A stretch of DNA of 64,000 nt from positions 558,001-622,000 of the forward strand of contig NC_082422.1 of NCBI RefSeq assembly GCF_004011695.2, in the 5' to 3' direction. Positions 1 through 64,000 of this stretch are shown in pieces. Position 1 is the first letter of the stretch. Every line of letters begins with the position of its first letter. Below the pieces are notes generated by a model. The model had not been told where the DNA came from. It searched no databases and was given only the letters and a program-made list of their open reading frames with translations. Source of the stretch: Ascochyta rabiei (lineage: Eukaryota; Ascomycota; Dothideomycetes; Pleosporales; Didymellaceae). Both the position numbers and the translations under genes were made by a program.

Positions 1-1211
1 GGCACTTCTCCCTTGACTTTGTGACAGACCTACCGAAGTCAATAGACGCTAAGGGGAACGAGTACGACGCTATACTGGTCCTTGTGGACCAGTTTAGTAA
101 GTACGTCCGGTACCTACCCTGTACTAAGACGATCACTGCCCAGCGCCTGGCCGAACTGTTGATGGAACAGAGCTTCTCGAAGCAAGGACCACCAGATACG
201 CTGCTGTCAGATCGAGGTTCAGTGTTCACCAGCCAATTTTGGTCTGATATTTGCTACCACCTGACGATTGACCACCGGCTCAGTACGGCGTTCCATCCCC
301 AGACGGACGGGCAAACGGAGCATCAGAATCAGGAGTTAGAGACGTACTTACGCATATACATGAACTACCAACAGGATAACTAGGTAGACCTCCTGCCATA
401 TGCCGAGTACGCCTACAACTCTAAAGCTCACTCCGCACATGGAGAATCTCCCATCAAGGTCGCCTTTGGCACTGACCCTAAGGGATTTGACGGGATGCCT
501 AATGAGCACTGGCTCCGAAAGCCCCCAGCTGTCTGGGACAAAGACGGAACCACGCCGGAGCTGCGTAGGCAGGTCGCCGGACGCTTAGAGCGCTGGCACG
601 ACATGTGGAGAACAGCAAAAGAGGCCTTAGAGTACACACAAAAGGGCAACGCCTGGTGGTACAATACGAAGAGGTCAGAACAACACTTCGCCGAGGGGGA
701 CTCAGTCCTCCTGCGGGCCAAGAACCTGATGACGAGCCGTCCTTTAAAGAAGTTTGACGCTCGCTACCTTGGACCATTTGTGGTACTCAGGAAGATAGGA
801 AAGCTGGCGTACAGGCTGAAGCTCCCCCCATTGATGGACAGAGTGCACCCGGTGTTCAATGTATCATTACTTGAGCGCTAGAGGGAACCCCTGGAGAACA
901 GCGGGTTTTAGCCAGGTCCTATCAGTATACCGGAAGACATTCTGCCTGGCGACAGGTATGAGGTCGAAGGTATACTGTCACACCGAGACACTGTAGCCCG
1001 AGGAAGGGAGTACAGAGTCAAGTGGCTGGGTTGGCCTAACGAAGAGGCAACCTGGGAACCACTTGACCATCTCGACCACTGCGATGAGATCCTTCAGGAT
1101 TATCACCAAAGCGTTTGCGCGGGTGATCCATCGGCGGGTGACCGGGCAGTGCCTGGGGAACCAACGCTACCAAAGCGTAAGAGAGGACGTCCTAAGAAGT
1201 CTGCCTCCTAA
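1..1211 (+). pseudogene. Ty3/gypsy pol C-terminus: integrase, GPY/F domain, chromodomain
   Basis: One reading frame runs from base 3 to the TAA at 1209-1211 with three internal TAG codons (381, 879, 909). It begins with the integrase catalytic core: the DF-V-TDLP stretch, the second catalytic Asp in SDRGSVF, and HPQTDGQTEHQNQELE with the catalytic Glu. Next comes the GPY/F-like C-terminal domain (ARYLGPFVVL, then DRVHPVFNVSLLER). After two stops there is a chromodomain (YEVEGILSHR, YRVKWLGWP, ATWEPLDHL), which in chromoviruses directs integration to marked chromatin. A basic KRKRGRPKK tail ends the protein. The TAGs fit C-to-T or G-to-A changes at Gln or Trp codons. Integrase inserts the cDNA copy into the host genome; this copy cannot make a full product unless the stops are read through. 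Confidence 0.9.
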
Positions 1212-1409
1212 AAAGGATATCCTTCCAACCCAGCCGAGAAGTGAGGATGGACGCTCCCAGAATAAGTGCAGCTGGTGGCCGAAGGAGGCCCGGCGTCTAT
1301 CCGATACATCACTGGCAAGAATGGCACGTTCAAGTTAGAAGAGAAGATCAATTGCAAGGTTCATCAAAAGTCACTATAGAAGTGGAGAGTCTTTACGACT
1401 ACTACCACA

Positions 1410-2340
1410 CTAGGCAGAAGGACCGCCACGACCCGCACTCGGGCTCATTTCGAAGGAGGGGCTACGGCGTCGACGGCCACCCGGAGTGAGCTTCGTGGGC
1501 GACGCAGATATCCTCTCGAAGGCGGCAGTGGGAGCCTGGGCGGACGACGGCAGGTCAGTACCATAGTAGTACCAGCGCTTCTCCGCCTCGTTCGCACGAC
1601 CCGTCTTCTGGAAGTGCTCTTCGAGCACGGCATCGATGACCACGTTGTTGGGCAGCTTCGCGCCGACCGTACCGACCGCAGCCTACTCATGTCAGCCTCA
1701 AGAAAAGAGGGGAGGAAAACAACACTCACAATATACCGCTGGAGGTTGTGCGACCGGGAAACCTGGCGCGCTTGGGCGTACTCGGTCTCGGAGAGACCAG
1801 ACTTGTTGACGCGGCGACGAACCACAGCATCATAGGCGACAAAGCCGTTGCGACAGCCCAGAGCGTAGTCGTAGGCGGTCTGCCAGAACGACTGAACGGC
1901 GTCATCGACGGAGTCCTCAGTCGCCTGGTCGCCTTGCCTGGCAGTCTCCTCGTTGGTCTTGCGGAGGGCCCGATCGATGAGGAAGTCGAGCATGTTGACG
2001 GCTCGGCGGAAGACAGGGTCGATCTACACACATCAGTCACGGACAGACACCGGGGCGACACAGGAAATACCTCGACACACTCGCCGACCTTCGCCTCCAC
2101 GCAGCCGGCGCACACACCAAAGTTGTCCTTGCGGAGCCCGTACCCACCAGGTCGACGGAAGACGTACATGAACGACTCAATGGTGCCCTTAGGATCGTAC
2201 TTGGAGTGAGTGGTCAGGCGCGTGACGCTGCCGCGGCACCAGTATCGCGAGAGCGAGGGCTGGGGCTGCATGTTGTCGGGCAGCTGATAGACGTGGTCGG
2301 GCAGAGCCTGGCGGGCGATGTGCGAGGGCGGGGGAGTCAT
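1410..2340 (-). CDS. Three-exon gene of unknown function, antisense inside the retrotransposon
   Basis: I chose the ATG at 2340-2338. Exons are 2340-2071, 2023-1730 and 1682-1410, separated by two 47-bp introns: GTATTT...TAG at 2070-2024 and GTGAGT...TAG at 1729-1683, each with a CTGA-type branch site. Exon lengths of 270, 294 and 273 bases keep phase 0 throughout and give about 278 residues with no internal stop. The N-terminal exon has C35, H45, C77, C80 and C88 (RPGGYGLRKDNFGVCAGC), which could bind zinc. The middle exon looks helical and charged. The C-terminus is basic (GGRRRRSPS). I do not recognise the family. It lies between pol and the 3' LTR on the opposite strand, so it may be a captured host gene or an accessory gene of the element. 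Clean splice phasing makes a real gene likely; the function is unknown. Confidence 0.7.
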
Positions 2341-2432
2341 GTTGGGGGCAAGAGTTGAAATGGGCAAGAGTTGGATGGCAGATGAGGATGGTGGTGTAGT
2401 GATGAGGCACTGTGGGTGGGGGAAATACAGTC

Positions 2433-2442
2433 CTTATATACA
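2433..2442 (-). promoter_or_regulatory. TATA-like box of the antisense gene
   Basis: Read on the minus strand there is TGTATATAAGG about 95 bases upstream of the chosen ATG at 2340, a plausible distance for a fungal TATA box. This suggests the antisense gene has its own promoter rather than using the LTR. Confidence 0.4.
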
Positions 2443-2809
2443 CCAGGTGCCCGCCGGCCCAGCAGGCACCCGGCAACGACCCGACCTCTGACCGCTCTCT
2501 CACCTGGGCGCAATTCACGCGCAAACAAACAAAAGTTTGCCTGCACCTAGGCAACACTTCCACCGACAATTGGATATTGTCCAATAATCTCACCCGAGAT
2601 TCACGTTGCAAACACAAACACGCTGGAGCCGGACCACGCTGCGCGAGAGTTCAGGCAAGGCGTCAGGCATGGCAAGGCTGACAGCTCACTGTCACAGGCC
2701 GGCATGCGGAGGAGATCCCCCGTGAATGAGCGAATCCCGCAGACCAGTTCGCGCAGGAACAGGCTGCAGGAGCCGCTGGCGATCCTCTCGCGGACGTCAC
2801 CGGTTGGGG

Positions 2810-2838
2810 ACTCACTCACTCACTCACTCACCACTCAG
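2810..2838. repeat. CTCA microsatellite
   Basis: Short run of CACT/CTCA units in the noncoding sequence between the antisense gene and the LTR. Confidence 0.6.
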
Positions 2839-2998
2839 GCCCCAGGGATTTCGATCCCTGGCACAAGGCACCCGACCACCTAGGGGGTCGCGGAGAGTAT
2901 AAACAAAAACGTCCACACGCAGGGCAGACCCCGGCCCAGTGCCGGTCGCCACTCGCGAGACGCAGGGAGCGGATAGCCCCTACACGTCTGACGAACGA

Positions 2999-3190
2999 CA
3001 GTCACGCTCCCCACGGGTTTCAGAGCCAAGGGACGCTTCGGCGTTGACCTTTGTGACGTCCAACAGTCACGCTCCCCACGGGTTTCAGAGCCAAGGAACG
3101 CTTCGGCGTTGACCTTCGTGACGTCTAACAGTCACGCTCCCCACGGGTTGAGCCAAAGGCCGCTTCGGCGATTGACCTTTGTGACGTCGG
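2999..3190. repeat. Three tandem 65-bp units
   Basis: The unit starting CAGTCACGCTCCCCACGGG recurs at 2999, 3064 and 3129, and each copy ends near GACGTC. The third copy has small deletions. It lies in the 3' noncoding part of the Ty3/gypsy element and overlaps no gene. Confidence 0.85.
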
Positions 3191-3269
3191 GTTCGAGCCA
3201 CTGCTTACCCATCAAGCCATGGAGCTGACAATTGCGGACTTGACCTAGGTTGAGACTCCGGCAAACAAG

Positions 3270-3475
3270 GAAGCGTCGCGACGACGGCGTAGCTGGCGTC
3301 TATAGGATTGCTCTTAACAGCTACCCGGCCTCACTTGATGCAGGAAAACCCGGTCGCCCGGCAACACAGCGGTGCCGCCCCGGTAGGGCACCGAGGAAGC
3401 GTCGTGACGACGGTGTAGCTGGCATCTGTGGGATTGCTCTTGAAACAGCTACCCGGCCTCACTTGATGCTGGATA
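3270..3475. repeat. Tandem duplication with 126-bp period
   Basis: AAGCGTCG(C/T)GACGACGG and the following ~78 bases, through CAGCTACCCGGCCTCACTTGATGC, occur at 3271 and again at 3397. The differences are mostly transitions. The pair sits just before the polypurine tract. Confidence 0.8.
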
Positions 3476-3590
3476 GTCACCCCAGGCCACACTACATTTC
3501 TCCTGCCTAAGTTTTTCCCTCTACAGGAGGTTTTTCTGGAGCTTAATAATGGCGCTGGGGATTCCCCAAAACGGTTCGGGACGAACCTTC

Positions 3591-3603
3591 AGAAGGGGGG
3601 GGG
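3591..3603 (+). other. Polypurine tract
   Basis: GAAGGGGGGGGG lies a few bases before the TGTCACGG start of the LTR. This is the expected plus-strand primer site for reverse transcription of a Ty3/gypsy element. Confidence 0.7.
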
Positions 3604-3607
3604 CTAT

Positions 3608-3800
3608 TGTCACGGGTGTTCTCCCTACAACAGGGGATACCTCGGACAGACCCCGGGCCAAGCCCGGAGACCTACCGACCAGTATATAATATCCACACAC
3701 CTGAAGACTCATCCATCAAGGACTCGTCTTATCTCTCAATATTACCTATTATTTCATCCCATATCGCTCTGCTCTATTGCCTGCCTACAGTGCCCTTACA
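3608..3800 (+). repeat. 3' LTR (about 193 bp)
   Basis: The segment starts TGTCACGGGTG directly after the polypurine tract and ends CCCTTACA, giving TG...CA ends. It contains TATATAAT at 3683-3690, a likely LTR promoter. Sequence composition changes sharply to AT-rich DNA right after base 3800. The matching 5' LTR lies outside the window, so the ends are inferred from the motifs. Confidence 0.75.
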
Positions 3801-4225
3801 ATTTTAATAAGCTATAGTTAAGCAAGCATATAATAATGCTAGAGATAGGTTAGCAGTAGATATTAAAGACTTGTTAAGGTTAAGCCCTTTGCTAATAGAG
3901 AGCAAATAAATAATACCTTTTACTAGTTAACCTTACAGTTAGCTGTATGCTATTATTAAACTGCGATTATAAGAGAGAGTATTAGAAACTATTCTACTAT
4001 TAAATTAGCAAAAGAGGAAGTATTTAATAACTAGCTTAGATAATAGAATAGCGGACCTACTTAAACTATCTAAAAACAAGATTCTAACTGTAATTCTTTG
4101 TTAAGAAGTATAAGGGATTACTATTATAGACTTAGTCTTATAGGGTTATATCTAAGCAATGTTCTAGAAGCTTATAAAGGAGTTAGACTCTAACCTAATA
4201 GTTAGCAGGAGCGTTAACATAGCAA

Positions 4226-4302
4226 TCCTAGGGGCTAGAGGTTCTAGCTAATTAGGGGTTAACAGGTCTTACTAGTTAACTGCTAATTAGCCAGAAATTA
4301 TA
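4226..4302. repeat. Hairpin motif, copy 1
   Basis: GCTAATTAGGGGTTAAC and GTTAACTGCTAATTAGC form an imperfect stem around a loop containing AGGTCTTACTA. A closely similar sequence occurs at about 8680-8725. It could be an LTR stem, a target-site hotspot or a small inverted-repeat element. Confidence 0.45.
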
Positions 4303-5689
4303 AGAGTCGGCACTAGCGCTAAGTTTAGCAAACATTACCCTGCAATTAAGAACAGCAGGGCTTAATGCTTTAACGTTAGATTAGAGAGGAATGCTTGTAG
4401 GAGCTACTAAGTAGAAGCATATAGCAATACATAGGACAATAAAGATCCTCTAAATAAGCTAGCTAAAACTATAGAAACTACTAGGTTAGAGACGCTAGTG
4501 CACTAAGATTTACTAATATGCTAGGGTTGCATTAGGTTATATGCAGTTAGCTGCTTAATTAACACTAGAGCTTAGATAAATTTAATAAGGTTTAGTGCTT
4601 CTTAAGCGCTAGGAATAGTGTACAAAGAAATAACATACCTAATAGGGAAAGAGTAGGGCGTTATTACAGCTAATAGTAGTATAGATCTATTTGTTAGAAC
4701 GTTGTAGAATGTCCCAGTCTAGATTAGAGAAGTTACAACCTTAACGCACTTTAGACTTATAAGGAACCTAACAAGATTAGTTATCCTTAGAACGCTATAG
4801 TGCTTGTTAGTAAGACTAGCTATACAGTATAACGTCTTTAGAAGAACTACATGCTATATTATATCTAATAATAGTAGAAGGAATGCTACCTTTATTGCAT
4901 CAGACCTATCTCCTTACTACTCCACCCTAGTAGAGCATAACTAGAATAAGGGAAAAGTTAGGGGAACTCCTTAATTAGGCTAGGATGTTCTGATACTAGT
5001 AAAGACCTAACAACACTAAAGTTCTGTTACTTAGCAGAAGTGAACTACTACTTCCTACGTACAGCTATAGATTTAGGAATCTTAAAAGGCCTAAGTGGTT
5101 TTATCTTTACATAGAACAATGCTAGCAGTCTCTAGTAGATCTCTAAGGGAGGGGACCTTAGGCAAGTACATGCAGATAAGGACTTCCTTATCTTACTATC
5201 CTAAATAAACTTATAATTATTAAGGATAAGAGGTTAGTATAATATAGTTAAAAACTAAGAAGCTAACACACTCTACAAACAAGTAGGGGTAAAGGTTTAA
5301 CCTATTAATAATCTACAACCTAATAAACCTATAGAACTTAGTTAGAAAGACTAGAAAAGAGTTATATATAAACAACAGCAGCTAATACTTAGTTTAAGGC
5401 TACATAATATTAGGCCTTTTAATTACTTATTTAAAAGGCAATATGCCCCTTTCCTAAGAGGAAAAAGGCTTACTCCCTAGAGAATAAAAGATTAGAAGTT
5501 TAGTAATACTCTATTCCTAGCAGAGATAGCACTCTTTAAGGAAATAATCCTAAACAGAGAAGCAGCTATAGCTTTTACTTTTTCTAAATCTAGGCAGATT
5601 TAGAAGGAGGTTTTTCTTCTATACTAAATTAGGACAATTCTACACAAAGCTTAGCAGGTTAAGACCTTCCCTGTTGTAAGAAGTCTAGA

Positions 5690-8240
5690 AGGAGAACTTG
5701 TTAAGATGTTAAACAAAAGGTTAGAGTAAGGAACACTTAAGTAATGCCACAGTTAATATAGAAACCTATAGCATTTAGTGTCTAAGAAAGATAGTAGATT
5801 TTAGTTTATTAATAACGCTTAATACATAAACAGGGTCTCTGTTTAAGATGCAAGAACCCTACTAACTACAGACAAGTTCTCTAAGAGGTTTGCTAGCTGT
5901 AAGATTATGTTACTTATAGACTTCTTCTCTAGTTATAACTAGATAACACTGTACAAAGATAGTAGAGACATAACAGCAGTTATAATACTAATTAGCCTTT
6001 TACAATTGTATACCCTAGTTTAAGGGGCTACTAACTTAGTAGCTGTCTTCTAAAGAATTATAATAAAGATTCTTAAGGATTACTAGCTAGATACACTTCC
6101 TTTTCTTAATAACGTTACTAGCAGTAGTCTAAAGACAGATTACAATAGCAAGAAGGCTTTACCTAGTGTTAGGTAATATATGCTTAAGCACATCTAGTAA
6201 CTAGACAGGGTCCTTATAGACATAGAAAGAGCTAGCAGCACAGTGTTAGGACTTAAATGCTACTAGGGACACAATTAATTAGGAGTAGTTAGCTATAAAG
6301 TTTTAGTAGAAGGACAATATCTAGCATAAAAGAAAGTTAACAAAATTGTAAATTAGCTAGAGTGTTAGAACCTAAAGGAGGTCTAGATGTTTGTAGGAAC
6401 TGTAGTGTACTACCATATCTAGATACCTTTGTTTGCCTTAAAGGCAAAGCTACTATTCTAGTTATTAAAGAATAACGTAGTATGGCAATAGGGCAACGCA
6501 GAACAGAGCTTAATGTTACTCCTAAAAGAGCATATTATTAACACACCTGCGCTTATAACAATATCTTACAAAAATCCTAGTTTAGTTTTTCTCTTAGTTA
6601 ATGCAAGCAATAAAGGTGCAGAAGCATGCCTTAAACAGATAGGCCTAGACAGAAAACAACATCTATGCAGGTTTAAAAGCACTGTCTAGTCTAAGGTAGA
6701 AAGTAGGTAGCACTTAACAAAGCTTAAATGCAAGGCAGTTATTTAGGCACTTAAGAAGTTTAGGATATAGCTATATAGTATACACTTTATTATTAAGACT
6801 AACACCTAAATATTAATTGCCTAGCTAAATAGGTTGTTGTTAGACCTTCTAGGCTTAGTTATAAACAGGTAGCTTACTGTAATTCTACTCTAGGACTTTA
6901 AAATACGCTATGTACTAGGAAAGAAGAACGTAGTTACAGACGCACTATTAAGATACCTAAAGCTAGAGGGGTAGGAGAACCTAGATAAACCTAAATCTAA
7001 TATTAAAGAGTTTGTTAAAAACCTAATAGCAAACGTAGTGTTAGGTAACTAGGTTAACACAACAACTACCTAGATTCTAAGACAGGAATACTCCTAGGAA
7101 TTAGAGGACATTGCTGTTTTTCTACACTCTCTAAAGACCCTAGTTAGGTTAAGTAGGAAAGAGTGCAGGGCTTAGAAGAAGAGAGCTATAAACTTCTTTA
7201 AGAGGGACAGCTACTTATTCTAAAAAACATTAAGGAATATTACTATTAGGTGTGTAGTTAATAATGTAGATATCTAAACTGCAGTTATATAGGACATCTA
7301 CTAAACTATTAGTTATAGGGGTATAAACGCAGTGTTCTCTATAGTCTCTTAATAATACTACTAGCTTAACATGTACAGGAGTGTTAAGAGAAAAATCTCT
7401 ACGTGTAAGGAGTGCTAACTTAGAGTAACTAAGATTATAAAGGATATACTAACTAGTACCTACTCCTATACGCTGTAGGAGTTAGTTACTATTAATATTA
7501 TATATATGCTAATAAGCAGAGGCTTCTAGTACCTAGTTGCAGCTAGAGAATACTTAAGTAGGTGGATAGAGGCAAGGGCGCTTTATAATAACAAGTTGTT
7601 AACAGTAGTAAAGTTCCTATACAAAGACATTGTCTGTAGGTAGAGTACTATAAGAAGACTTATAGTTAACAGCAGACTAGACTTTACTAAAGTAGTTAAG
7701 AGGCTTACTTTAATCTATAGGATTAAGAGGGTACAGGCATCTACACACAACCACTAAGTAATAGGAAAAGTAGAGGGTAGATATAAACCTATTATTAACG
7801 CACTTATAAAACTTAAGGGGTTATAGGTAGATAACCTCCTAATAGTGCTCTTAGCTAACAGGATCTCTATACAATCTATAGGATACTTAGCATATTAACT
7901 TATTACTAGCTAGAACCTAGTTCTTCTAATTAAACTGTTACTACTAACATAGCAAACACTACTATTCTAGAAGGTTAAGAACAGAGCTTAACTACTCGCA
8001 ATTAGAGTTATATAGTTAGATCTCTAGGATTAGTTCCTAAAAGATGTAGTTAGCATAACTAATTAACTAAGAGCGTTAAAAAAGGAATATTAGGACAATA
8101 ACAACAAAGTTTGGTATAAGCAGATTAACCCTAGAGACCTAGTTCTACTGTAGGACTTAGTGGGACAAATTAACATATCTAGAGATAAGAAGTTATGAAA
8201 GAAGTAGCTTAGGCTATACTAAGTGTTACTTAACAGAACA
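5690..8240 (+). pseudogene. Decayed reverse transcriptase - RNase H - integrase
   Basis: Translation ignoring stops gives RT features: GELVKML, an F/IN-A-YINRVS block, CKIMLLIDFFSSYN, and DTLPFLNNV, where the family has FLDDV. RNase H follows with AQLNR and GKKNVVTDALLRYL, then integrase with ISRGF-YLVAAREYLSRWIEA and a C-terminal NPRDLVLL-DLVGQ. Dozens of TAA/TAG codons sit where Gln or Trp is expected. The RT active-site Asp pair is replaced by Asn-Asn (codons at 6108-6113, AAT AAC), which G-to-A change explains. The copy is dead. It matches the fungal Ty3/gypsy type with a pol-like ORF, but the family name cannot be fixed by eye. Confidence 0.75.
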
Positions 8241-8677
8241 CAGCTAGACAGGGGCACCTATTTGCTTAAAGACCTTAATAGAACTAGCATGCTATATACA
8301 GTACTAGGGTAGAGAATAAAGAAGTTCTATAAGCGTTTACTAGAGGATATTTAGTTAGAAGAGAAGGGACTTATAAAGGTATAGAGAGAAGATAGCTAGA
8401 ATAAAAACTATAAGGACATATTTCCACAGAGCAGATAAAGCAAGGCTGCTAAGAATTTAAGTACCCCTATTCTAGCAGTTAAGGGAAGAGCACCTGCTGG
8501 TTATAATTTACTAAGCATTAAAATCTACCCTTAACCTCTTATATAGTACAAAAGACTATAATACAAAATATATAATAACTTATCTAATTTAGACTCTAAT
8601 AATAAGGAATAGTAGTGCAGTCTATAGGATGGACTGCTAAAGATAAGGGGGTAACGTCCTAACTGCTAAAGCTACAA

Positions 8678-8726
8678 ACTGATTAGCAGTTGCTAGGTCT
8701 TACTAGTTAACTCCTAATTAGCTGAA
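8678..8726. repeat. Hairpin motif, copy 2
   Basis: Shares AGGTCTTACTAGTTAACT and CTAATTAGC with the copy at 4226-4302, again with a partly complementary left arm. The two copies flank most of the degraded retrotransposon, about 4.4 kb apart. Confidence 0.45.
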
Positions 8727-8959
8727 ACTTAACGCTAGTAAAAATAACTTAGCCTAGGCACTTACTAAGTACAGAGAAAGGTACAAGCTAACAGCTTATA
8801 ACTAAAACAACTGTTTATAAACAATTAATAATTATAGCAAGTAAAAGTAAGTAAGTAAAACTATAAACAGTAAGTAAAAAACATAAATAGTAAGTAAAAG
8901 TGCAGAAGAAAAGCAGGCCTATAGCTGCCTAGAACACTCTTAAAGCAGAGCCACCCTGT

Positions 8960-9645
8960 TACTTCTAACTCTCCCCCTTACAATATTAGCTTATAACTTC
9001 TTTATATCTACTTAACTACACACAAAGTTTATAATATTGTAGTAAAGGGCAATTGCACAGAAAGAGCTAGAACCAGGAGAGGGGGTAGTGCGGTAGTTAT
9101 TAGTCTTAAAGGCTATTAAGAGTAAGGACATTACTAAGGTTGCTAATATCCTAATGCTATACATAGAGGGATCTATAGTTAGCTAGTTTATAATAGAGAT
9201 TACATAAGGAGAGCTACAGGCGCAGAGGGAAAGGCTTAACTTCTAGATAAGTGCAGTAGTTACTAAGTTTAACAAATTAGCAGCTATAATACACTTAATA
9301 TTAGATATTATCTAGTAAATTCTAAACCTAGTTGCACAATATAGAGGCATAAGCAACTTTAATAGTTAATACCTAGCAATCTAATTAGCAACAGACTACA
9401 ACTAAAGGAAGATAACAGAAATAGCACAAGCTATAAAGTACATCTACAAAAATAAGAACAGTAAAAATATTCTAGTAAACGTAGTAACACTATACTGCCT
9501 ACAGTGTGCTATAGAGTATGTAATACTTAACTTAATTATATACTGTGTCTGCTAAGTAGACGCTAATAACCTTGCTAAGTTTATTAACTTAGTAATAAAG
9601 CAGACGGCAAGCCTACATTAGGAAATAGATGCATCTAGTTTAGGT
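8960..9645 (+). pseudogene. Degraded coding remnant of unknown type
   Basis: One frame shows protein-like runs such as SKDITKVANILMLYIEGS and VNVVTLYCLQCAIEYVILN broken by TAG/TAA codons. I do not recognise a domain. It starts just after a CCCTTACA sequence like the end of the first LTR, and stops abruptly near 9645, where a C-rich, pyrimidine-rich sequence begins. It could be a gag remnant or an unrelated gene. Confidence 0.35.
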
Positions 9646-10500
9646 AATCTGAGCCTCGCGTACAGCTTTCGCGCTACGCCTAAACAAAGAATTGGCCTCA
9701 GCATCTGCTATAAAGACGCCTTCTCTACTGTTACCTTTCCTCTCTCTCTTCCTCCTATTACTCTCTACTCTTATTTCTTCTATCCGCCACCCCTCGTCTG
9801 CGCTTAGTTGCCGCCCCCTGCCTACATAACCCAGCTATACCTTATAAGGCATTTCCTTAAACCTAGCTACCTGCTTAGAAAAGTTAGACTGCCTTACTAT
9901 AGTGCCTAATTGTCTTTCCTTTAGTTATAATATAGGTTAACTACTCTAGCCCTTACATAGGCAATATCCTCTAGAATTTACACATTTTTAGACTTTTACT
10001 TGCAACGTAACGTAACAGTAACAACTTTACAAATAGGACGCCTTATACGTTCCTTCTGTATAGGCTTAGTCCCTATTTCTACACTAGTCTTACCTAGAAC
10101 ACATCTACAGTTAAAGGAGGGATGCTTGCATGCTGCATAGTCTAGCCCTTTACAGTGCTAACTAATTAGCCTGTTTCTCCTTTGCTTTTCTCTAGCATGT
10201 GCGCTTCTGCAAAGCACTGTCTTATGTATAACTTAGTTAAGACAACCTTACTCCTTTAGCTGAACACACCCTCTAATCCGCTCTGTTAGCAGGCGCTACT
10301 TCTGAACTGTCTCTCTCTTGGACGCGGTTAGTCACTTGCGTAAGGCGCTAGTTTTGCGCTTAGGGTCTTACAATACTTTGCTACGTATAGGATACCTACA
10401 GTGCCTATAATATTGCAGTATTGTAGTGCAACAAGTAAGTGTTAGAGGTTAAGAGACAGGTAGCTGGCAGTTCAGCATTACTGTTGGCGTAGCAAGTAAG
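9646..10500. other. No recognisable gene; abrupt sequence boundary at its left edge
   Basis: GTTTAGG...CCTAAAC with an inner CGCG...CGCG forms a possible hairpin at about 9640-9685. Then a pyrimidine-rich stretch (CCTTTCCTCTCTCTCTTCC) and AT-rich DNA follow. No coherent reading frame was found on either strand. Confidence 0.4.
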
Positions 10501-13500
10501 AGATAAAAAGAACTGTAACCACATCTTGCTTACAGCTAGAAGAACACACTTTCTAGTTAATGGCACTTATGCCAGCTCTTGTTATCTAGCATTACTTCCT
10601 TCTACCTTTAGTCCTTCTCTGTAATATGCTGGCTGATCTGGGCTTAGATATCTACATGCTGCAGCTTAGTCTGTTAGTAATAATGCGGCTAACCTTTGTT
10701 GTCTTAGGTGCGACGCTGTAGTGTGACTAGCAGGGGCTGTGTGCATAGACGCTAGTAGCTAATAGCTTGACTTTAACGTTGGCATAATCTGTAAGGGATG
10801 GGTAGAGCCTGCTCTACTACTATTCTGGCTGAAACAAGAGCGCTCTCTGGTAAGTAGTGTTCAGGCTTGTGTCTCAGTCTGAGTTTCCCAGCGTTGTTAT
10901 TGCAACTACTTTAGTTGAGTAGATACCACAGCCACTCTCTCTGGTGTTACTGGTTCTTCTAGGACTGGACCTAGCGGTATTACGCGCTATAGCACTTGCA
11001 TACTGCTTAGACTTTGTAACCTCTGTGCAGGGTGCTTAAAATTATGTAAGACGCTAGGAGTAGATCTTATCTGGCTTATGCTGCAGCTGATGATCTAGTA
11101 ATCAAATAAATAGCTGGCGATTAAGGGCCCTTTCTTAGCAAGTCTAAAAGAACACTTAGGGGAGCGCTTAGAGAGTTATACATACCCTTAGTAACTTCTG
11201 CAGTAATAGGTAAGTTAAGAGTAAGATATTGTTAAATGAGGAGAGAAGCGCTGGAGACACTGAGCATAGACACTGCGATTAGTTTAGCGTTGTTACCTAG
11301 ATGTCTTCTTCCCTAGAGACGTTGTTAGCTTAGTAAGTTGTTTTCTACTTAAACTCCTAGACGCAGCACTATTTCCTTAGCTAGAGTCTATTAGATCCTA
11401 CTACAATCTTATAATAGCTGCTTTTACTTTAGTTCCTTAGACTACTTTATCTTAGTTTAGACATTACAATTCTGCGTTACTAAAGCGTACTAAATTAAAG
11501 ACTAAGGCTAATGTTATAGGGAACAATCTTTATAGAGATTATATAGAGAAGGCAACTTATAATCTAGAATTACTACACTAAGGTATTGTTTGCTCTTTAG
11601 TTATGTAAGCAACTTAAACTAGGCTAACTTATGTGCAGATACTAACCTTTACGCTGTCTCTTAACAGACATTACAATTCTAGCTAACAGGCCCTATTAAG
11701 GGGATAAACTTAACAATTTGCGATGTATTTAGAGCAGGCTATAGCAAAAGCATGTACAATGTTGCGTCTAGTAACTGTTACTACTAGCTTGGCTGTAAAT
11801 TGCTTAACAAGGGAGTAATAGGTTACGCCACACGCGTTGAAACATTAGATTTAGCTATAAAAGGGTTGCTTAACAGAAGCATTTAAGGTAATTATTTAAG
11901 TTAGCTGTAGTGCTGATGTTACTAATAGGCATAGATTTTTATCTGGTTAACACGTTTAAAGAACGTAACAGCGCTGTAGATGTTTAGCCTAGTAATAAGG
12001 CCTCTAGCTATTAGGAGAACAACTATAACCTAATTGTTAGCAATAAAGAAGACTTTATTAGCTAGCGCTGTAATCTTAATGCAGGTATAAATCACGCTTT
12101 CTCTGCAGGCGATGTAGAAAGTTCTTGTTATAGTAAGTACCACTGAAATACTCTATAGGGCTATGTTAACACTGTCTAAGAAAGATTACTAGTAGAAGAT
12201 AGAGTGTTCTTTAATATTATTGGCGTAACAAACAGACTGTCTGCAACAAGTAAGCAGTTATGTTATTCTTTAGTTGTTAGTACAATAACAATTAACCTAG
12301 CAGCAGCAACAGACGTTGTAGTGGAGACAGAGCTAGAAGGCGCCTATTTAGCTAAGTAGTAAAGGCTGGCTAAGCAACAGCTATAGAGTCCTATACTTAA
12401 GTCTGTATCTACGCTTAAGTTAACGTCTCTACTAAACCTTAGCGGCCAAGCTTTCTGTTCTATTCCTAGCCCTTAAGCTGCTGCCTATAAAGACAATGGT
12501 GCCACACATCTAGTCCTGCCTCTAAGCGATCTCCGCGATAAAGAAGACAACTAAGGCGCAGATGTCTAGGGAAAAGTTAATAAACTACTGCAGTTAAGAA
12601 GATCTATCTTTTCTTTTAAAGGGATAGAAGGTAAATATAATGTTATTCTAGATGCTAACTAGCGTGTAATAAACAGACGTGGTAGCAGTAGCAAAGTTAG
12701 GGAAAACTTTAAAGAGGAACCTAGCTATAATAAGGTATGTAATACCCCTCTATTAATATTAGAACAGCGTAAACGCAAGGCTTAGGCACCTAAGATGGGA
12801 CGCAAGTTATTAAACACTGTCCTTAGCCTACTAGACTGCAGTACGGTACCTACAAGGGCACAACAATAAGTGAGACTAAGGCAGCCACAACAAAAGCAAA
12901 TGCCGGGACGGCCCAGGATTAATAGGGGGCTTCGATCTTGCTCCCTACAATCATCCTCTCTAGACACAATAGCTTGCAATAGAACTAACATTAACTATAG
13001 ACCTAGTCTTAATATATCTAGTAAGATAACTAATCTTACACTCTGTATTATCCCAAATAGGTTGTTAATTGTGGCAGCAACTGTCTAGTGTTGTAACTCT
13101 AACCTGTCCCTTAACCTAGTAGCTTTAGGTTATAAATTCTTTAGTAAATAAGGCAAAGTTATCTGTATAACCTAGCTATCGCTAGACTTATAGATGCTGC
13201 TAGGTTACTAGTTTAAAGATAGTGTCTTAAGCTTCTGTAATAGTGGAGGCTTAAATGTAGAGTAGATGAGTAGTTCCTATAATAATGTTGCTAGTTATAG
13301 AACAGACTACTCAGACAACACCTAGGACAAAGAGGACAAGAATAGAGAAGAAATTACAAAAAACCACAGCTAACAAACGCATAAGCAGTGGCTAGAGTTA
13401 GATGAAGTGCTTTTACTCTTATTAAAGGATAGACAGGGTATAGAGTGGGAAGAGATATGTAAACGCTTCCCTAGTTGGTCGCTAGGTGCAGTAAAACTGC

Positions 13501-13532
13501 GCTACTACATATTACGGAAGAAAGGCTTGTAA
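10500..13532 (+). pseudogene. Decayed gene ending in a Myb/SANT-like DNA-binding domain
   Basis: The 3' end is clear. At 13383-13532 one frame reads KQWLELDEVLLLLLKDRQG, IEWEEICKRFPSWSLGAVK and LRYYILRKKGL before TAA. This matches the fungal SANT/Myb pattern with three helices (W-eedelLl-L-, W-eIa-rFP-Rs-galq-rY). Upstream, in the same frame, an acidic stretch (DKEDKNREEITKNHS) is broken by TAA/TAG. Further upstream, low-complexity Ser/Pro/Ala-rich coding-like sequence with many stops can be followed loosely to about 10.5 kb. Probably a DNA-binding protein of a host or transposon-linked family. The N-terminal limit is a guess. Confidence 0.45.
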
Positions 13533-13559
13533 GGCTGCTGCAATATTCTTTTTTTCTAG

Positions 13560-14812
13560 ATAGCTCTAAGTATGCCTGCAGTTGCATTTAGTTCCTTACG
13601 CTACACCTTAGCGTGGCTAAATGCGACTACTTCGCTTTAGCTTATTAATCTGCTATTGTTGTAGACTTGTAGTGCGTTAAGTGGCGTTTGCTTTAGTCTT
13701 TAGGATAACTTGTTATATAAATTAGATCTAGAATGTGATGTTTATAGTTAAGCTTTTTAGTTATGTAGTCTGTATCTTAGAAGAGCTACATTGTTAGTAT
13801 TAAAAGTTAGGAAGTAAGTGAAAGCTAAATTAGATAAGTAGCTATTTACTTAACTAAATGGTGGTTAGCTCTAATAATACTAGCTGTAATTTTCTCTATA
13901 ACTGTATCTGTGTAAGCGTTAGTATGCAAACTTTATAGCTTAAAAGTACATGTCTTAACTTGCATATTGTACTAGTTAGGTGCCTAGGAGGAAGAATGGG
14001 CATGGCGCTTACATCTACAACTCTTAGGTTTTAAACTCTGTAGACCTTTACTCTTAGATCTACAACTGCTATATTATCCTTCTGCTAACCTATCTTACAT
14101 GTGCAGGAGGTATGCTAGATAGTTATAAGGCTATCCTGCACTACACTAAGAATTATCTTATTACTGTTCTTGTCTATGCCTAGCTAGTACTTATTGCTAA
14201 TAATAACCTCTTATATAGTCTTAGACGCCTATATCTAGCGTATGCAGCAGTATAGAGTAATAGCAAGTTCTTAGTTAGCCTTTAACGTGAGCTAATTAGG
14301 GTTAATAAGTAGGGGGATATTTATTAACAAAGACTAGATTGTTACGTTGCTGTAGGATGTTAGAGTAACAATACTACTAAGGATTATAGTATATTATTTT
14401 CTATTTAGAGGCTGCTATAATATAGGAAGAGAGAAATTGCTAATGTACCTGTTACTGCTAATAAGTTGTATGCTATTAGTGTTAGTGTTACTCTATAAGT
14501 ATGCCTAATCTTACCTTAGCCTCTAGCTAATTATCTGTAAACTCGTTTAGAGCTTCTGTAGTTAACTACAAGAAGTTTTACCAGAACTCCTATAGCAACT
14601 TCTCCTAACTAAGGAACTTAATAATATTAGATAAGAGTACACCTTTGCTCTTTAGAGCATAGTTAACTAAGGTATTAGTAAGCGTAACTAGACTGTGTAG
14701 CGTATTGTTAAGCGTATTAAAGTTAACCTTATAGGCTGGTCTAAACATAATGTAGTCCTACATATTCTGTTCTACCCTAGGGCAATTAGCAACTACGTTA
14801 ATATTAAACTTT
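13560..14812. other. AT-rich decayed DNA, left flank of the Fot1 insertion
   Basis: Apart from a hairpin at about 13585-13625 (GCATTTAG...CTAAATGC with inner CGCTA...TAGCG), I see only stop-rich sequence without a coherent domain. The same kind of sequence resumes at 16681, so the Fot1 element split an older, already repetitive unit. Confidence 0.4.
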
Positions 14813-14814
14813 TA

Positions 14815-16678
14815 ACGTACCCTACGGGCAAGCCGCTCAACAGGCGAGCCGCTCACTTTTGCCAAGCCCCCACCAAACTTCTCCTCCTACACCAATGTCT
14901 TCTTAACAACACCATTTAGACGCGTTAAAGGAAGCTCAGATACAGCTTGCGCTCCAGGCTCTTAAACAAGACGCGAATCTCTCTTAGTAACGCGCTGCAG
15001 CTATCTACAGGGTCCCTCAAAAGACACTAAGCAACTAACACACAGGACGACCTTCACGCGCAGATTCTATAGCCAACTTACAGAAGCTGGACAACAATAA
15101 GAAGGAGGTAATTATTAAGCATGTTCTTAAGCTAGATGCGCAAGGATTTTCCTTTTAGCTCTTAGATGTAGCTACTATAGCCAATTCTTTGCGCGCTAAG
15201 TGCAATCTAGGCCCTATTAGCGTAAACTGGCCTAGTACGTTTGTTAAGCAACACCTAGAGCTTAAAGTCAAGTTTAATTGCAAGTACAACTATAAGAGAG
15301 CCCTCTGTAAGGATTCTAAGGTTCTACAGGGCTAGTTTAGCCTAGTAGCTAATATTAAAGCTAAGTATAGCATCTAGGATAAAGACACATATAACTTTAA
15401 CAAGACAGGCTTTATAATAGGCTAGATCTCCCCAGAAGCAGTTGTTACAGCTTTAGAACGACAGGGTCGGCCAAAGGCTATCTAGCCAGGCAACTGAGAG
15501 TAGGCTACGGCTATAGTAAGCATTAATGCCAAAGGATAGGCTATTCCAGCCTTCCTTATCTTTAAAGCCTACTACTACCTCTCTGCCTGGTACAAAGAAG
15601 AGGATCTGCCTTATAACTGGGTTATTAGAGTCTCTAATAACAGCTAGACTACTAACAAGCTTAATCTTAACTAGTTAAAGCACTTTAACAGGCATACAAA
15701 GGAGCGTACTATTAGCACCTACTGTTTGCTTATTATTAATAGTTATAAGAGCTACAACTCTCTTAAATTCCAGCAATACTGCAAGGATAACAAGATTATT
15801 ACTTTCTGTTTACCTTCTTACTTATTACACCTTACACAGCCCCTTAATGTAGGTTGTTTTACTACTTTAAAGAAGGCGTATAGGCGCTAAGCTAAAATAC
15901 TTATATATAACCAGATTAACTATATTATAAAGACAGAGTTCCTGCTATGCTTTATACGCGCCTACAATGCTGCAATTACTTCTAAGAACATCTAGAGAGG
16001 GTTCTAAGGTGCTAGATTAGTCCTATTTAACCTAGACCAGGTTATAATGGCCCTTAATGTAAAGTTGCGCACTCTATTACTACTACTACCTGTTAACAAC
16101 AAGCTCTGGCAGTTACAAACCCTAAGCAACACCCTTAAACTTAGGTCGCAATTAACGCTTGTAAAGACAAGGATTTAGAGGCATATAGATAGTTCGCCTA
16201 CCTCTATAGTTAAGGCGTTTAAGAAGGTAGTAAAAGGGGCAGTAATAATTGCGCATAAGCTAGTGTTGGCGCAACAGGAGATTACTTAGCTTTAAGCTGC
16301 TAATAAGGCAGCTATACAACAAAAATTATATAAAAGAAAGTAAGTTTAGGCAGAAGGGACCCTAACAGTTAAGGATAGCCTGCAATTAACAACTCTGAAG
16401 GAGTTTGGGGCGCGTAGTGATGGGAAGAAGGCAAAGAAGCAGGTGCGCGCTGAAGGAGGTAAGCCCTCCTAAAGACGCTGTAGACAGTGCAATTAGACAG
16501 GACACAACGCGCGAACGTGTTAGAAAGAGGTAGAAGTAGTTTCTAAATAGTATTACAGGCCATACTGCACTTTGCAGCACTAAACTAGGTTGTTTTGGGC
16601 CATAATAGGGTGGAGTTTAGTGGGGGCTTGGCAAAAGTAAGCGGCTCGCCTGTTGAGCGGCTCGCCCGTGGGGTACGT
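14815..16678 (+). mobile_element. Fot1/pogo-type (Tc1-mariner superfamily) DNA transposon, 1864 bp
   Basis: Terminal inverted repeats start ACGTACCC and are flanked on both sides by TA (14813-14814 and 16679-16680), the expected target duplication. The TIRs run about 65 bp (14815-14879 and 16614-16678) and differ at about five positions, all transitions. Each TIR holds an internal short repeat of GAGCCGCTCA type. A single transposase gene fills the interior. It is complete in structure but dead by point mutation, and is inserted into older AT-rich DNA. Confidence 0.95.
14895..16583 (+). pseudogene. Fot1/pogo transposase, inactivated
   Basis: ATG at 14895 to TAA at 16581-16583, about 562 codons in one frame with many TAG/TAA codons. 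In order: an N-terminal psq-type helix-turn-helix (QRAAAIYRVPQKTL), a CENP-B-like second helix-turn-helix region, the DDE_1 catalytic domain (YNFNKTGFIIG, GRPKAI-PGN, IPAFLIFKAYYYLSAWY, QPLNVGCF) and a C-terminal CCHC zinc knuckle (CRQCN-TGHNARTC, from 16479). The three catalytic Asp positions all read Asn: codons at 15399, 15738 and 15846. G-to-A change explains each. The enzyme would cut and paste the element at TA sites. The protein family and length are ordinary; the inactivation is typical of RIP. Confidence 0.93.
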
Positions 16679-16680
16679 TA

Positions 16681-17440
16681 CAGGATTTCTTTAGGTCTAA
16701 TACCTAACACTATTAGTAGCTAAGGACTGTAAAAAGCTCTAGCTAATACAATTACTTCCTTTAATACGTAAATGTTGTAGGTTAAGGCTAAAGATTGCAC
16801 AGTAATGCTAGTTATAGTTTTATTCCTGTTAAAGATGATTTTTTATGCTATAGTGTTAGCGTAGACAGTAAGCTTTTTGTTATTAAGTGCTGTCTAGATA
16901 TACTTATTAGATGCGCTATTTATCTAATCTAAAGAGCGTATAAATGTCTAGGTGTAATACATGCCTAGTAGTTTACTATTATTAAATAGACTTGTCTTAT
17001 TCAGCCTAAGGGCAAGAAGGGACTTCTTTATCTACGTTAAGAAGGGGGAAACATAGTTTAAGTATCTAATTTAGGTAGGCCCTCTACGCATCTTAAAGGC
17101 GTCTTTCTTATACTATATAGTAATATTAGCTCTACGTACAGTATTATTTAGTTCTGTAAAGTTAATAGCCTTCTTAAAGTATAGTCTGAAATTTAGAAAG
17201 GTATAGCTCTTATTACTAACAGTATTAGCCTAGGTTTAGTATAACCCCTTAGTGCCCTTATAACAAACAAGTGTACGTTTATAGTAGGCAAAGACAATTT
17301 GTTGTACCTATGGTGGATTAAGAAGTTTAGGGCGGAACTACGGATTTTTTCGCGTTAGCGAATGATTTAAGAAATATGTTGGAAGCATACTTGTGTTCTT
17401 TTGTGTATATTCTTGTAGCCACTTCAAAGCATACTTCAGA
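16681..17440. other. AT-rich decayed DNA, right flank of the Fot1 insertion
   Basis: Continues the sequence interrupted at 14814. There are stop-rich frames with runs such as FLCYSVSVDSKLFVIKCCLDILIRC that suggest an old coding region, but no domain is recognisable. Composition returns to normal at about 17340-17440, where the HET-NACHT-WD40 gene begins. Confidence 0.35.
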
Positions 17441-17480
17441 AGCTTATGCTTGGGCAGAGAGCGACTGGTTTATGTCTACA

Positions 17481-20400
17481 CTACGATAACACCGCACGTG
17501 GGGTGTCCAGGTTAACACTGCAGATCCACACTCTGCCAGTCCCAACGCCTATACTGACTCTGTTCCCGCACACCGCAGAGCATGACGGTCGATACTCTGA
17601 TGGTATCCACAACAAGTTCCTGCTGTTATACATGATCCATATGGCATCGGAGCTGAGGGTTGTGCCTAGATACTGAGGACGTGCGGGTTCCAAGAGACCT
17701 GGCTTACTAGGACCTCCTAGGTCGTGTATGGCAATGGGGCCTATCTCAGTTCGGAGAAAGGAGCTAGTCGGATCGAAGGATAGGCTGTAAAGAGTCTTGC
17801 CAATGTTAAGCGTCTGCAGACACGCCCCGCTGCTCGCATCCCACACCTTGACCGTGTTGTCCCATGACGCTGACGCCAGCTTGCTTAAGTCGTGCGAGAA
17901 GGCTACAGAGCTAACACTGCTGCTATAGCCCTTAAACATGTGCAGTCACGCCCTGCTGCTTACATCCTACACCTTAACTGTGTTGTCCTATAACGCTGAC
18001 GCCAGCTTGCTTAAGTTGTGCAAGAAGGCTACAGAGGTAACACTGCTGCTATAGCCCTCGAGCGTGTGCAGACACGCCCTGCTGCTTGCATCCTACACCT
18101 TAACTGTGTTGTTGCGTGACGCTGACGCCAGCTTGCTCGAGTCGTGCGAGAAGGCTACAGAGGTGACAATGCTGCTATAGCCCTCGAGCGTGTGCAGACA
18201 CGCCCTGCTGCTCGCATCCCACACCTTGACTGTGTTGTCCTATGACGCTGACGCCAGCTTGCTCGAGTCGTGCGAGAAGGCTACAGAGCTGACACCACTG
18301 CTATGGCCCTTAAGCGTCTGCAGACACGCCCTGCTGCTTGCATCCCATACCTTAACTGTGTTGTCCTATAACGCTGACGCCAGCTTGCTTGAGTCGTGCG
18401 AGAAGGCTACAGAGGTGACAATGCTGCTATAGCCCCTGAGTGTGTGCAGACACGCCCTACTGCTTGTATCCTACACCTTAACAGTCTTGTTGTATAACAC
18501 TGACGCCAGCTTGCTTGAGTTGTGCGAGAAGGCTACAGAGGTGATAATGCTGCTATAGCCCTTAAGCGTGTGCAGACACGCCCTGCTGCTCGCATCCTAC
18601 ACCTTAACGGTCTTGTCTTCTGACGCTGACGCCAGCTTGCTTGAGTCGTGCGAGAAGGCTACAGAGCTGACACCACTGCTATGGCCCTCAAGGGTCTGCA
18701 GACAAGCACTCCAGCTGTCGCTCATCGCTGGCTTAACAGTGATTCCTTTTGACTCTTTGTGCTGGAACAACCTTCTTGTCGCGCTCCATGTCGGACTAAA
18801 CAATAATGCAGATGTATATGTTTGCAGAGGGTAGTTCTCAATTACTCCTTTATGGTACATGACGAATCGGCTAGCATCTTGAGCAAGCTCAGTAAGCTCA
18901 TTCGCATCTTCCATTACCTACAAGAATTAGCGTGTGCAATAAGACGATCGTATAACTGCATTATCTTTGTATGCCGTACCTAAGCTAGAGAGCATAGCTT
19001 TGTCATCGAAATCACCCCTTTCCCCATGCTTCTGCACAAACTGAGCCCTTCTAGCCAGTAGAGATACTTCTGCTTTATGAACTCATTAACGGCACCTGCG
19101 ACTTTTAAACCACTTACACTATCTCCCCAAGACATGGGCTTCGAGTCGTACAGATGGTCGATCCAGTAAACGCACGAGTAGCGCACAGTCGCCAGCGGAT
19201 CAGGATTGGGTAGTTCAGCCTCATCAATCGAGATGCCTAGCTTACCAAGGCTATACATATCACGTTTTAGTGTGGTAGACATGAGCTCAAGCGACCGAAT
19301 GAATAGGTCATAGTGCATCTTGTTCTCAGAAGGAAGCGCTGCAGCTCGCATCTTATCGCTTAGATAGTCCTTGGCTGACTGGTGAACGAGGTAGACTTGC
19401 TCCTCACGAATCGTTAGGAATGAGCCACACATCGCTACAATCTTCCTCGCAGTGTCCGCCAAGGCTGTCGCCCGACATGATAAGCCGCGCAAGCTGCCCA
19501 TCTCAGCAAGGTAGAGCGGGCGGTATGCGATTGCTGCAGTGCAGAGCAAAGACTGACAGATGTCCGTATTCCTTGGCGACAACTGCCGGATCTGGTCCGT
19601 CATGCGATCATATAGCTGGGGCAGGCCCGCTGGCGCTTCTTCTACTACCGCGAGAGGGTCCCAGCTTTCTGGCTTCTCAAGCTCTTGCATCATCAAAGCA
19701 ACCCATAGAAAGGTGCCGTTCGCCTTGCAGCGCAGCTTATCTCGCACTTGCTCTCGCAAATCATCCTCTTCGAGCGACTCGAGGCTAGACAGCTTCTGAT
19801 CGATGTATGCATCCACTGCTCGAGCCACCTGCTCCGCATTCTGCTTCAGTTCCAGGCTCAGCTTCGCCGTGTCGCCAACTGACCTGAGCTTCTGCTTTAT
19901 GTGACCCTCGTTCCGACTCGACACAAGCCACTTTACACGAGACGACGACGCCGCAGTACGGACGATCAGCTCCAGCAACTTGGGCAGGTCTATCGCGCAT
20001 TCATCGAGAGCATCAACAACTAGACAGCTTGACTTCAGGTCCTCATCCTGCACTATGCATGTGAAGATTTCGGATAACGCTACCCAGGCGTTGGCGTCTT
20101 GGAAGAGAGAAGCGCCTGCTTGATCGTATCTCTTCCGCAAGTGAGATGTCAGCCGCGGTTGCTGCTTAACGAGCAGGTAGATCAAGCCGCGCAACACCGC
20201 GGTGGCGCTGTTTAAGCGGGAGTCGGTACCTTGACAGTAGAAGAAGGACACATCATTCGTCGACTTCTTCAGCTCGTCGATAATGCCACAGAGTAGCATC
20301 GTCTTGCCCTTGCCGGGATCGCCTCTGATCCACAGCAGTCGGCTGTGTGGGTCCTGCCGCCATTGTTGGAAAGTAGCGTTGTTGAGCACCCAGCGGTAGG

Positions 20401-21226
20401 AGTCAGCTAGCAGTCCGCCTTTGGTCTCCTCGATGCGCTTCTTGTCGTCACGCGGGTCCGTGTGGCGTACGTCTTGAATGCATCTTTCTAGCTCGTGAAT
20501 CTCATTCATCAGACGTCTGAAAGCACCAGCTGCACCTTCGCCATACACCGGCGCTATGTCGACACTGAAGATACCTTGCAGTGAGTACGCTCCATCTTCT
20601 TCGCGTTCGGTTTTCCGGCCTTCTTTCCACCGCAGTCGCTCGTTGACGCTGAACTGAGAAAGAGGGGCTCCGTCAAGCGCTTCGGGTGAGATGCTGGTGA
20701 TTTTATGAGTCAACAACTTCAGCGATGTTTTATCACCAAGCTTCGCCCACTCTTGGGAGAAGAACTCGACAGTGCTTGGAGCAAGCAGCTCTTGAAGCGT
20801 CCAGCCACGCGTGAACCATCGGCTGTCCCTAAAAGCAGCCTCCCAAGTGAACTTGCCGAGCTTGGCGTCGACTTTTCTCTTCCTTGTCGATACATCCGAT
20901 AGATACACATAGCATCTCGCCGCGTTCTGGTACCAGCGAAACATCGATCGGATGGCGTGAGAGAGCTCAGCCTTGTCTGTCTTGTCGATGCAGCAGGTGT
21001 CAACCCAGAAGTACTGTAAGCGATCTTGCCGTGCTTGTTGTCCGCAGTAGTGAATCTTATCGTAGCCACGCTTGGCCTTGCCATCGCCGTCCTCGATGTC
21101 TGCGAAAGTCACCTCCTCCGCATCTGATCCCCACGTGTGTGATAGTATCGCATAAGGCGGTGTCGCGCGATCGTCGAAGCTTACGATCCCGAGCTCACCA
21201 CATTCGTCGTAGTGCAAAAGACGCAT
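17481..21226 (-). pseudogene. HET-NACHT-WD40 protein (heterokaryon-incompatibility / STAND NLR family), with nonsense codons
   Basis: Exon 1 runs from the ATG at 21226 to 18980 and encodes 748 residues. A HET domain (about 25-165: YAILSHTWG, FWVDTCCIDK, WFTRGWTLQELLAP) is followed by a NACHT domain with P-loop GDPGKGKT (302-309) and Walker B LVVDALDEC (402-410), then a winged-helix-like stretch (YLVHQSAKDYL). Exon 1 ends at TAG 18982-18980, right at a GTACGG...TAG intron (18979-18918) with a CTAAT branch site. The expected codon there is Gln. Exon 2 continues in frame (VMEDANELTELAQDASRFVMYHKG), through seven 42-residue WD40 units with four more TAGs, to a conserved C-terminal cap (EYRPSCSAVCGNRVSIGVG) and TGA at 17481. 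Such proteins (HET-E/HET-D type) sense non-self through WD40 and trigger cell death through HET. A truncated HET-NACHT product of 748 residues is still encoded. Confidence 0.9.
17816..18697 (-). repeat. Seven near-identical 126-bp WD40 units
   Basis: The word GCAGACACGCCC(T)GCTGCT recurs at 17816, 17942, 18068, 18194, 18320, 18446 and 18572, exactly 126 bases apart (42 residues). Units read on the minus strand as SGACLQTLEGHSS-VSSVAFSHD and KLASAS-DKTVKVWD. High internal identity is the hallmark of the repeat class that evolves by unit shuffling in HET-E/D-like genes. In four units the W codon before D is TAG (17967, 18093, 18471, 18597), and H in GHS is often Y. Both are C-to-T type changes. 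Confidence 0.93.
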
Positions 21227-22440
21227 CGGTTCGGGTGGACGTGTGACAGGCGCATGCGGCGAGGAGGAGACGCGAGAGGCTCGACGCGGCAGTTTGGTAG
21301 GATGAGAGCGCCGCGGCTGGCTCTCTAAGAAGAGCTCACGGAGAAGGGTAGGAATGGCTACAAAGCCCCGGGTAGCTACACGGTTGAAACAGCGGTTTTA
21401 GTGTTGCAGGCTGAAGCTGGTGGTTTGCACCATGTTCTGAGCTCTGAGAGGATGCCAAACGGTCTGGAGGCGGATGACAGATGCGGCTGATTGCGCTCAT
21501 GCAGGCCCAGCACAGCCCCGACGAGTCGCATCTTCGCAATGACCACGCCCCCATTGCGATGCACTTCCCATTATCAGTTATCTACTAAATCAACTTATCT
21601 CGTTTGTTACAGTCGCGAGGTGGCTGACCACAGACGGCGGTGAGCGCATTGAGACGTTTCCGGGCAGCGTGGCTTAGCGCTGGGATTGAGGCCACGATGC
21701 CGCAACGAGGCTTAAAAATCACTCGAAACAAAAACGGAAAACCAACAGCGTGCGCCACAGCTCGTCTCCGCGACCGATCCGCAGTGGCGTTCCGACTCGC
21801 TAGGTTGCAATTTGTAATCTTCTCTCCTAATTAGCAAAATTGCTAGACTACACACTTCTTTAGTTAAAAGAGCTTCTAACGCCTAAGGGTACAATCTTCC
21901 TTAACTTCGCTTACTTCTAACCTCTCTAATCCTTACAAAGATCTACTAGGCTGTGAATAGATAGGGGGGCACTAACAAAGGGTTAATTAACAGTGTTAAC
22001 AAAGCAATTAATAGCAGAGCTAGTACAGCAGCACTTATTCTTAGGGACAAATAGACTGGTGTAGAGTTGACTAAACAATGCTGCATATCAATCTAAGGTC
22101 TGTAGATGAGTGAACAAGAGGCTCTGAAAGTCCGGAGTGCGAACCTGTATCGTTACACCGTGCGTCTCGGCACGTATGGACGGACCTTAATTAAGTTTTT
22201 CTTGGTGTAGGTATTGCGTGTTGAAGTGGTAGTATGATTTTGGTGGGGTGGCTCATTGTGCCGTCGGGCTCATTGTGCCGTCCACCTCGGTACGACAACG
22301 CTTTGCTTGCGACACGTCCATAGAAAGGCCTTGTTGTGTTTGCGTGGACAGCCTTCTACTAACAGTGCAGGACCAGAGACTATAACAATGTTCCACAATT
22401 AAACAGACGCTGCAGCCGTGTTTGCAAAGACAAAGGATAA
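21227..22440. other. Upstream region of the HET gene; no supported gene
   Basis: 21227-21830 has normal composition and likely holds the promoter of the HET gene. From 21830 it turns AT-rich. At 22240-22285 the word GGCTCATTGTGCCGTC occurs twice in tandem next to GGTGGGGTGG, resembling one end of a DNA transposon with internally repeated TIRs, but no partner end was seen. Confidence 0.4.
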
Positions 22441-22449
22441 CTAAGCTGC

Positions 22450-23277
22450 GTTAGCCCTGCACCTTTGTTTTCTACTGCAATCAGTTTGTTAATAGATGCC
22501 TTTAAACTTTTAAATACTGCTATCTTGCCTATAGTCTATAATACGCTTTACTATAGCATTGTCCTGCTCTCTATTATAGTAGTAGCTATAAAAGCAAAAC
22601 TGTTAGTTATTAAAACTAAGTTTGTAAAGCGCTATAAGCCTTCCTACCCCCTAACTTATACAAAAAAGGAAAAGGAATTAAGAAAATTAATAGAAATTGC
22701 GCTAGAAAGCTAAAGACTATATTAATACTCTTTAGCAATAGGTTTAGAAGTAACTCTTAAACAAAGATTACCTTATTAACAGCTTTAGAACAGAGTGCTT
22801 AAGCTAGATAACATGTTGCTATACAAACAGCTCCTATATATAATAACAGTTATAAATATGTTAGAAAAAGGTGTAATTGCATGCTACATCTCTTTTAGTG
22901 CATAACTAATCTCTCTTACAGCTTAATGTTCAAATAAGGCGATAAAAGTAGGTTTTACAGATACTAACTTTTATACGCTACCTACTTTAAGTAGTACCTT
23001 AATATTTTATAATTCTTAATTACTTTTTACTTAGTGCCTTATATTAGACCCTGTGCTGCTATCAGCATTGTAGGTGAACTATACTGCGTCTAATAGCTGT
23101 TCCTTACTACTCTTAAGTTCTTTACACAACTCTGTAAACATAGGTAGCTAGCTAAGCTTAGAGAGTTCCTATAGAAGCAATTTTAAGTTAGAAAATACTT
23201 AGGAGTACAGTTCTTTATATTTATTACTAGACATAAGCAGAGTAGTAATCATTCTGTTAGTAGATTATAAAACATAA
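22450..23277 (+). pseudogene. Decayed gene, function unknown
   Basis: One frame is coherent from about 22450 to a TAA at 23275-23277. It starts with hydrophobic sequence (LLIDAFKLLNTAILPIVYN, SIVLLSIIVVAIKAK), then a charged part (KKEKELRKLIEIALES) and a long Ser/Leu-rich tail (FTDTNFYTLPTLSSTLIFY). All internal stops are TAA/TAG in Gln-like positions. The first 82 codons are still open. I do not recognise the family. It converges on another decayed gene at 23325. Confidence 0.5.
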
Positions 23278-23324
23278 AGAATGTAATAAATAGGAGAAAT
23301 TGTTAAAAGACCTAAATCTTAGTC

Positions 23325-23860
23325 TTATTTTAATTCTGGTCTTTTTTTTTTATAAACATCTACATACTCTTTTCTTAGAGTGAGATGTGCTGTTACTAGG
23401 GCTAAAAATATCAGCACTATCCTGTCCTCTAAGGGATCTAGGGCTCTTAAACAAAGGTCCTTAAGTAATTTGTTCCTTATATCTAAGTCTTTCTTAGAGA
23501 TAAGAAAGCACATTGCGTATCTAAGTACAGATGTTTTTTTGCTGCTCTTCTAAGTTATTTAGCTTGTCCTAAAGACGTTGTATTTTAGCATTGTTCTCCT
23601 TAAGGTGGTGCTCTGCGTAATAGTTTAGTTCTAGTAGACAGGTAAGGGGCAGAGTCTTACTAGTGCTGTTCTGTGCTGTCTCTTTAATTTTATCTAAAGC
23701 AGGCTCTCTAAGTAGCTTAAACTTTCTTTTACTGTTTAAGTGATTGCTTATATCTGTAGTTTCTACAGACTCTAAAGCTTCACAAACAATTTTATTTAGA
23801 TATTCCTAAGATAGTTAATAACAATTGCTAATTATGCACTCTTTACATATACCTGATATA
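23325..23860 (-). pseudogene. Decayed gene with coiled-coil character, function unknown
   Basis: On the minus strand one frame reads SNHLNSKRKFKLLREPALD, then LNYYAEHHLKENNAKIQRL, NNLEEQQKN and KDLDIRNKLLKDLC before its stop, with TAG breaks at Gln-like codons. The Glu/Lys/Leu-rich pattern suggests a helical, possibly coiled-coil protein. No known domain recognised. It lies tail to tail with the gene at 22450-23277, with only about 50 bases between. Confidence 0.45.
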
Positions 23861-23869
23861 GTGTGTTGT

Positions 23870-25280
23870 CTGCAACTGTGTCTTAAGAACTCATCACGCC
23901 CTTAGCTTCTCGACAATGCCCTGGTTGTAACGCAGAAGAGGAACACTAGAAACTGGAGAAGATGCCCTTTAAGTATTATTAACTTTGACTAGGCTAGCGA
24001 GGTCCTTGCATGCGCTGCGCAACGATACCTCAAGTAGTTATAGGGGGTGATGGTACCTTACAACTAGTACAGTGTGGAACAAGTCATCTGCAGATTAGTT
24101 TTGCTGTTGCTGTTGTTGTTAGTGCAAATCGGACCAGATGATTGGGCTAAGAAAGGTTACTATTAGAGTCAGCGAAAGGCTACTGCTTGTACATATAATT
24201 GAGGTGAATTGCGTAGCACCTAAAGGACCTAGACAGACCTTAGTTAGTTTTAGCCTTTCTACTTAGTTAATTTAAGTCAATGCCATATCAGCTATTCTAG
24301 ATAGGAGTGATTTCATTTACTTTAAGCCTGGCTAGGCACAAAGAGCCTATGATTAACTTAAGTCGCTAAGCCTATATATTACGACAAACTCGCATGTTCT
24401 AGGCTCCTAACTGCAAGAGTTCTATAAGCAACCTGTCCTCTTCTATACAACAAAAGCTTCTAGAAACATTATTATTAAAATTAATAGTACTATTAAGTGT
24501 GCCTCTAACAAGATTCCATTTTTGTGGTAATCTAGTTCTGTTAAGGTGAGGTAGACCTACTGTGTACTCTTTGCACTGTTTAGACCTATGTCATGTAAAA
24601 ATATGCTCTAGGAAATCTTAGCGGCCACTTACGCCCATATCTGACAGAAAACCTACAGTCTAGACAAAAAAGAGTCCACACTAAGGGCATTAAATAATTT
24701 AGAGCTTATGTCATTGCAAACCTCTAGGCGGCTTTCTGTCTGCGTGCACATGCCCTTACTGTCTCTGTCTGTGCAAATGGTGTACTACAGTACGTCAGAA
24801 TTTCTTCAATAAAGAGGCAGCTAACTGACTAAAATATTTGCTGGAGAACTAGTGCAGGCCGCGATGCAAATTAAGACCTTAAGAACCAGCAAGGACTTCA
24901 TTGCTAGATATAATAAGAAACCAGAAACTAATTTAAATATCTGTTAATCTTTATGTATGCATGCCTAGACCATTTAAAATAGCCTGCCGCAACTTAAACA
25001 AGAGGTATAGCCCTGAAAGTGCGCACTAATCACACAACACTGATAGATAGGAGATATTTGAGCGTTCAACAGCTAGGCTTGGATGCTATAGATGACTCTA
25101 GAGCAGGTGCCGCAGAGTGAAGCTTAAAGACGGTAGGTCGCCTGTCAGCGCCAGTTAATTGAGGATGTTGCTCTAGACGAGCGTTCGTTCTGTATAGAAT
25201 CCTTATTTCGTTATCTTAACATTCTAAAAAAAGCTTTCTGTTCTAAAGAAAGCGGCTCCTAAGCATCCTATATATGTGCT
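23870..25280. other. No recognisable gene
   Basis: Mixed composition with several GC-containing islands, for example around 23880-24000 and 25030-25180. No reading frame longer than a few tens of codons makes sense on either strand. GCGGCC...GGCGGC stretches near 24620 and 24728 hint at an old inverted sequence but do not align well. Confidence 0.3.
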
Positions 25281-25289
25281 TTACCTATC

Positions 25290-26480
25290 TATACCTTAAA
25301 ATTAATATAAATCTGCTAATTTCTTCTTATCTATTTAACAGTCTCTACTATGTCCTAGAAATAGACATGCTTATCCTCTAACCTATAGCAAATAAAAATC
25401 CTTGTTGCCTTATTAGGACATCCTAGGCTGCTTAGCAGCCAATCCTTTACAGTCTTTACTTTCTAAATCTTAGGAAAATTATAAGCTATTAAAAATATAG
25501 GGCTATTATACATGCCCTCTAGAGGCTTAGACCTTAATTAAGGTAACATATACAGCATTATCTTAAGGGTTTCTAGTATTTTAAGGCTATCTTTAGACGC
25601 ACGCTTGTAGCTAATAGGTGTATTAGCATAGTCTCTAGGGTCTTAACAATAGTCTCCTAGGAGTAGAGCTTATAGGACTAACTTCTGTACCTAAAAACAA
25701 GACATAGTTATCTATGCTAACATTGCTATACTGCTACTAAAGCTTACGCTAAATAAGGATACTAAATTCTAGTTAATTAACTATACTTAATTAACGCTTT
25801 AGAATTTAACGTGTAGTGTATTAACTAGCTATGTTATAGCTTGTTATAGATATTCTATAATTATAGTCCTATTAGATTTAGGGAGTAAAGGTAGTTTAAT
25901 GTCACAGACAAATGCGTTACTAAGCTGCTCTGCTTGCTGAAGGTTGGCTAGGTAAAGCTAGGTACAGCCTAGCCTACAACCTGTACCCTAGGTGTAATTA
26001 GTTACTATCTGGCTAGTTTAATGGGTAATATATACGCCTCTGCCTCTAGGGAAGCGTAATATTAGTTTTAATATTACAGGCATGCTTTAATTAAATAGAG
26101 CAGACAGTACAGCTAACTTCACCTTAAGTTCTTAGTGTAATAGTCGGCTTATTTCTTCAGCCGCAATATTGTGAGCATTATAAGGACACTTGCTTTTATC
26201 TGGCAAGAGGCGATAGTATGTGAAATCTATAAGCTTAAAGTGCTGTAGCAGCTTATCAGCCTCTTCTCTGTAGTGCTCGCATGCTGTTCGAGCTAACTGC
26301 TTAAGATCTGCCAGATTCAATAGGGTTTTAAGTATCTCTTGTTGAGCAGCTACGCGTTTTGCGTTGATTTAGTGCTGCAACTGGATTGTACTAATAGGAC
26401 TGTCATTAAATTAGTAAGGTGCTGGAAGGGCACTCAGGGCAGGGCTACCTGGAAAGTAGGGAGGTGTAGTGAGCTGCGAG
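25290..26480 (-). pseudogene. Decayed gene, function unknown
   Basis: The minus strand holds an open 62-codon stretch at 26320-26132 (ADLKQLARTACEHYREEAD, LLQHFKLIDFTYYRLLPDK, NIAAEEISRLLH). The same frame continues downstream through TAG/TAA-broken segments (YANTPISYKRASKDSLKIL, ETLKIMLYMLP, PLEGMYNSPIFLIAYNFPK, VKDWLLSSLGCPNKATRIF) to about 25290. The stops fit former Gln codons. No family recognised. The open reading frame at 26861-26511 upstream may be another exon of the same gene. Confidence 0.45.
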
Positions 26481-26510
26481 CTTCTTGCTTTTGTTGCTGT
26501 TAAGTGCGCT

Positions 26511-26861
26511 CTATGTGAGGGTCTCTAACCCCTTAAAGTCCGTAACAAAAGCGCCCCCGACTATTCGCTTGTCCACCATAACCCCACACACAAGAACCCA
26601 AGGCTTCTGTTTTAGGTTTTTAGGGCTGATAGGGGGGCAGGATACCTGTACGCAAGAAAGTCTTAAAATACTAGGGAGGAACCCTAGAAAGGCTGTCTGT
26701 GTATCCGACTTTGCGCTCTGTACTATCCTAAGGTTGCAAGCTAGTTTCTGTCCTTTTATAAGAATGTCCTTAAACAGCACAAAACTCTCTAGTACAACGT
26801 ACTCCTCTATCTCCTTCTTATTCTTAGTGTTTTGTAAAGTTAGTGCCTTTGTTAACAGCAT
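26511..26861 (-). pseudogene. Open fragment (116 codons), possibly a 5' exon of the decayed gene downstream
   Basis: Reads NTKNKKEIEEYVVLESFVL, FKDILIKGQKLACNLRIVQ, SDTQTAFLGFLPSILRL and PPISPKNLKQKPWVLVCGV, with protein-like composition and no stop over 351 bases despite the AT-rich surroundings. I do not know the family. It is in a different frame from 25290-26480, so an intron or a frameshift would be needed to join them. Confidence 0.4.
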
Positions 26862-26879
26862 TTTAGTTTAGGGATAGGT

Positions 26880-28270
26880 TGTTAACCTTAAGTGTTAGAT
26901 TTTATTTAAGCGAAAGCTTAGCTTTTGTTCTTTTATGTGTATAGCCTAATTAATAGCTTATATATGCGCTTCTCTAGCGTATAGGTTAAATTTGCGCGTG
27001 TATTGTATATGCATGCATTAAATAGATAAAGCACGTTAGGGGACATTAGTACAGAGGGCATTAAGCTTTATTATTATAAGAAACAATTGTTAATCTTCCT
27101 ACTTCCTAGCCTAGCAAGTAGGAAGGGGGCGTTTAGCAATTACAGCGCACACAGCTCTAAGCAACGCTTGCATAAAGACTTTTTGCGCACTTGGAACATG
27201 TGCATGTTGCTGCTGCCTGTTTATAGGAGCGCAGCTCCTTTTATACAAGGAACTAACTAGTTAACCACTTACTGCATAACAACATTTAGTAGATTTACCT
27301 AGTAAGTTAGGAGACCCCTTAATCTAATCTGAATTAATGTTGCTACAGAGCAAGCTGCAATGCAGGAAGTCTATAGTGCGTGATGCTAGGATAGGGTTTA
27401 ACTGCAATCAGACGCATGCCAAACCCGCAGTCAGACCTAGGACATAGCTGGCTTCCCTTAGCTATTGCCGTAAGGCATGGTTCCTACTTAGACATTTTAA
27501 GTAAGAAAATAGAGCGCATCAATTTTCTAGTCCTAAATGCTATCCTAAATCTCATCTATCTGAATCACCTTATTACTCCCCTTTCCCTCTTTATCTTGTA
27601 CTACGAAGTCGCCTCCACGCATTCCACCTAGTTTTTTCTAGGCGCCCAACCTTAACTTCACCCGCTTTCCTATCAAGCTAATTAAGAAAACCTGCTATTT
27701 TATGTTGTTAGTATCGAGGTAACTATGTATCCTTGCAGCCTATGCTGAAATGTTCTGCAGAAGAGCCTCCTCTTTAGCAACGCTTTAACCGTTATAACCG
27801 TCGATACGGCCAGTCAACCACTTAATAAGAGTCTAGATTGTTATAGATTCTGTAGGTAGTTGTATATTGCTCAACAATAGGAACTTGGGACATACCACAA
27901 CCGCCATCCTACCCTAATTAACCTCAGTAGGAAAGGAGCGAAGTGGAACTAGGCTCCTCAGCGTTAGTTTTGGTGTACATCTCTGAGTTTTCTAGGTGCT
28001 TACTCCTGCGTGAAACCCTAGGAGGCTGTGGGGCCAGCGCATTGTCCAGGCGAATGTGAGATCCCGTAGTTGTCCTCCTAATCTCCAGTCAAAATCGTTG
28101 TGAACAGAAGGATGGCTCAGATGGAGTGATCTACGTTTTTAGAGGCCACATTAAATAGTCAATTAGCTTGTGATAAAACTCGCTTAGTAGAACTTGATTT
28201 TAAAGATTAAGGCGCACGCGTAGCGAAACTGCGTATCATCAGCATTACTTACTATGTGTCTTACAATTCC
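26880..28270. other. No clear gene
   Basis: AT-rich DNA. A 71-codon ATG frame at 27416-27631 is the longest open run on the plus strand but has no recognisable features and I do not call it. From about 28160 the tail of the minus-strand gene at 28277-29169 may extend in here past further TAA/TAG codons. Confidence 0.3.
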
Positions 28271-28276
28271 ATATTC

Positions 28277-29169
28277 TTACTCCTTAGCAATTTCCCGTAG
28301 AATGGTATCCTTTGGCAGACTGATTATCTGTGTAGTTATCGCAATTTTGTGAGACGTAGGGTAACCAACTAGAGCTATGCCTGCTAAGACGAGATTATCG
28401 GCCTTGACCAGCGACAAGACAAATAGTGCGGGATCGATAAGCTCTCTTTTGATTGGCGGGGAATTAAACAAGACCAAGGATCTCCCTCTAAAGATTCTCC
28501 AAAAGGATACTTGGGTAAGTATCGTCACTCCATAGACTGCACCCGCGTTAATGGAAGACTGTTAGTGTGCAACAAGCGTTGTCGAGTGCGTAGAAAGATT
28601 ATCTGGTATCCCTATTGTAAAGTTCTTGTACAGAAATCCTACGACCCCTGTAGGCTCATTAAGCCTGTTTGTTTCTGTTTTGGTATCTTGAAATGCTGAT
28701 ATGGGCTTGATAATAGGCGTATTAATTTCCTCCATTTCAGAATGACCACCATCACTGTTGCTGTTGAACTTGCGTTTCTTATTCTGTGCCGCCAGATGGT
28801 TGCCTCTGGTGGGTTGTCTATTTGATGTAGCTCGATCGCTGGTCGTGTAGATGGGAGTGTGCCAATTTTGGACGTGGGGGTACGCGTATTGAGGACATGC
28901 ATTTTGAGGAAGTGGTACCTGTAGAATAGGATTTGCATGTTGAGGAGAGTATCCGTGTGGAATAGGGTGTCTGGAGAGGTTCACATCGTTTGCAGGGGCA
29001 GCGGATGTGCTCAAGGTCATATCGAACACGTTACTGGAACCTGAGACGTTATTATGGAGGAGCAAGGTTACATGGAACAGACCTTACTTGTGTTGCCGCC
29101 TTCACAGATGGTAGACACGTCTGAACGTTGATACGGAGTATGATTTGCTGGTGAGGTAAGAAAGGCCAT
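28277..29169 (-). pseudogene. Two-exon gene of unknown function with one nonsense codon
   Basis: Exon 1 is 29169-29088 (MAFLTSPANHTPYQRSDVS). A clean 47-bp intron follows at 29087-29041 (GTAAGG...CTCAG). Exon 2 runs in frame from 29040. It encodes a Pro/Asn/His-rich region (HPIPHGYSPQHANPILQVP), a basic NKKRKFNSNSDGG patch that could be a nuclear localisation signal, then a region around GVVGFLYKNFTIGIP. A TAA at 28564-28562 interrupts it. The same frame then continues open for 94 codons (AGAVYGVTILTQVSFWRIF, GRSLVLFNSPPIKRELID) to TAA at 28277. The stop fits CAA to TAA. I do not recognise the family. Confidence 0.55.
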
Positions 29170-29633
29170 TGTGAGTCTTCTGGGGGGCTACGAGTAACGA
29201 TGTCAGCATTTTCGCAGAAAGTTGGCAACACGGATGTTATGACTGGAACCTACAAATATAAGGGTAGAGATGTGCGTGCTTGGCTATCTGTCATTGTTAC
29301 TAGGCTTGATACGTTGCGCGTATGAGCCAATGCTGTAACGAATCAGGAAAGCCAAGAACTCCTGTCGTAGCCTATCAGCATCTAAGGTCTGTTCGACTTG
29401 TGTGGCCGCATCAAGTTCCCGGAGCAAATTGATGGCCGTGTCCTACAAGTCAGACATTATGAAGCACATGATATGCATTACGTTGTAATCTGGTTAATGA
29501 GTTCTTAATTGTACATAAAGAGGTAAGAGATATTGATTATAATGCTGGAGCTTAGTATAGCGTGAAAGAAATGATAAAGTCTCATTAAAGATAGAAAGCA
29601 AATTTTAAGACTAAAGAGATTTCACAGCATCCC

Positions 29634-30545
29634 CTAGCATGCAACCTTACATTTACTGCTTACAGCACTAAATCCATCTTTGCAAGAGGTAAGACTTATT
29701 ACTTGCGTACTCTCTCCTATGCTTTTATCCTGTAAGAATTCGACCTTGTTGTGTGAGTTTAGTTGGGGATCATTCGCTTTGGTTAAAGCTACTGAAACGA
29801 CTGTGACCGCGTAAAGTAAGCTTTGCACAGCGCAAAAGATCTAGATGTGTTAGTAAGTGTCATGAGAGACTATAATAACTTACAAGAAATACAATCTTCG
29901 GCGGGTACCACAAAGACAGCGGAATTGCACCAACTAGTGCACTTATAAGTAGTGGTGCGACAAGAAGACCACAAACCCGCCACTTCCGTAGATGTTGACT
30001 TCTTCTTCCTCCAACTGAACAAATCTATAAGACCTATAATATTAAGACGGTGTAGTAAAAGCTCCAGCCGACATGCAAAATAGGGACCAGGGCGAATTTT
30101 ACCTAATGAGGGGTTGAACCAGGCACCACATCCCATATGCACAGCCCTGCTGCAACGCACTGGAGGCAAACAGTGGAAGTGAGACCTAGTACTCCGTAGG
30201 GTAGCGACGATTCACCCGGTTGGAACAGAAGTATCCGAAGATGATAAATCTGGAGATTATTAGCAAACGGTTGCCACAGTTGGTGACACTGACCTTCAGG
30301 ACCGCCGCCTGCATCCATACCAGTTGAAATGTCAACACTAATACAGCTTTGACTTTGGTTGCTAATGCTACTACCGTACAGATGACGCAGCATAGCCAGA
30401 GGACAAAGTTTATTACAATGTACTGGCGGTGTAGGAGATGTAGAATGTTCTGGCAGCAGCTATTGATGTAGCGTATGTATACTTCGGCGAGTAGGAATAG
30501 AGAACTAAAGCCAATAGGAAGCGAGGCTATTACGGAGAAGTACAT
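29634..30545 (-). pseudogene. Multi-pass membrane protein, three exons, with nonsense codons
   Basis: ATG at 30545. Exons are 30545-30294, 30249-29884 and 29840-29634. The introns are 44 bp (GTCAGT...CCAG, GCTAAT branch) and 43 bp (GTAAGT...TAG, TACTAAC branch). Every exon junction is phase 0, giving about 274 codons. Hydrophobic segments include VIASLPIGFSSLFLLAEVYI, YIVINFVLWLCCVICTVVA, YGVLGLTSTVCLQCVAAGL, VPILHVGWSFYYTVLIL, CGLLVAPLLISALVGAIPL and SLLYAVTVVSVAL, so six or seven membrane passes are likely. Three TAGs break exon 2, at positions that fit Gln or Trp. The layout resembles small fungal seven-helix proteins, but I cannot assign a family. The transporter or receptor role is unknown. 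Confidence 0.55.
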
Positions 30546-30744
30546 GTTAAAAAGTAACCAGTAAAGGACAAAGGGGCGGTGAATTAATGGATTTAATGTA
30601 ACCTTTTAGCCTTGTAGGCTGTGACCTTGATATAACACGGACAGTTCGGCCTTTCAGTCTCAGCGAACGCACGATGCCTAGGCGCTCTGGTCTCCTCCGC
30701 CCTAAACCAGGTAAATGGCAATCGCGAACGCGGATACGGCCCCT

Positions 30745-30972
30745 TCACGCCAATGATCCACCAGCTAAGGCGCCATTGTAAACAATCATCGAATGTTGAA
30801 GAGATGAAAAGCCGGCAATTCGCCTGAGGATTAACCCCTCCCCAGCAGAAGAAGCGCAATGAATCACAGTGCGATAATGACTGCAGCCCAAGCCTCCAGA
30901 TACAACGTTGTGAACACTTATGGAAGCGATTAGTGCATTTATATAAATTAAGTGCAGTGTAAGTAGGAGCAT
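30745..30972 (-). CDS. Possible small secreted protein (75 residues)
   Basis: From ATG at 30972: MLLLTLHLIYINALIASIS would serve as a signal peptide, followed by HNVVSGGLGCSHYRTVIHC and a Gly/Ala-rich end to a TGA at 30745. An overlapping frame on the same strand (30859-30593) has more cysteines (CFFCWGG, ANCRLFISSTFDDCLQW), so the real protein could switch frame through an unseen intron or a frameshift. Effector-like small proteins look like this, but evidence is thin. Confidence 0.3.
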   Translation of the reverse strand: MLLLTLHLIYINALIASISVHNVVSGGLGCSHYRTVIHCASSAGEGLILRRIAGFSSLQHSMIVYNGALAGGSLA

Positions 30973-30984
30973 TATATTGAACAC

Positions 30985-31590
30985 TGCATATATAGGATGC
31001 TACGTAAGCTTGTTACATAACATAGGAGCGACAGCAACAGCATGTATTATCTTACGCTCTAAGAATAGTATTTAGATAAATACGCGCGTTCCAAAACTCT
31101 ATTCTAAAATGACAATGACACAGGGTCAATCCAGTCCTTTCGCACGTCTGAAAACACGCTATTCCCGCACTGCGCATCTGTTGAAGATTTGGCCCTTATG
31201 TTAAAAGCCATCTATAGATTAGGTACAGTGGTTAGTACTGCAGAAGAGGTGCTTGTTAATCTGAACAACGATTGCATGCCCTGCCACTTTAACTTTTCTT
31301 CCTACCTAATACACCTGAGATACAATTCTCTGCACCTCTAACAATAGAATTGGGCCCTACACTTAGGTCTCATACTGTTAGAGCGGTCGCAGGCTCCTCC
31401 CAGCCGCTGGCTTTCTGGTTGCCCTGTTAAAGGTAATTTGGCAGACTCTATATCAGAGAAGTGGCCGCCACCTTAGATTTCTCCGATTAGGGGTTGATGA
31501 TCGCCTCTCCTAGAGTCTTAAGTTGCAGCAGCTCTAGCTTTGTTTGATTTTGTTTGCCTGTTGTTTCTTTATACCATGTTAGCTCTACAA
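30985..31590. other. No recognisable gene
   Basis: Upstream region of the small minus-strand frame, then AT-rich sequence with no coherent coding run. Confidence 0.3.
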
Positions 31591-31599
31591 TAGTCCTGT

Positions 31600-32811
31600 T
31601 AGGTGTACTAACTTATACCAAAAGCATTAGTAAAGATACTAACACGCAACCTGATTTTCTTTGTTACCATTATTCCACTATTTGCCCTTTTTGTAGAAAT
31701 TTTTTGTCTTTGCAGAGGCCTTATTAACCATCTCTAAGGTTGCTTTGTGTTTAACTTCCACTAAAAGATCTTTCTAAGATAGATTGTTGAGGGTTTGACA
31801 TGTAGAGTCTTGCACTTTGTAGGCTTCCGCCTATAGCCACATTCTACGTTAGTAAATAACTGCTGAACGGTGATACAGTCGCTTACAAGGAGTAGACCAT
31901 GTGTTTAGTTGTCCAGCTTAAGGTAAGCCATCATCTTTGCTTTGGTTGTGGTTAGAGGAAGCAGGAGAAGGTTTCCTATTTTGGTTGTTAGTCTATAAAT
32001 AATGTCTTTTTAGTTAGGTATAATAGAGTCTAACAAGAATGTTAGTTGTATAGAAGCAGACCTAGAGCTAGGTTTGTGAGTTTGTGCAGTGTGTGCGCGC
32101 TTTAGCTTAAAAGCTTTAGCCGCATAACCATCCTGCTCACTATCATTTTGTCGCTGACGTCGCATTATCGCCCCAAGGCTCTCTTCTCTTGCTTCTGTTG
32201 TAGTTGTTAACGTTGATGGCGAACAAATGGTTGATGTAGTGCTGGATGAGCGATCTGAGGTGTTCTGGAAGGGTCAATTATAAGGCTACCGATGGACATA
32301 TTGGTGGCACGTACTTAACCATCATTATGAACAAGATTGGCGTTCCGTCTTAGCCAGAGCCTACATTAATTATTAAGAGTTTCAGAACATATTTTGCCTC
32401 TGCATACCTTTTTAAGAGCAATTTCAGGCTATTATCTACGCTTAAAGGGAGGAACTTTATGCGTTAGTATAACTGCCTATATTAGCCCAGGGACGTTACA
32501 CACACGCCTGCCACAATACAACTATATTTCTCTACTAGAGATAAGGGAAGGAATGCAGAGTAATTAAAGTTGTCTCTTAGGACAGGGCAAAAGTTAATGT
32601 GTACACAGGGCTGGCCTTTAGTAGTCTATGCTGCAGTGTTTACTATTATGTCTCTTTCTACTCTAGATATAGCGCCTATGTTAATAGCCTAGACCTGCAG
32701 TTTTATAAGCTAGGTTAAGTCTTTAACTAAGAAATGCTCTAGCACAATAATTGTATATCTGTTGCACTTTAAGTATTTATAAAACGCTACAACAGCGTTT
32801 ACAGCCTGTCT
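31600..32811 (-). pseudogene. Decayed gene, function unknown
   Basis: From 32811 down to a TGA at 32145-32143 one minus-strand frame is coherent with few stops: AVNAVVAFYKYLKCNRYTI, EHFLVKDLT, INIGAISRVERDIIVNTAA, GQPCVHINFCPVLRDNFNY, SLKLLLKRYAEAKYVLKLL and LPEHLRSLIQHYINHLFAI. The breaks are TAG/TAA at Gln-like codons. Below 32145 protein-like sequence goes on in another frame (KLKRAHTAQTHKPSSRSAS) to about 31600, so an intron or frameshift may lie near 32150. No family recognised. Confidence 0.45.
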
Positions 32812-33461
32812 TTAGAATTAGCAGTAACAACAATAGGGCTTAGTTACATACAGTTGCGTTAGTAGTAGCTCTAGCTATCTAAAAGTAAATGTTGTGTAGG
32901 AAGGGAACTAGTGAAAGACGCAGAAGCGGTAAGACAAAACTTAAAGGACTTCTTAGCCTTGTGTTAAGCATGATATAACGTGAACAGTGGCTGGCCTAAG
33001 CTAAGCAGCAAAAGCACGTACAACTTGAAAAGGACACGCCTGTTGGGATGGCTAGTCTCTTGCAAATGACCTTGTCCACGCACAACTCTGCAACCACTGT
33101 AGTAGTCTAGGATTACAGCATTTATGCGAGTTTTGCAATCATTGTCAGAACGCCCACTACTGTACTTGGTTGTTCCCTATCTACGCAACTCTACATAACA
33201 TTGTTTAGAAAGATTAGATAAATATAGTGTTAAGCGATCTAATAGGAAATGCAATTTAGCTGCCTGTAGCTTGCTTAACAAAACCACTTTAGGACGTTTA
33301 AACTAGGGATAACTGGTTTGTGCCTTAGCACATAAGGATTAGTGCTAAAAGTAGTTTAGAGCAAAACTCTAGGTCTTAGAGCTGTGCTCTAAGCTATTTA
33401 GAGACGCCCTTTTGCAACAGCACTAGCGAACCTCAACATCCCCCTTTCGCGAGGAGTAAAA

Positions 33462-35092
33462 ATGAGCTTTCCTACTTAAAACAACTTAGTAAAAGCATTA
33501 AATTAATACAAACTATCCTATGTTATTAAGAATAAAGTAAGTATAACCTTGCAAGGCAGTGTTATTTAGGAAATTAATAGCATTAAGGTTCTGTTTGCAT
33601 GTTTCTGTTAATTTGTATAAAAAGGAAGTTTACTTAAGTAGTATAAATTTCTTCTAGAAGAAACCAGCGCTTATAACGTATTTCAAGTTATCTAAGAACT
33701 CTGGAATTTAACTAACAGCGCTAATGTAGCTTTAACACTGCTACACCAGCCACAGAACAATCCTAACAGGACTTACTAGCCATGTAATACTCTAAAGCCA
33801 CTACATAAAACGTACTTCTAACGTATCCTAAGTAATGTAAGGTTAAAAAGACTAAGTAGGATCGCTTTACGCACTGCTGAAATTAATTTAACATAAAAAC
33901 TTGATTTACTTAAGACTACTAAACGCTCTACTTTAACGGATCTGATTGTATAGGCACAGGCGATATACCAGGAGATACATAAGCACTTAAATTAAGCTGG
34001 TTTATAGTACTGCCTTTAACTTATCTTATTTAGCTATTTAATTAATTAATGTGCAGTATCCTTAAACTTACTGCTTAAAAAGGGCTAGAAGGGCAAATTA
34101 TATGTGTTTGAGGCAGTAGCTAAAGCACACAAAACAACAAAGGACGCTGTTATAAAGATGTACCTACACTCTTCTGTTTATTTTAAACTTGCAGAACAGG
34201 CAGGTCTAGGCTTTTTGCTTTTAGTAGCTGGGATAAAGTCAGAGTAAGTATAGAAACGCCTGATTTTTATTACTGTCTAACGTATTACAGCACAGAAAGT
34301 CTTCTAAAAGAGGATGTTCAGCTGCTGCGCAATTACGTTAAGGAGCACTTACTAGATCTTGAAAGATAATCTAAGGCACTTAATTTTAAAGTAATAGAAT
34401 ACCTTACTAAGCAGCTTCTTGTCTAAAACATAAAGGTGGTAGAAATTGTTAAAGAACGCACCTGCTTAATAAAACTTGTTTGCTGTTACGTAGATACTAG
34501 CTTACTTATCTAAGATAACAAGATACTGCTAAAGCTCGCCAGCTTAGGCAGCAGCGAAAATCTCAGACGCACTCATTCGCAATTACCAGCTAGACCTAGG
34601 TCTGGAATTAATGTCAGACCACCCTCCCATACTATGCCTTCTAATCTGCAAGGACCTATACCCTTCTATTATGCTCTACAAAGCTATTAACTATATTGTC
34701 CTACAGAGACATATACAAACACCGCCAAGCAACAGAGAGTCTTAGTAAATAAAGGCCTACAAATTTTGGCGGTATGCTTAACCCTAATCTAAGAAAACAA
34801 TAGGAGTACAACCTAAGCAGAGGGCCAGCACTTCTTAACAGACATACCTAATTATCTAGAGCAGCAGTACAACTCTCCACCACCTCTTAAGCACGGGAGT
34901 GTTAGCCTAACTTCCCTTGCGGTGCCCCGCGGGGACCTTGTACCGATTTTGGAAGAGGAGGGGGTAAGCTAGTGGCCTGTAACATCAGAAGCTGATAGAG
35001 CTGACTATGACAAGGACATAACTTTGCCTTCTTATGGGTTGTCAGAATTGTTAGGATATGATCAAACAAGCTATTTTTTTGAGGAATGTTGA
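33462..35092 (+). pseudogene. Full-length decayed two-exon gene, function unknown
   Basis: ATG at 33462. Exon 1 runs to 34243, a 47-bp intron follows (34244-34290, GTAAGT...CTAAC...ACAG), and exon 2 runs from 34291 to a TGA at 35090-35092. In total about 527 codons stay in one phase with some 23 TAA/TAG codons, nearly all of which fit Gln. Segments include LLEETSAYNVFQV, FEAVAKAHKTTKDAVIKMY, SVYFKLAEQAGLGFLLLVA, TESLLKEDVQLLRNYVKEH and HFLTDIPNYLEQQYNSPPP. The C-terminal 80 codons are almost untouched (GDLVPILEEEGVS, LPSYGLSELLGYDQTSYFF). I do not recognise the protein. The perfect preservation of frame and intron shows that point mutation alone killed it. It converges on the intact gene at 35153-35831. 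Confidence 0.6.
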
Positions 35093-35152
35093 ATTGAATT
35101 CAGCTACAGGTTCGAAAGTCCTTAGGCACAAGCTGTCTTTTACTAACCCCGG

Positions 35153-35831
35153 TTATGCTACTTCCACCTTAGATGTGAGACAGGGAACAAGGAGAAAAGG
35201 AACTAGTTGCGGTACCATCTCTAAACAGACGTTCTGTAGTACCAGGCAAAGCGAGTCTGACTGCAGGGGTGTCTCGCCTTTTGTTGTGGGAACTGTAAGA
35301 CTCTGTGTAAAGAGCTTCGTATTCATGCCTGTAACGCTGGCGGTTTTGAACATGGGATCCATCTCCAGAATGCGACGAATGATTGCTTTGTGCGTTTTCG
35401 TGTCTATGGGGAAGCGTTGAAGGAGAAATATTTCATCATCACTTGTGTGAAGTCTGGCTTTGTGAAGGAGTAGCACTGCGGCTCCGGGGTATGCGCTTTC
35501 ACCCGGCTTCGGCTCTTGAACCACTGCGCCTGTTTTTGCTACAGTGTCTTTATAATCCTGAGGCGTTGTTATTGTTTGTAGTAATAAAACGTAACTCTCT
35601 AGTTACGCTGTTAAGGACATTGGTGCAAAGATAATTAAATTCTGGTATCCACCTATACGCAAAAACCCCCTCTTTTAGCTTCGTTATGCCCTGTAGATGT
35701 GATTGAGTTCCTAAAAGTGGTGTGATCTCTTGAAGATGTGTTTGTAAAGCTGATGTTGTTGCAAGATTTGCGAGTAACGACAGGCTGAGGTCCGCTTGAG
35801 TCGATTGTTCGCTGGTTTTGTAAGGAGACAT
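35153..35831 (-). CDS. Two-exon gene of unknown function, intact
   Basis: ATG at 35831. Exon 1 is 35831-35607 (75 codons), the intron is 35606-35558 (49 bp, GTAACT...CTCAG), and exon 2 runs 35557 to a stop at 35153. Phase 0 at the junction gives about 209 residues with no stop. The N-terminus is Ser/Thr/Gln-rich (SPYKTSEQSTQADLSLSLL). The middle has PGAAVLLLHKARLHTSDDE and IFLLQRFPIDTKTHKAIIR, which look like a small globular alpha/beta fold. I do not recognise the family. It sits in a short island of normal composition next to a RIP-killed gene, so it may be functional. Confidence 0.55.
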
Positions 35832-35909
35832 GTTTGCAGTACATCAAAGTGCAACTGGTGGTGTTTTATGACAAAGTGCAGGGGGCGATGTCTTATACCA
35901 AGAAACATG

Positions 35910-37730
35910 ACCGTATGTTTAATGCGATGCTACGTGGGATATGACCGTGCACGTCGGGAGCCGACCTCGCTCCGGACACTTGGCACTAATGACCCTAGAT
36001 GACCCAAATGCAGCGACAACCATCTAGCCACGACGCAGCAACGCAAGATGCGATGACGGAGCCCAGACACCGCTTAAACATCACAGTCACAATACAAACA
36101 ACAAAGTTACTAATAGGCTTCCTGGCTAGCCTATCACTATCCAACAATGTCCGCAACGTCCCGCATTAACGCGCCCTTAGGCTAAACAGCATTACCTCTA
36201 TGCAAATTACCTTATAGACACCTAGCATGCTACTATAGGTGCTAAAACATACTCACACATCATTAGACAGCCTTGTCCACTGTTGCCCCCTGTGTTAAGA
36301 AAGTAGTGCCCCTTTAGTACAACCTAACAAGGTCTGAGGAGATTCGCGCAAGAGCTCTTACGTTTAGTAGGCTTAACGGCACGCATCAGCGAAGCATTGC
36401 TCTTGTGAAGCCGCGTTGCGACGAAATGCTGCTGCCGTTGCGCCCGGCGGCAGGTCACCACACAACACAGCCGCATAGGAACCCAGCGGACGGCAGCATA
36501 ACATCGGAGATCAGGGAACATATTCCAGGCCCTGGGTGTATCGGGGCAAGCTAGCACACACGCTGGGGGGAGACTGAAGGTATTGCGGTCGCAAAACACG
36601 AGGCAACTGTGCCTCTATAAGCCTTGAACATTGCTGCACACATAAGGCTTTGAGTACAGCATACACACAGGAACACAATCTAAGGAACATAAACATAGGC
36701 AAACACGTTACTTCTATAGACAAAATGTACATAGTCGTAAATAAAAGCCAGACAACGCCAGGCCTCTAGGGACAGATGGCTCTTTTGAGAGTGAAGTGGG
36801 GCGGTGCAGATTGACGTCCGTACCGCGTCGGCTGTCTGCCACGTCTGGCATCCAGGCACAGCTGCATTCCACAGCTGAAACCGTGTAGGACTCAATCAAA
36901 TCAAATCAATTAATCAGATCAAATCGATATCGTGGCTGGGAACGCTGAAGCTGCTCATAACATGCATTTTCCACCCGCCATTCAGGTTTTTCTATCACGT
37001 GCAAAGCCTACATATTCTTAAGTAACTGAGTAAACTCAAGACCTATTATTTCTATCACTGTAGCATGACCACCTACTACTAGCCCAGCTAACGAGAGATA
37101 GCACTGTGCGTTTTGATAAGAACACTGTCCTGAACACTATACCCCATTTGTTACACGCTCGTTGCTACCTGTCAGACGCGTCTGAGTACCGTTCCTTTGT
37201 AATCCTAAATCTGCCGTTGTATACGAAGGAGGAATGCTAGGAGCTCCATTTGCGAGCTGATTGCGGTTATCAAGAGCGGTGGATTGCTGTGAGCTGGCGG
37301 GCTGTCTTGCTAAAGGATTGGTGTTCTGTTAGTCTGGCTCTTGAGAGTTGGACATAGTGACTCAGCAAGAACTGTTATAGAAGTCAGTCTGTGCTCAAAG
37401 GAAGCAACCGCTGCCCTGATTCTACTGGCTGGCATTTGGATGCTGTGCCTATCGTGAAAAAGCTGAGCCTTAGAGCAACCTAGAGGCTATCTCGGTCCTT
37501 GGACAATTTCATAACGTACAGTAAAAGCCGCAGAAGAGGTGCTGAGCGTATCAGTGAGCTCTGTTCTGAAGGGAGCCGAGAATGAACGGGATATCGAGGA
37601 TGTCGAAGGTATCGAGGTATTGAAGGTTTTGAAGGAGAAATACACTGAGCAAAGGGGATGTGCTAAGCAAGACGAGGAGTAATGGCTTTGAGAAATTGAT
37701 GAACTGGAGATTAACTGCGATCATTTATAC
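35910..37730. other. Normal-composition region without a supported gene
   Basis: Several short open frames exist on both strands (for example 36599-36324 and 36895-36680 minus), but they overlap each other and show no signal, splice or domain features. A TCAAATCAAATCAAT run lies at about 36893-36925. A spliced gene could be hidden here. Confidence 0.3.
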
Positions 37731-37735
37731 TAACA

Positions 37736-37945
37736 ATGACGACCATATTCACATTCGATACATCTCTTACCGCCACAACCACGCCTCTCCGGTATGCTGA
37801 TGGTACGGCCCGCCTACGAAAGCTACAAGGAATTGTCACATCCCTGGAGCATATCAAAACCCGCGATACATGCCGACACATCTTTGAATCAGTGCGAGCT
37901 TCGCTGTTCCTGCCCTATGCTGTTGTAGAGGCTGCATATACGTGA
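37736..37945 (+). CDS. Possible small protein (69 residues)
   Basis: ATG at 37736 in a good fungal context (AACAATGACG), open to TGA. Reads MTTIFTFDTSLTATTTPL then LRKLQGIVTSLEHIKTRDT and HIFESVRASLFLPYAVVEA. No known domain and no signal peptide. It could be a first exon, since the composition is normal here and coding-like. Confidence 0.35.
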   Translation: MTTIFTFDTSLTATTTPLRYADGTARLRKLQGIVTSLEHIKTRDTCRHIFESVRASLFLPYAVVEAAYT

Positions 37946-38058
37946 TAAGTAATGCATGGACTGACAAGATGTGGGACCACAAACGATCTAATTAGGATTT
38001 CCAAATTCCTTCCATGGTTGGCCTGCATGCCTGCATTGACAGCTTCACATAGTCGCCC

Positions 38059-38331
38059 GTGAGCTTACCTACTCCTTTACCTACTTGCGTGCCTACTTAC
38101 ATACCTACTAGCGTGGCTACAGACGTACCCACTCAGTTACCTGCTCGGTTGCCTACCCAGGTGCCTACCCAGATGCCTACCCAGATGCCTACCCAGATGC
38201 CTACCCAGATGCCTACCCAGGTGCCTACCCAGGTGCCTACCCAGGTGCCTACCCAGGTGCCTACCCAGGTGCCTACCCAGGTGCCTGTCCACGTGCCTGT
38301 CCACGTGCCCATTCGTGTACCTATGCGTTGA
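38059..38331 (+). repeat. 12-bp minisatellite (left array)
   Basis: Eleven near-identical TGCCTACCCAG(G/A) units at about 38149-38280, with degenerate units on both sides from 38065 to 38325. On the plus strand the array is open and would read PTQVPTQM repeats, but the ORF needs a GTG start and has no other coding feature, so I treat it as noncoding. Compare the array at 40064-40330. Confidence 0.85.
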
Positions 38332-38858
38332 ATATATCAAGGTAGACAAGGGAGTGCATGCACCCGTGACGGACACCTGATCATGTGATGGTGCGAGACA
38401 GGTATTAGGCTCGTCAGCGCCTCTCTCACCGCTCTTGAATGGAACACTAAGATACGATATCCAATCACGTGACATTGCGGGGCAGGCGAAGCTCGTCAGC
38501 GGCGGGTGTGGGGGCACGAACCTTTTCTCTCATTCTGTACGCGCAGAATTTGCTGTGTTATTCTTCATTGCTCACAGACCTACCTATCCACCCGTTACAA
38601 TTTGTCGTGTTGCTTCTAAATCTGCTACGGCCCAACGCCATTGATGCCTAACGTTTGCGACGAATTATATGACTCCACGACCCCGCCGATAGCCTTTCTC
38701 CGCCCCCGGGACATACGCTGCCAGATGACCTGCTAAAGCCAGCGTGCTTTGTTCCGCGTTCTTTCCAGCATCCACAATCTCTTGGGCAAAGCAACAACTC
38801 CAGCGACTTGCAGGCAGTACCTACTCGCGCACCACGAACTGACGCTCCCTGTAATTTA

Positions 38859-39156
38859 ATGGTAAGTATTTATCTGTTTTCCATGTAAGACTCATCCTAA
38901 TCGTGTGTAGGCTCTCAAGGACGACGATGTGAAAGAACTTGATCAAAGCGAAGACTTTTCGAAAGTGCAAGAGAATGGCGTTGACTGGGTAACGGGCGAC
39001 AATCAAGAGGTGCGCTGGAGGGGCAGCACTATAACGGTGTTTGAGGAGGATAATGGGAAGACAATCTCAACAGTCATAAAAAGGAGTGAAGGGTCACTCA
39101 AAGTTGCTCCAAGCATGAATCTGTACATTGTTGGCGGAAAATTCAAAGTAGTATAG
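38859..39156 (+). CDS. Small two-exon gene with a three-base first coding exon
   Basis: ATG at 38859-38861 is followed directly by a 49-bp intron (38862-38910, GTAAGT...CCTAATC...GTGTGTAG). Exon 2 (38911-39156) encodes ALKDDDVKELDQSEDFSK, VDWVTGDNQEVRWRGSTIT and VFEEDNGKTISTVIKRSEG, for 82 residues in total. It is acidic and beta-rich in appearance. I do not recognise the family. An alternative is that the first coding exon lies elsewhere, but both splice sites are strong and no other in-frame ATG exists upstream. Its last 14 bases overlap the 3' end of the minus-strand gene 39143-40063. Confidence 0.5.
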
Positions 39157-40063
39157 CATCATGCTGCTGCTTTATCCAAAGCTTCCTCTGAATTTGGATT
39201 CCCTTGTACAGGTCCATTGGCAAGCTGATAGTTGCTCCACCTCGCCTGAAAGTCATGGAGATACATTCCGCTTCTTCTCCTTCTGCTAGCTCTTTCATTC
39301 GTCTTTCGTTAATCGCTTCGTGAACCACAGGCCGGAATACAGCACTAAGACTCTCCTCAGATGCACCCCTTATTCTAAACGAGAAATGTGGTGGAAATGA
39401 ATTTGGCTCCCAGTCTATTTCTCTTCCTAAGAGAGACTTTGCAAGCTCCTTCACATGTTCTTCGCGAATCTCTAGATCTAAGGAGCAAGAGTCATGGATG
39501 CTAACGGGTTTTTTGGGGAATCGCATCGTGACTGCTCTCCAATCTCTATCCATCTGCGGTCTCTTGATCTTGTTCGCCATATCTTCGCCGAAGATCTCCT
39601 GTGTTCCCTCTCGTTCGGCGTGTGTAAATGAGACGCACTTGCTCGTGGTACTCAATAGCTTTTGGCTAGACTTTTGGCCTGGCTGCAAAGCTGTCTTTGT
39701 GGTTATAGTTGCGATGATTTTATTGCGTGCGTTGTTTGCACCGCCGCGATTTTTTTTGATGCGTTTGAGTAGGGCGTCCTTTACATGCTGTTGGGTATGA
39801 TCAAGTTCAGCTTGAGTGAAAGCGATTATACACAGGACGAAGTAGTCTGAGTCTACCTCCTTAACTTCCAGGAGAAAGCGATAATATTTGAGGGAAGTGT
39901 GTGGAAGGGTTCCATTCGGCCATTCTGTTACGACTTTCTCGTAGCGATGTAATTGAGATAGACTCAAACCTGGCGTCGACAGCTGCACCTTGATTGTTTT
40001 GGTGATCTGCTCCCAGGCAGACTCGACATCTCGCAACCCCTTTGTTACACGCCTTTTGGGCAT
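39143..40063 (-). CDS. Intact single-exon gene, 306 residues, function unknown
   Basis: ATG at 40063 to TAG at 39143 without an intron. Starts MPKRRVTKGLRDVESAWEQ. It has a helical N-terminal half (LHRYEKVVTEWPNGTLPHT, LCIIAFTQAELDHTQQHVK, LLKRIKKNRGGANNARNK) and a C-terminal half with SLDLEIREEHVKELAKSLL, FSFRIRGASEESLSAVF and GGATISLPMDLYKGIQIQ. It is rich in Lys/Arg, so nuclear or nucleic-acid-related roles are possible, but this is only inference from composition. No known domain recognised. It is the longest clearly intact frame in the window. Its ATG lies next to the right minisatellite array, and its 3' end overlaps the small convergent gene. Confidence 0.7.
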   Translation of the reverse strand: MPKRRVTKGLRDVESAWEQITKTIKVQLSTPGLSLSQLHRYEKVVTEWPNGTLPHTSLKYYRFLLEVKEVDSDYFVLCIIAFTQAELDHTQQHVKDALLKRIKKNRGGANNARNKIIATITTKTALQPGQKSSQKLLSTTSKCVSFTHAEREGTQEIFGEDMANKIKRPQMDRDWRAVTMRFPKKPVSIHDSCSLDLEIREEHVKELAKSLLGREIDWEPNSFPPHFSFRIRGASEESLSAVFRPVVHEAINERRMKELAEGEEAECISMTFRRGGATISLPMDLYKGIQIQRKLWIKQQHDAILL

Positions 40064-40330
40064 AGGGTGGTGACCAGGCAGTCGAGTAGGTGGATAGATA
40101 GGTAGCTAAGTAAACCAAGGAGTAGTAGGCGAAGGAATAGGCAGCTGAGTGGGTAACTAAGGAGACAGTAGGCAGCCCAGTAGGCAGATGAGTAGGCAGG
40201 TGAGTAGGCAGGTGAGTAGGCAGGTGAGTAGGCAGGTGAGTAGGCAGATGAGTAGGCAGATGCTAGGCAGATAGTGAGGCAGATAATGAGGTAGATGATT
40301 AGGCGGATGAGAAGGCGATTATGCAGGTAG
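40064..40330 (-). repeat. 12-bp minisatellite (right array, inverted)
   Basis: Units of GGTGAGTAGGCA / GATGAGTAGGCA, best at about 40187-40255, degenerate from 40064 to 40330. Read on the minus strand the unit is TGCCTACTCACC, sharing TGCCTAC-CA with the left array unit. It starts right at the ATG of the 39143-40063 gene, so it occupies that gene's promoter. Confidence 0.8.
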
Positions 40331-41570
40331 AACAGTAGGTCTAGAGCAGGCAAAGCCAATGGCGGACTGTCAAAAATAGAAGTTCGGGCCGATAAGCACG
40401 GCCTTAGGAGGTAGACATCTACCAGCATGGGTGATTCTGTGCCGTGTCTTGCTGTTTGGGACCAAGTTGCTGATGTATTGCGGTGATAAGGCGCCTCTTT
40501 CTCGCATGTATAAGCGCCCGCTTGGCTTGAGGCAGTTTTGTAATTATCGGCCAAGAAGGACAGGTCCACCAATTTTCTTGCCGCGGAAGCAGGGCTACGG
40601 CAATGGTGCTCCGTCTGCGCAGAGGGAGCTTCGAGCAGAACACAAAACATCTGAGAGCACTATGTTACCCTTCAGGCATTCTATCTCTATTTGTCAGTCT
40701 ATATATTACACTATACAATTTGTTCCTAACATGGCGTTTCTTCACGAAGCGATTGAGGAGGGAAACATCAAGCTAGCCGATGTATGCCAAGAATAGCCGC
40801 CCTTTGAGGTCTTTAATACCGCAGCGCGTAATTGTTGATACGGCATGCATCAATATGCACGGCTGGCCCGATGTGGCCACTTCCCTGCATGCGCACACGC
40901 ACGCCCGGGGGAGTTCAAGATACCAACTAAACTGACGGAATAAACCATTCCTAGACGGTTGGATTTACCTGGTGGCACTTACAGTATAAGTGTTGAGCGC
41001 TGCTGACATTGGAAAAAGATTTCCCTTACTACCTCACAGTCCATCTATCAGGAAACTATCAAATCCTCAACGCAAAATAGGATTTACTCGAAAGTCTTTT
41101 CTTTTGCTCCAAGTCTATAGTAAGTTTCCCATCTTCTTGACACCTTAGCTAAGAATACGCGTAGAAGATGTGTACTGTATACACAGATTATTATATGTGT
41201 GGTCATGTGAAGGGAACGAGAACGACCGCGTGTCTAAATCCTGCGACCTGCGTGAAGAGTTATGCTTAAGGCAGAACTTTCACCACTAATTGCGGTGCTT
41301 AAGCTTGCGATACACCTCCTTCGTCTTAGGTGTTAAAAGGTTCTAGGGAGATATAGTCAGGCGCAGTTATACAGACCTAAACAATGCGAAGGAAACTGGA
41401 CAGAGCGAACAACCTAAGGATACATAAACATTAAGCTTATTGCTCCTCTTTTGCTCTAATTAAATGATTTTACGCTAGCTTAAAGGTTGTAAGAACCTTT
41501 TTATATAATTTCAAGATCCTACATAGTTCGCCCCAATCTCATTTACCTTCTACCTTAGTCCGTTCTTCCC
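40331..41570. other. No supported gene
   Basis: Normal to AT-rich sequence. A 121-codon plus-strand frame at 40431 and the overlapping minus-strand frames show no convincing features. From 41000 the sequence becomes AT-rich without coherent frames. Confidence 0.3.
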
Positions 41571-41573
41571 CAT

Positions 41574-42286
41574 TTATATGGTGTTTCCTTCCCTCTCATT
41601 CACTGCGTTGTTGATCCTTCTTCTATCAGTTGTCCCTTTTCTTTTTGAACAACACCTCGGCGCACCTAATACTTGCTTCCCAATATAGTCCGCTGGGTTG
41701 ATTTCGAATCGGTTATATTGTATCGCGTACATGCCTGCATCATCTTCAATTTCAACAATATTGATTTGAAGGACTTCTGGATTAGTATCGTCTGCCGGGA
41801 CAAGGTGGTCGAATGTAACGCCATAGTAATCGATCATGCTACAGCAGTATTAGGGTTATAGGCTCTTAAAGTGGGGATGCGTGTGAGATAATGTATCACA
41901 TACGGTGGTGCATTTGGTATCCAACCCATGTACTCATCCCTCACTACCATGTCCCCAGCAACGTCAGGTCGTGCCTTGCGGCCATATATCTTCTGATACA
42001 CCAGCTCCGCTAGTTTAGGTCCGCCACACATTAGAAATTCCGGAGAGTGGGTGGTGAGGTGCCATGAGACCTCAGGTAGGAGTTTTTGAAGAGCTAGTAG
42101 TGGACCTTCGGCGTGGATTCGAAGCGGTTGCTCCCGAAGCGGTAGATGGAAGCGGTGTGGGGGTGTTGTGACGCATGGTGGAATATGTAGTGGGAGAGCT
42201 GTTTGACCTGAAGGTGGAGGATGGAAGTTGTGGACATTCAAGCTATGCTCTGAGTTGGTGACGCATGGAATATTGGGGACAGACAT
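41574..42286 (-). CDS. Unknown protein, two frames joined by an ATGA overlap (probable frameshift)
   Basis: The first frame runs from ATG 42286 to TGA 41834 and encodes 150 residues. It has a Pro/His-rich start (HNFHPPPSGQTALPLHIPP) then EGPLLALQKLLPEVSWHLT, GGPKLAELVYQKIYGRKAR and MGWIPNAPPYVIHYL. The second frame begins in the overlapping ATGA at 41837 and encodes 87 residues (MIDYYGVTFDHLVPADDTN, GMYAIQYNRFEINPADYIG) to a stop at 41574. Stop-start overlap is not normal for a eukaryote. More likely a single-base change split one gene of about 237 residues, or I miss a splice. No family recognised. No RIP-type stops are seen, so this damage differs from its neighbours. Confidence 0.5.
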
Positions 42287-42429
42287 TGTGAATTGCCCGT
42301 ATAACAGTGTTCGTTTGCTGAAGAGCAGTTCAAGAGAGAGGTTCGCTCTGGCTGGAGCCCTCTTGATGCAGACGTGTACACTAGTACTAAACGTAAGACT
42401 TGTTAGCGGAGCTGAACAAAAACTTTAAT

Positions 42430-43090
42430 GGTGCTTACAACTCTGTTGAAAGGTGTACCCGAAATTGTAGGTGAAGGCTTGAGGGGATGACACACGGGGA
42501 TGGGAACCACAGTTGAACGTTGGCGCAGGTGAACGACTCTTGTAGCTACTCAAACGCTGTGGCCTTTGTGATCAGAATGGCTAGCTGAACGTTGCACTTA
42601 ATTACTACGATAAAGCTGCCGTGGAGACCCCTACGCTAGGCGAAAAACAATAACGTGGCAAGCCACGCTGGCTGGGTTTTGGCATGCGGCACGGCATCAT
42701 GGCCTTGACACCAATCAGGTTCCCCATATAGGACGGTCCTTGTAGAGCAGTGCAGCATTGGCCCTTGTGCGTATAAAACCTATGCCATTTACGCTCTGCG
42801 TCATCTCAGTTTTTATTAACAATATTTCAAGCAGCGTGCATCACGCGAGTCCGTGCGCCACCGCACGGACACAGTGCACGTCCTACTTGCGGCTGTTGCT
42901 AGCCGTGACATTGGGACGCTGTCAGATGTCAGCATTGTGTCTCTACCTTACCGTGAGTACTTTTAACCTCTATTTCTTATGCTGGGAAAGCGCGCGTACA
43001 GCTCTGTTACGGCATTGCCAAGCACTCTATCCACAAAGCAGAAAGCCAGCGCTATTGTTACCTTGGTTCCCCGCGCACGAAAGAGACAGT
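42430..43090. other. No supported gene; possible 5' region of the next pseudogene
   Basis: An open plus-strand frame covers 42758-43222 from a TTG, but the better coding signal in 43130-43270 is in another frame. An intron starting GTGAGT at about 42952 could belong to a 5' exon of the gene that follows. Confidence 0.3.
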
Positions 43091-43134
43091 GCTTTCATGC
43101 AAAGCACTCCTATTGAAGTTCCTGCCCTACAAAC

Positions 43135-44405
43135 TTTGACGACAACCTTCCCAATCATCCTCGCAGTCCAAAGCCACGCCAAGCTTGTTCACTTGGCTAT
43201 TATTCTACCCAGCCGCGCCTGACACAAGAGAACCTACGCCTTCTTGAAGATCGCACGCCGCCCACCTTCGTTATGTCACTTGCCAGAAACCTGTCTCCCA
43301 CACAGAGAGACACTGCCATCGCTAATAAGAGGCAGCTGGCTGGGTACAACATTACTGTGGACAAAGGAATCAAGCTTCCAAGCGCACTTGCGGACTTTGT
43401 AAAGACTCTCTAACAAGATTGTGAGCAAGAGCTATCACCTCACGCACAAGCAATCACAGACATGCAAAGGGCTGCATCAGTTAAGAACAAAATCTCCGCT
43501 TGGAGGATGATGGAGGAGCACATTCTTTTCTAAGGCGACGGTTATCCTGACGGAACTAAGTATTTGGCTTTGAAGGATGAGGTTAATTTAATAAGAGACT
43601 ATCTTCCTAAGCCGCCGCGTGTGACTGTACCAGATCTGTGGGGATCCCTTATGCGACCTCAACCAGATAGTTGCATTGGATACATTACAGCTACAGAGGT
43701 GACAGCACACACGCCTGCATTTGCCATGCCCTTTACGCGCCTGGAGGATAACATGGCAGATTGGTACGTAGCAAGCCTAACACAGTCTGCTTATCTAACT
43801 GCAGCTACAGGTTCAATGTTGTTCACAACGCTAATACATACTTTCCCTTTCTTACTGCTTAGTAGAAAGCTGCTATTTCTGGCGAAAACCAAGTCTATGC
43901 CTCCCTTTAAGCTGCCCGCAACGGCGCCCTTATAGTTAACTACATGCACTACTTCTACTCGCTTGCGTATCCTAATCAGCCCCCTATATAGCTTAAGACG
44001 TGTCACTTCTTAATAACAACTAAAGGTTATACAATCATATATTAGATATACTAGAGAGAAGTGGTAGAAGACAGCAAGGTGTACACAAGAATGGAGCAGG
44101 TAGAGATAGCACGCATGAGCAAACTGGACAACTTGCTAGAGTTACAACTAATGCTGCACAATTATCTTAACTTTGCGTTAGGAGAACGGTTGGCGTCAAT
44201 CAAGACAGCACTTCCTGCGTTCTGGAAGAACCGCCCTAAGAAAAAGATAAGAAGAACAAAGTCCTTGGCTTTAACGTTAGCGTCTGGGTTAGAGCTGCGG
44301 TTGGATGTGCCTATGACACCTTCAAGTAGCGTAGGGGAGAGTGCGAGCGGACCTCCATCGCCCTCAAAGATAACCAAGCGAAAGCTAGTGGATCTGTTAC
44401 AGTAG
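43135..44405 (+). pseudogene. Decayed two-exon (or more) gene, function unknown
   Basis: A coherent frame from about 43135 reads PRLTQENLRLLEDRTPPTF, SLARNLSPTQRDTAIANKR, ALADFVKTL, KYLALKDEVNLIRDYLPKP, ITATEVTAHTPAFAMPFTR and LEDNMADW. A GTACGT...CTAAC...ACAG intron (about 43765-43812) then shifts to the frame that reads FNVVHNANTYFPFLTA, IVNYMHYFYSLAYPNQPP, EDSKVYTRMEQVEIARMSK and LMLHNYLNFALGERLASIK. The end is a basic region (KNRPKKKIRRTKS) and a Ser/Pro-rich tail, with TAG at 44403. Internal stops (TAA/TAG) fit Gln or Arg/Trp changes. No known domain recognised. A basic tail and Ser/Pro-rich end suggest a nuclear protein. Confidence 0.5.
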
Positions 44406-44409
44406 AGAT

Positions 44410-45290
44410 AAGACTAAAAGCAGAGAAGACAGACAAAGATCGAAGCAGTAAGTGCAAGTGATGTGACGTGCTCTTTTTATAGAAAACTGCATTAATCCTT
44501 ATCATATCAGGTATAAGGAGAGGCCTTAACTTCCATTATGGGCATGTGCGGCTTGTTCCCACTTGAGCGAGGCATAGGATTCTTCTCTTTCTCTGATTTG
44601 TTTAGCACCCTGGAGAATACAATTAAACACGTTTTTGATATGATTTGTATGGAAGGATTTGAATAGGAGGAGGGCTTACGTTGTGACTTTATATAAGAGG
44701 CTTTGTCTGCAGGGAAAGGAGCTGAAATTTAAGTGCAACACAGGTTTGTGGTGCCTTACAATACTGCACTTGATTGCTACGCCCCAGTGTGTGAACCGTA
44801 CGTGATGTAGTCGCATAAGGCCAATCTCTAGGGGTCTAAAGCGGGCGTCTTAACCTACCTAGTACCTTTGCGCTGTTGTATACTCCACAATGTGTACGCG
44901 CGCGTACGCCGGTTATGTAGCAGCAGTTTGTGTGGCTAGTGGACGCTGTTGCTAGTCGTCTATATCTTCTCGCAGTGTCTGTTTAGGCAGTAAACCGCAA
45001 CAATGCTGGGCTTAGGTCAGCTACTAAGTGGATAGCGTAGCGGCTGTACCACATATCTGGGATTAGCGGTGCTATAGGTGCTAAAAGATAAGAGATTTAG
45101 GGTGGTCGTTTAGGTAAGTGTGGGTTTAAATCTACATGCTAAGGACTGAAGTTTTAGGCGTGCTTTATTTTATTAATGCTTTACGATTTTACACCTTGTT
45201 CTAAGTTTTAATAACATGTTCCCCTTTGCTAGTTATTTCTTAGACATAAGCAATACACACTGTAGCCACATCCCGCTCCTATTTGATTGA
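44410..45290. other. No recognisable gene
   Basis: Intergenic, mixed composition. The last part may be the promoter of the ATG at 45292. Confidence 0.3.
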
Positions 45291-45291
45291 A

Positions 45292-46035
45292 ATGGCAGAG
45301 GATTGCTTAAGCATCAGAGCTGCCCTACAGACTATCAGCGAAGCAACTCCTTAGTCGCTTGTACCACACATTTGGGAGCTATGTTAAGCCAATACTGCCA
45401 TCGCAGAAACACTTGTCTTCATTAGTCAGAACAGTACTTACAACATTGTTAGAGTTAAAAATGAAGCTTTGCGCACCTTTATATCTAAGAATGCTAGTGT
45501 TTCTAATCTTAAGACGCAGATGCAGACTGGGGAAGTAGATGCTGTGCAGGAGACCTACAACCTGCTACGAAATCATACGTCTTAGCGCGCCAGATTGGAG
45601 CATGCAGTAGTCAGGCTTGCGCAGTACTAGATTTAGGGAAAATTAATGGGGTCTGGTCTCTGTACCGTCGATAATGCAGATAAACACAGGCTGCTAGTTA
45701 ATTTGCGTAAGGCTGTTATGTTAAGCACTCCATCTATGTTATCCTTGCTTAGAGGCATTAAGAGGAAAAGATCTATTAGCTGCTCTTAGCGTAGCAACTA
45801 GAGTGCGTATCTGGTATTTCTATTATCTGTTAGACATTTGAAATGTATTGTAGAAAGCTATTCCATGTGCCGCATTGCAATGGTTAAGTTTTTTGCCTCT
45901 CTGTCTCAGCTAGCCCTTTTATAGTTCCAAAGGGTGGTCTACTCTCCTTTACTTGTCTAGGTACCTTACGCTGGAAGCTGTAACTGCATTAAAGCATCTT
46001 CCTGCGTATCTAGCTGGTTTGATGAACTATGTTAT
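45292..46035 (+). pseudogene. Decayed N-terminal region of a probable STAND-type protein
   Basis: ATG at 45292 opens a coherent frame (MAEDCLSIRAALQTISEAT, ANTAIAETLVFISQNSTYN, VKNEALRTFISKNASVSNL, EVDAVQETYNLLRNHTS, LLVNLRKAVMLSTPSMLSL, SYSMCRIAMVKFFASLSQL) broken by several TAG/TAA codons. The helical style resembles N-terminal domains of fungal STAND proteins, but no domain is certain. It lies just upstream of a TPR remnant on the same strand with no room for a full NB-ARC between, so it may be a separate gene or a deletion derivative. Confidence 0.35.
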
Positions 46036-46039
46036 AGGG

Positions 46040-46155
46040 TCGTGATGGCGGCATGACTTCATTTGGTTCGCCGCTCTTAGTGCGAAAGAACAGGATGAGC
46101 GCATAAGGGGTTAAGCTTGATTAGATAGGCACTGGTCATGCCGCCCTATTATAAT
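46040..46155. repeat. MITE-like palindromic element
   Basis: GGCGGCATGAC (about 46045) and its exact reverse complement GTCATGCCGCC (about 46136) face each other about 90 bases apart, with further partial match outside (TATAGGG / CCCTATTATA). The size and structure fit a small non-autonomous inverted-repeat element. Confidence 0.5.
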
Positions 46156-46589
46156 GGCATTGAACGTTAACTAATATTAAAGGATCATCAAACAGCAGCT
46201 CCTGCAGTTTTTTAGCAAGCATTGTGCTTTACAGTGTGTTGTGCTAAAGCGCTGTATTTTCTGCTCACACAGTAGATAGTAGCATATACTTAAGCGCAGC
46301 AGCTAGTGTCCTGCGCGCCCAGCTTCTTTTTAAGAAGTGTAAGCCTCGTCCTACAACTTGTTAGAAGTCCACTTAGAGTACCTGCGGTGATTTCTTGCAC
46401 CCTGCTTCCTGCTGCCTGGTAAATTCCTCTAACCTACAAGATAAATTCTATGCAGACCAGCAGAACGGGACTGCTATAAAAGGAACTAAAGGTCATTCAG
46501 TCGCTGTGACAAAGAATTTGCGATCTTGCAGGAATTCTCCCTCTTGACCGTAACGACCTAGATTAATACATTCACCATGTGCCTTTCTA

Positions 46590-47530
46590 CGCAGGTTCCT
46601 ACACAAGCCTACTCGATATTAATTGGTTAGACAGAGCACTTAAAGCAATCTTTCATCTATCTTATGTCACAAGAATTCCCTAACAGAGACTTTAAGAACT
46701 AGGTAAAGTGCGAGCAGCTGCTTCTACACGTGGAGTTGCTCTATCACATGCAGCTGTGTACTAGGGAACTGTCGATCTTATAGGCAAAGACGCTTACTAA
46801 CGCCTTGTGGTACCTCTGGATGACGGGAAGATATGACATGGCACAAGACTTCCTAGTTAAGGCGCTTGCAGTCATAGAGCAGTTTTTAAATCCGCTTAAC
46901 GAGCAAATACTGACTAGTGTTGACATTATGGCAAGTGTTATGTTGTTACAGGGGAGACACAGCCAAGCAGAAGAGCTCTATTAGCGAGCACTAAGAGGGT
47001 TTAAAAAGAGATTTAGGTTATATCATCCCTTTACACTAATAAGCATAAGTAACTTAGCATTAGTGCTGCAGCATTAGGGCAAGTACCAGGATGCAGAGAA
47101 GCTGAACTGGAAAGCGCTTAAAGGGAGTGAGATTGTGCTAGGAGAATGCTACGTAGACACGCTAGTAAGCGTAAACAACCTGGCTTTAAGCCTACAACAT
47201 TAGGGGAAATTTAGAGAAGCAGTTAAGCTAAATTTGTAAGCGCTAAAGGGGTTAGAAGAATAGCTAGGTTTGTAACATCCTTCTACCCTTATAAGTATAA
47301 GTAATCTAGCCTGTATGTTACAATTTTAGGGCAATCTCTAGGACTCAGAAGAGCTGAACTGGCTGGTTCTTCAGGGAAGGTTAAGGGAGCTTAGGGCTTA
47401 TTATCCTTCTACGCAGACGACCGTAAGAAACCTAGCATGCGTCTTACAGGCTCAGGATCAAGGTATCCTTGCAAGGTTCTTAGAGCAGTAAGCGCTTAAA
47501 GGCGATAAGGGATTGCAAGTGCACCACCAA
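46590..47530 (+). pseudogene. TPR repeat domain of a decayed NLR-type protein
   Basis: One frame gives FPNRDFKN-VKCEQLLLHVE, then ALWYLWMTGRYDMAQDFLV, and at least four tetratricopeptide units (LTSVDIMASVMLLQGRHSQ, LISISNLALVLQH-GKYQDA, LVSVNNLALSLQH-GKFREA, LISISNLACMLQF-GN). Each has the NLA--L--QGKY-EAE signature of the repeats found after NB-ARC in fungal NLRs. TAGs stand where Gln is expected in LQHQGK and similar places. TPRs act as ligand sensors in these proteins. The nucleotide-binding domain that should precede them was not found, so this is a remnant. Confidence 0.7.
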
Positions 47531-47639
47531 GATCGCACCACTAACTGGAGTGGAAAATGCAGCCGATTAGTAGGGCTAAAACAGTGCATTAGAGCGAAAG
47601 TGGGCTGGTTCTGCTAAAAGATTTGCGATTGGATCTGTA

Positions 47640-48345
47640 CAATAGTAGACACCATTATAACCTTAACATTTTAGTTACTGTCTGCAGCGCCTTGTTTGTG
47701 TGTTGATGCTAGAGTGTATGAATGCCGATGTGTATAGAGTGGTCTAGAAAGGTAGCTCTCTAGTCAAATATTGATGACACTTCGAGCTAGGCTTGCAAGA
47801 GTTAAGTACTTTGGGGCCCAGATGGACCAAGCGCCGTTGTGTGGCGCTTTGACAGACCCAAAGCAGCGCAGGTTGAACCGGCCCCTGCAGCCAGCGGCAT
47901 CAGCTACCTACCTGAGCAGCAGTGAGTTCTACACCAACACCCATGGAGTGGATCATCTGATGCCGCGAAGCTGCCAGGGTGAGAGTCATATCTAGCTGAC
48001 GCGGTCGTAGGCGCGGCTGCTTCGGATGGCGGGAAGAGTGATCAACTTCGCCCTTGCTTAGTTTAGTCTAATGTATTCACTATCCCCTGACTGACCCTAA
48101 CGCGAAGTGTTGTGTGCCTTGCACGGCGCATAAGAGCATCTGTTAATGCGGGCACCCCCTGCGTACTGCGTTGTGACGCGCAAGCAAGCCACGAGGCTGG
48201 CGACAGTCCAACGTTGATCTTGTTCGTGCATGCCCAGGAAGGGAACGTCACCCCGTGCATCCATTTGCACTATAACCTCTACATGGGGCAATTGAATGGT
48301 CGAGAATACAATTTTGCCACACCAGGGTCTTTGCCCTTGTAAGTA
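47640..48345. other. No supported gene
   Basis: Normal composition from about 47760. Short open frames exist on both strands (plus 47771-47995 and 48112-48342, minus 48260-48063) but overlap and carry no recognisable signal. Confidence 0.3.
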
Positions 48346-48348
48346 ATC

Positions 48349-48457
48349 ACTGATCCCCTACAATGTACGACAGCCTTCGGCCCCCCCGCTGGCCTGCACT
48401 GCTAACGGAGCGTGAGTGGATTGCTGTATCGTATAGGGGATCACGCAATGCAGATTA
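48349..48457. repeat. Small palindromic element
   Basis: TGATCCCCTACAATGTACGACAGC at the left is mirrored at the right by GCTGTATCGTATAGGGGATCA, with about 60 bases between. Probably a MITE-like insertion or a strong hairpin; no coding content. Confidence 0.6.
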
Positions 48458-48556
48458 ATGTCACAGTTCTTAACCGCAACAGATTGTTAACACTAAATTA
48501 CTCTTGTTTGTATCAACTTTGTACAAAACCTACTGTCAACCATAAGAACGGGATGA

Positions 48557-48820
48557 TCACGCCTCGGAGGTGGTGACTTTCCGTAGGTACTTCGGAGACG
48601 AAATGAGCTCAGATCGCTTACTGAGACGCGGTAGAAGTTGCCGCGCCTCCTGATACAGTTCTGTCTGCTGTCCCAGCTCCTGGGCAGTCTGAGGAGAAAG
48701 TGCCGTTGTTGCACATATAGCTGCCCACCTGCGCTTTAAAGTTGTCTGATACCTGTTCTAATCTAGGGTACTAAGTCTCACCGCTGCCTTCTTTTTTGAA
48801 CGGCGTGTTACAGTTATCAT
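48557..48820 (-). pseudogene. Small gene or 3' exon, unknown, one nonsense codon
   Basis: From ATG at 48820 one minus-strand frame reads MITVTRRSKKKAAVRLSTL, one TAG, then TLKRRWAAICATTALSPQT, ELGQQTELYQEARQLLPRL and SKRSELISSPKYLRKVTTS to TGA at 48557. The basic N-terminus and helical remainder suggest a small nuclear protein or the last exon of a larger gene. No family recognised. Confidence 0.35.
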
Positions 48821-48829
48821 CGCTGCACA

Positions 48830-50120
48830 GTTAGAGCATGAAATGCTTACTTGCTACCAGATCAAACCTACCTGTAGAACTGACAACAGAGGCCCAGCTC
48901 TATAGCAATGGAATTTACGTTATTTAGCCGATCTGTGGCGACACAGCAATCTGAAGAAGTAATTGGCGCATTGCAGTCTCTCCACGTTGCGTTGGAGCAG
49001 AAGTGAAGCTTGGGTCAGCTATTAGCTGTGAGCGCGGTTGCTTGTTGCCCTGCTGTCCTACCTTTTGTGCACAATCTGCTTGCTCCACTTAATTGTTCTG
49101 TAATGACAACATTGTGGTTTGCGCGAATGCGTTGCTTAGGAGCGCGCTTGGGATAAACAAGTGTAGATAACGCATGTTGAGATAGCTGAGATCTTGATTT
49201 AAGCCTGTGGGTACGGTCAATTAGCCTAAGACTAAAGCCAAACTATATACTTGATACCTAGCCCTGTGGCATGCATTTTATTGCTGGATGCACTTTTGGA
49301 ATGACTTTGTTCTGCGCAAGTGTATTCCTCACTAGGTGTCGCTTTCTTGACCTTAGCTGCCTAAGCTAATTAAACAAGATCTAAGCACATATATTTTCAC
49401 CTAGCTTTGGCACTATAAATCACTTAGCTTGACATACACAGCCCTAGAGGTTAAGTAAGGAATGAAAGGGCCTACAACAATGTAATTATGTAGAAGAAGA
49501 CAAATTCTCTTACATATGCATTAAATTATTGTTTAATAGTATAATTAGCCCTAAACCTACGCTAGCTAGCTTAAGTCATTAGCTTAACTGTCTCTAGTAT
49601 TAACTTAAGATGCCTGGTTCTACAATAACCTCTTCATAATAATGTTTTGTTAACATAAGTTAAGTAAGTAAGCTGTTTCACTGTCCTAACTGGTATGCCT
49701 GAAGGTAAAGCTTTGTTCGGATGGATATGGCTGAATCAAGAACACAAGTCTTTCTGCCGTTAACATCAATCAAAGACATGTCGAAACTAGCTACTTAAGA
49801 ACAAAAATACCTGCATCTAAGCACTGCGGATTATTAAAATCCTGTGACATAACTCGTTCTGCGGACGTATCAACTCTTCGTTCAATTATAAAAAGTAATT
49901 ATAACTAAAAAATCTAAACCTAGCCTTGCCGATCCGTACGGAAGCCCGGAAGAATGGTTAATAGAGCCTGTTCTAGACTACAAGAGTCGTTACTTTTAAA
50001 AAGACTAGAACCGAGAGCGCAGAGATGTTGTTGTATACTCCATTCATAAACATCTATCTTTTTACCTACAGCGCCTTTGTCTATTGCGTCTTAGAGCAAG
50101 CACTCGCACTACACCTCACT
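48830..50120. other. No recognisable gene
   Basis: Mixed, increasingly AT-rich DNA. The last part before 50125 is the likely promoter of the DUF1774-type gene. Confidence 0.3.
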
Positions 50121-50124
50121 CACC

Positions 50125-51079
50125 ATGTCTACTACCGCAATTGACCAAAGTGCCATCTCATACCAGGAGAAATGGCTGAAACAGTCACTTCTTCTCTACA
50201 AGGCCTCTCCAGGCATCTCCTACCTTTTCCTTATTGCCACAGCAGTGCATCATATCTTTGACAAAGAAGGAAGTTGCAATGGCTCACGCTGTACCTTTTG
50301 GCAGCATCAAGCTGTGACTTCATTCGCACAGAGCGGTATTATGACCTTAGTCTACTGGTAGGATAAGTCTTGCTTAATACCATGAAGTATTGAAGAAAGA
50401 GCACTGAATTAGCCTTAGGGTAGTTCTTCTCGCACTGCAGGTTGTCTACCTCTTGTCCCTCTGGTCTACCGAGATGGTATACTATACCGTTGCGGTTAAG
50501 CTAAGTGCCCACTACATTGCCTCAAACCTGCTCCTTGTAGCCTTTATGCATCTATGGGTGCGCCAGGACTTTTAGCTATGTGAGATAACACTTGTTCTTA
50601 ATTTTCTTAATCTGTTATTCGCATACTTCATGAACCTGGTCACACCAATTGCTATCCATATCGGCACTGTTGCTGGGCCCCTTGCTTGGACTTTTGCAGC
50701 GCTCTACTGGGTCGGTGCTACAGTTGTGAATTCAACACACCCAGCTGCGTTGGCTGTTGCTAATATTGCAATATGGGGATGGCTAGCATGTGGAACCTTC
50801 TTCCTATCAACGTACAAGGATTGCAGTATTAGCTTCGCTCTCTCAACCCTGTTATTTTGTAAGTTAATACTACACTTTCTCCACTATAAAACGCGCAAAC
50901 TAACTCTATAAGCTACTGGGCTAGAGCAATTTCTTAGTATAATACCGGTGCTTTGATTACAGGGGATCTTTGCTTTTGTAGTAGAAGCAATCCTGTTTGT
51001 GCTTTCATTTTCTGTTGGCATTCTAAGGAGTCTGCGCTATAATCAGTTTAAGTACAGCAAGGAAACTACTTCTTTTTAG
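50125..51079 (+). pseudogene. DUF1774-type multi-pass membrane protein, one nonsense codon
   Basis: ATG at 50125. Exon 1 ends at 50357 and a 61-bp intron follows (50358-50418, GTAGGA...CTTAG). Exon 2 continues in phase from 50419. Sequence: WLKQSLLLYKASPGISYLF, FWQHQAVTSFAQSGIMTLV, VVLLALQVVYLLSLWS, ASNLLLVAFMHLWVRQDF-LCEI, GPLAWTFAALYWVGATVVN and VANIAIWGWLACGTFFLST. The order and the GPLAWTF-ALYW-GA-VN plus VANIAIWG motifs are what I know of the fungal DUF1774 family. A TAG at 50573-50575 replaces Trp in VRQDF-W. A last hydrophobic exon (50963-51079, GIFAFVVEAILFVLSFSVG) fits the family's end, but the junction to exon 2 is not resolved. Family function is unknown. Confidence 0.7.
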
Positions 51080-51291
51080 CACATAGCTTATATAGACACG
51101 TAACTTAGTAGATCTATTACACTATACTATGTTTGTAAACTCCTTAGCTTAGTGGTTCTCTAGAAACTAACACACTAGTTTAAGAAATCTAGGCCTAGCT
51201 GTGTTAGCTAAAGATGCGAATAACATAGACAGAACTAGCATAAGACTCTTCGTTCTACGTACCGTAAAAGCGGCCACCAAGCTATTATTAC

Positions 51292-52317
51292 TTAAGTTCC
51301 ACATTTGATATCCTGAATAGTATATTCTTTATCCCCCTTAATAACGCCGCACGCATCGCTCCAGCCAATCTCGAAGGTATCACTGTTTTAATTGTTTAGC
51401 TTTGCCTTAGGGGCGCAATTTGCATCTACAGAGTAGTAGCTAGTTTCCATTCTGGGTGCAGTGTTCCAATCACAAGCATTAGAAGCACGTTTGTTTGGAC
51501 TGTGACGATACTCTTTAGATAGTAGATGCCTGTGAGTTTTGCGCATATGGTAGTAGTACGTAAAATGCTTCCTGCTGTAACAGTGCTTGGCGTGTTCCCC
51601 CTGACTTCTAGTCAATTTGGGATTGCTCTGGCTGCTGTGACCGGTCAAGTCTTTATTGTAATCACCAGATCTGTGTTGTCCTCTTCTGGAAACTTTATTA
51701 GTAGGAGATGCGAGTGAAACATGATACATGGTTGAACTAGGTGTACTGTTTGAGTGAATGGGCATAGGGTTGTTGCCAATCTGAACCGAAGCGCAGTTCA
51801 TAAAGGATTCGTGCTCCCGATTTAACCAGACCTAAGAAAAGACAGCTAGGCCGCCTGGTATGTTTAAGGGAACCCTAAACTAGAAGATTTAAAGTGCATC
51901 TTTCTAACAGTAGGGGCAGTTCCTATAGTATGAAGCTGCAACTTTCTAAGTCTAACCTTTGTCTACAGAAAAGCCCACTTAACAGCTTCTGCTATAGTAA
52001 TTTAATCCTAGAGCACTAATTTTATACGTGTAATCAGAAAGCTAGAAATATGCGTCCTAGCCTAGTTCCTATGTTACCTGCAGTCTGCCTTCTTCTGTAT
52101 CTAAAAGACTAAGATAACTACAACAATTACTAAGAGAGGGCAGTGTTAGCTCGCTGTAAGAGTTACAGCATCTAATAGGAAAATTGAATTTGTTGTCCAC
52201 CCGTGTTGTTAAGGGATTGGCTTCTAGGCTGCTACCTAGAGGAGGCGGATACCACAACGACATATAGGCCCAAGTTGTAACTGCTAATGTTATTAGGAAG
52301 ATATGCACAGTGATCAT
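51292..52317 (-). pseudogene. Secreted LPMO-like (AA11-like) protein, decayed
   Basis: A single frame from ATG 52317 to TAA 51292 (341 codons). A 17-residue signal peptide (MITVHIFLITLAVTTWA) is followed by YMSLWYPPPLGSSLEANPL, then NFPIRCC, VGFSVDKG and NREHESFMNCASVQIG. The end is a Ser/Asn-rich tail and a short C-terminal segment (EIGWSDACGVIKGDKEYTI). The spacing and NREHE-FMNCA-V-I end match fungal AA11-like copper monooxygenases, whose mature protein starts with the copper-binding His. Here that residue is Tyr (codon TAT at 52266-52264), a C-to-T change. About ten TAA/TAG codons interrupt the rest. Such enzymes oxidise polysaccharides outside the cell. Assignment is by motif; the exact family is uncertain. 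Confidence 0.6.
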
Positions 52318-52319
52318 AC

Positions 52320-53000
52320 TGTACTAGAGGTGACACCAACATTTTTTCAAGTCTGGAGAAGGTCTCTTTTAAGTTAGGCGGGCTTACTAGATTTGCACAG
52401 ATAGACGCTAGCAATTATCCTGCTAAGTACTCATCTAGCAAATTCAGCACCTAGAAAATTTCATACACAATGGGTAGAATTAAGCGTATATCTAAGCGTA
52501 ATCATAACGTAAAGTGCTAAGTGCTACAATTATGTGTAGTCTAGAAGTGTCTAAGAGCAGCACAATCCTTTCGCATTGTACGCTCTATAACTGCTGATCT
52601 GAAGGTTATACATGCTTCTAAATATTAAGATAGAACAGTTTCTGCAAGACTAGAAGCAGTCCGTTTATTAAACCTCCGGCGAAACTAGGACCTCTGGCAA
52701 AACTAGGGACATGTAGGTCTGCTACATAGAAAGGGCAGAATTACAGAGGTAGAAAAAAGTGATCCCACAGCCGGACCATGCTCTGAGATGCAAAGACAGC
52801 TGCCCTACTAAAGTTAAGCATGATTTTATAGGGAAGCTCGCGAAGATTGCAAGGGTAGTAGCTGACTTAAGATGCAGCGGGAAAGGGGACGGCGCAATTG
52901 TACTGTAACAGCAGATATCCACTAGCCGATGTTCTCCTTGTTAAGCAGGCTCTTACTTGCAGGATCTCTGAGTAGTGTTCTGGAGGACTTTAGGTTAGTA
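52320..53000. other. No recognisable gene
   Basis: AT-rich upstream region of the LPMO-like gene and decayed DNA. The repeated CC(T)CCGGCGAAACTAGGACCTC-type words at about 52672-52706 are a short tandem duplication. Confidence 0.3.
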
Positions 53001-53016
53001 GTATTTATTTCTATTA

Positions 53017-53221
53017 TTAACGTTGCGTACTGTATGCAGCTTTTGCCTTATCCTCTCTTAATAAATTGTACTATGCCTGTCGTATTCCTTTGTGTGAAGT
53101 AGAGCTCACATCTGTCCACCCTAAATCTCCAGCAATCTTTCGAACGCTGTCTTTGAAGGTTTTCCAATCTGCCAAAAACAGGGCAACTTCAACTGGTCCG
53201 GACAAAACGAGCAGATACTCC
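53017..53221 (-). pseudogene. Exon remnant of a small unknown gene
   Basis: After a TTACAG acceptor at 53222 the minus strand reads EYLLVLSGPVEVALFLADW, KTFKDSVRKIAGDLGWTDV and YNLLREDKAKAAYSTQR before a TAA, with one TAG. It is strongly coding-like (an RRM-like pattern of strands and helices is possible) but no upstream exon was found. Confidence 0.4.
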
Positions 53222-53229
53222 CTGTAATA

Positions 53230-54960
53230 AGATTTTGCAGATGTTATAGTAGTTCTATCTGGTTAAACTGAAGTTAAAGAGATAGTTATGGCGTGCTTAA
53301 GTATCGCTTAACTTACTAGTGTTTACTGCGCTAGATTTTCTTGCTACAACGTAGAGAAGACTACGGATAAGCTCGGATAAGGAGACAGGATACTTGTTGC
53401 AAGATTACAGGGGTCTAGCTGTGCCAGAAATTTAGCATGCTAACTTGACTTCTAGGAACACAATCCGCTCTCCCTTGCAGTTAATAACACCCTTAAGGAT
53501 CTAAACGCCTTATGCAGTCGAAGCTGCCAGATCTGGAAGTAAAGATTGTTAAGTGTGCATCTATAGACTATTATACAGTAACAGAATCTTAACATCTTAC
53601 TATGCGGGCATTACAACATGATCTTGTGATAGCAATCGCTACATCTTAGTCCTGCTGTTTCTACAGGTCGGACAAACTACACAAGTCTCACTTAAATCCA
53701 AACACAGTCTAGCCTAATAAATAATACAGGTTTAATAATATACATAGCCTAATATATTAGCTAGTGTTATTATAAGTAACGTGAACTTACTATAAACAAG
53801 AGCAATGCGCGTAGAATTTTCCTGTTTAAAGCAGATAGCGCACTTAAGATTGTAGAGCTGCAGCAGCCTTTACTACCCTAAGTCTAGATAGTCTGCATGT
53901 TAGCAAGGAAGAAATGGCAGAACACTAGGAAACTGTAAACAGAAGCTGTAGATAACCTTTTAATAATTATTTATGTATTGCAGTATTAGTAGGGGTAGAC
54001 TTATACAATAACAATCCTTTAGTATATACACAAGGCTCGCTTTCCTACTCCCTTCTCTAAGAATGGCTGAGCACACAGCGCAGTGTTCTACCTCAGAAGT
54101 GAGGTCAATACAAAGTGTTTTTGGAACCAGAGACATTTAAACATAAAAGAACAATACTGATTAGGTAGGCCTGGATGCAAAATGCAAGCGGATAATCACA
54201 CACCTACTAACGTCGACCTTGCTTACACCGTTTTATTATCGCTGGCTAGGAAGCAATGGCTATGTCGCTAGTGTAAGTCGTTTTGCTTTATTTAGTAGTA
54301 ATGCCGCTTTAGTCCGCTTAGATGGCCAACAATGTTGTTGGGATGTTGCTTAGACCCTGCTTATTTAAAGCTGGAGCCTTAGTGAGCCTAATGTTATTAA
54401 GTCTTAGTAGAAATGGTACATCAACTCAATCAATTTAATTCCAATAATTAAGACCCTATCTCATTGCTTTCCTATCAAGGCGCTATCTTACAACATCTAG
54501 TGAACGGTTCGGAGTACGGAGGTACCCTGTGATTTTTGGGAAGAGATTTGGCATAGAGCTTAGAGCTGTAGATGTGCGTTTAATTAAGGCCAGCCTCGTT
54601 TGGACGGCTAGCGTGATGATAATAGTAAACCTTAATAGCTAGGCTACTAGCCTTACTACTACTCCTTAAAGATTTCTGCATTATATGCTTAATTTTGGCA
54701 CATATCTGTCTTAAGCAAATCTGCGTGTCTAATCCTTAATTGTGTTGCGCGCGCCCGGCGCGGCCAGATCAGCATTTTCCACAGAGCGAGCAACGGCTGC
54801 CTTTATGAGCGTGGCTCATCTTAGCAGAGCGATCGCCTTGTAGTTACGTAACGATTTTAGAAAAGACGAAGCTGAAGTTGGTAAGAGTGTTTTACTTCTA
54901 GGAACATGTTAGAAACAACTTCCTATAAGCAGCAGAACATAACTTATTTATATCCACAGT
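53230..54960. other. AT-rich decayed DNA, no gene called
   Basis: No coherent frame longer than about 40 codons. A GC-rich CGCGCGCCCGGCGCGGCC patch at 54747-54765 stands out against the AT-rich background. Confidence 0.3.
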
Positions 54961-54977
54961 AAAGTCAGCAGACAGCA

Positions 54978-55274
54978 ATGCCATTCGGGCCTGTCGAGAT
55001 AGTTAACAACATGGTCGAGATAATGAGTAACGCTCAGCTGCGTTTACAAGGTGGGGGTAAAACAGAAATGCGTGTAAGCGGGCTAAAATGCACCACTGTG
55101 CAGGAAGTGCTGGCTTACTTACGCAGCACTAGATCTTTAGCAGCACACATAAGGAATAGATTGTATTCAAAACGAATAGGAGAAATCGCACGTCTTAAGA
55201 ACGACTTACCTAAGCAACAAGGGGCAATAAAGGAATTAGCTCTCAATTATTTCCGAAGCAACTACCTATTTTAA
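54978..55274 (+). CDS. Small open frame (98 residues), unknown, abutting the NLR element
   Basis: ATG at 54978 (GCAATGCC context), open to TAA at 55272-55274. Reads MPFGPVEIVNNMVEIMSNA, LRLQGGGKTEMRVSGLKCT, VQEVLAYLRSTRSLAAHIR and EIARLKNDLPKQQGAIKEL. It is helical and charged, and has no stop although its surroundings are full of them. No family recognised. The stop lies only three bases from the TA that precedes the left inverted repeat at 55280, so the end may have been set by the insertion. Confidence 0.45.
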   Translation: MPFGPVEIVNNMVEIMSNAQLRLQGGGKTEMRVSGLKCTTVQEVLAYLRSTRSLAAHIRNRLYSKRIGEIARLKNDLPKQQGAIKELALNYFRSNYLF

Positions 55275-55279
55275 GTGTA

Positions 55280-56460
55280 ACGTCCCCACCGGTGTGCTGA
55301 GAAGCCTGCCGCAACGAGAAAACCAACTAGTACTTGGACTCTATACAGCCTTAATATTATTGCGCAGTCCTAATTATCTGCTCTAAGCATACTTTATTAC
55401 TGTTCTACAGATACTTGCGGACATTTGTACATCCTTACAACTAGAAATTACAATTGTCTTGTTGCTGTTGCATTACTCTCTGTAATAAGCGTTCTTTTGC
55501 TGTAGAATAGAACAGCCTTACTACAGCACTAGCGTTAAGCTCTTGCTACTTTTAGATCTAAGAGACAAGTTGAGTTTAAGCTAATAGATCTTACTGCAGT
55601 TATAGAAAGCTCTTGCTAGGCCTGTAGCTGTTGTTGTATGTAAATGTATGCAAGCTTACTATAAGAGCTAGTACTTCTTAACCTAGGCAGCGGCTATCAC
55701 TGGCTAGTGCAAGACAGCCCTAAGCATCTTGTATTGTTAGTGCACTGTAACCTAACTTACGTAATAACTTAGTACTAGTAACTAAGAAAGCGTTGCTAAG
55801 CCTGTGGCTAGGCAGACCGGCCTATAGCTAATCTGTAGGTTTCTTATTCCTGTACGCTTACTGTGGCTCTAAAAGTTAGACTTAACTAGACACAATCTTT
55901 ATTGTCTGTTAGGCCGGCGTTCTATAGTAGCTTAAGTGCATTAACACCTTGCTTGTGTTCTAGGAGCAGGCCTTTGTAAATCTCCTTAACTAATTATGTT
56001 GTCTCTCTATTAATATCCTATGTTGCCTGAACACAGCATGTGCTGCCTATGCTTCTACTATTCTACTGTCTGCTGTTGCTCCTCTCTCAGCTTTAAAGTC
56101 ACCTCCATTGTGTTTGAATTGCTGGCATATAAAAGTGTAGACTTAGACCAATCTATAGCAGCTTTATCTCTCCTACTTACCTAAGTCTATTTGTTAAGCA
56201 GTTGCTGCGTTAAAGCATACTCCTCTAGGCATGCTTAAGTTAATAGATAATCTAGCCTAAGTAAAGCCTAGTAGCCTATATAGGCCCTTTTGTAGAGCAG
56301 TAAGGTGTCTTTGTACTTATTCTGTTAATGCGTAACAAAGGCCAGCCAGTAAACACTTGTCAGCGTGTCTAGGTGCTTCTTGCCTGACACCTCCTCTCTT
56401 AGTGCCAGCACTTGTCGATGCGCCTGCTCCGCTGCTCTGTAGCAACCTAGCGTCTGCTCG
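55280..56460 (-). pseudogene. RIP-damaged 3' portion of the left NLR copy and noncoding arm
   Basis: Read on the minus strand below 56463, the TPR part goes on past TAG with AAEQAHRQVLALREEVSGKK, HLDTLTSVYWLAFVTH and a degenerate LLLYKRAYIGY repeat, then fades into stop-rich DNA to the TIR. It has only one full TPR unit against four in the right copy. Its closest match is the right arm, in reverse. Confidence 0.6.
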
Positions 56461-56462
56461 CA

Positions 56463-57292
56463 CTATCCTACCCTCTCCAGCAGCAATAATCTCCTCTTAT
56501 CTTTATACACTTTAGGCAGGCCTGCTACATGTATAGCGTGCGTTAGATATACAGTCCACATCTCTCTTGTCTTGTGATCTCTAAACAGCACTACCTCTAG
56601 CAGCTGCGCCAACGCCTTACGTGGCCATATATGCCAACGCTCTTGCTCTTTGAGCCAATTGCAAGTGGCTAAGCGGACCAGTTGGTGGACGTTGAACGCT
56701 CGCTCGCGGTGCTGAAAACCTGTCGCACCCTGCTGCTGCTGCTGCTGCTGCTGCTGATGCTGGCGTTCGGTGATAAATGCGTATGCGCTCAGCGTTCCAA
56801 GCGCCTCTGTCGTTGCGAGCACCGTCCTGCCCGGCCATAGCAGCGACGCAGGCACATCCTCGCCAGTCGTGCAAGCCATCAGCGACAGATACGCCGCAGC
56901 CAGCCTATCTCGCGCCCGAATCTGGCTGAATGAGATGTACCACGTCACCGCCACCGGATTCTTGATCTGCCGGTACCTGCCCTGGTCTTCGAAGTCTTGG
57001 CTGAGGAGATCAGTAGCCTCCCTCTCGCTGCCCCGGTAGATAGCGATGTAGTCAGAAAGGCGAGCGTTGTTTCCAACAACAAAGGCCGCTGCCTGCACAA
57101 TGGCAAGAGGAAGGTAGGTGAGAAGCTCAAGGAACTCGTGAACAACCTCAATGTCTTCAAGCAGCTCTTTTCCAGGCAGACGTTGCCTTAATATCTCTTC
57201 TGCTTCTTGTTCCTCGAGCTCGCTCAGCGCCACGATATTGCTCTCTGCCAACTTGACTGCTGCTTTCCGCGTCCGGGTGGTGAAAACGATGG
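56463..57292 (-). pseudogene. NB-ARC/TPR NLR fragment (left copy), truncated in NB-ARC
   Basis: Frame from about 57292 (SIVFTTRTRKAAVKLAES, the RNBS-B-like motif) to TAG 56463. Reads ALSELEEQEAEEILRQRL, LTYLPLAIVQAAAFVVGNN (the GLPLA-like motif), WYISFSQIRARDRLAAAYL, AYAFITERQ, a run of 10 or so Gln from a CAG-type repeat (56728-56760), and HQLVRLATCNWLKEQERWH. It aligns residue for residue with the right copy (SIVFTTRTAKAAVDLAES onward), but they are clearly diverged paralogues. The P-loop half is missing: at about 57292 the sequence switches to an oppositely oriented DUF6594 gene piece. Confidence 0.75.
56728..56760 (-). repeat. CTG/CAG trinucleotide run encoding poly-Gln
   Basis: CTGCTGCTGCTG repeats inside the left NLR fragment, read as Gln on the minus strand. 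The right copy has only ERQQSGQEG at this place, so the run expanded in the left copy alone. Confidence 0.85.
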
Positions 57293-57703
57293 AGACGGTC
57301 GCGGACCGACCCGTTCCAGCGCTGGCTCCACAAGTACCTGCGGGCCTTTCGGTACTGGAGGTTGTCGCGAAAGGCCAAGAGCAATGGCGAAGGTCTCGGG
57401 TCGATCACTGGTAGACAGCGGCGGTGGTCGTACCAGAACACGATACTGATCGCCGAGGTCATCGGACGGGTGACGACTGCAGCGCTGACGGCTGTCTTCA
57501 TCATTGCACCGTTAGCTATTATGTCGCGTGAGTCGTCAAAGAACGTCCAGCTTGTAGTTGTTTCGGTGTGCATCATCATCTTGTCTTTCCTTGTGTCGCT
57601 GTTCTTGAAAGTTTCAAGCTTCGAGATGATGGCGGTGTCTGCTGGGTACGCTGCTGTTCTTTCGGTGTTCGTTTCCAATGTCCCCGCGAGTGCGGGGCGA
57701 TGA
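57283..57703 (+). pseudogene. C-terminal fragment of a DUF6594-type membrane protein
   Basis: From about 57283 the plus strand reads DPFQRWLHKYLRAFRYWRL, SYQNTILIAEVIGRVTTAA, LTAVFIIAPLAIMSRESSK, VVVSVCIIILSFLVSLFLK and FEMMAVSAGYAAVLSVFVS to TGA at 57701-57703. The W..yl and two hydrophobic helices followed by A-aAYAAVLvVFv are the C-terminal signature of the large fungal DUF6594 family. The N-terminal half is absent: upstream sequence is the antisense NLR fragment. No stop interrupts this piece and GC content is normal. DUF6594 domains do occur near fungal NLR genes, but any role here is inference. Confidence 0.7.
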
Positions 57704-58161
57704 TTGGGTCGCCGTGCCGCTGGGAGATGCATTAATCTAGCAGAGTATAGAGCCTAGCGATAGGAATGTGACTGATGTCAGATTATAAATACCATAGCAA
57801 CGACTTAAGCAAGTCAAAGTCTGCCCATCAAGAAGACATTGTGAAAGATTCAATCGGGCGGCAGCCCACGCGCGCGGCCAAGCGCTACGCCCTCCCTCCC
57901 TGCAGCGCCTCCGCGACGCCTCGTAGGGCTCGCGGCACCCGGAGCATAGCACACGGCTGACGGGTGACGCGCGAGCGGCGCAGCACAGCGCAGCGCAGCT
58001 CAGCCTGGCACATCACGCTGACCAGGCTAAGGCGGAGAGACTGCAATCAGGCTGAGGCGTCAAACACCCTCCTTCGCGCTCTCGCCTGTGACGGGTGTTG
58101 GCACCTTCCACAGCGCTGCTTCTTCTGCCTGCGTTGTACTGCACCAAACACTCACACGACT
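57704..58161. promoter_or_regulatory. Intergenic region upstream of the PNP-type NLR
   Basis: Normal-composition DNA. TATAAATA at about 57783-57790 could be a TATA box, though it is some 370 bases upstream of the chosen ATG. A GC-rich stretch with CGCAGCGCAGC repeats (about 57975-58000) precedes the start. Confidence 0.3.
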
Positions 58162-61050
58162 ATGGCCGCCGGCGACAGGCAGCGCGCCTGCGACGACTAC
58201 CACGTCGCCTGGATCTGCGCCGTTGCCGACCTCGAGCTGCTGCCTGCCCGCCTGATGCTCGACGAGGAGCACCCCACCCCGCCCTACGACACCCACTACG
58301 ACGAGAACACGTACATCTGCGGCTCGATCAACGGCCATGCGGTCGTCGTCGCAACCTGTCCGCCGGGCGAGACGGGCAACGTCAACGCCGGGCGTCTGAC
58401 GGGGTCCATGTTCAAGACGTTTCGCAACATCCGCATGGCGGTGCTCGTGGGCATCGGAGGCGGCATCCCCAGTCCTGAGGTGTCTGAAGAGTCACTAGAG
58501 AACATCCACCTCGGAGACGTGGTGGTGGGATGGCCCGGTGACGGCAAGCCGGCGTGCGTGTACCACGACCGTGGCAGATCCAAGGTCGACGGGCAGTTTG
58601 AGCTAGTCGGCACGATGCAGAACCCGGACTGGAGGCTCACCAACGCGCTTGGCGTGCTCGCGTCCGACCACGAGCTGGGCAGGGCGACGTTCGGGGACCA
58701 GCTAGCAAGGCTGCAGCGTCACAAGAAGAAGAGGAAGTTTGCGCACCCTGGCCTCGAGCACGACAAGCTGTTCAGGGCTGCGTACCACCACAACGGCGAC
58801 TACACCTCAAAGTGCGCGGCGTGCCGCGATCAGAGCGAGCTCGTTGAGCGCCCCCAGCGGACCGAGGAGGACCGGCAGACGCTCGTCTTCCATCGCGGGC
58901 GGATCGCTACGGGCAACGCAGTGATCCAGGACGGCGAGCTGCGGGACCAGATCCGGGCGCGATGCGACGGGGCGCTCTGCGTGGAGATGGAGGCAGCGGG
59001 CGTCGACGCCAACCGACGGTGTCTGGTGGTCCGCGGCGTCTCCGACTACGCCGACTCGCACAAGAGCGACGTGTGGCGGTCGCACGCTGCGGGCAACGCT
59101 GCTGCGTTCACGCGCGAGCTGCTGTGCAGGGTGCAGCCAGGCACAGTGAAGGAGATGGAGGGGTCGACTGAAGGTTAGTGGCGCGTCTGCTTTGCGATAA
59201 TAGCACGTAGGAGTATGTCAATTAAATACATATGAGTAGGCGGCAGTTTGAGCAGATAACTAACACAGAATAGCGCTGTGGCTTGTTCCTCTGCCAAGGC
59301 CGCTCTCTTTCGTCGGGCGAGAGTCGCAGCTCGCTCAGCTTATCAAGAATGTCGCATCAGAAGGCTGTCGCCGACTCGCTGTATACGGTCTTGGTGGCTG
59401 TGGCAAGACAGCCCTCGTCCTTGAGACAGCTTATCGGACACGAGAGCAGCACCCTACGCGCGCCGTCTTCTGGGTGCCGGCGGTCAGCCAGGCTAGCTTC
59501 GAGCAGGCGTACCGCGAGATAGGGACGCTGCTGCGTATTCCAGGCATCGCAGACGCCAGGGCTGACGTGAAGCAACTAGTCAAGGCGAGGCTGAGCGACG
59601 AGGGGTCGGGGCAGTGGCTGATGGTGGTCGACAACGCAGACGACGTCAGTGTTCTCTTTGAGCCGCTTGACAGGGAAAGCAGCGCAGACCGGCTTATTGA
59701 CTGTCTTCCATACAGCCGCAAGGGCTCCATCGTCTTCACCACCCGGACGGCAAAAGCTGCAGTTGACCTAGCTGAGAGCAGAGTGATCGAGCTGGGTGAG
59801 CTGGACGTATCAGAGGCGACGGAGTTGCTAAGGATCCGGCTGTTCCAGAAACACCACTGCCAGCTTGAGGATGAAGAGGCTGTGTACAAGCTTCTTAACA
59901 TGCTCACCTTCCTAGCTCTTGCCATCGTCCAAGCAGCCGCGTTCATTAACAAGAACAACACTACCCTCTCTGACTACATCTCGCTGTACAGAGCGAGCGA
60001 GCAGGCAGCCGCCAAGCTTCTCAGTAAAGAGTTCGGAGATCAGGGCAGATACCTGGAGATTAGAAACCCAGTGACCACGACGTGGATCATTTCGTTCGAG
60101 CAGATTCGCAAGCACGACAAGCTAGCTGCGCAGCACCTGTCATTCATAGCCTGCACAGCGAACACTAATATACCAGTGGCGATGCTGCCGGCTTCAGGGT
60201 CTGCTGTAGAGCAAATAGAGGCGATCGGGACGCTCAAAGCTTATGCATTCATCACTGAGCGGCAGCAGAGTGGACAAGAAGGACTAAGCAAAGCGCTCGA
60301 CGTCCATCCACTAGTGCACGTAGCAACTCGCAGCTGGCTCAAAAACCACGGCCAGTGGGACGTCTGGGCGGAAAGAGCACTGAAGCGACTGCTAGAGATT
60401 GTGCCCTTTGGAGACTACAATACGCAAGAGGCGTAGACAGCGTATCTGCCTTACGCTAAGCATGTAGCAGGTCTGTCTAACGTGTACAAAAATGTGCGGA
60501 GAATGTTACTACTAGACAGGGTAGGGCGGTGCAAGCAGACGCTAGGCTGATATAGAGCAGCGGAGCAGGCGCATTGACAGGTGCTGGAGCGAAGAAAGGA
60601 GGTGTCTGGCAAGAAGCACCTGTCAACGCTGGTCAGCATGAACAACCTGGCACATGCACTGAGCGGCCAGGGAAGGTACGCAGAGGCTGAGCAGATGCAC
60701 TGCAAGACGCTAGCGCTGAACAAGGAGGTGTAGGGCAAGAAGCATCTAGAGATGCTGGTTAGCATGAACAACCTGGCATAGGCACTAAGTAAGCACAGAA
60801 GGTACGCAGAGGCCAAGCAGATACATTAAGAAGAGCTGGCACTAAGCCAGGAGGTGTTAGGCAAGAAGCACCTACACACGCTAACGAGCATGTCTAGCCT
60901 GGCGCAGGCACTAAGCGGCTAGGGAAAGCACGCAGAGGCCAAGCAGATGCACCGCAAGACGCTGGCGCTGAGAGAGATAGCGCTGGGTAAGAAGCACCCA
61001 GACACGCTGACAAGCGTTTACTGGCTGGCCTTTGTTACGCATTAATAGAA
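58162..61050 (+). pseudogene. PNP_UDP - NB-ARC - TPR fungal NLR, nonsense codon after NB-ARC
   Basis: I start at ATG 58162 (ACTATGGCC); the frame is open upstream, but the homologous domain begins here. Exon 1 (58162-59173) is a PNP_UDP phosphorylase-like domain: YHVAWICAVADLELLPARL, GIGGGIP (97-103), LGDVVVG, CVEMEAAG (273-280), RGVSDYADSHK. A 100-bp intron (59174-59273, GTTAGT...ACTAAC...TAG) joins in phase to FVGRE and the P-loop GLGGCGKT (376-383), then WLMVVDNADD (Walker B), GSIVFTTRT and LTFLALAIVQAAAF. The frame stops at TAG 60434-60436 (residue 725), where the homologous left copy has Trp (in MWTVYL). It goes on in frame with about four TPR units (VSMNNLAHALSGQGRYAEA) and more TAGs to 61050. 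Such NLRs are thought to sense non-self by TPR and signal through the N-terminal domain. A 724-residue PNP-NB-ARC protein is still encoded. Confidence 0.88.
60590..61035 (+). repeat. About four TPR units, 126-bp period
   Basis: GAGGTGT(C/A)(T/G)GGCAAGAAGCACCT and ATGAACAACCTGGCA recur about every 126 bases (60601, 60727, 60853, 60979 region). Each unit reads GKKHL-TL-SMNNLA-ALS-QGRYAEAEQMH-KTLAL. Three units contain TAG. The left copy has a single unit. Confidence 0.8.
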
Positions 61051-62004
61051 CAAGTATAAAGACACCTTACTGCTCTACAAAAGGGCCTATATAGGCTACT
61101 AGGCTTTACTTAGGCTAGATTATCTGTTAACTTAAGTATGCCTAGAGAAGTATGCTTTAACGCAGCAACTACTTAATAAGCAGACTTAAGTAAATGTAAG
61201 AGATAAAGCTGCTGTAGCTTAGTCTAAGTCTACACTCTTAGATGTTAACAATCTAAACGTAGTTAAGGTAACATTAAAGCCTAAACAGAAGTAACAACAG
61301 ATATTAGAGTAGTAGGCATGTAGAAAGTATAGACTACGTTTAGCTAATATAGAATACTAGCAGAAAGACAATGTAATTAGACAAGGAACTTTACAAAGAC
61401 CTGTTTCTAGAGCATAAGAAAGGTGCTAATTTACTTAAGCTGCTGTACAATATTAGCCTATAGGGTAATAGAGATTGTGTCTTGTTAAGTCTTAACTTAG
61501 TAAGCCACTATGCGCGTATAGGAATAAGGCAGCTCTACCTAGCTACAGACTCTACTACGCTTACTTAGTTACTAGTGCTAAGTTATAGTGTAAGTAAGGT
61601 TATAGTGTAATAATAATACAAGACGTACAGGGCTATCTTACACTAGCTAGAATTAGCTATAGCCTAAGTTAAGAAGTACTAGCGCTTATAGCAAACTTGT
61701 ATGTATCTTTGTACAACAACAGCTACAGGCCTAGCAAGAGCTTCTTAGGACTGTAGTAAGGTTTACTAGCTTATGTTTAATTTTCCTAGCAGGTATAAAG
61801 GTGTTTAGAGCTTTACGTTGGCGCTGTGGTAAGGTAAGTCTGTTTTACAGCAAATAAACGCTCTTTGCAGATAGTAGTGCAATAGAGACAAGACAGTTGT
61901 AATTTTTAGTTATAAGGATATATAAATATCTAGGAGTGCCTATAGAGTAGTGCTAAAGTATAGATAGAGTAGACAATTAGGATGTTGTAATAAAAAGGCT
62001 GTAT
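61051..62004 (+). pseudogene. RIP-damaged right arm beyond the TPR units
   Basis: Continues in frame for a while (NKYKDTLLLYKRAYIGY, CLEKYALTQQLLNKQT), then becomes stop-rich AT DNA up to the right TIR. It is the reverse complement match of about 55343-56340. Confidence 0.55.
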
Positions 62005-62067
62005 AAGGTCGAAGTACCTGTTGGTTTTCTCGTTGCGGTGGGCTTCTCGGCACATGGGTGGGGACGT

Positions 62068-62640
62068 TATATCCAGCGATACTGCAACAGTTTTAGGATT
62101 CTCTATCCTTACTTATGAGAATTTTCACCTTGTGCCGTTGCGTAAAAGCTAGCCTACCTCTAAACCTATTGTGCGAAGCTTTTCTTTGAGTCTCGCACGT
62201 ATCTCAACGCTTGCCCTTTGCCTACAACTGTTTTCACCGCAAGATTTCAACGAATATCAGAAGCATAGATAAATTTCTATTGCCTGGATTTATACTGCAC
62301 ATAGAGGCGTAATCTTAATCAGGTCGCCTATCTGGATCTCTCATTTGAGGGTACCGCCCATAACACATTAGACTAAAAGGATGTAGTAATGACCTGTGTA
62401 GCTCGATATAAGACAGCTAACAGAGATTAACTATTCTAAAACTGCTTCTTGCTTGTTTCTAGCTGGCTTATGTATAGTGAAGTGCTAGACTCTTAGCTAG
62501 TTAAATTAGAGCAAAGTCTTAGAGCGTTAGTCCTTTCCTTGTTGTCTAAGCCGTATATTCCACCATTATCTTTAAGCTCTGTATACTAAACCTAGCTGTT
62601 ATCTTAAGGTAAATCTGCTACTATAGGTGGATTAATGCCT
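62068..62640. other. AT-rich DNA outside the element, no gene seen
   Basis: Starts with TA directly after the TIR. No coherent frame on either strand. Confidence 0.3.
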
Positions 62641-62649
62641 CTGTACTGT

Positions 62650-63459
62650 TGAGGGTAGCGAATCTATACGTTCTGCGGAATGTTACACTAAGACTATAAC
62701 AAATACTACAAACCTGCTGTCTCTAAAGTTGCTTAAAGGTTAGTAATATACATTAGATAGCCTAACAGGAGGCTGTTTAAAGAACTTGCTGCTATTAACT
62801 TAACAGGCAAGCATAACATGTAGAATTCTTAATTGCTAGATACATTTAGCCAAGTCCTGCTAAGTTAGTTGTGCATTGTAAATAGAGATTTAGATCCTAC
62901 TATGCAAAAATGATTGTATCTGCCCCTAGTAGGGAATTAGGAATATAAAAGGAGTAGCTTTGTTTAATATTGTAGGAATTTGTAAGTTGTCCTTCTTGTC
63001 CTTTCTGCACACGCACGCAGTTTCCTTCCTAACTCTACACAACAATCTAGGTCTCTCTGTTATTGTAGGAGAATAACACCTAGCAAGAGCCTCCTAAATG
63101 CGCCGCACCTAGGTTATGCATGCTAGCGCTAGTTATATTTGTTAAATTGTAAATCCTATAGACATATTGTGAGCCATTTTAAGTAAGTATTTTAGGTTTA
63201 AGCCAACGTACTGGAACGTGGCTTTACTTCCAGCATACTAGGTTGTCTAAGGCACTGTGTAAGTTGATTCTCTATAGTACCCTTTGCATAGAAAGGGTTG
63301 TTAACTCTAACCTAGGCCCAGGTAGTTTAGGTTGCCATTCATTAGCATAATTAACTTTTCTACCTGGAGATTCCACTGAAATGGTACAGGATCGCCGACA
63401 AAGACGTGAGGACTAACCAGTGCAATCAGGACTAGAGCCTAAGAAAGTACTAGGTGCAT
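62650..63459 (-). pseudogene. Second LPMO-like secreted protein gene, heavily decayed
   Basis: From ATG at 63459: MHLVLS, one TAG, ALVLIALVSP, then HVFVGDPVPFQWNLQVEKL, with a His directly after a likely signal peptide as in copper monooxygenases. After breaks it reads PFLCKGYYREST and YAGSKATFQYVGL, like the F-PCKGY--- and AG-T--- blocks of fungal AA11-like proteins. Further down, in another frame, IPNSLLGADTIIFAW resembles the IP-SLPSGDAIFAW block. Many TAG/TAA codons occur. The family call is tentative and the 3' part may need an intron. Confidence 0.45.
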
Positions 63460-64000
63460 CTTGAATATTCTATACAGTAACTCTTTACACTGTTATTACA
63501 AAAGACAATAGATACTACAGCCTCTTTTATACAATACGCTAAGTTATGCACAGGACTGCTAATACAGGGTTACAGGTTATACAGAGGTTAGAGTTTTATA
63601 CACAACTTTTTAAGGTATAAGTAATAATTATATAACATAGGTTATGTCCTAGCTTAAGAAAGTAGAGTATTGTTGTGACTCTTATCTTACGAACAACCAT
63701 CTACTGCCTAATCTAATCTTCTAAAGATAGGTTGTGTTAACTCTAAACTCTTTTCTATAGAAGAACATCCTATTAATGATATGCCATCACGCACCTAACT
63801 TTTAGCAACAACTTTAAAGTAGACAAACAACTCCCTATAGGATCTAGTTAACAATAGGGAGTTCTAGGCGTAAGTAACAGAAAGAGCGTTTTAGATAACA
63901 TTACACGAAGACTTACTAGACCACTAGAAGCTGCAATTAGATCTCCTAGTTGTCTTAAAGTTTGTCTTCAATCGCATTAAGCCAAGAGGTGCCACTGTTA
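63460..64000. other. AT-rich decayed DNA to the window end
   Basis: No reading frame or repeat recognised on either strand. Confidence 0.3.

Follow-up and report, generated by a model that had tools for sequence, protein, structure and literature searches.

An inverted NLR pair inside pogo/Fot1-type ends in Ascochyta rabiei, probably recombined and decayed by RIP

Introduction

How do two NLR-derived units come to stand opposed to each other between inverted ends that resemble those of a DNA transposon, and have the receptor genes travelled with these ends or been recombined within them? The question is raised by a locus of the fungus Ascochyta rabiei, situated in a window of 64,000 nucleotides (assembly GCF_004011695.2, contig NC_082422.1, positions 558,001 to 622,000 of the forward strand), which is the whole stretch of DNA analysed here; positions are counted from its first base unless a contig handle such as C18 is given. 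A preliminary description of this DNA saw two NLR genes inside a unit bounded by terminal inverted repeats (TIRs) and proposed either that NLRs travel, and are amplified, as cargo of a transposon or that two NLR-bearing units had recombined head to head. Domain assortment is already known for fungal NLRs, as far as the excerpted literature goes. We thus focus here on the ends of the unit, on the two NLR-derived arms and on the point at which their halves appear to have been re-joined.

Results

The unit spans 55280-62067 and has a TA dinucleotide outside each end, at 55278..55279 on the left, where the arm homology begins, and at 62068..62069 on the right, where it is placed by the arm alignment. 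The two arms are mutually inverted in blastn, 55278-57294 against 62069 back to 59725. The left arm (55278..57294, gene sense minus) comprises the 3' flank, a decayed TPR/C-terminal part and the C-terminal half of an NB-ARC domain, while the right arm (59725..62069) lies in the plus sense. Their homology falls into an outer block, 55278-56439 against 60933-62069, with 76% identity over 1164 columns, and an inner NB-ARC block, 56361-57294 against 59725-60631, with 67% over 947 columns. In local alignment both outer edges coincide with TA followed by ACGTCCCC, and no similarity extends outside the TA. The inverted repeats at TA and the long arms reaching the NB-ARC, both described earlier, are thus confirmed by self-alignment. 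Of the TIRs of about 62 bp in the same description, the inverted ends at TA stand but a discrete repeat of 62 bp does not: the terminal pair measures 82 bp at 85% identity with the TA included, and the arm homology carries on inward from it. The left pogo-like TIR, which begins ACGTCCCCACC, occupies 55280..55359 (plus) and carries the signature of TA followed by ACGT; the right one, at 61988..62067 (minus), is placed by the 82-nt pair and the arm alignment. By eye, an open frame of about 98 codons (54978-55274) stops a few bases before the left TA.

The terminal 82 bp have a GC content of 0.48-0.49, compared with 0.36-0.39 in the adjoining flank. All mismatches taken together are fewer there than in the adjoining arm (12/82 versus 127/517, p=0.049). 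Transversions, however, are equally frequent in the terminal 82 bp and in the next 0.5 kb of arm (5/82 versus 40/517, Fisher p=0.82), and the idea that the TIR is more constrained than the arm was dropped for this reason. The hexamer TAACGT occurs 42 times per 128,000 strand-positions of the window, so that a homology edge would fall on it by chance about 3 times in 10,000 per offset.

The resident Fot1/pogo elements (Tc1/mariner superfamily) offer a direct comparison. A search for DDE_1 in the genome gave 150 scored matches out of 666 candidates, and the best 30 loci were fetched and examined. Both ends carry TA followed by ACGT in 22/30 of these loci and TA followed by AGAT in 6/30, with 2/30 unclassed; in the 28 classed loci the TIR, measured from the motif inward, has a median of 70 bp (range 45-323). 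The unit shares with these elements the TA flanks, the ACGT start and the inverted ends, and the pogo-like ends of the preliminary description therefore hold. On the other hand, most examined resident elements measure about 1.8-1.9 kb, contain a DDE_1 gene and have short TIRs, whereas the unit has 6.8 kb, arms of 2 kb, a single copy, no transposase that we could find and a TIR sequence unlike theirs. Pogo insertion targets TA, and the two flanking TAs are thus no proof of a single insertion. A Fot1/pogo element also lies in the window, at 14804-16689; its TIRs measure about 79 bp (89%), its ends are TA followed by ACGTACCC, and its DDE_1 match is interrupted by four TAG and one TAA.

If the ends had carried NLR genes about the genome, further copies might be expected, and the preliminary description had proposed a genome-wide search for them. 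Searches of the 40,901,820-base genome with the 83-bp DNA and with a 25-mer allowing 3 mismatches, which can miss repeats, gave no other TIR copy, and the 1.1-kb arm matched only its own locus in a DNA search of the 40.9 Mb with the same reservation. Neither an autonomous element nor any other copy sharing the TIR was found in the A. rabiei genome, which for this genome is the outcome that the preliminary description had named as refuting its proposal. The 13-mer formed by TA and the TIR start, at up to 1 mismatch, is not enriched, with 28 matches including the locus's own two against 67 for the reversed control; a single exact match was seen on C1, and inspection by eye found nothing similar beyond it. 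The joined flanks match only themselves in the genome, and no paralogous empty site was found there. No credible transposase remnant was detected when the arms were compared with the 30 pogo loci and with the pogo element of the window, the weak short matches having blastn E values of 0.006 or worse; as a control, the window's own pogo element matched 24/30 loci by blastn and 30/30 by tblastx. Among 25 of the 91 tblastx rows, the matches of the whole unit with E near 1e-4 fall, by our reading of the coordinates, on a CTG/CAG run near 56731-56763.

Other NLR genes were surveyed for enclosing TIR pairs, which the preliminary description had also envisaged. Around the best-matching other NLR gene, 12.5 kb of sequence contain no inverted pair with the gene between its members; the only inverted repeats listed there are short, telomere-like and on one side (311.6-312.3 kb of C3). 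None was seen in nine stretches of 3.3-4 kb at seven NLR-like places, two of which were covered by two overlapping stretches each, although most of these stretches are short enough for distant TIRs to escape notice. Among NACHT-type loci outside the window, the survey took in C3:88708, inside one stretch. A tenth stretch, the pogo locus L047 beside one NLR-like place, shows its own TIR. The TIR, arm and flank searches thus give this locus alone and the TIR start is not enriched, so that we see no support for an amplification of NLRs as transposon cargo; the unit may have been inserted once in the past, in a pogo-like manner.

The right copy is a PNP-NB-ARC-TPR receptor gene. Its first exon (exon structure inferred) encodes a PNP_UDP domain at 58162..59178, plus strand (PF01048; PNP_UDP_1, E 1.8e-10 in a Pfam scan), and the best homologue of this domain is P0002 (92%), with proteins of Ascochyta clinopodiicola at 88% and of Boeremia exigua at 86%. 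The NB-ARC, with the P-loop GLGGCGKT, runs from 59264 to 60436 on the plus strand, its frame ending in TAG at 60434-60436. It scores above the curated cut-off (C18:617321-617989, 29.3 bits), whereas the shorter frame 59474-60433 alone matches no Pfam family. TPR-like repeats in 126-bp units follow at 60439..61029 (plus) with several in-frame stops. PNP and NB-ARC occur in one chain in P0110, P0144 and P0170. Furthermore, equal contig sizes suggest PNP neighbours for a left-type protein (P0025/P0236, 30,255-bp contigs) and a right-type protein (P0039/P0123, 25,565 bp). P0002, P0006 and P0018 are the closest PNP homologues, and their C-terminal parts differ from the right NLR; orthology to it thus does not follow. 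Apart from the left fragment, five sequences of the genome match the right NB-ARC at 31-43% identity and with E below 1e-10, and a further one has an E of 8.5e-4; these relatives appear to form a small family.

The left copy is considerably reduced. Its open frame, 56463..57294 (minus), encodes the C-terminal half of an NB-ARC, with homology beginning at SIVFTTRT; it lies inside the annotated gene EKO05_0010025, to which it is 100% identical over 276 residues. It matches no Pfam family by itself and is identified by its 54% identity to the right gene. Past this half the left arm holds a decayed TPR region, and the PNP and the P-loop half are absent. Thus, of the two NLR genes first described, the right one is upheld in its PNP_UDP, NB-ARC, P-loop and TPR parts, and the left one is without PNP and P-loop half. 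The N-terminal PNP_UDP domain and an NB-ARC with P-loop, both features of fungal NLRs, are present in the right copy only, and an open TPR repeat domain is absent from the locus, the right repeats and the left part both being interrupted by in-frame stops. The left joint is abutted by a headless C-terminal fragment of a DUF6594 protein at 57299..57703 (plus; PF20237 with E 4.5e-13, matched from position 161 to 237 of its 238), a feature absent from the preliminary description; in a search for its parent copy the genome gave only one 31% relative, on C4. The gene model EKO05_0010025 seems to fuse the left NLR fragment with the antisense of 57299-57703.

Elsewhere in the window, 17680-21300 (minus strand) holds a NACHT NLR (NACHT match C18:577877-578341) with seven 126-bp repeats, which may be WD40 units, as we presume, and a 12-bp periodic repeat array occupies 38056-38319.

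The shared region of the two arms starts with a 25-bp block, CTCCATCGTTTTCACCACCCGGACG at 57270..57294 (minus) on the left, 24/25 identical to CTCCATCGTCTTCACCACCCGGACG at 59725..59749 (plus) on the right, and we regard this block as the putative recombination joint. Beyond it, the two NB-ARC C-terminal halves (C-halves) differ by pS 0.63 and pN 0.28, with dS 1.36 and dN/dS 0.25 over 233 codons, and are by this measure old paralogues. The protein P0212 matches the right gene at 91.7% over the 84 residues before SIVFTTRT and at 61% after it, whereas it matches the left fragment at 93.5% over the 138 residues after SIVFTTRT. Among 222 proteins, compared over at least 60 residues, no other exceeds 66.9% to the right C-half or 70.6% to the left. 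Trees were built from 34 of the 222 proteins, hand-picked mainly from the rows listed, with P0236 and P0221 left out of the N-half as too short, and they disagree on the partner of P0212. In the C-half tree (36 rows) the left fragment joins P0212 at 100/100 and the right gene lies in another clade (97/99); in the N-half tree (33 rows, 84 columns) the right gene joins P0212 at 93/81, the bootstrap not having settled. The switch of affinity at SIVFTTRT, together with the conflicting trees, indicates that halves of two units were re-joined, probably by inversion or by exchange between the opposed arms, as judged from sequence comparison. To this extent the idea of NLR units recombined head to head is sustained, as the opposed NLR-derived units do show signs of recombination. 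P0212 is a single protein, from a 3,192-bp contig, and the one example of the alternative join. P0219, from Pyrenophora, ranks next after P0212 as a match to the right N-half, with 85.9% over 64 residues, and its C-half is right-type (65.6% versus 54.4%). It should also be said that the joint is the inner edge of the arm homology, a coincidence that a plain crossover does not require.

Divergence along the arms is uneven. Transversions between the arms amount to 98/695 in the NB-ARC halves, but to fewer in the 3' flank (40/517, p=0.0005) and fewest in the C-terminal/last-TPR part (18/514, p=1e-10); the coding NB-ARC thus differs most, which is the reverse of simple ageing from one duplication. 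A conversion-like tract of 68 bases identical between the arms, at 61058..61125 (plus), is longer than the longest run (55) in 5000 simulations with independent columns and the same mean identity. The distal arms are rich in transitions (transition:transversion 77:18 and 87:40) and have TA/AT ratios of 1.8-2.5, compared with 0.5-1.0 in the PNP and NB-ARC regions. In the unit's outer flanks TA/AT is 1.4-1.6, and RIP-like mutation extends beyond the arms. A second RIP index, (CA+TG)/(AC+GT), is mixed: the TIRs, the 3' flanks and the C-terminal part of the right arm have 0.59-0.85, whereas the left C-terminal part reaches 1.15 and the right TPR region 1.47. The TPR regions of both arms contain stop codons. 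On this base composition it is likely that RIP acted on the locus, and the duplication of the arms may have drawn it.

Discussion

We consider it somewhat more probable than the contrary that the locus is a recombined, RIP-decayed inverted pair of NLRs of the PNP-NB-ARC-TPR class inside pogo/Fot1-type ends. The opposed arms would have crossed over, so that the central segment with the PNP and the N-terminal part of the NB-ARC was inverted, or an equivalent exchange would have taken place, at the 25-bp near-identical block, and heads and tails would have been re-joined there, at the head of the shared region. As a result, in A. rabiei, which we take to be the changed lineage, the PNP and the P-loop half read into one C-terminal NB-ARC/TPR half, leaving the other C-terminal half headless on the opposite strand, while P0212 carries this head on that other half. 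Conversion between the arms would later have homogenised part of their distal regions, and RIP, as the presumed mutator and probably attracted by the duplication, would have mutated the TPR and 3' regions and left the pair largely decayed. The ends themselves may have arrived by transposition. Our confidence in this reading is slightly lowered by P0219, since its C-half is right-type.

The readings that compete with it differ mainly in what they make of the ends. It is rather unlikely, in our estimate, that a non-autonomous pogo/Fot1-like transposon, mobilised in trans by a transposase of the same genome, carried the NLRs as true cargo and so amplified them. Transposase was plentiful, given the 150 scored DDE_1 matches, and both arms end at TA and the motif found in 22 of the 30 examined pogo loci, whose 28 classed members have a median TIR of 70 bp; yet the TIR, arm and flank searches returned the locus itself, the TIR start is not enriched, the arms gave no credible trace of a transposase where the control pogo element matched 24 of the 30 loci by blastn and all 30 by tblastx, and the best-matching other NLR is not enclosed by an inverted pair in its 12.5 kb. 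A simple inverted duplication covering one NLR gene together with the 3' flank, its edge falling on TAACGT by chance and no transposon being involved, would suit a single locus whose terminal 82 bp resemble the adjoining arm in transversions. We nevertheless think this unlikely, as the edge motif is rare (42/128,000), fits the local pogo ends and has TA on both outer sides, and as the terminal GC content departs from that of the flank. Two separate NLR-bearing pogo-like insertions in opposite orientation, with their inner ends lost by deletion, would explain why only outer ends are found, would accommodate paralogues too old (dS about 1.4) for a recent duplication and would be served by flanking TAs that fit any pogo insertion. 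This too is doubtful: there is no inner TIR match and no second arm locus, and NB-ARC matches elsewhere in the genome reach 43% at most.

The direction of the exchange is a separate matter. That the lineage of P0212 is the recombinant and the right gene ancestral is a minor but real possibility, made more probable by P0219: this second-best match to the right N-half carries a right-type C-half, such C-halves exist in other fungi, and the alternative join is seen in one protein only. Set against it, P0212 stands equally near to the right N-half (91.7%) and to the left C-half (93.5%), as though these had been one gene, while no protein among the 222 exceeds 66.9% to the right C-half; moreover, the N-halves of left-type proteins reach 71-79%, so that the N-half discriminates poorly. 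A bolder version of the favoured recombined pair, which we hold to be quite improbable, would make the TIR-bounded inverted pair a recombinational switch, in which the PNP/P-loop head flips onto either C-terminal half until RIP eventually closes the switch. In this version A. rabiei and the organism of P0212 would display the two alternative joins of the switch.

Several known systems share part of this arrangement. ToxhAT, a unit of 14 kb that carries ToxA in wheat pathogens, is bounded by TIRs of 74 bp, and in the excerpted account an inversion lies exactly at the TIRs and intrachromosomal recombination is a strong alternative to transposition (PMC6737239). Like our unit it holds host genes between TIRs; as described there, however, it occurs in several species, had no TSD found and is hAT by name, whereas our unit has pogo-like ends with TA and inverted gene arms at one locus. 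The Podospora NWD NLRs (het-d/het-e) share exchange between paralogues and RIP-inactivated pseudogenes, according to the part of the source at hand (PMC1805685), but there it is WD repeats that are exchanged, both within single members and among the ten of the family, whereas here a C-terminal half including part of the NB-ARC would be exchanged between two opposed arms. Starships, too, may carry NLRs on a fungal mobile element; they are, in the available section of that work, giant tyrosine-recombinase elements, unlike the unit (PMC12134995). None of the 16 genome matches to the DUF3435 captain lies in the window. The nearest listed, C18:668050-669366, lies about 46 kb beyond the right edge of the window and is a decayed DUF3435 (Starship captain-like) remnant full of stops. 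In bacterial IS elements, as excerpted, inverted terminal arms recombine and the interior flips (PMC3004938), whereas here the joint is intragenic, at the inner limit of long arms, and a chimeric receptor results. Among the literature matches listed, represented by titles and the starts of abstracts, we found no such fungal NLR case for transposon cargo or TIRs, inverted-repeat inversion or Fot1 gene capture, which is not proof of absence.

Taken as a recombined pair, the locus suggests a route of NLR reshuffling in which large receptor halves are exchanged between opposed arms, and it further suggests that the cost of such an exchange is mutation of the arms.
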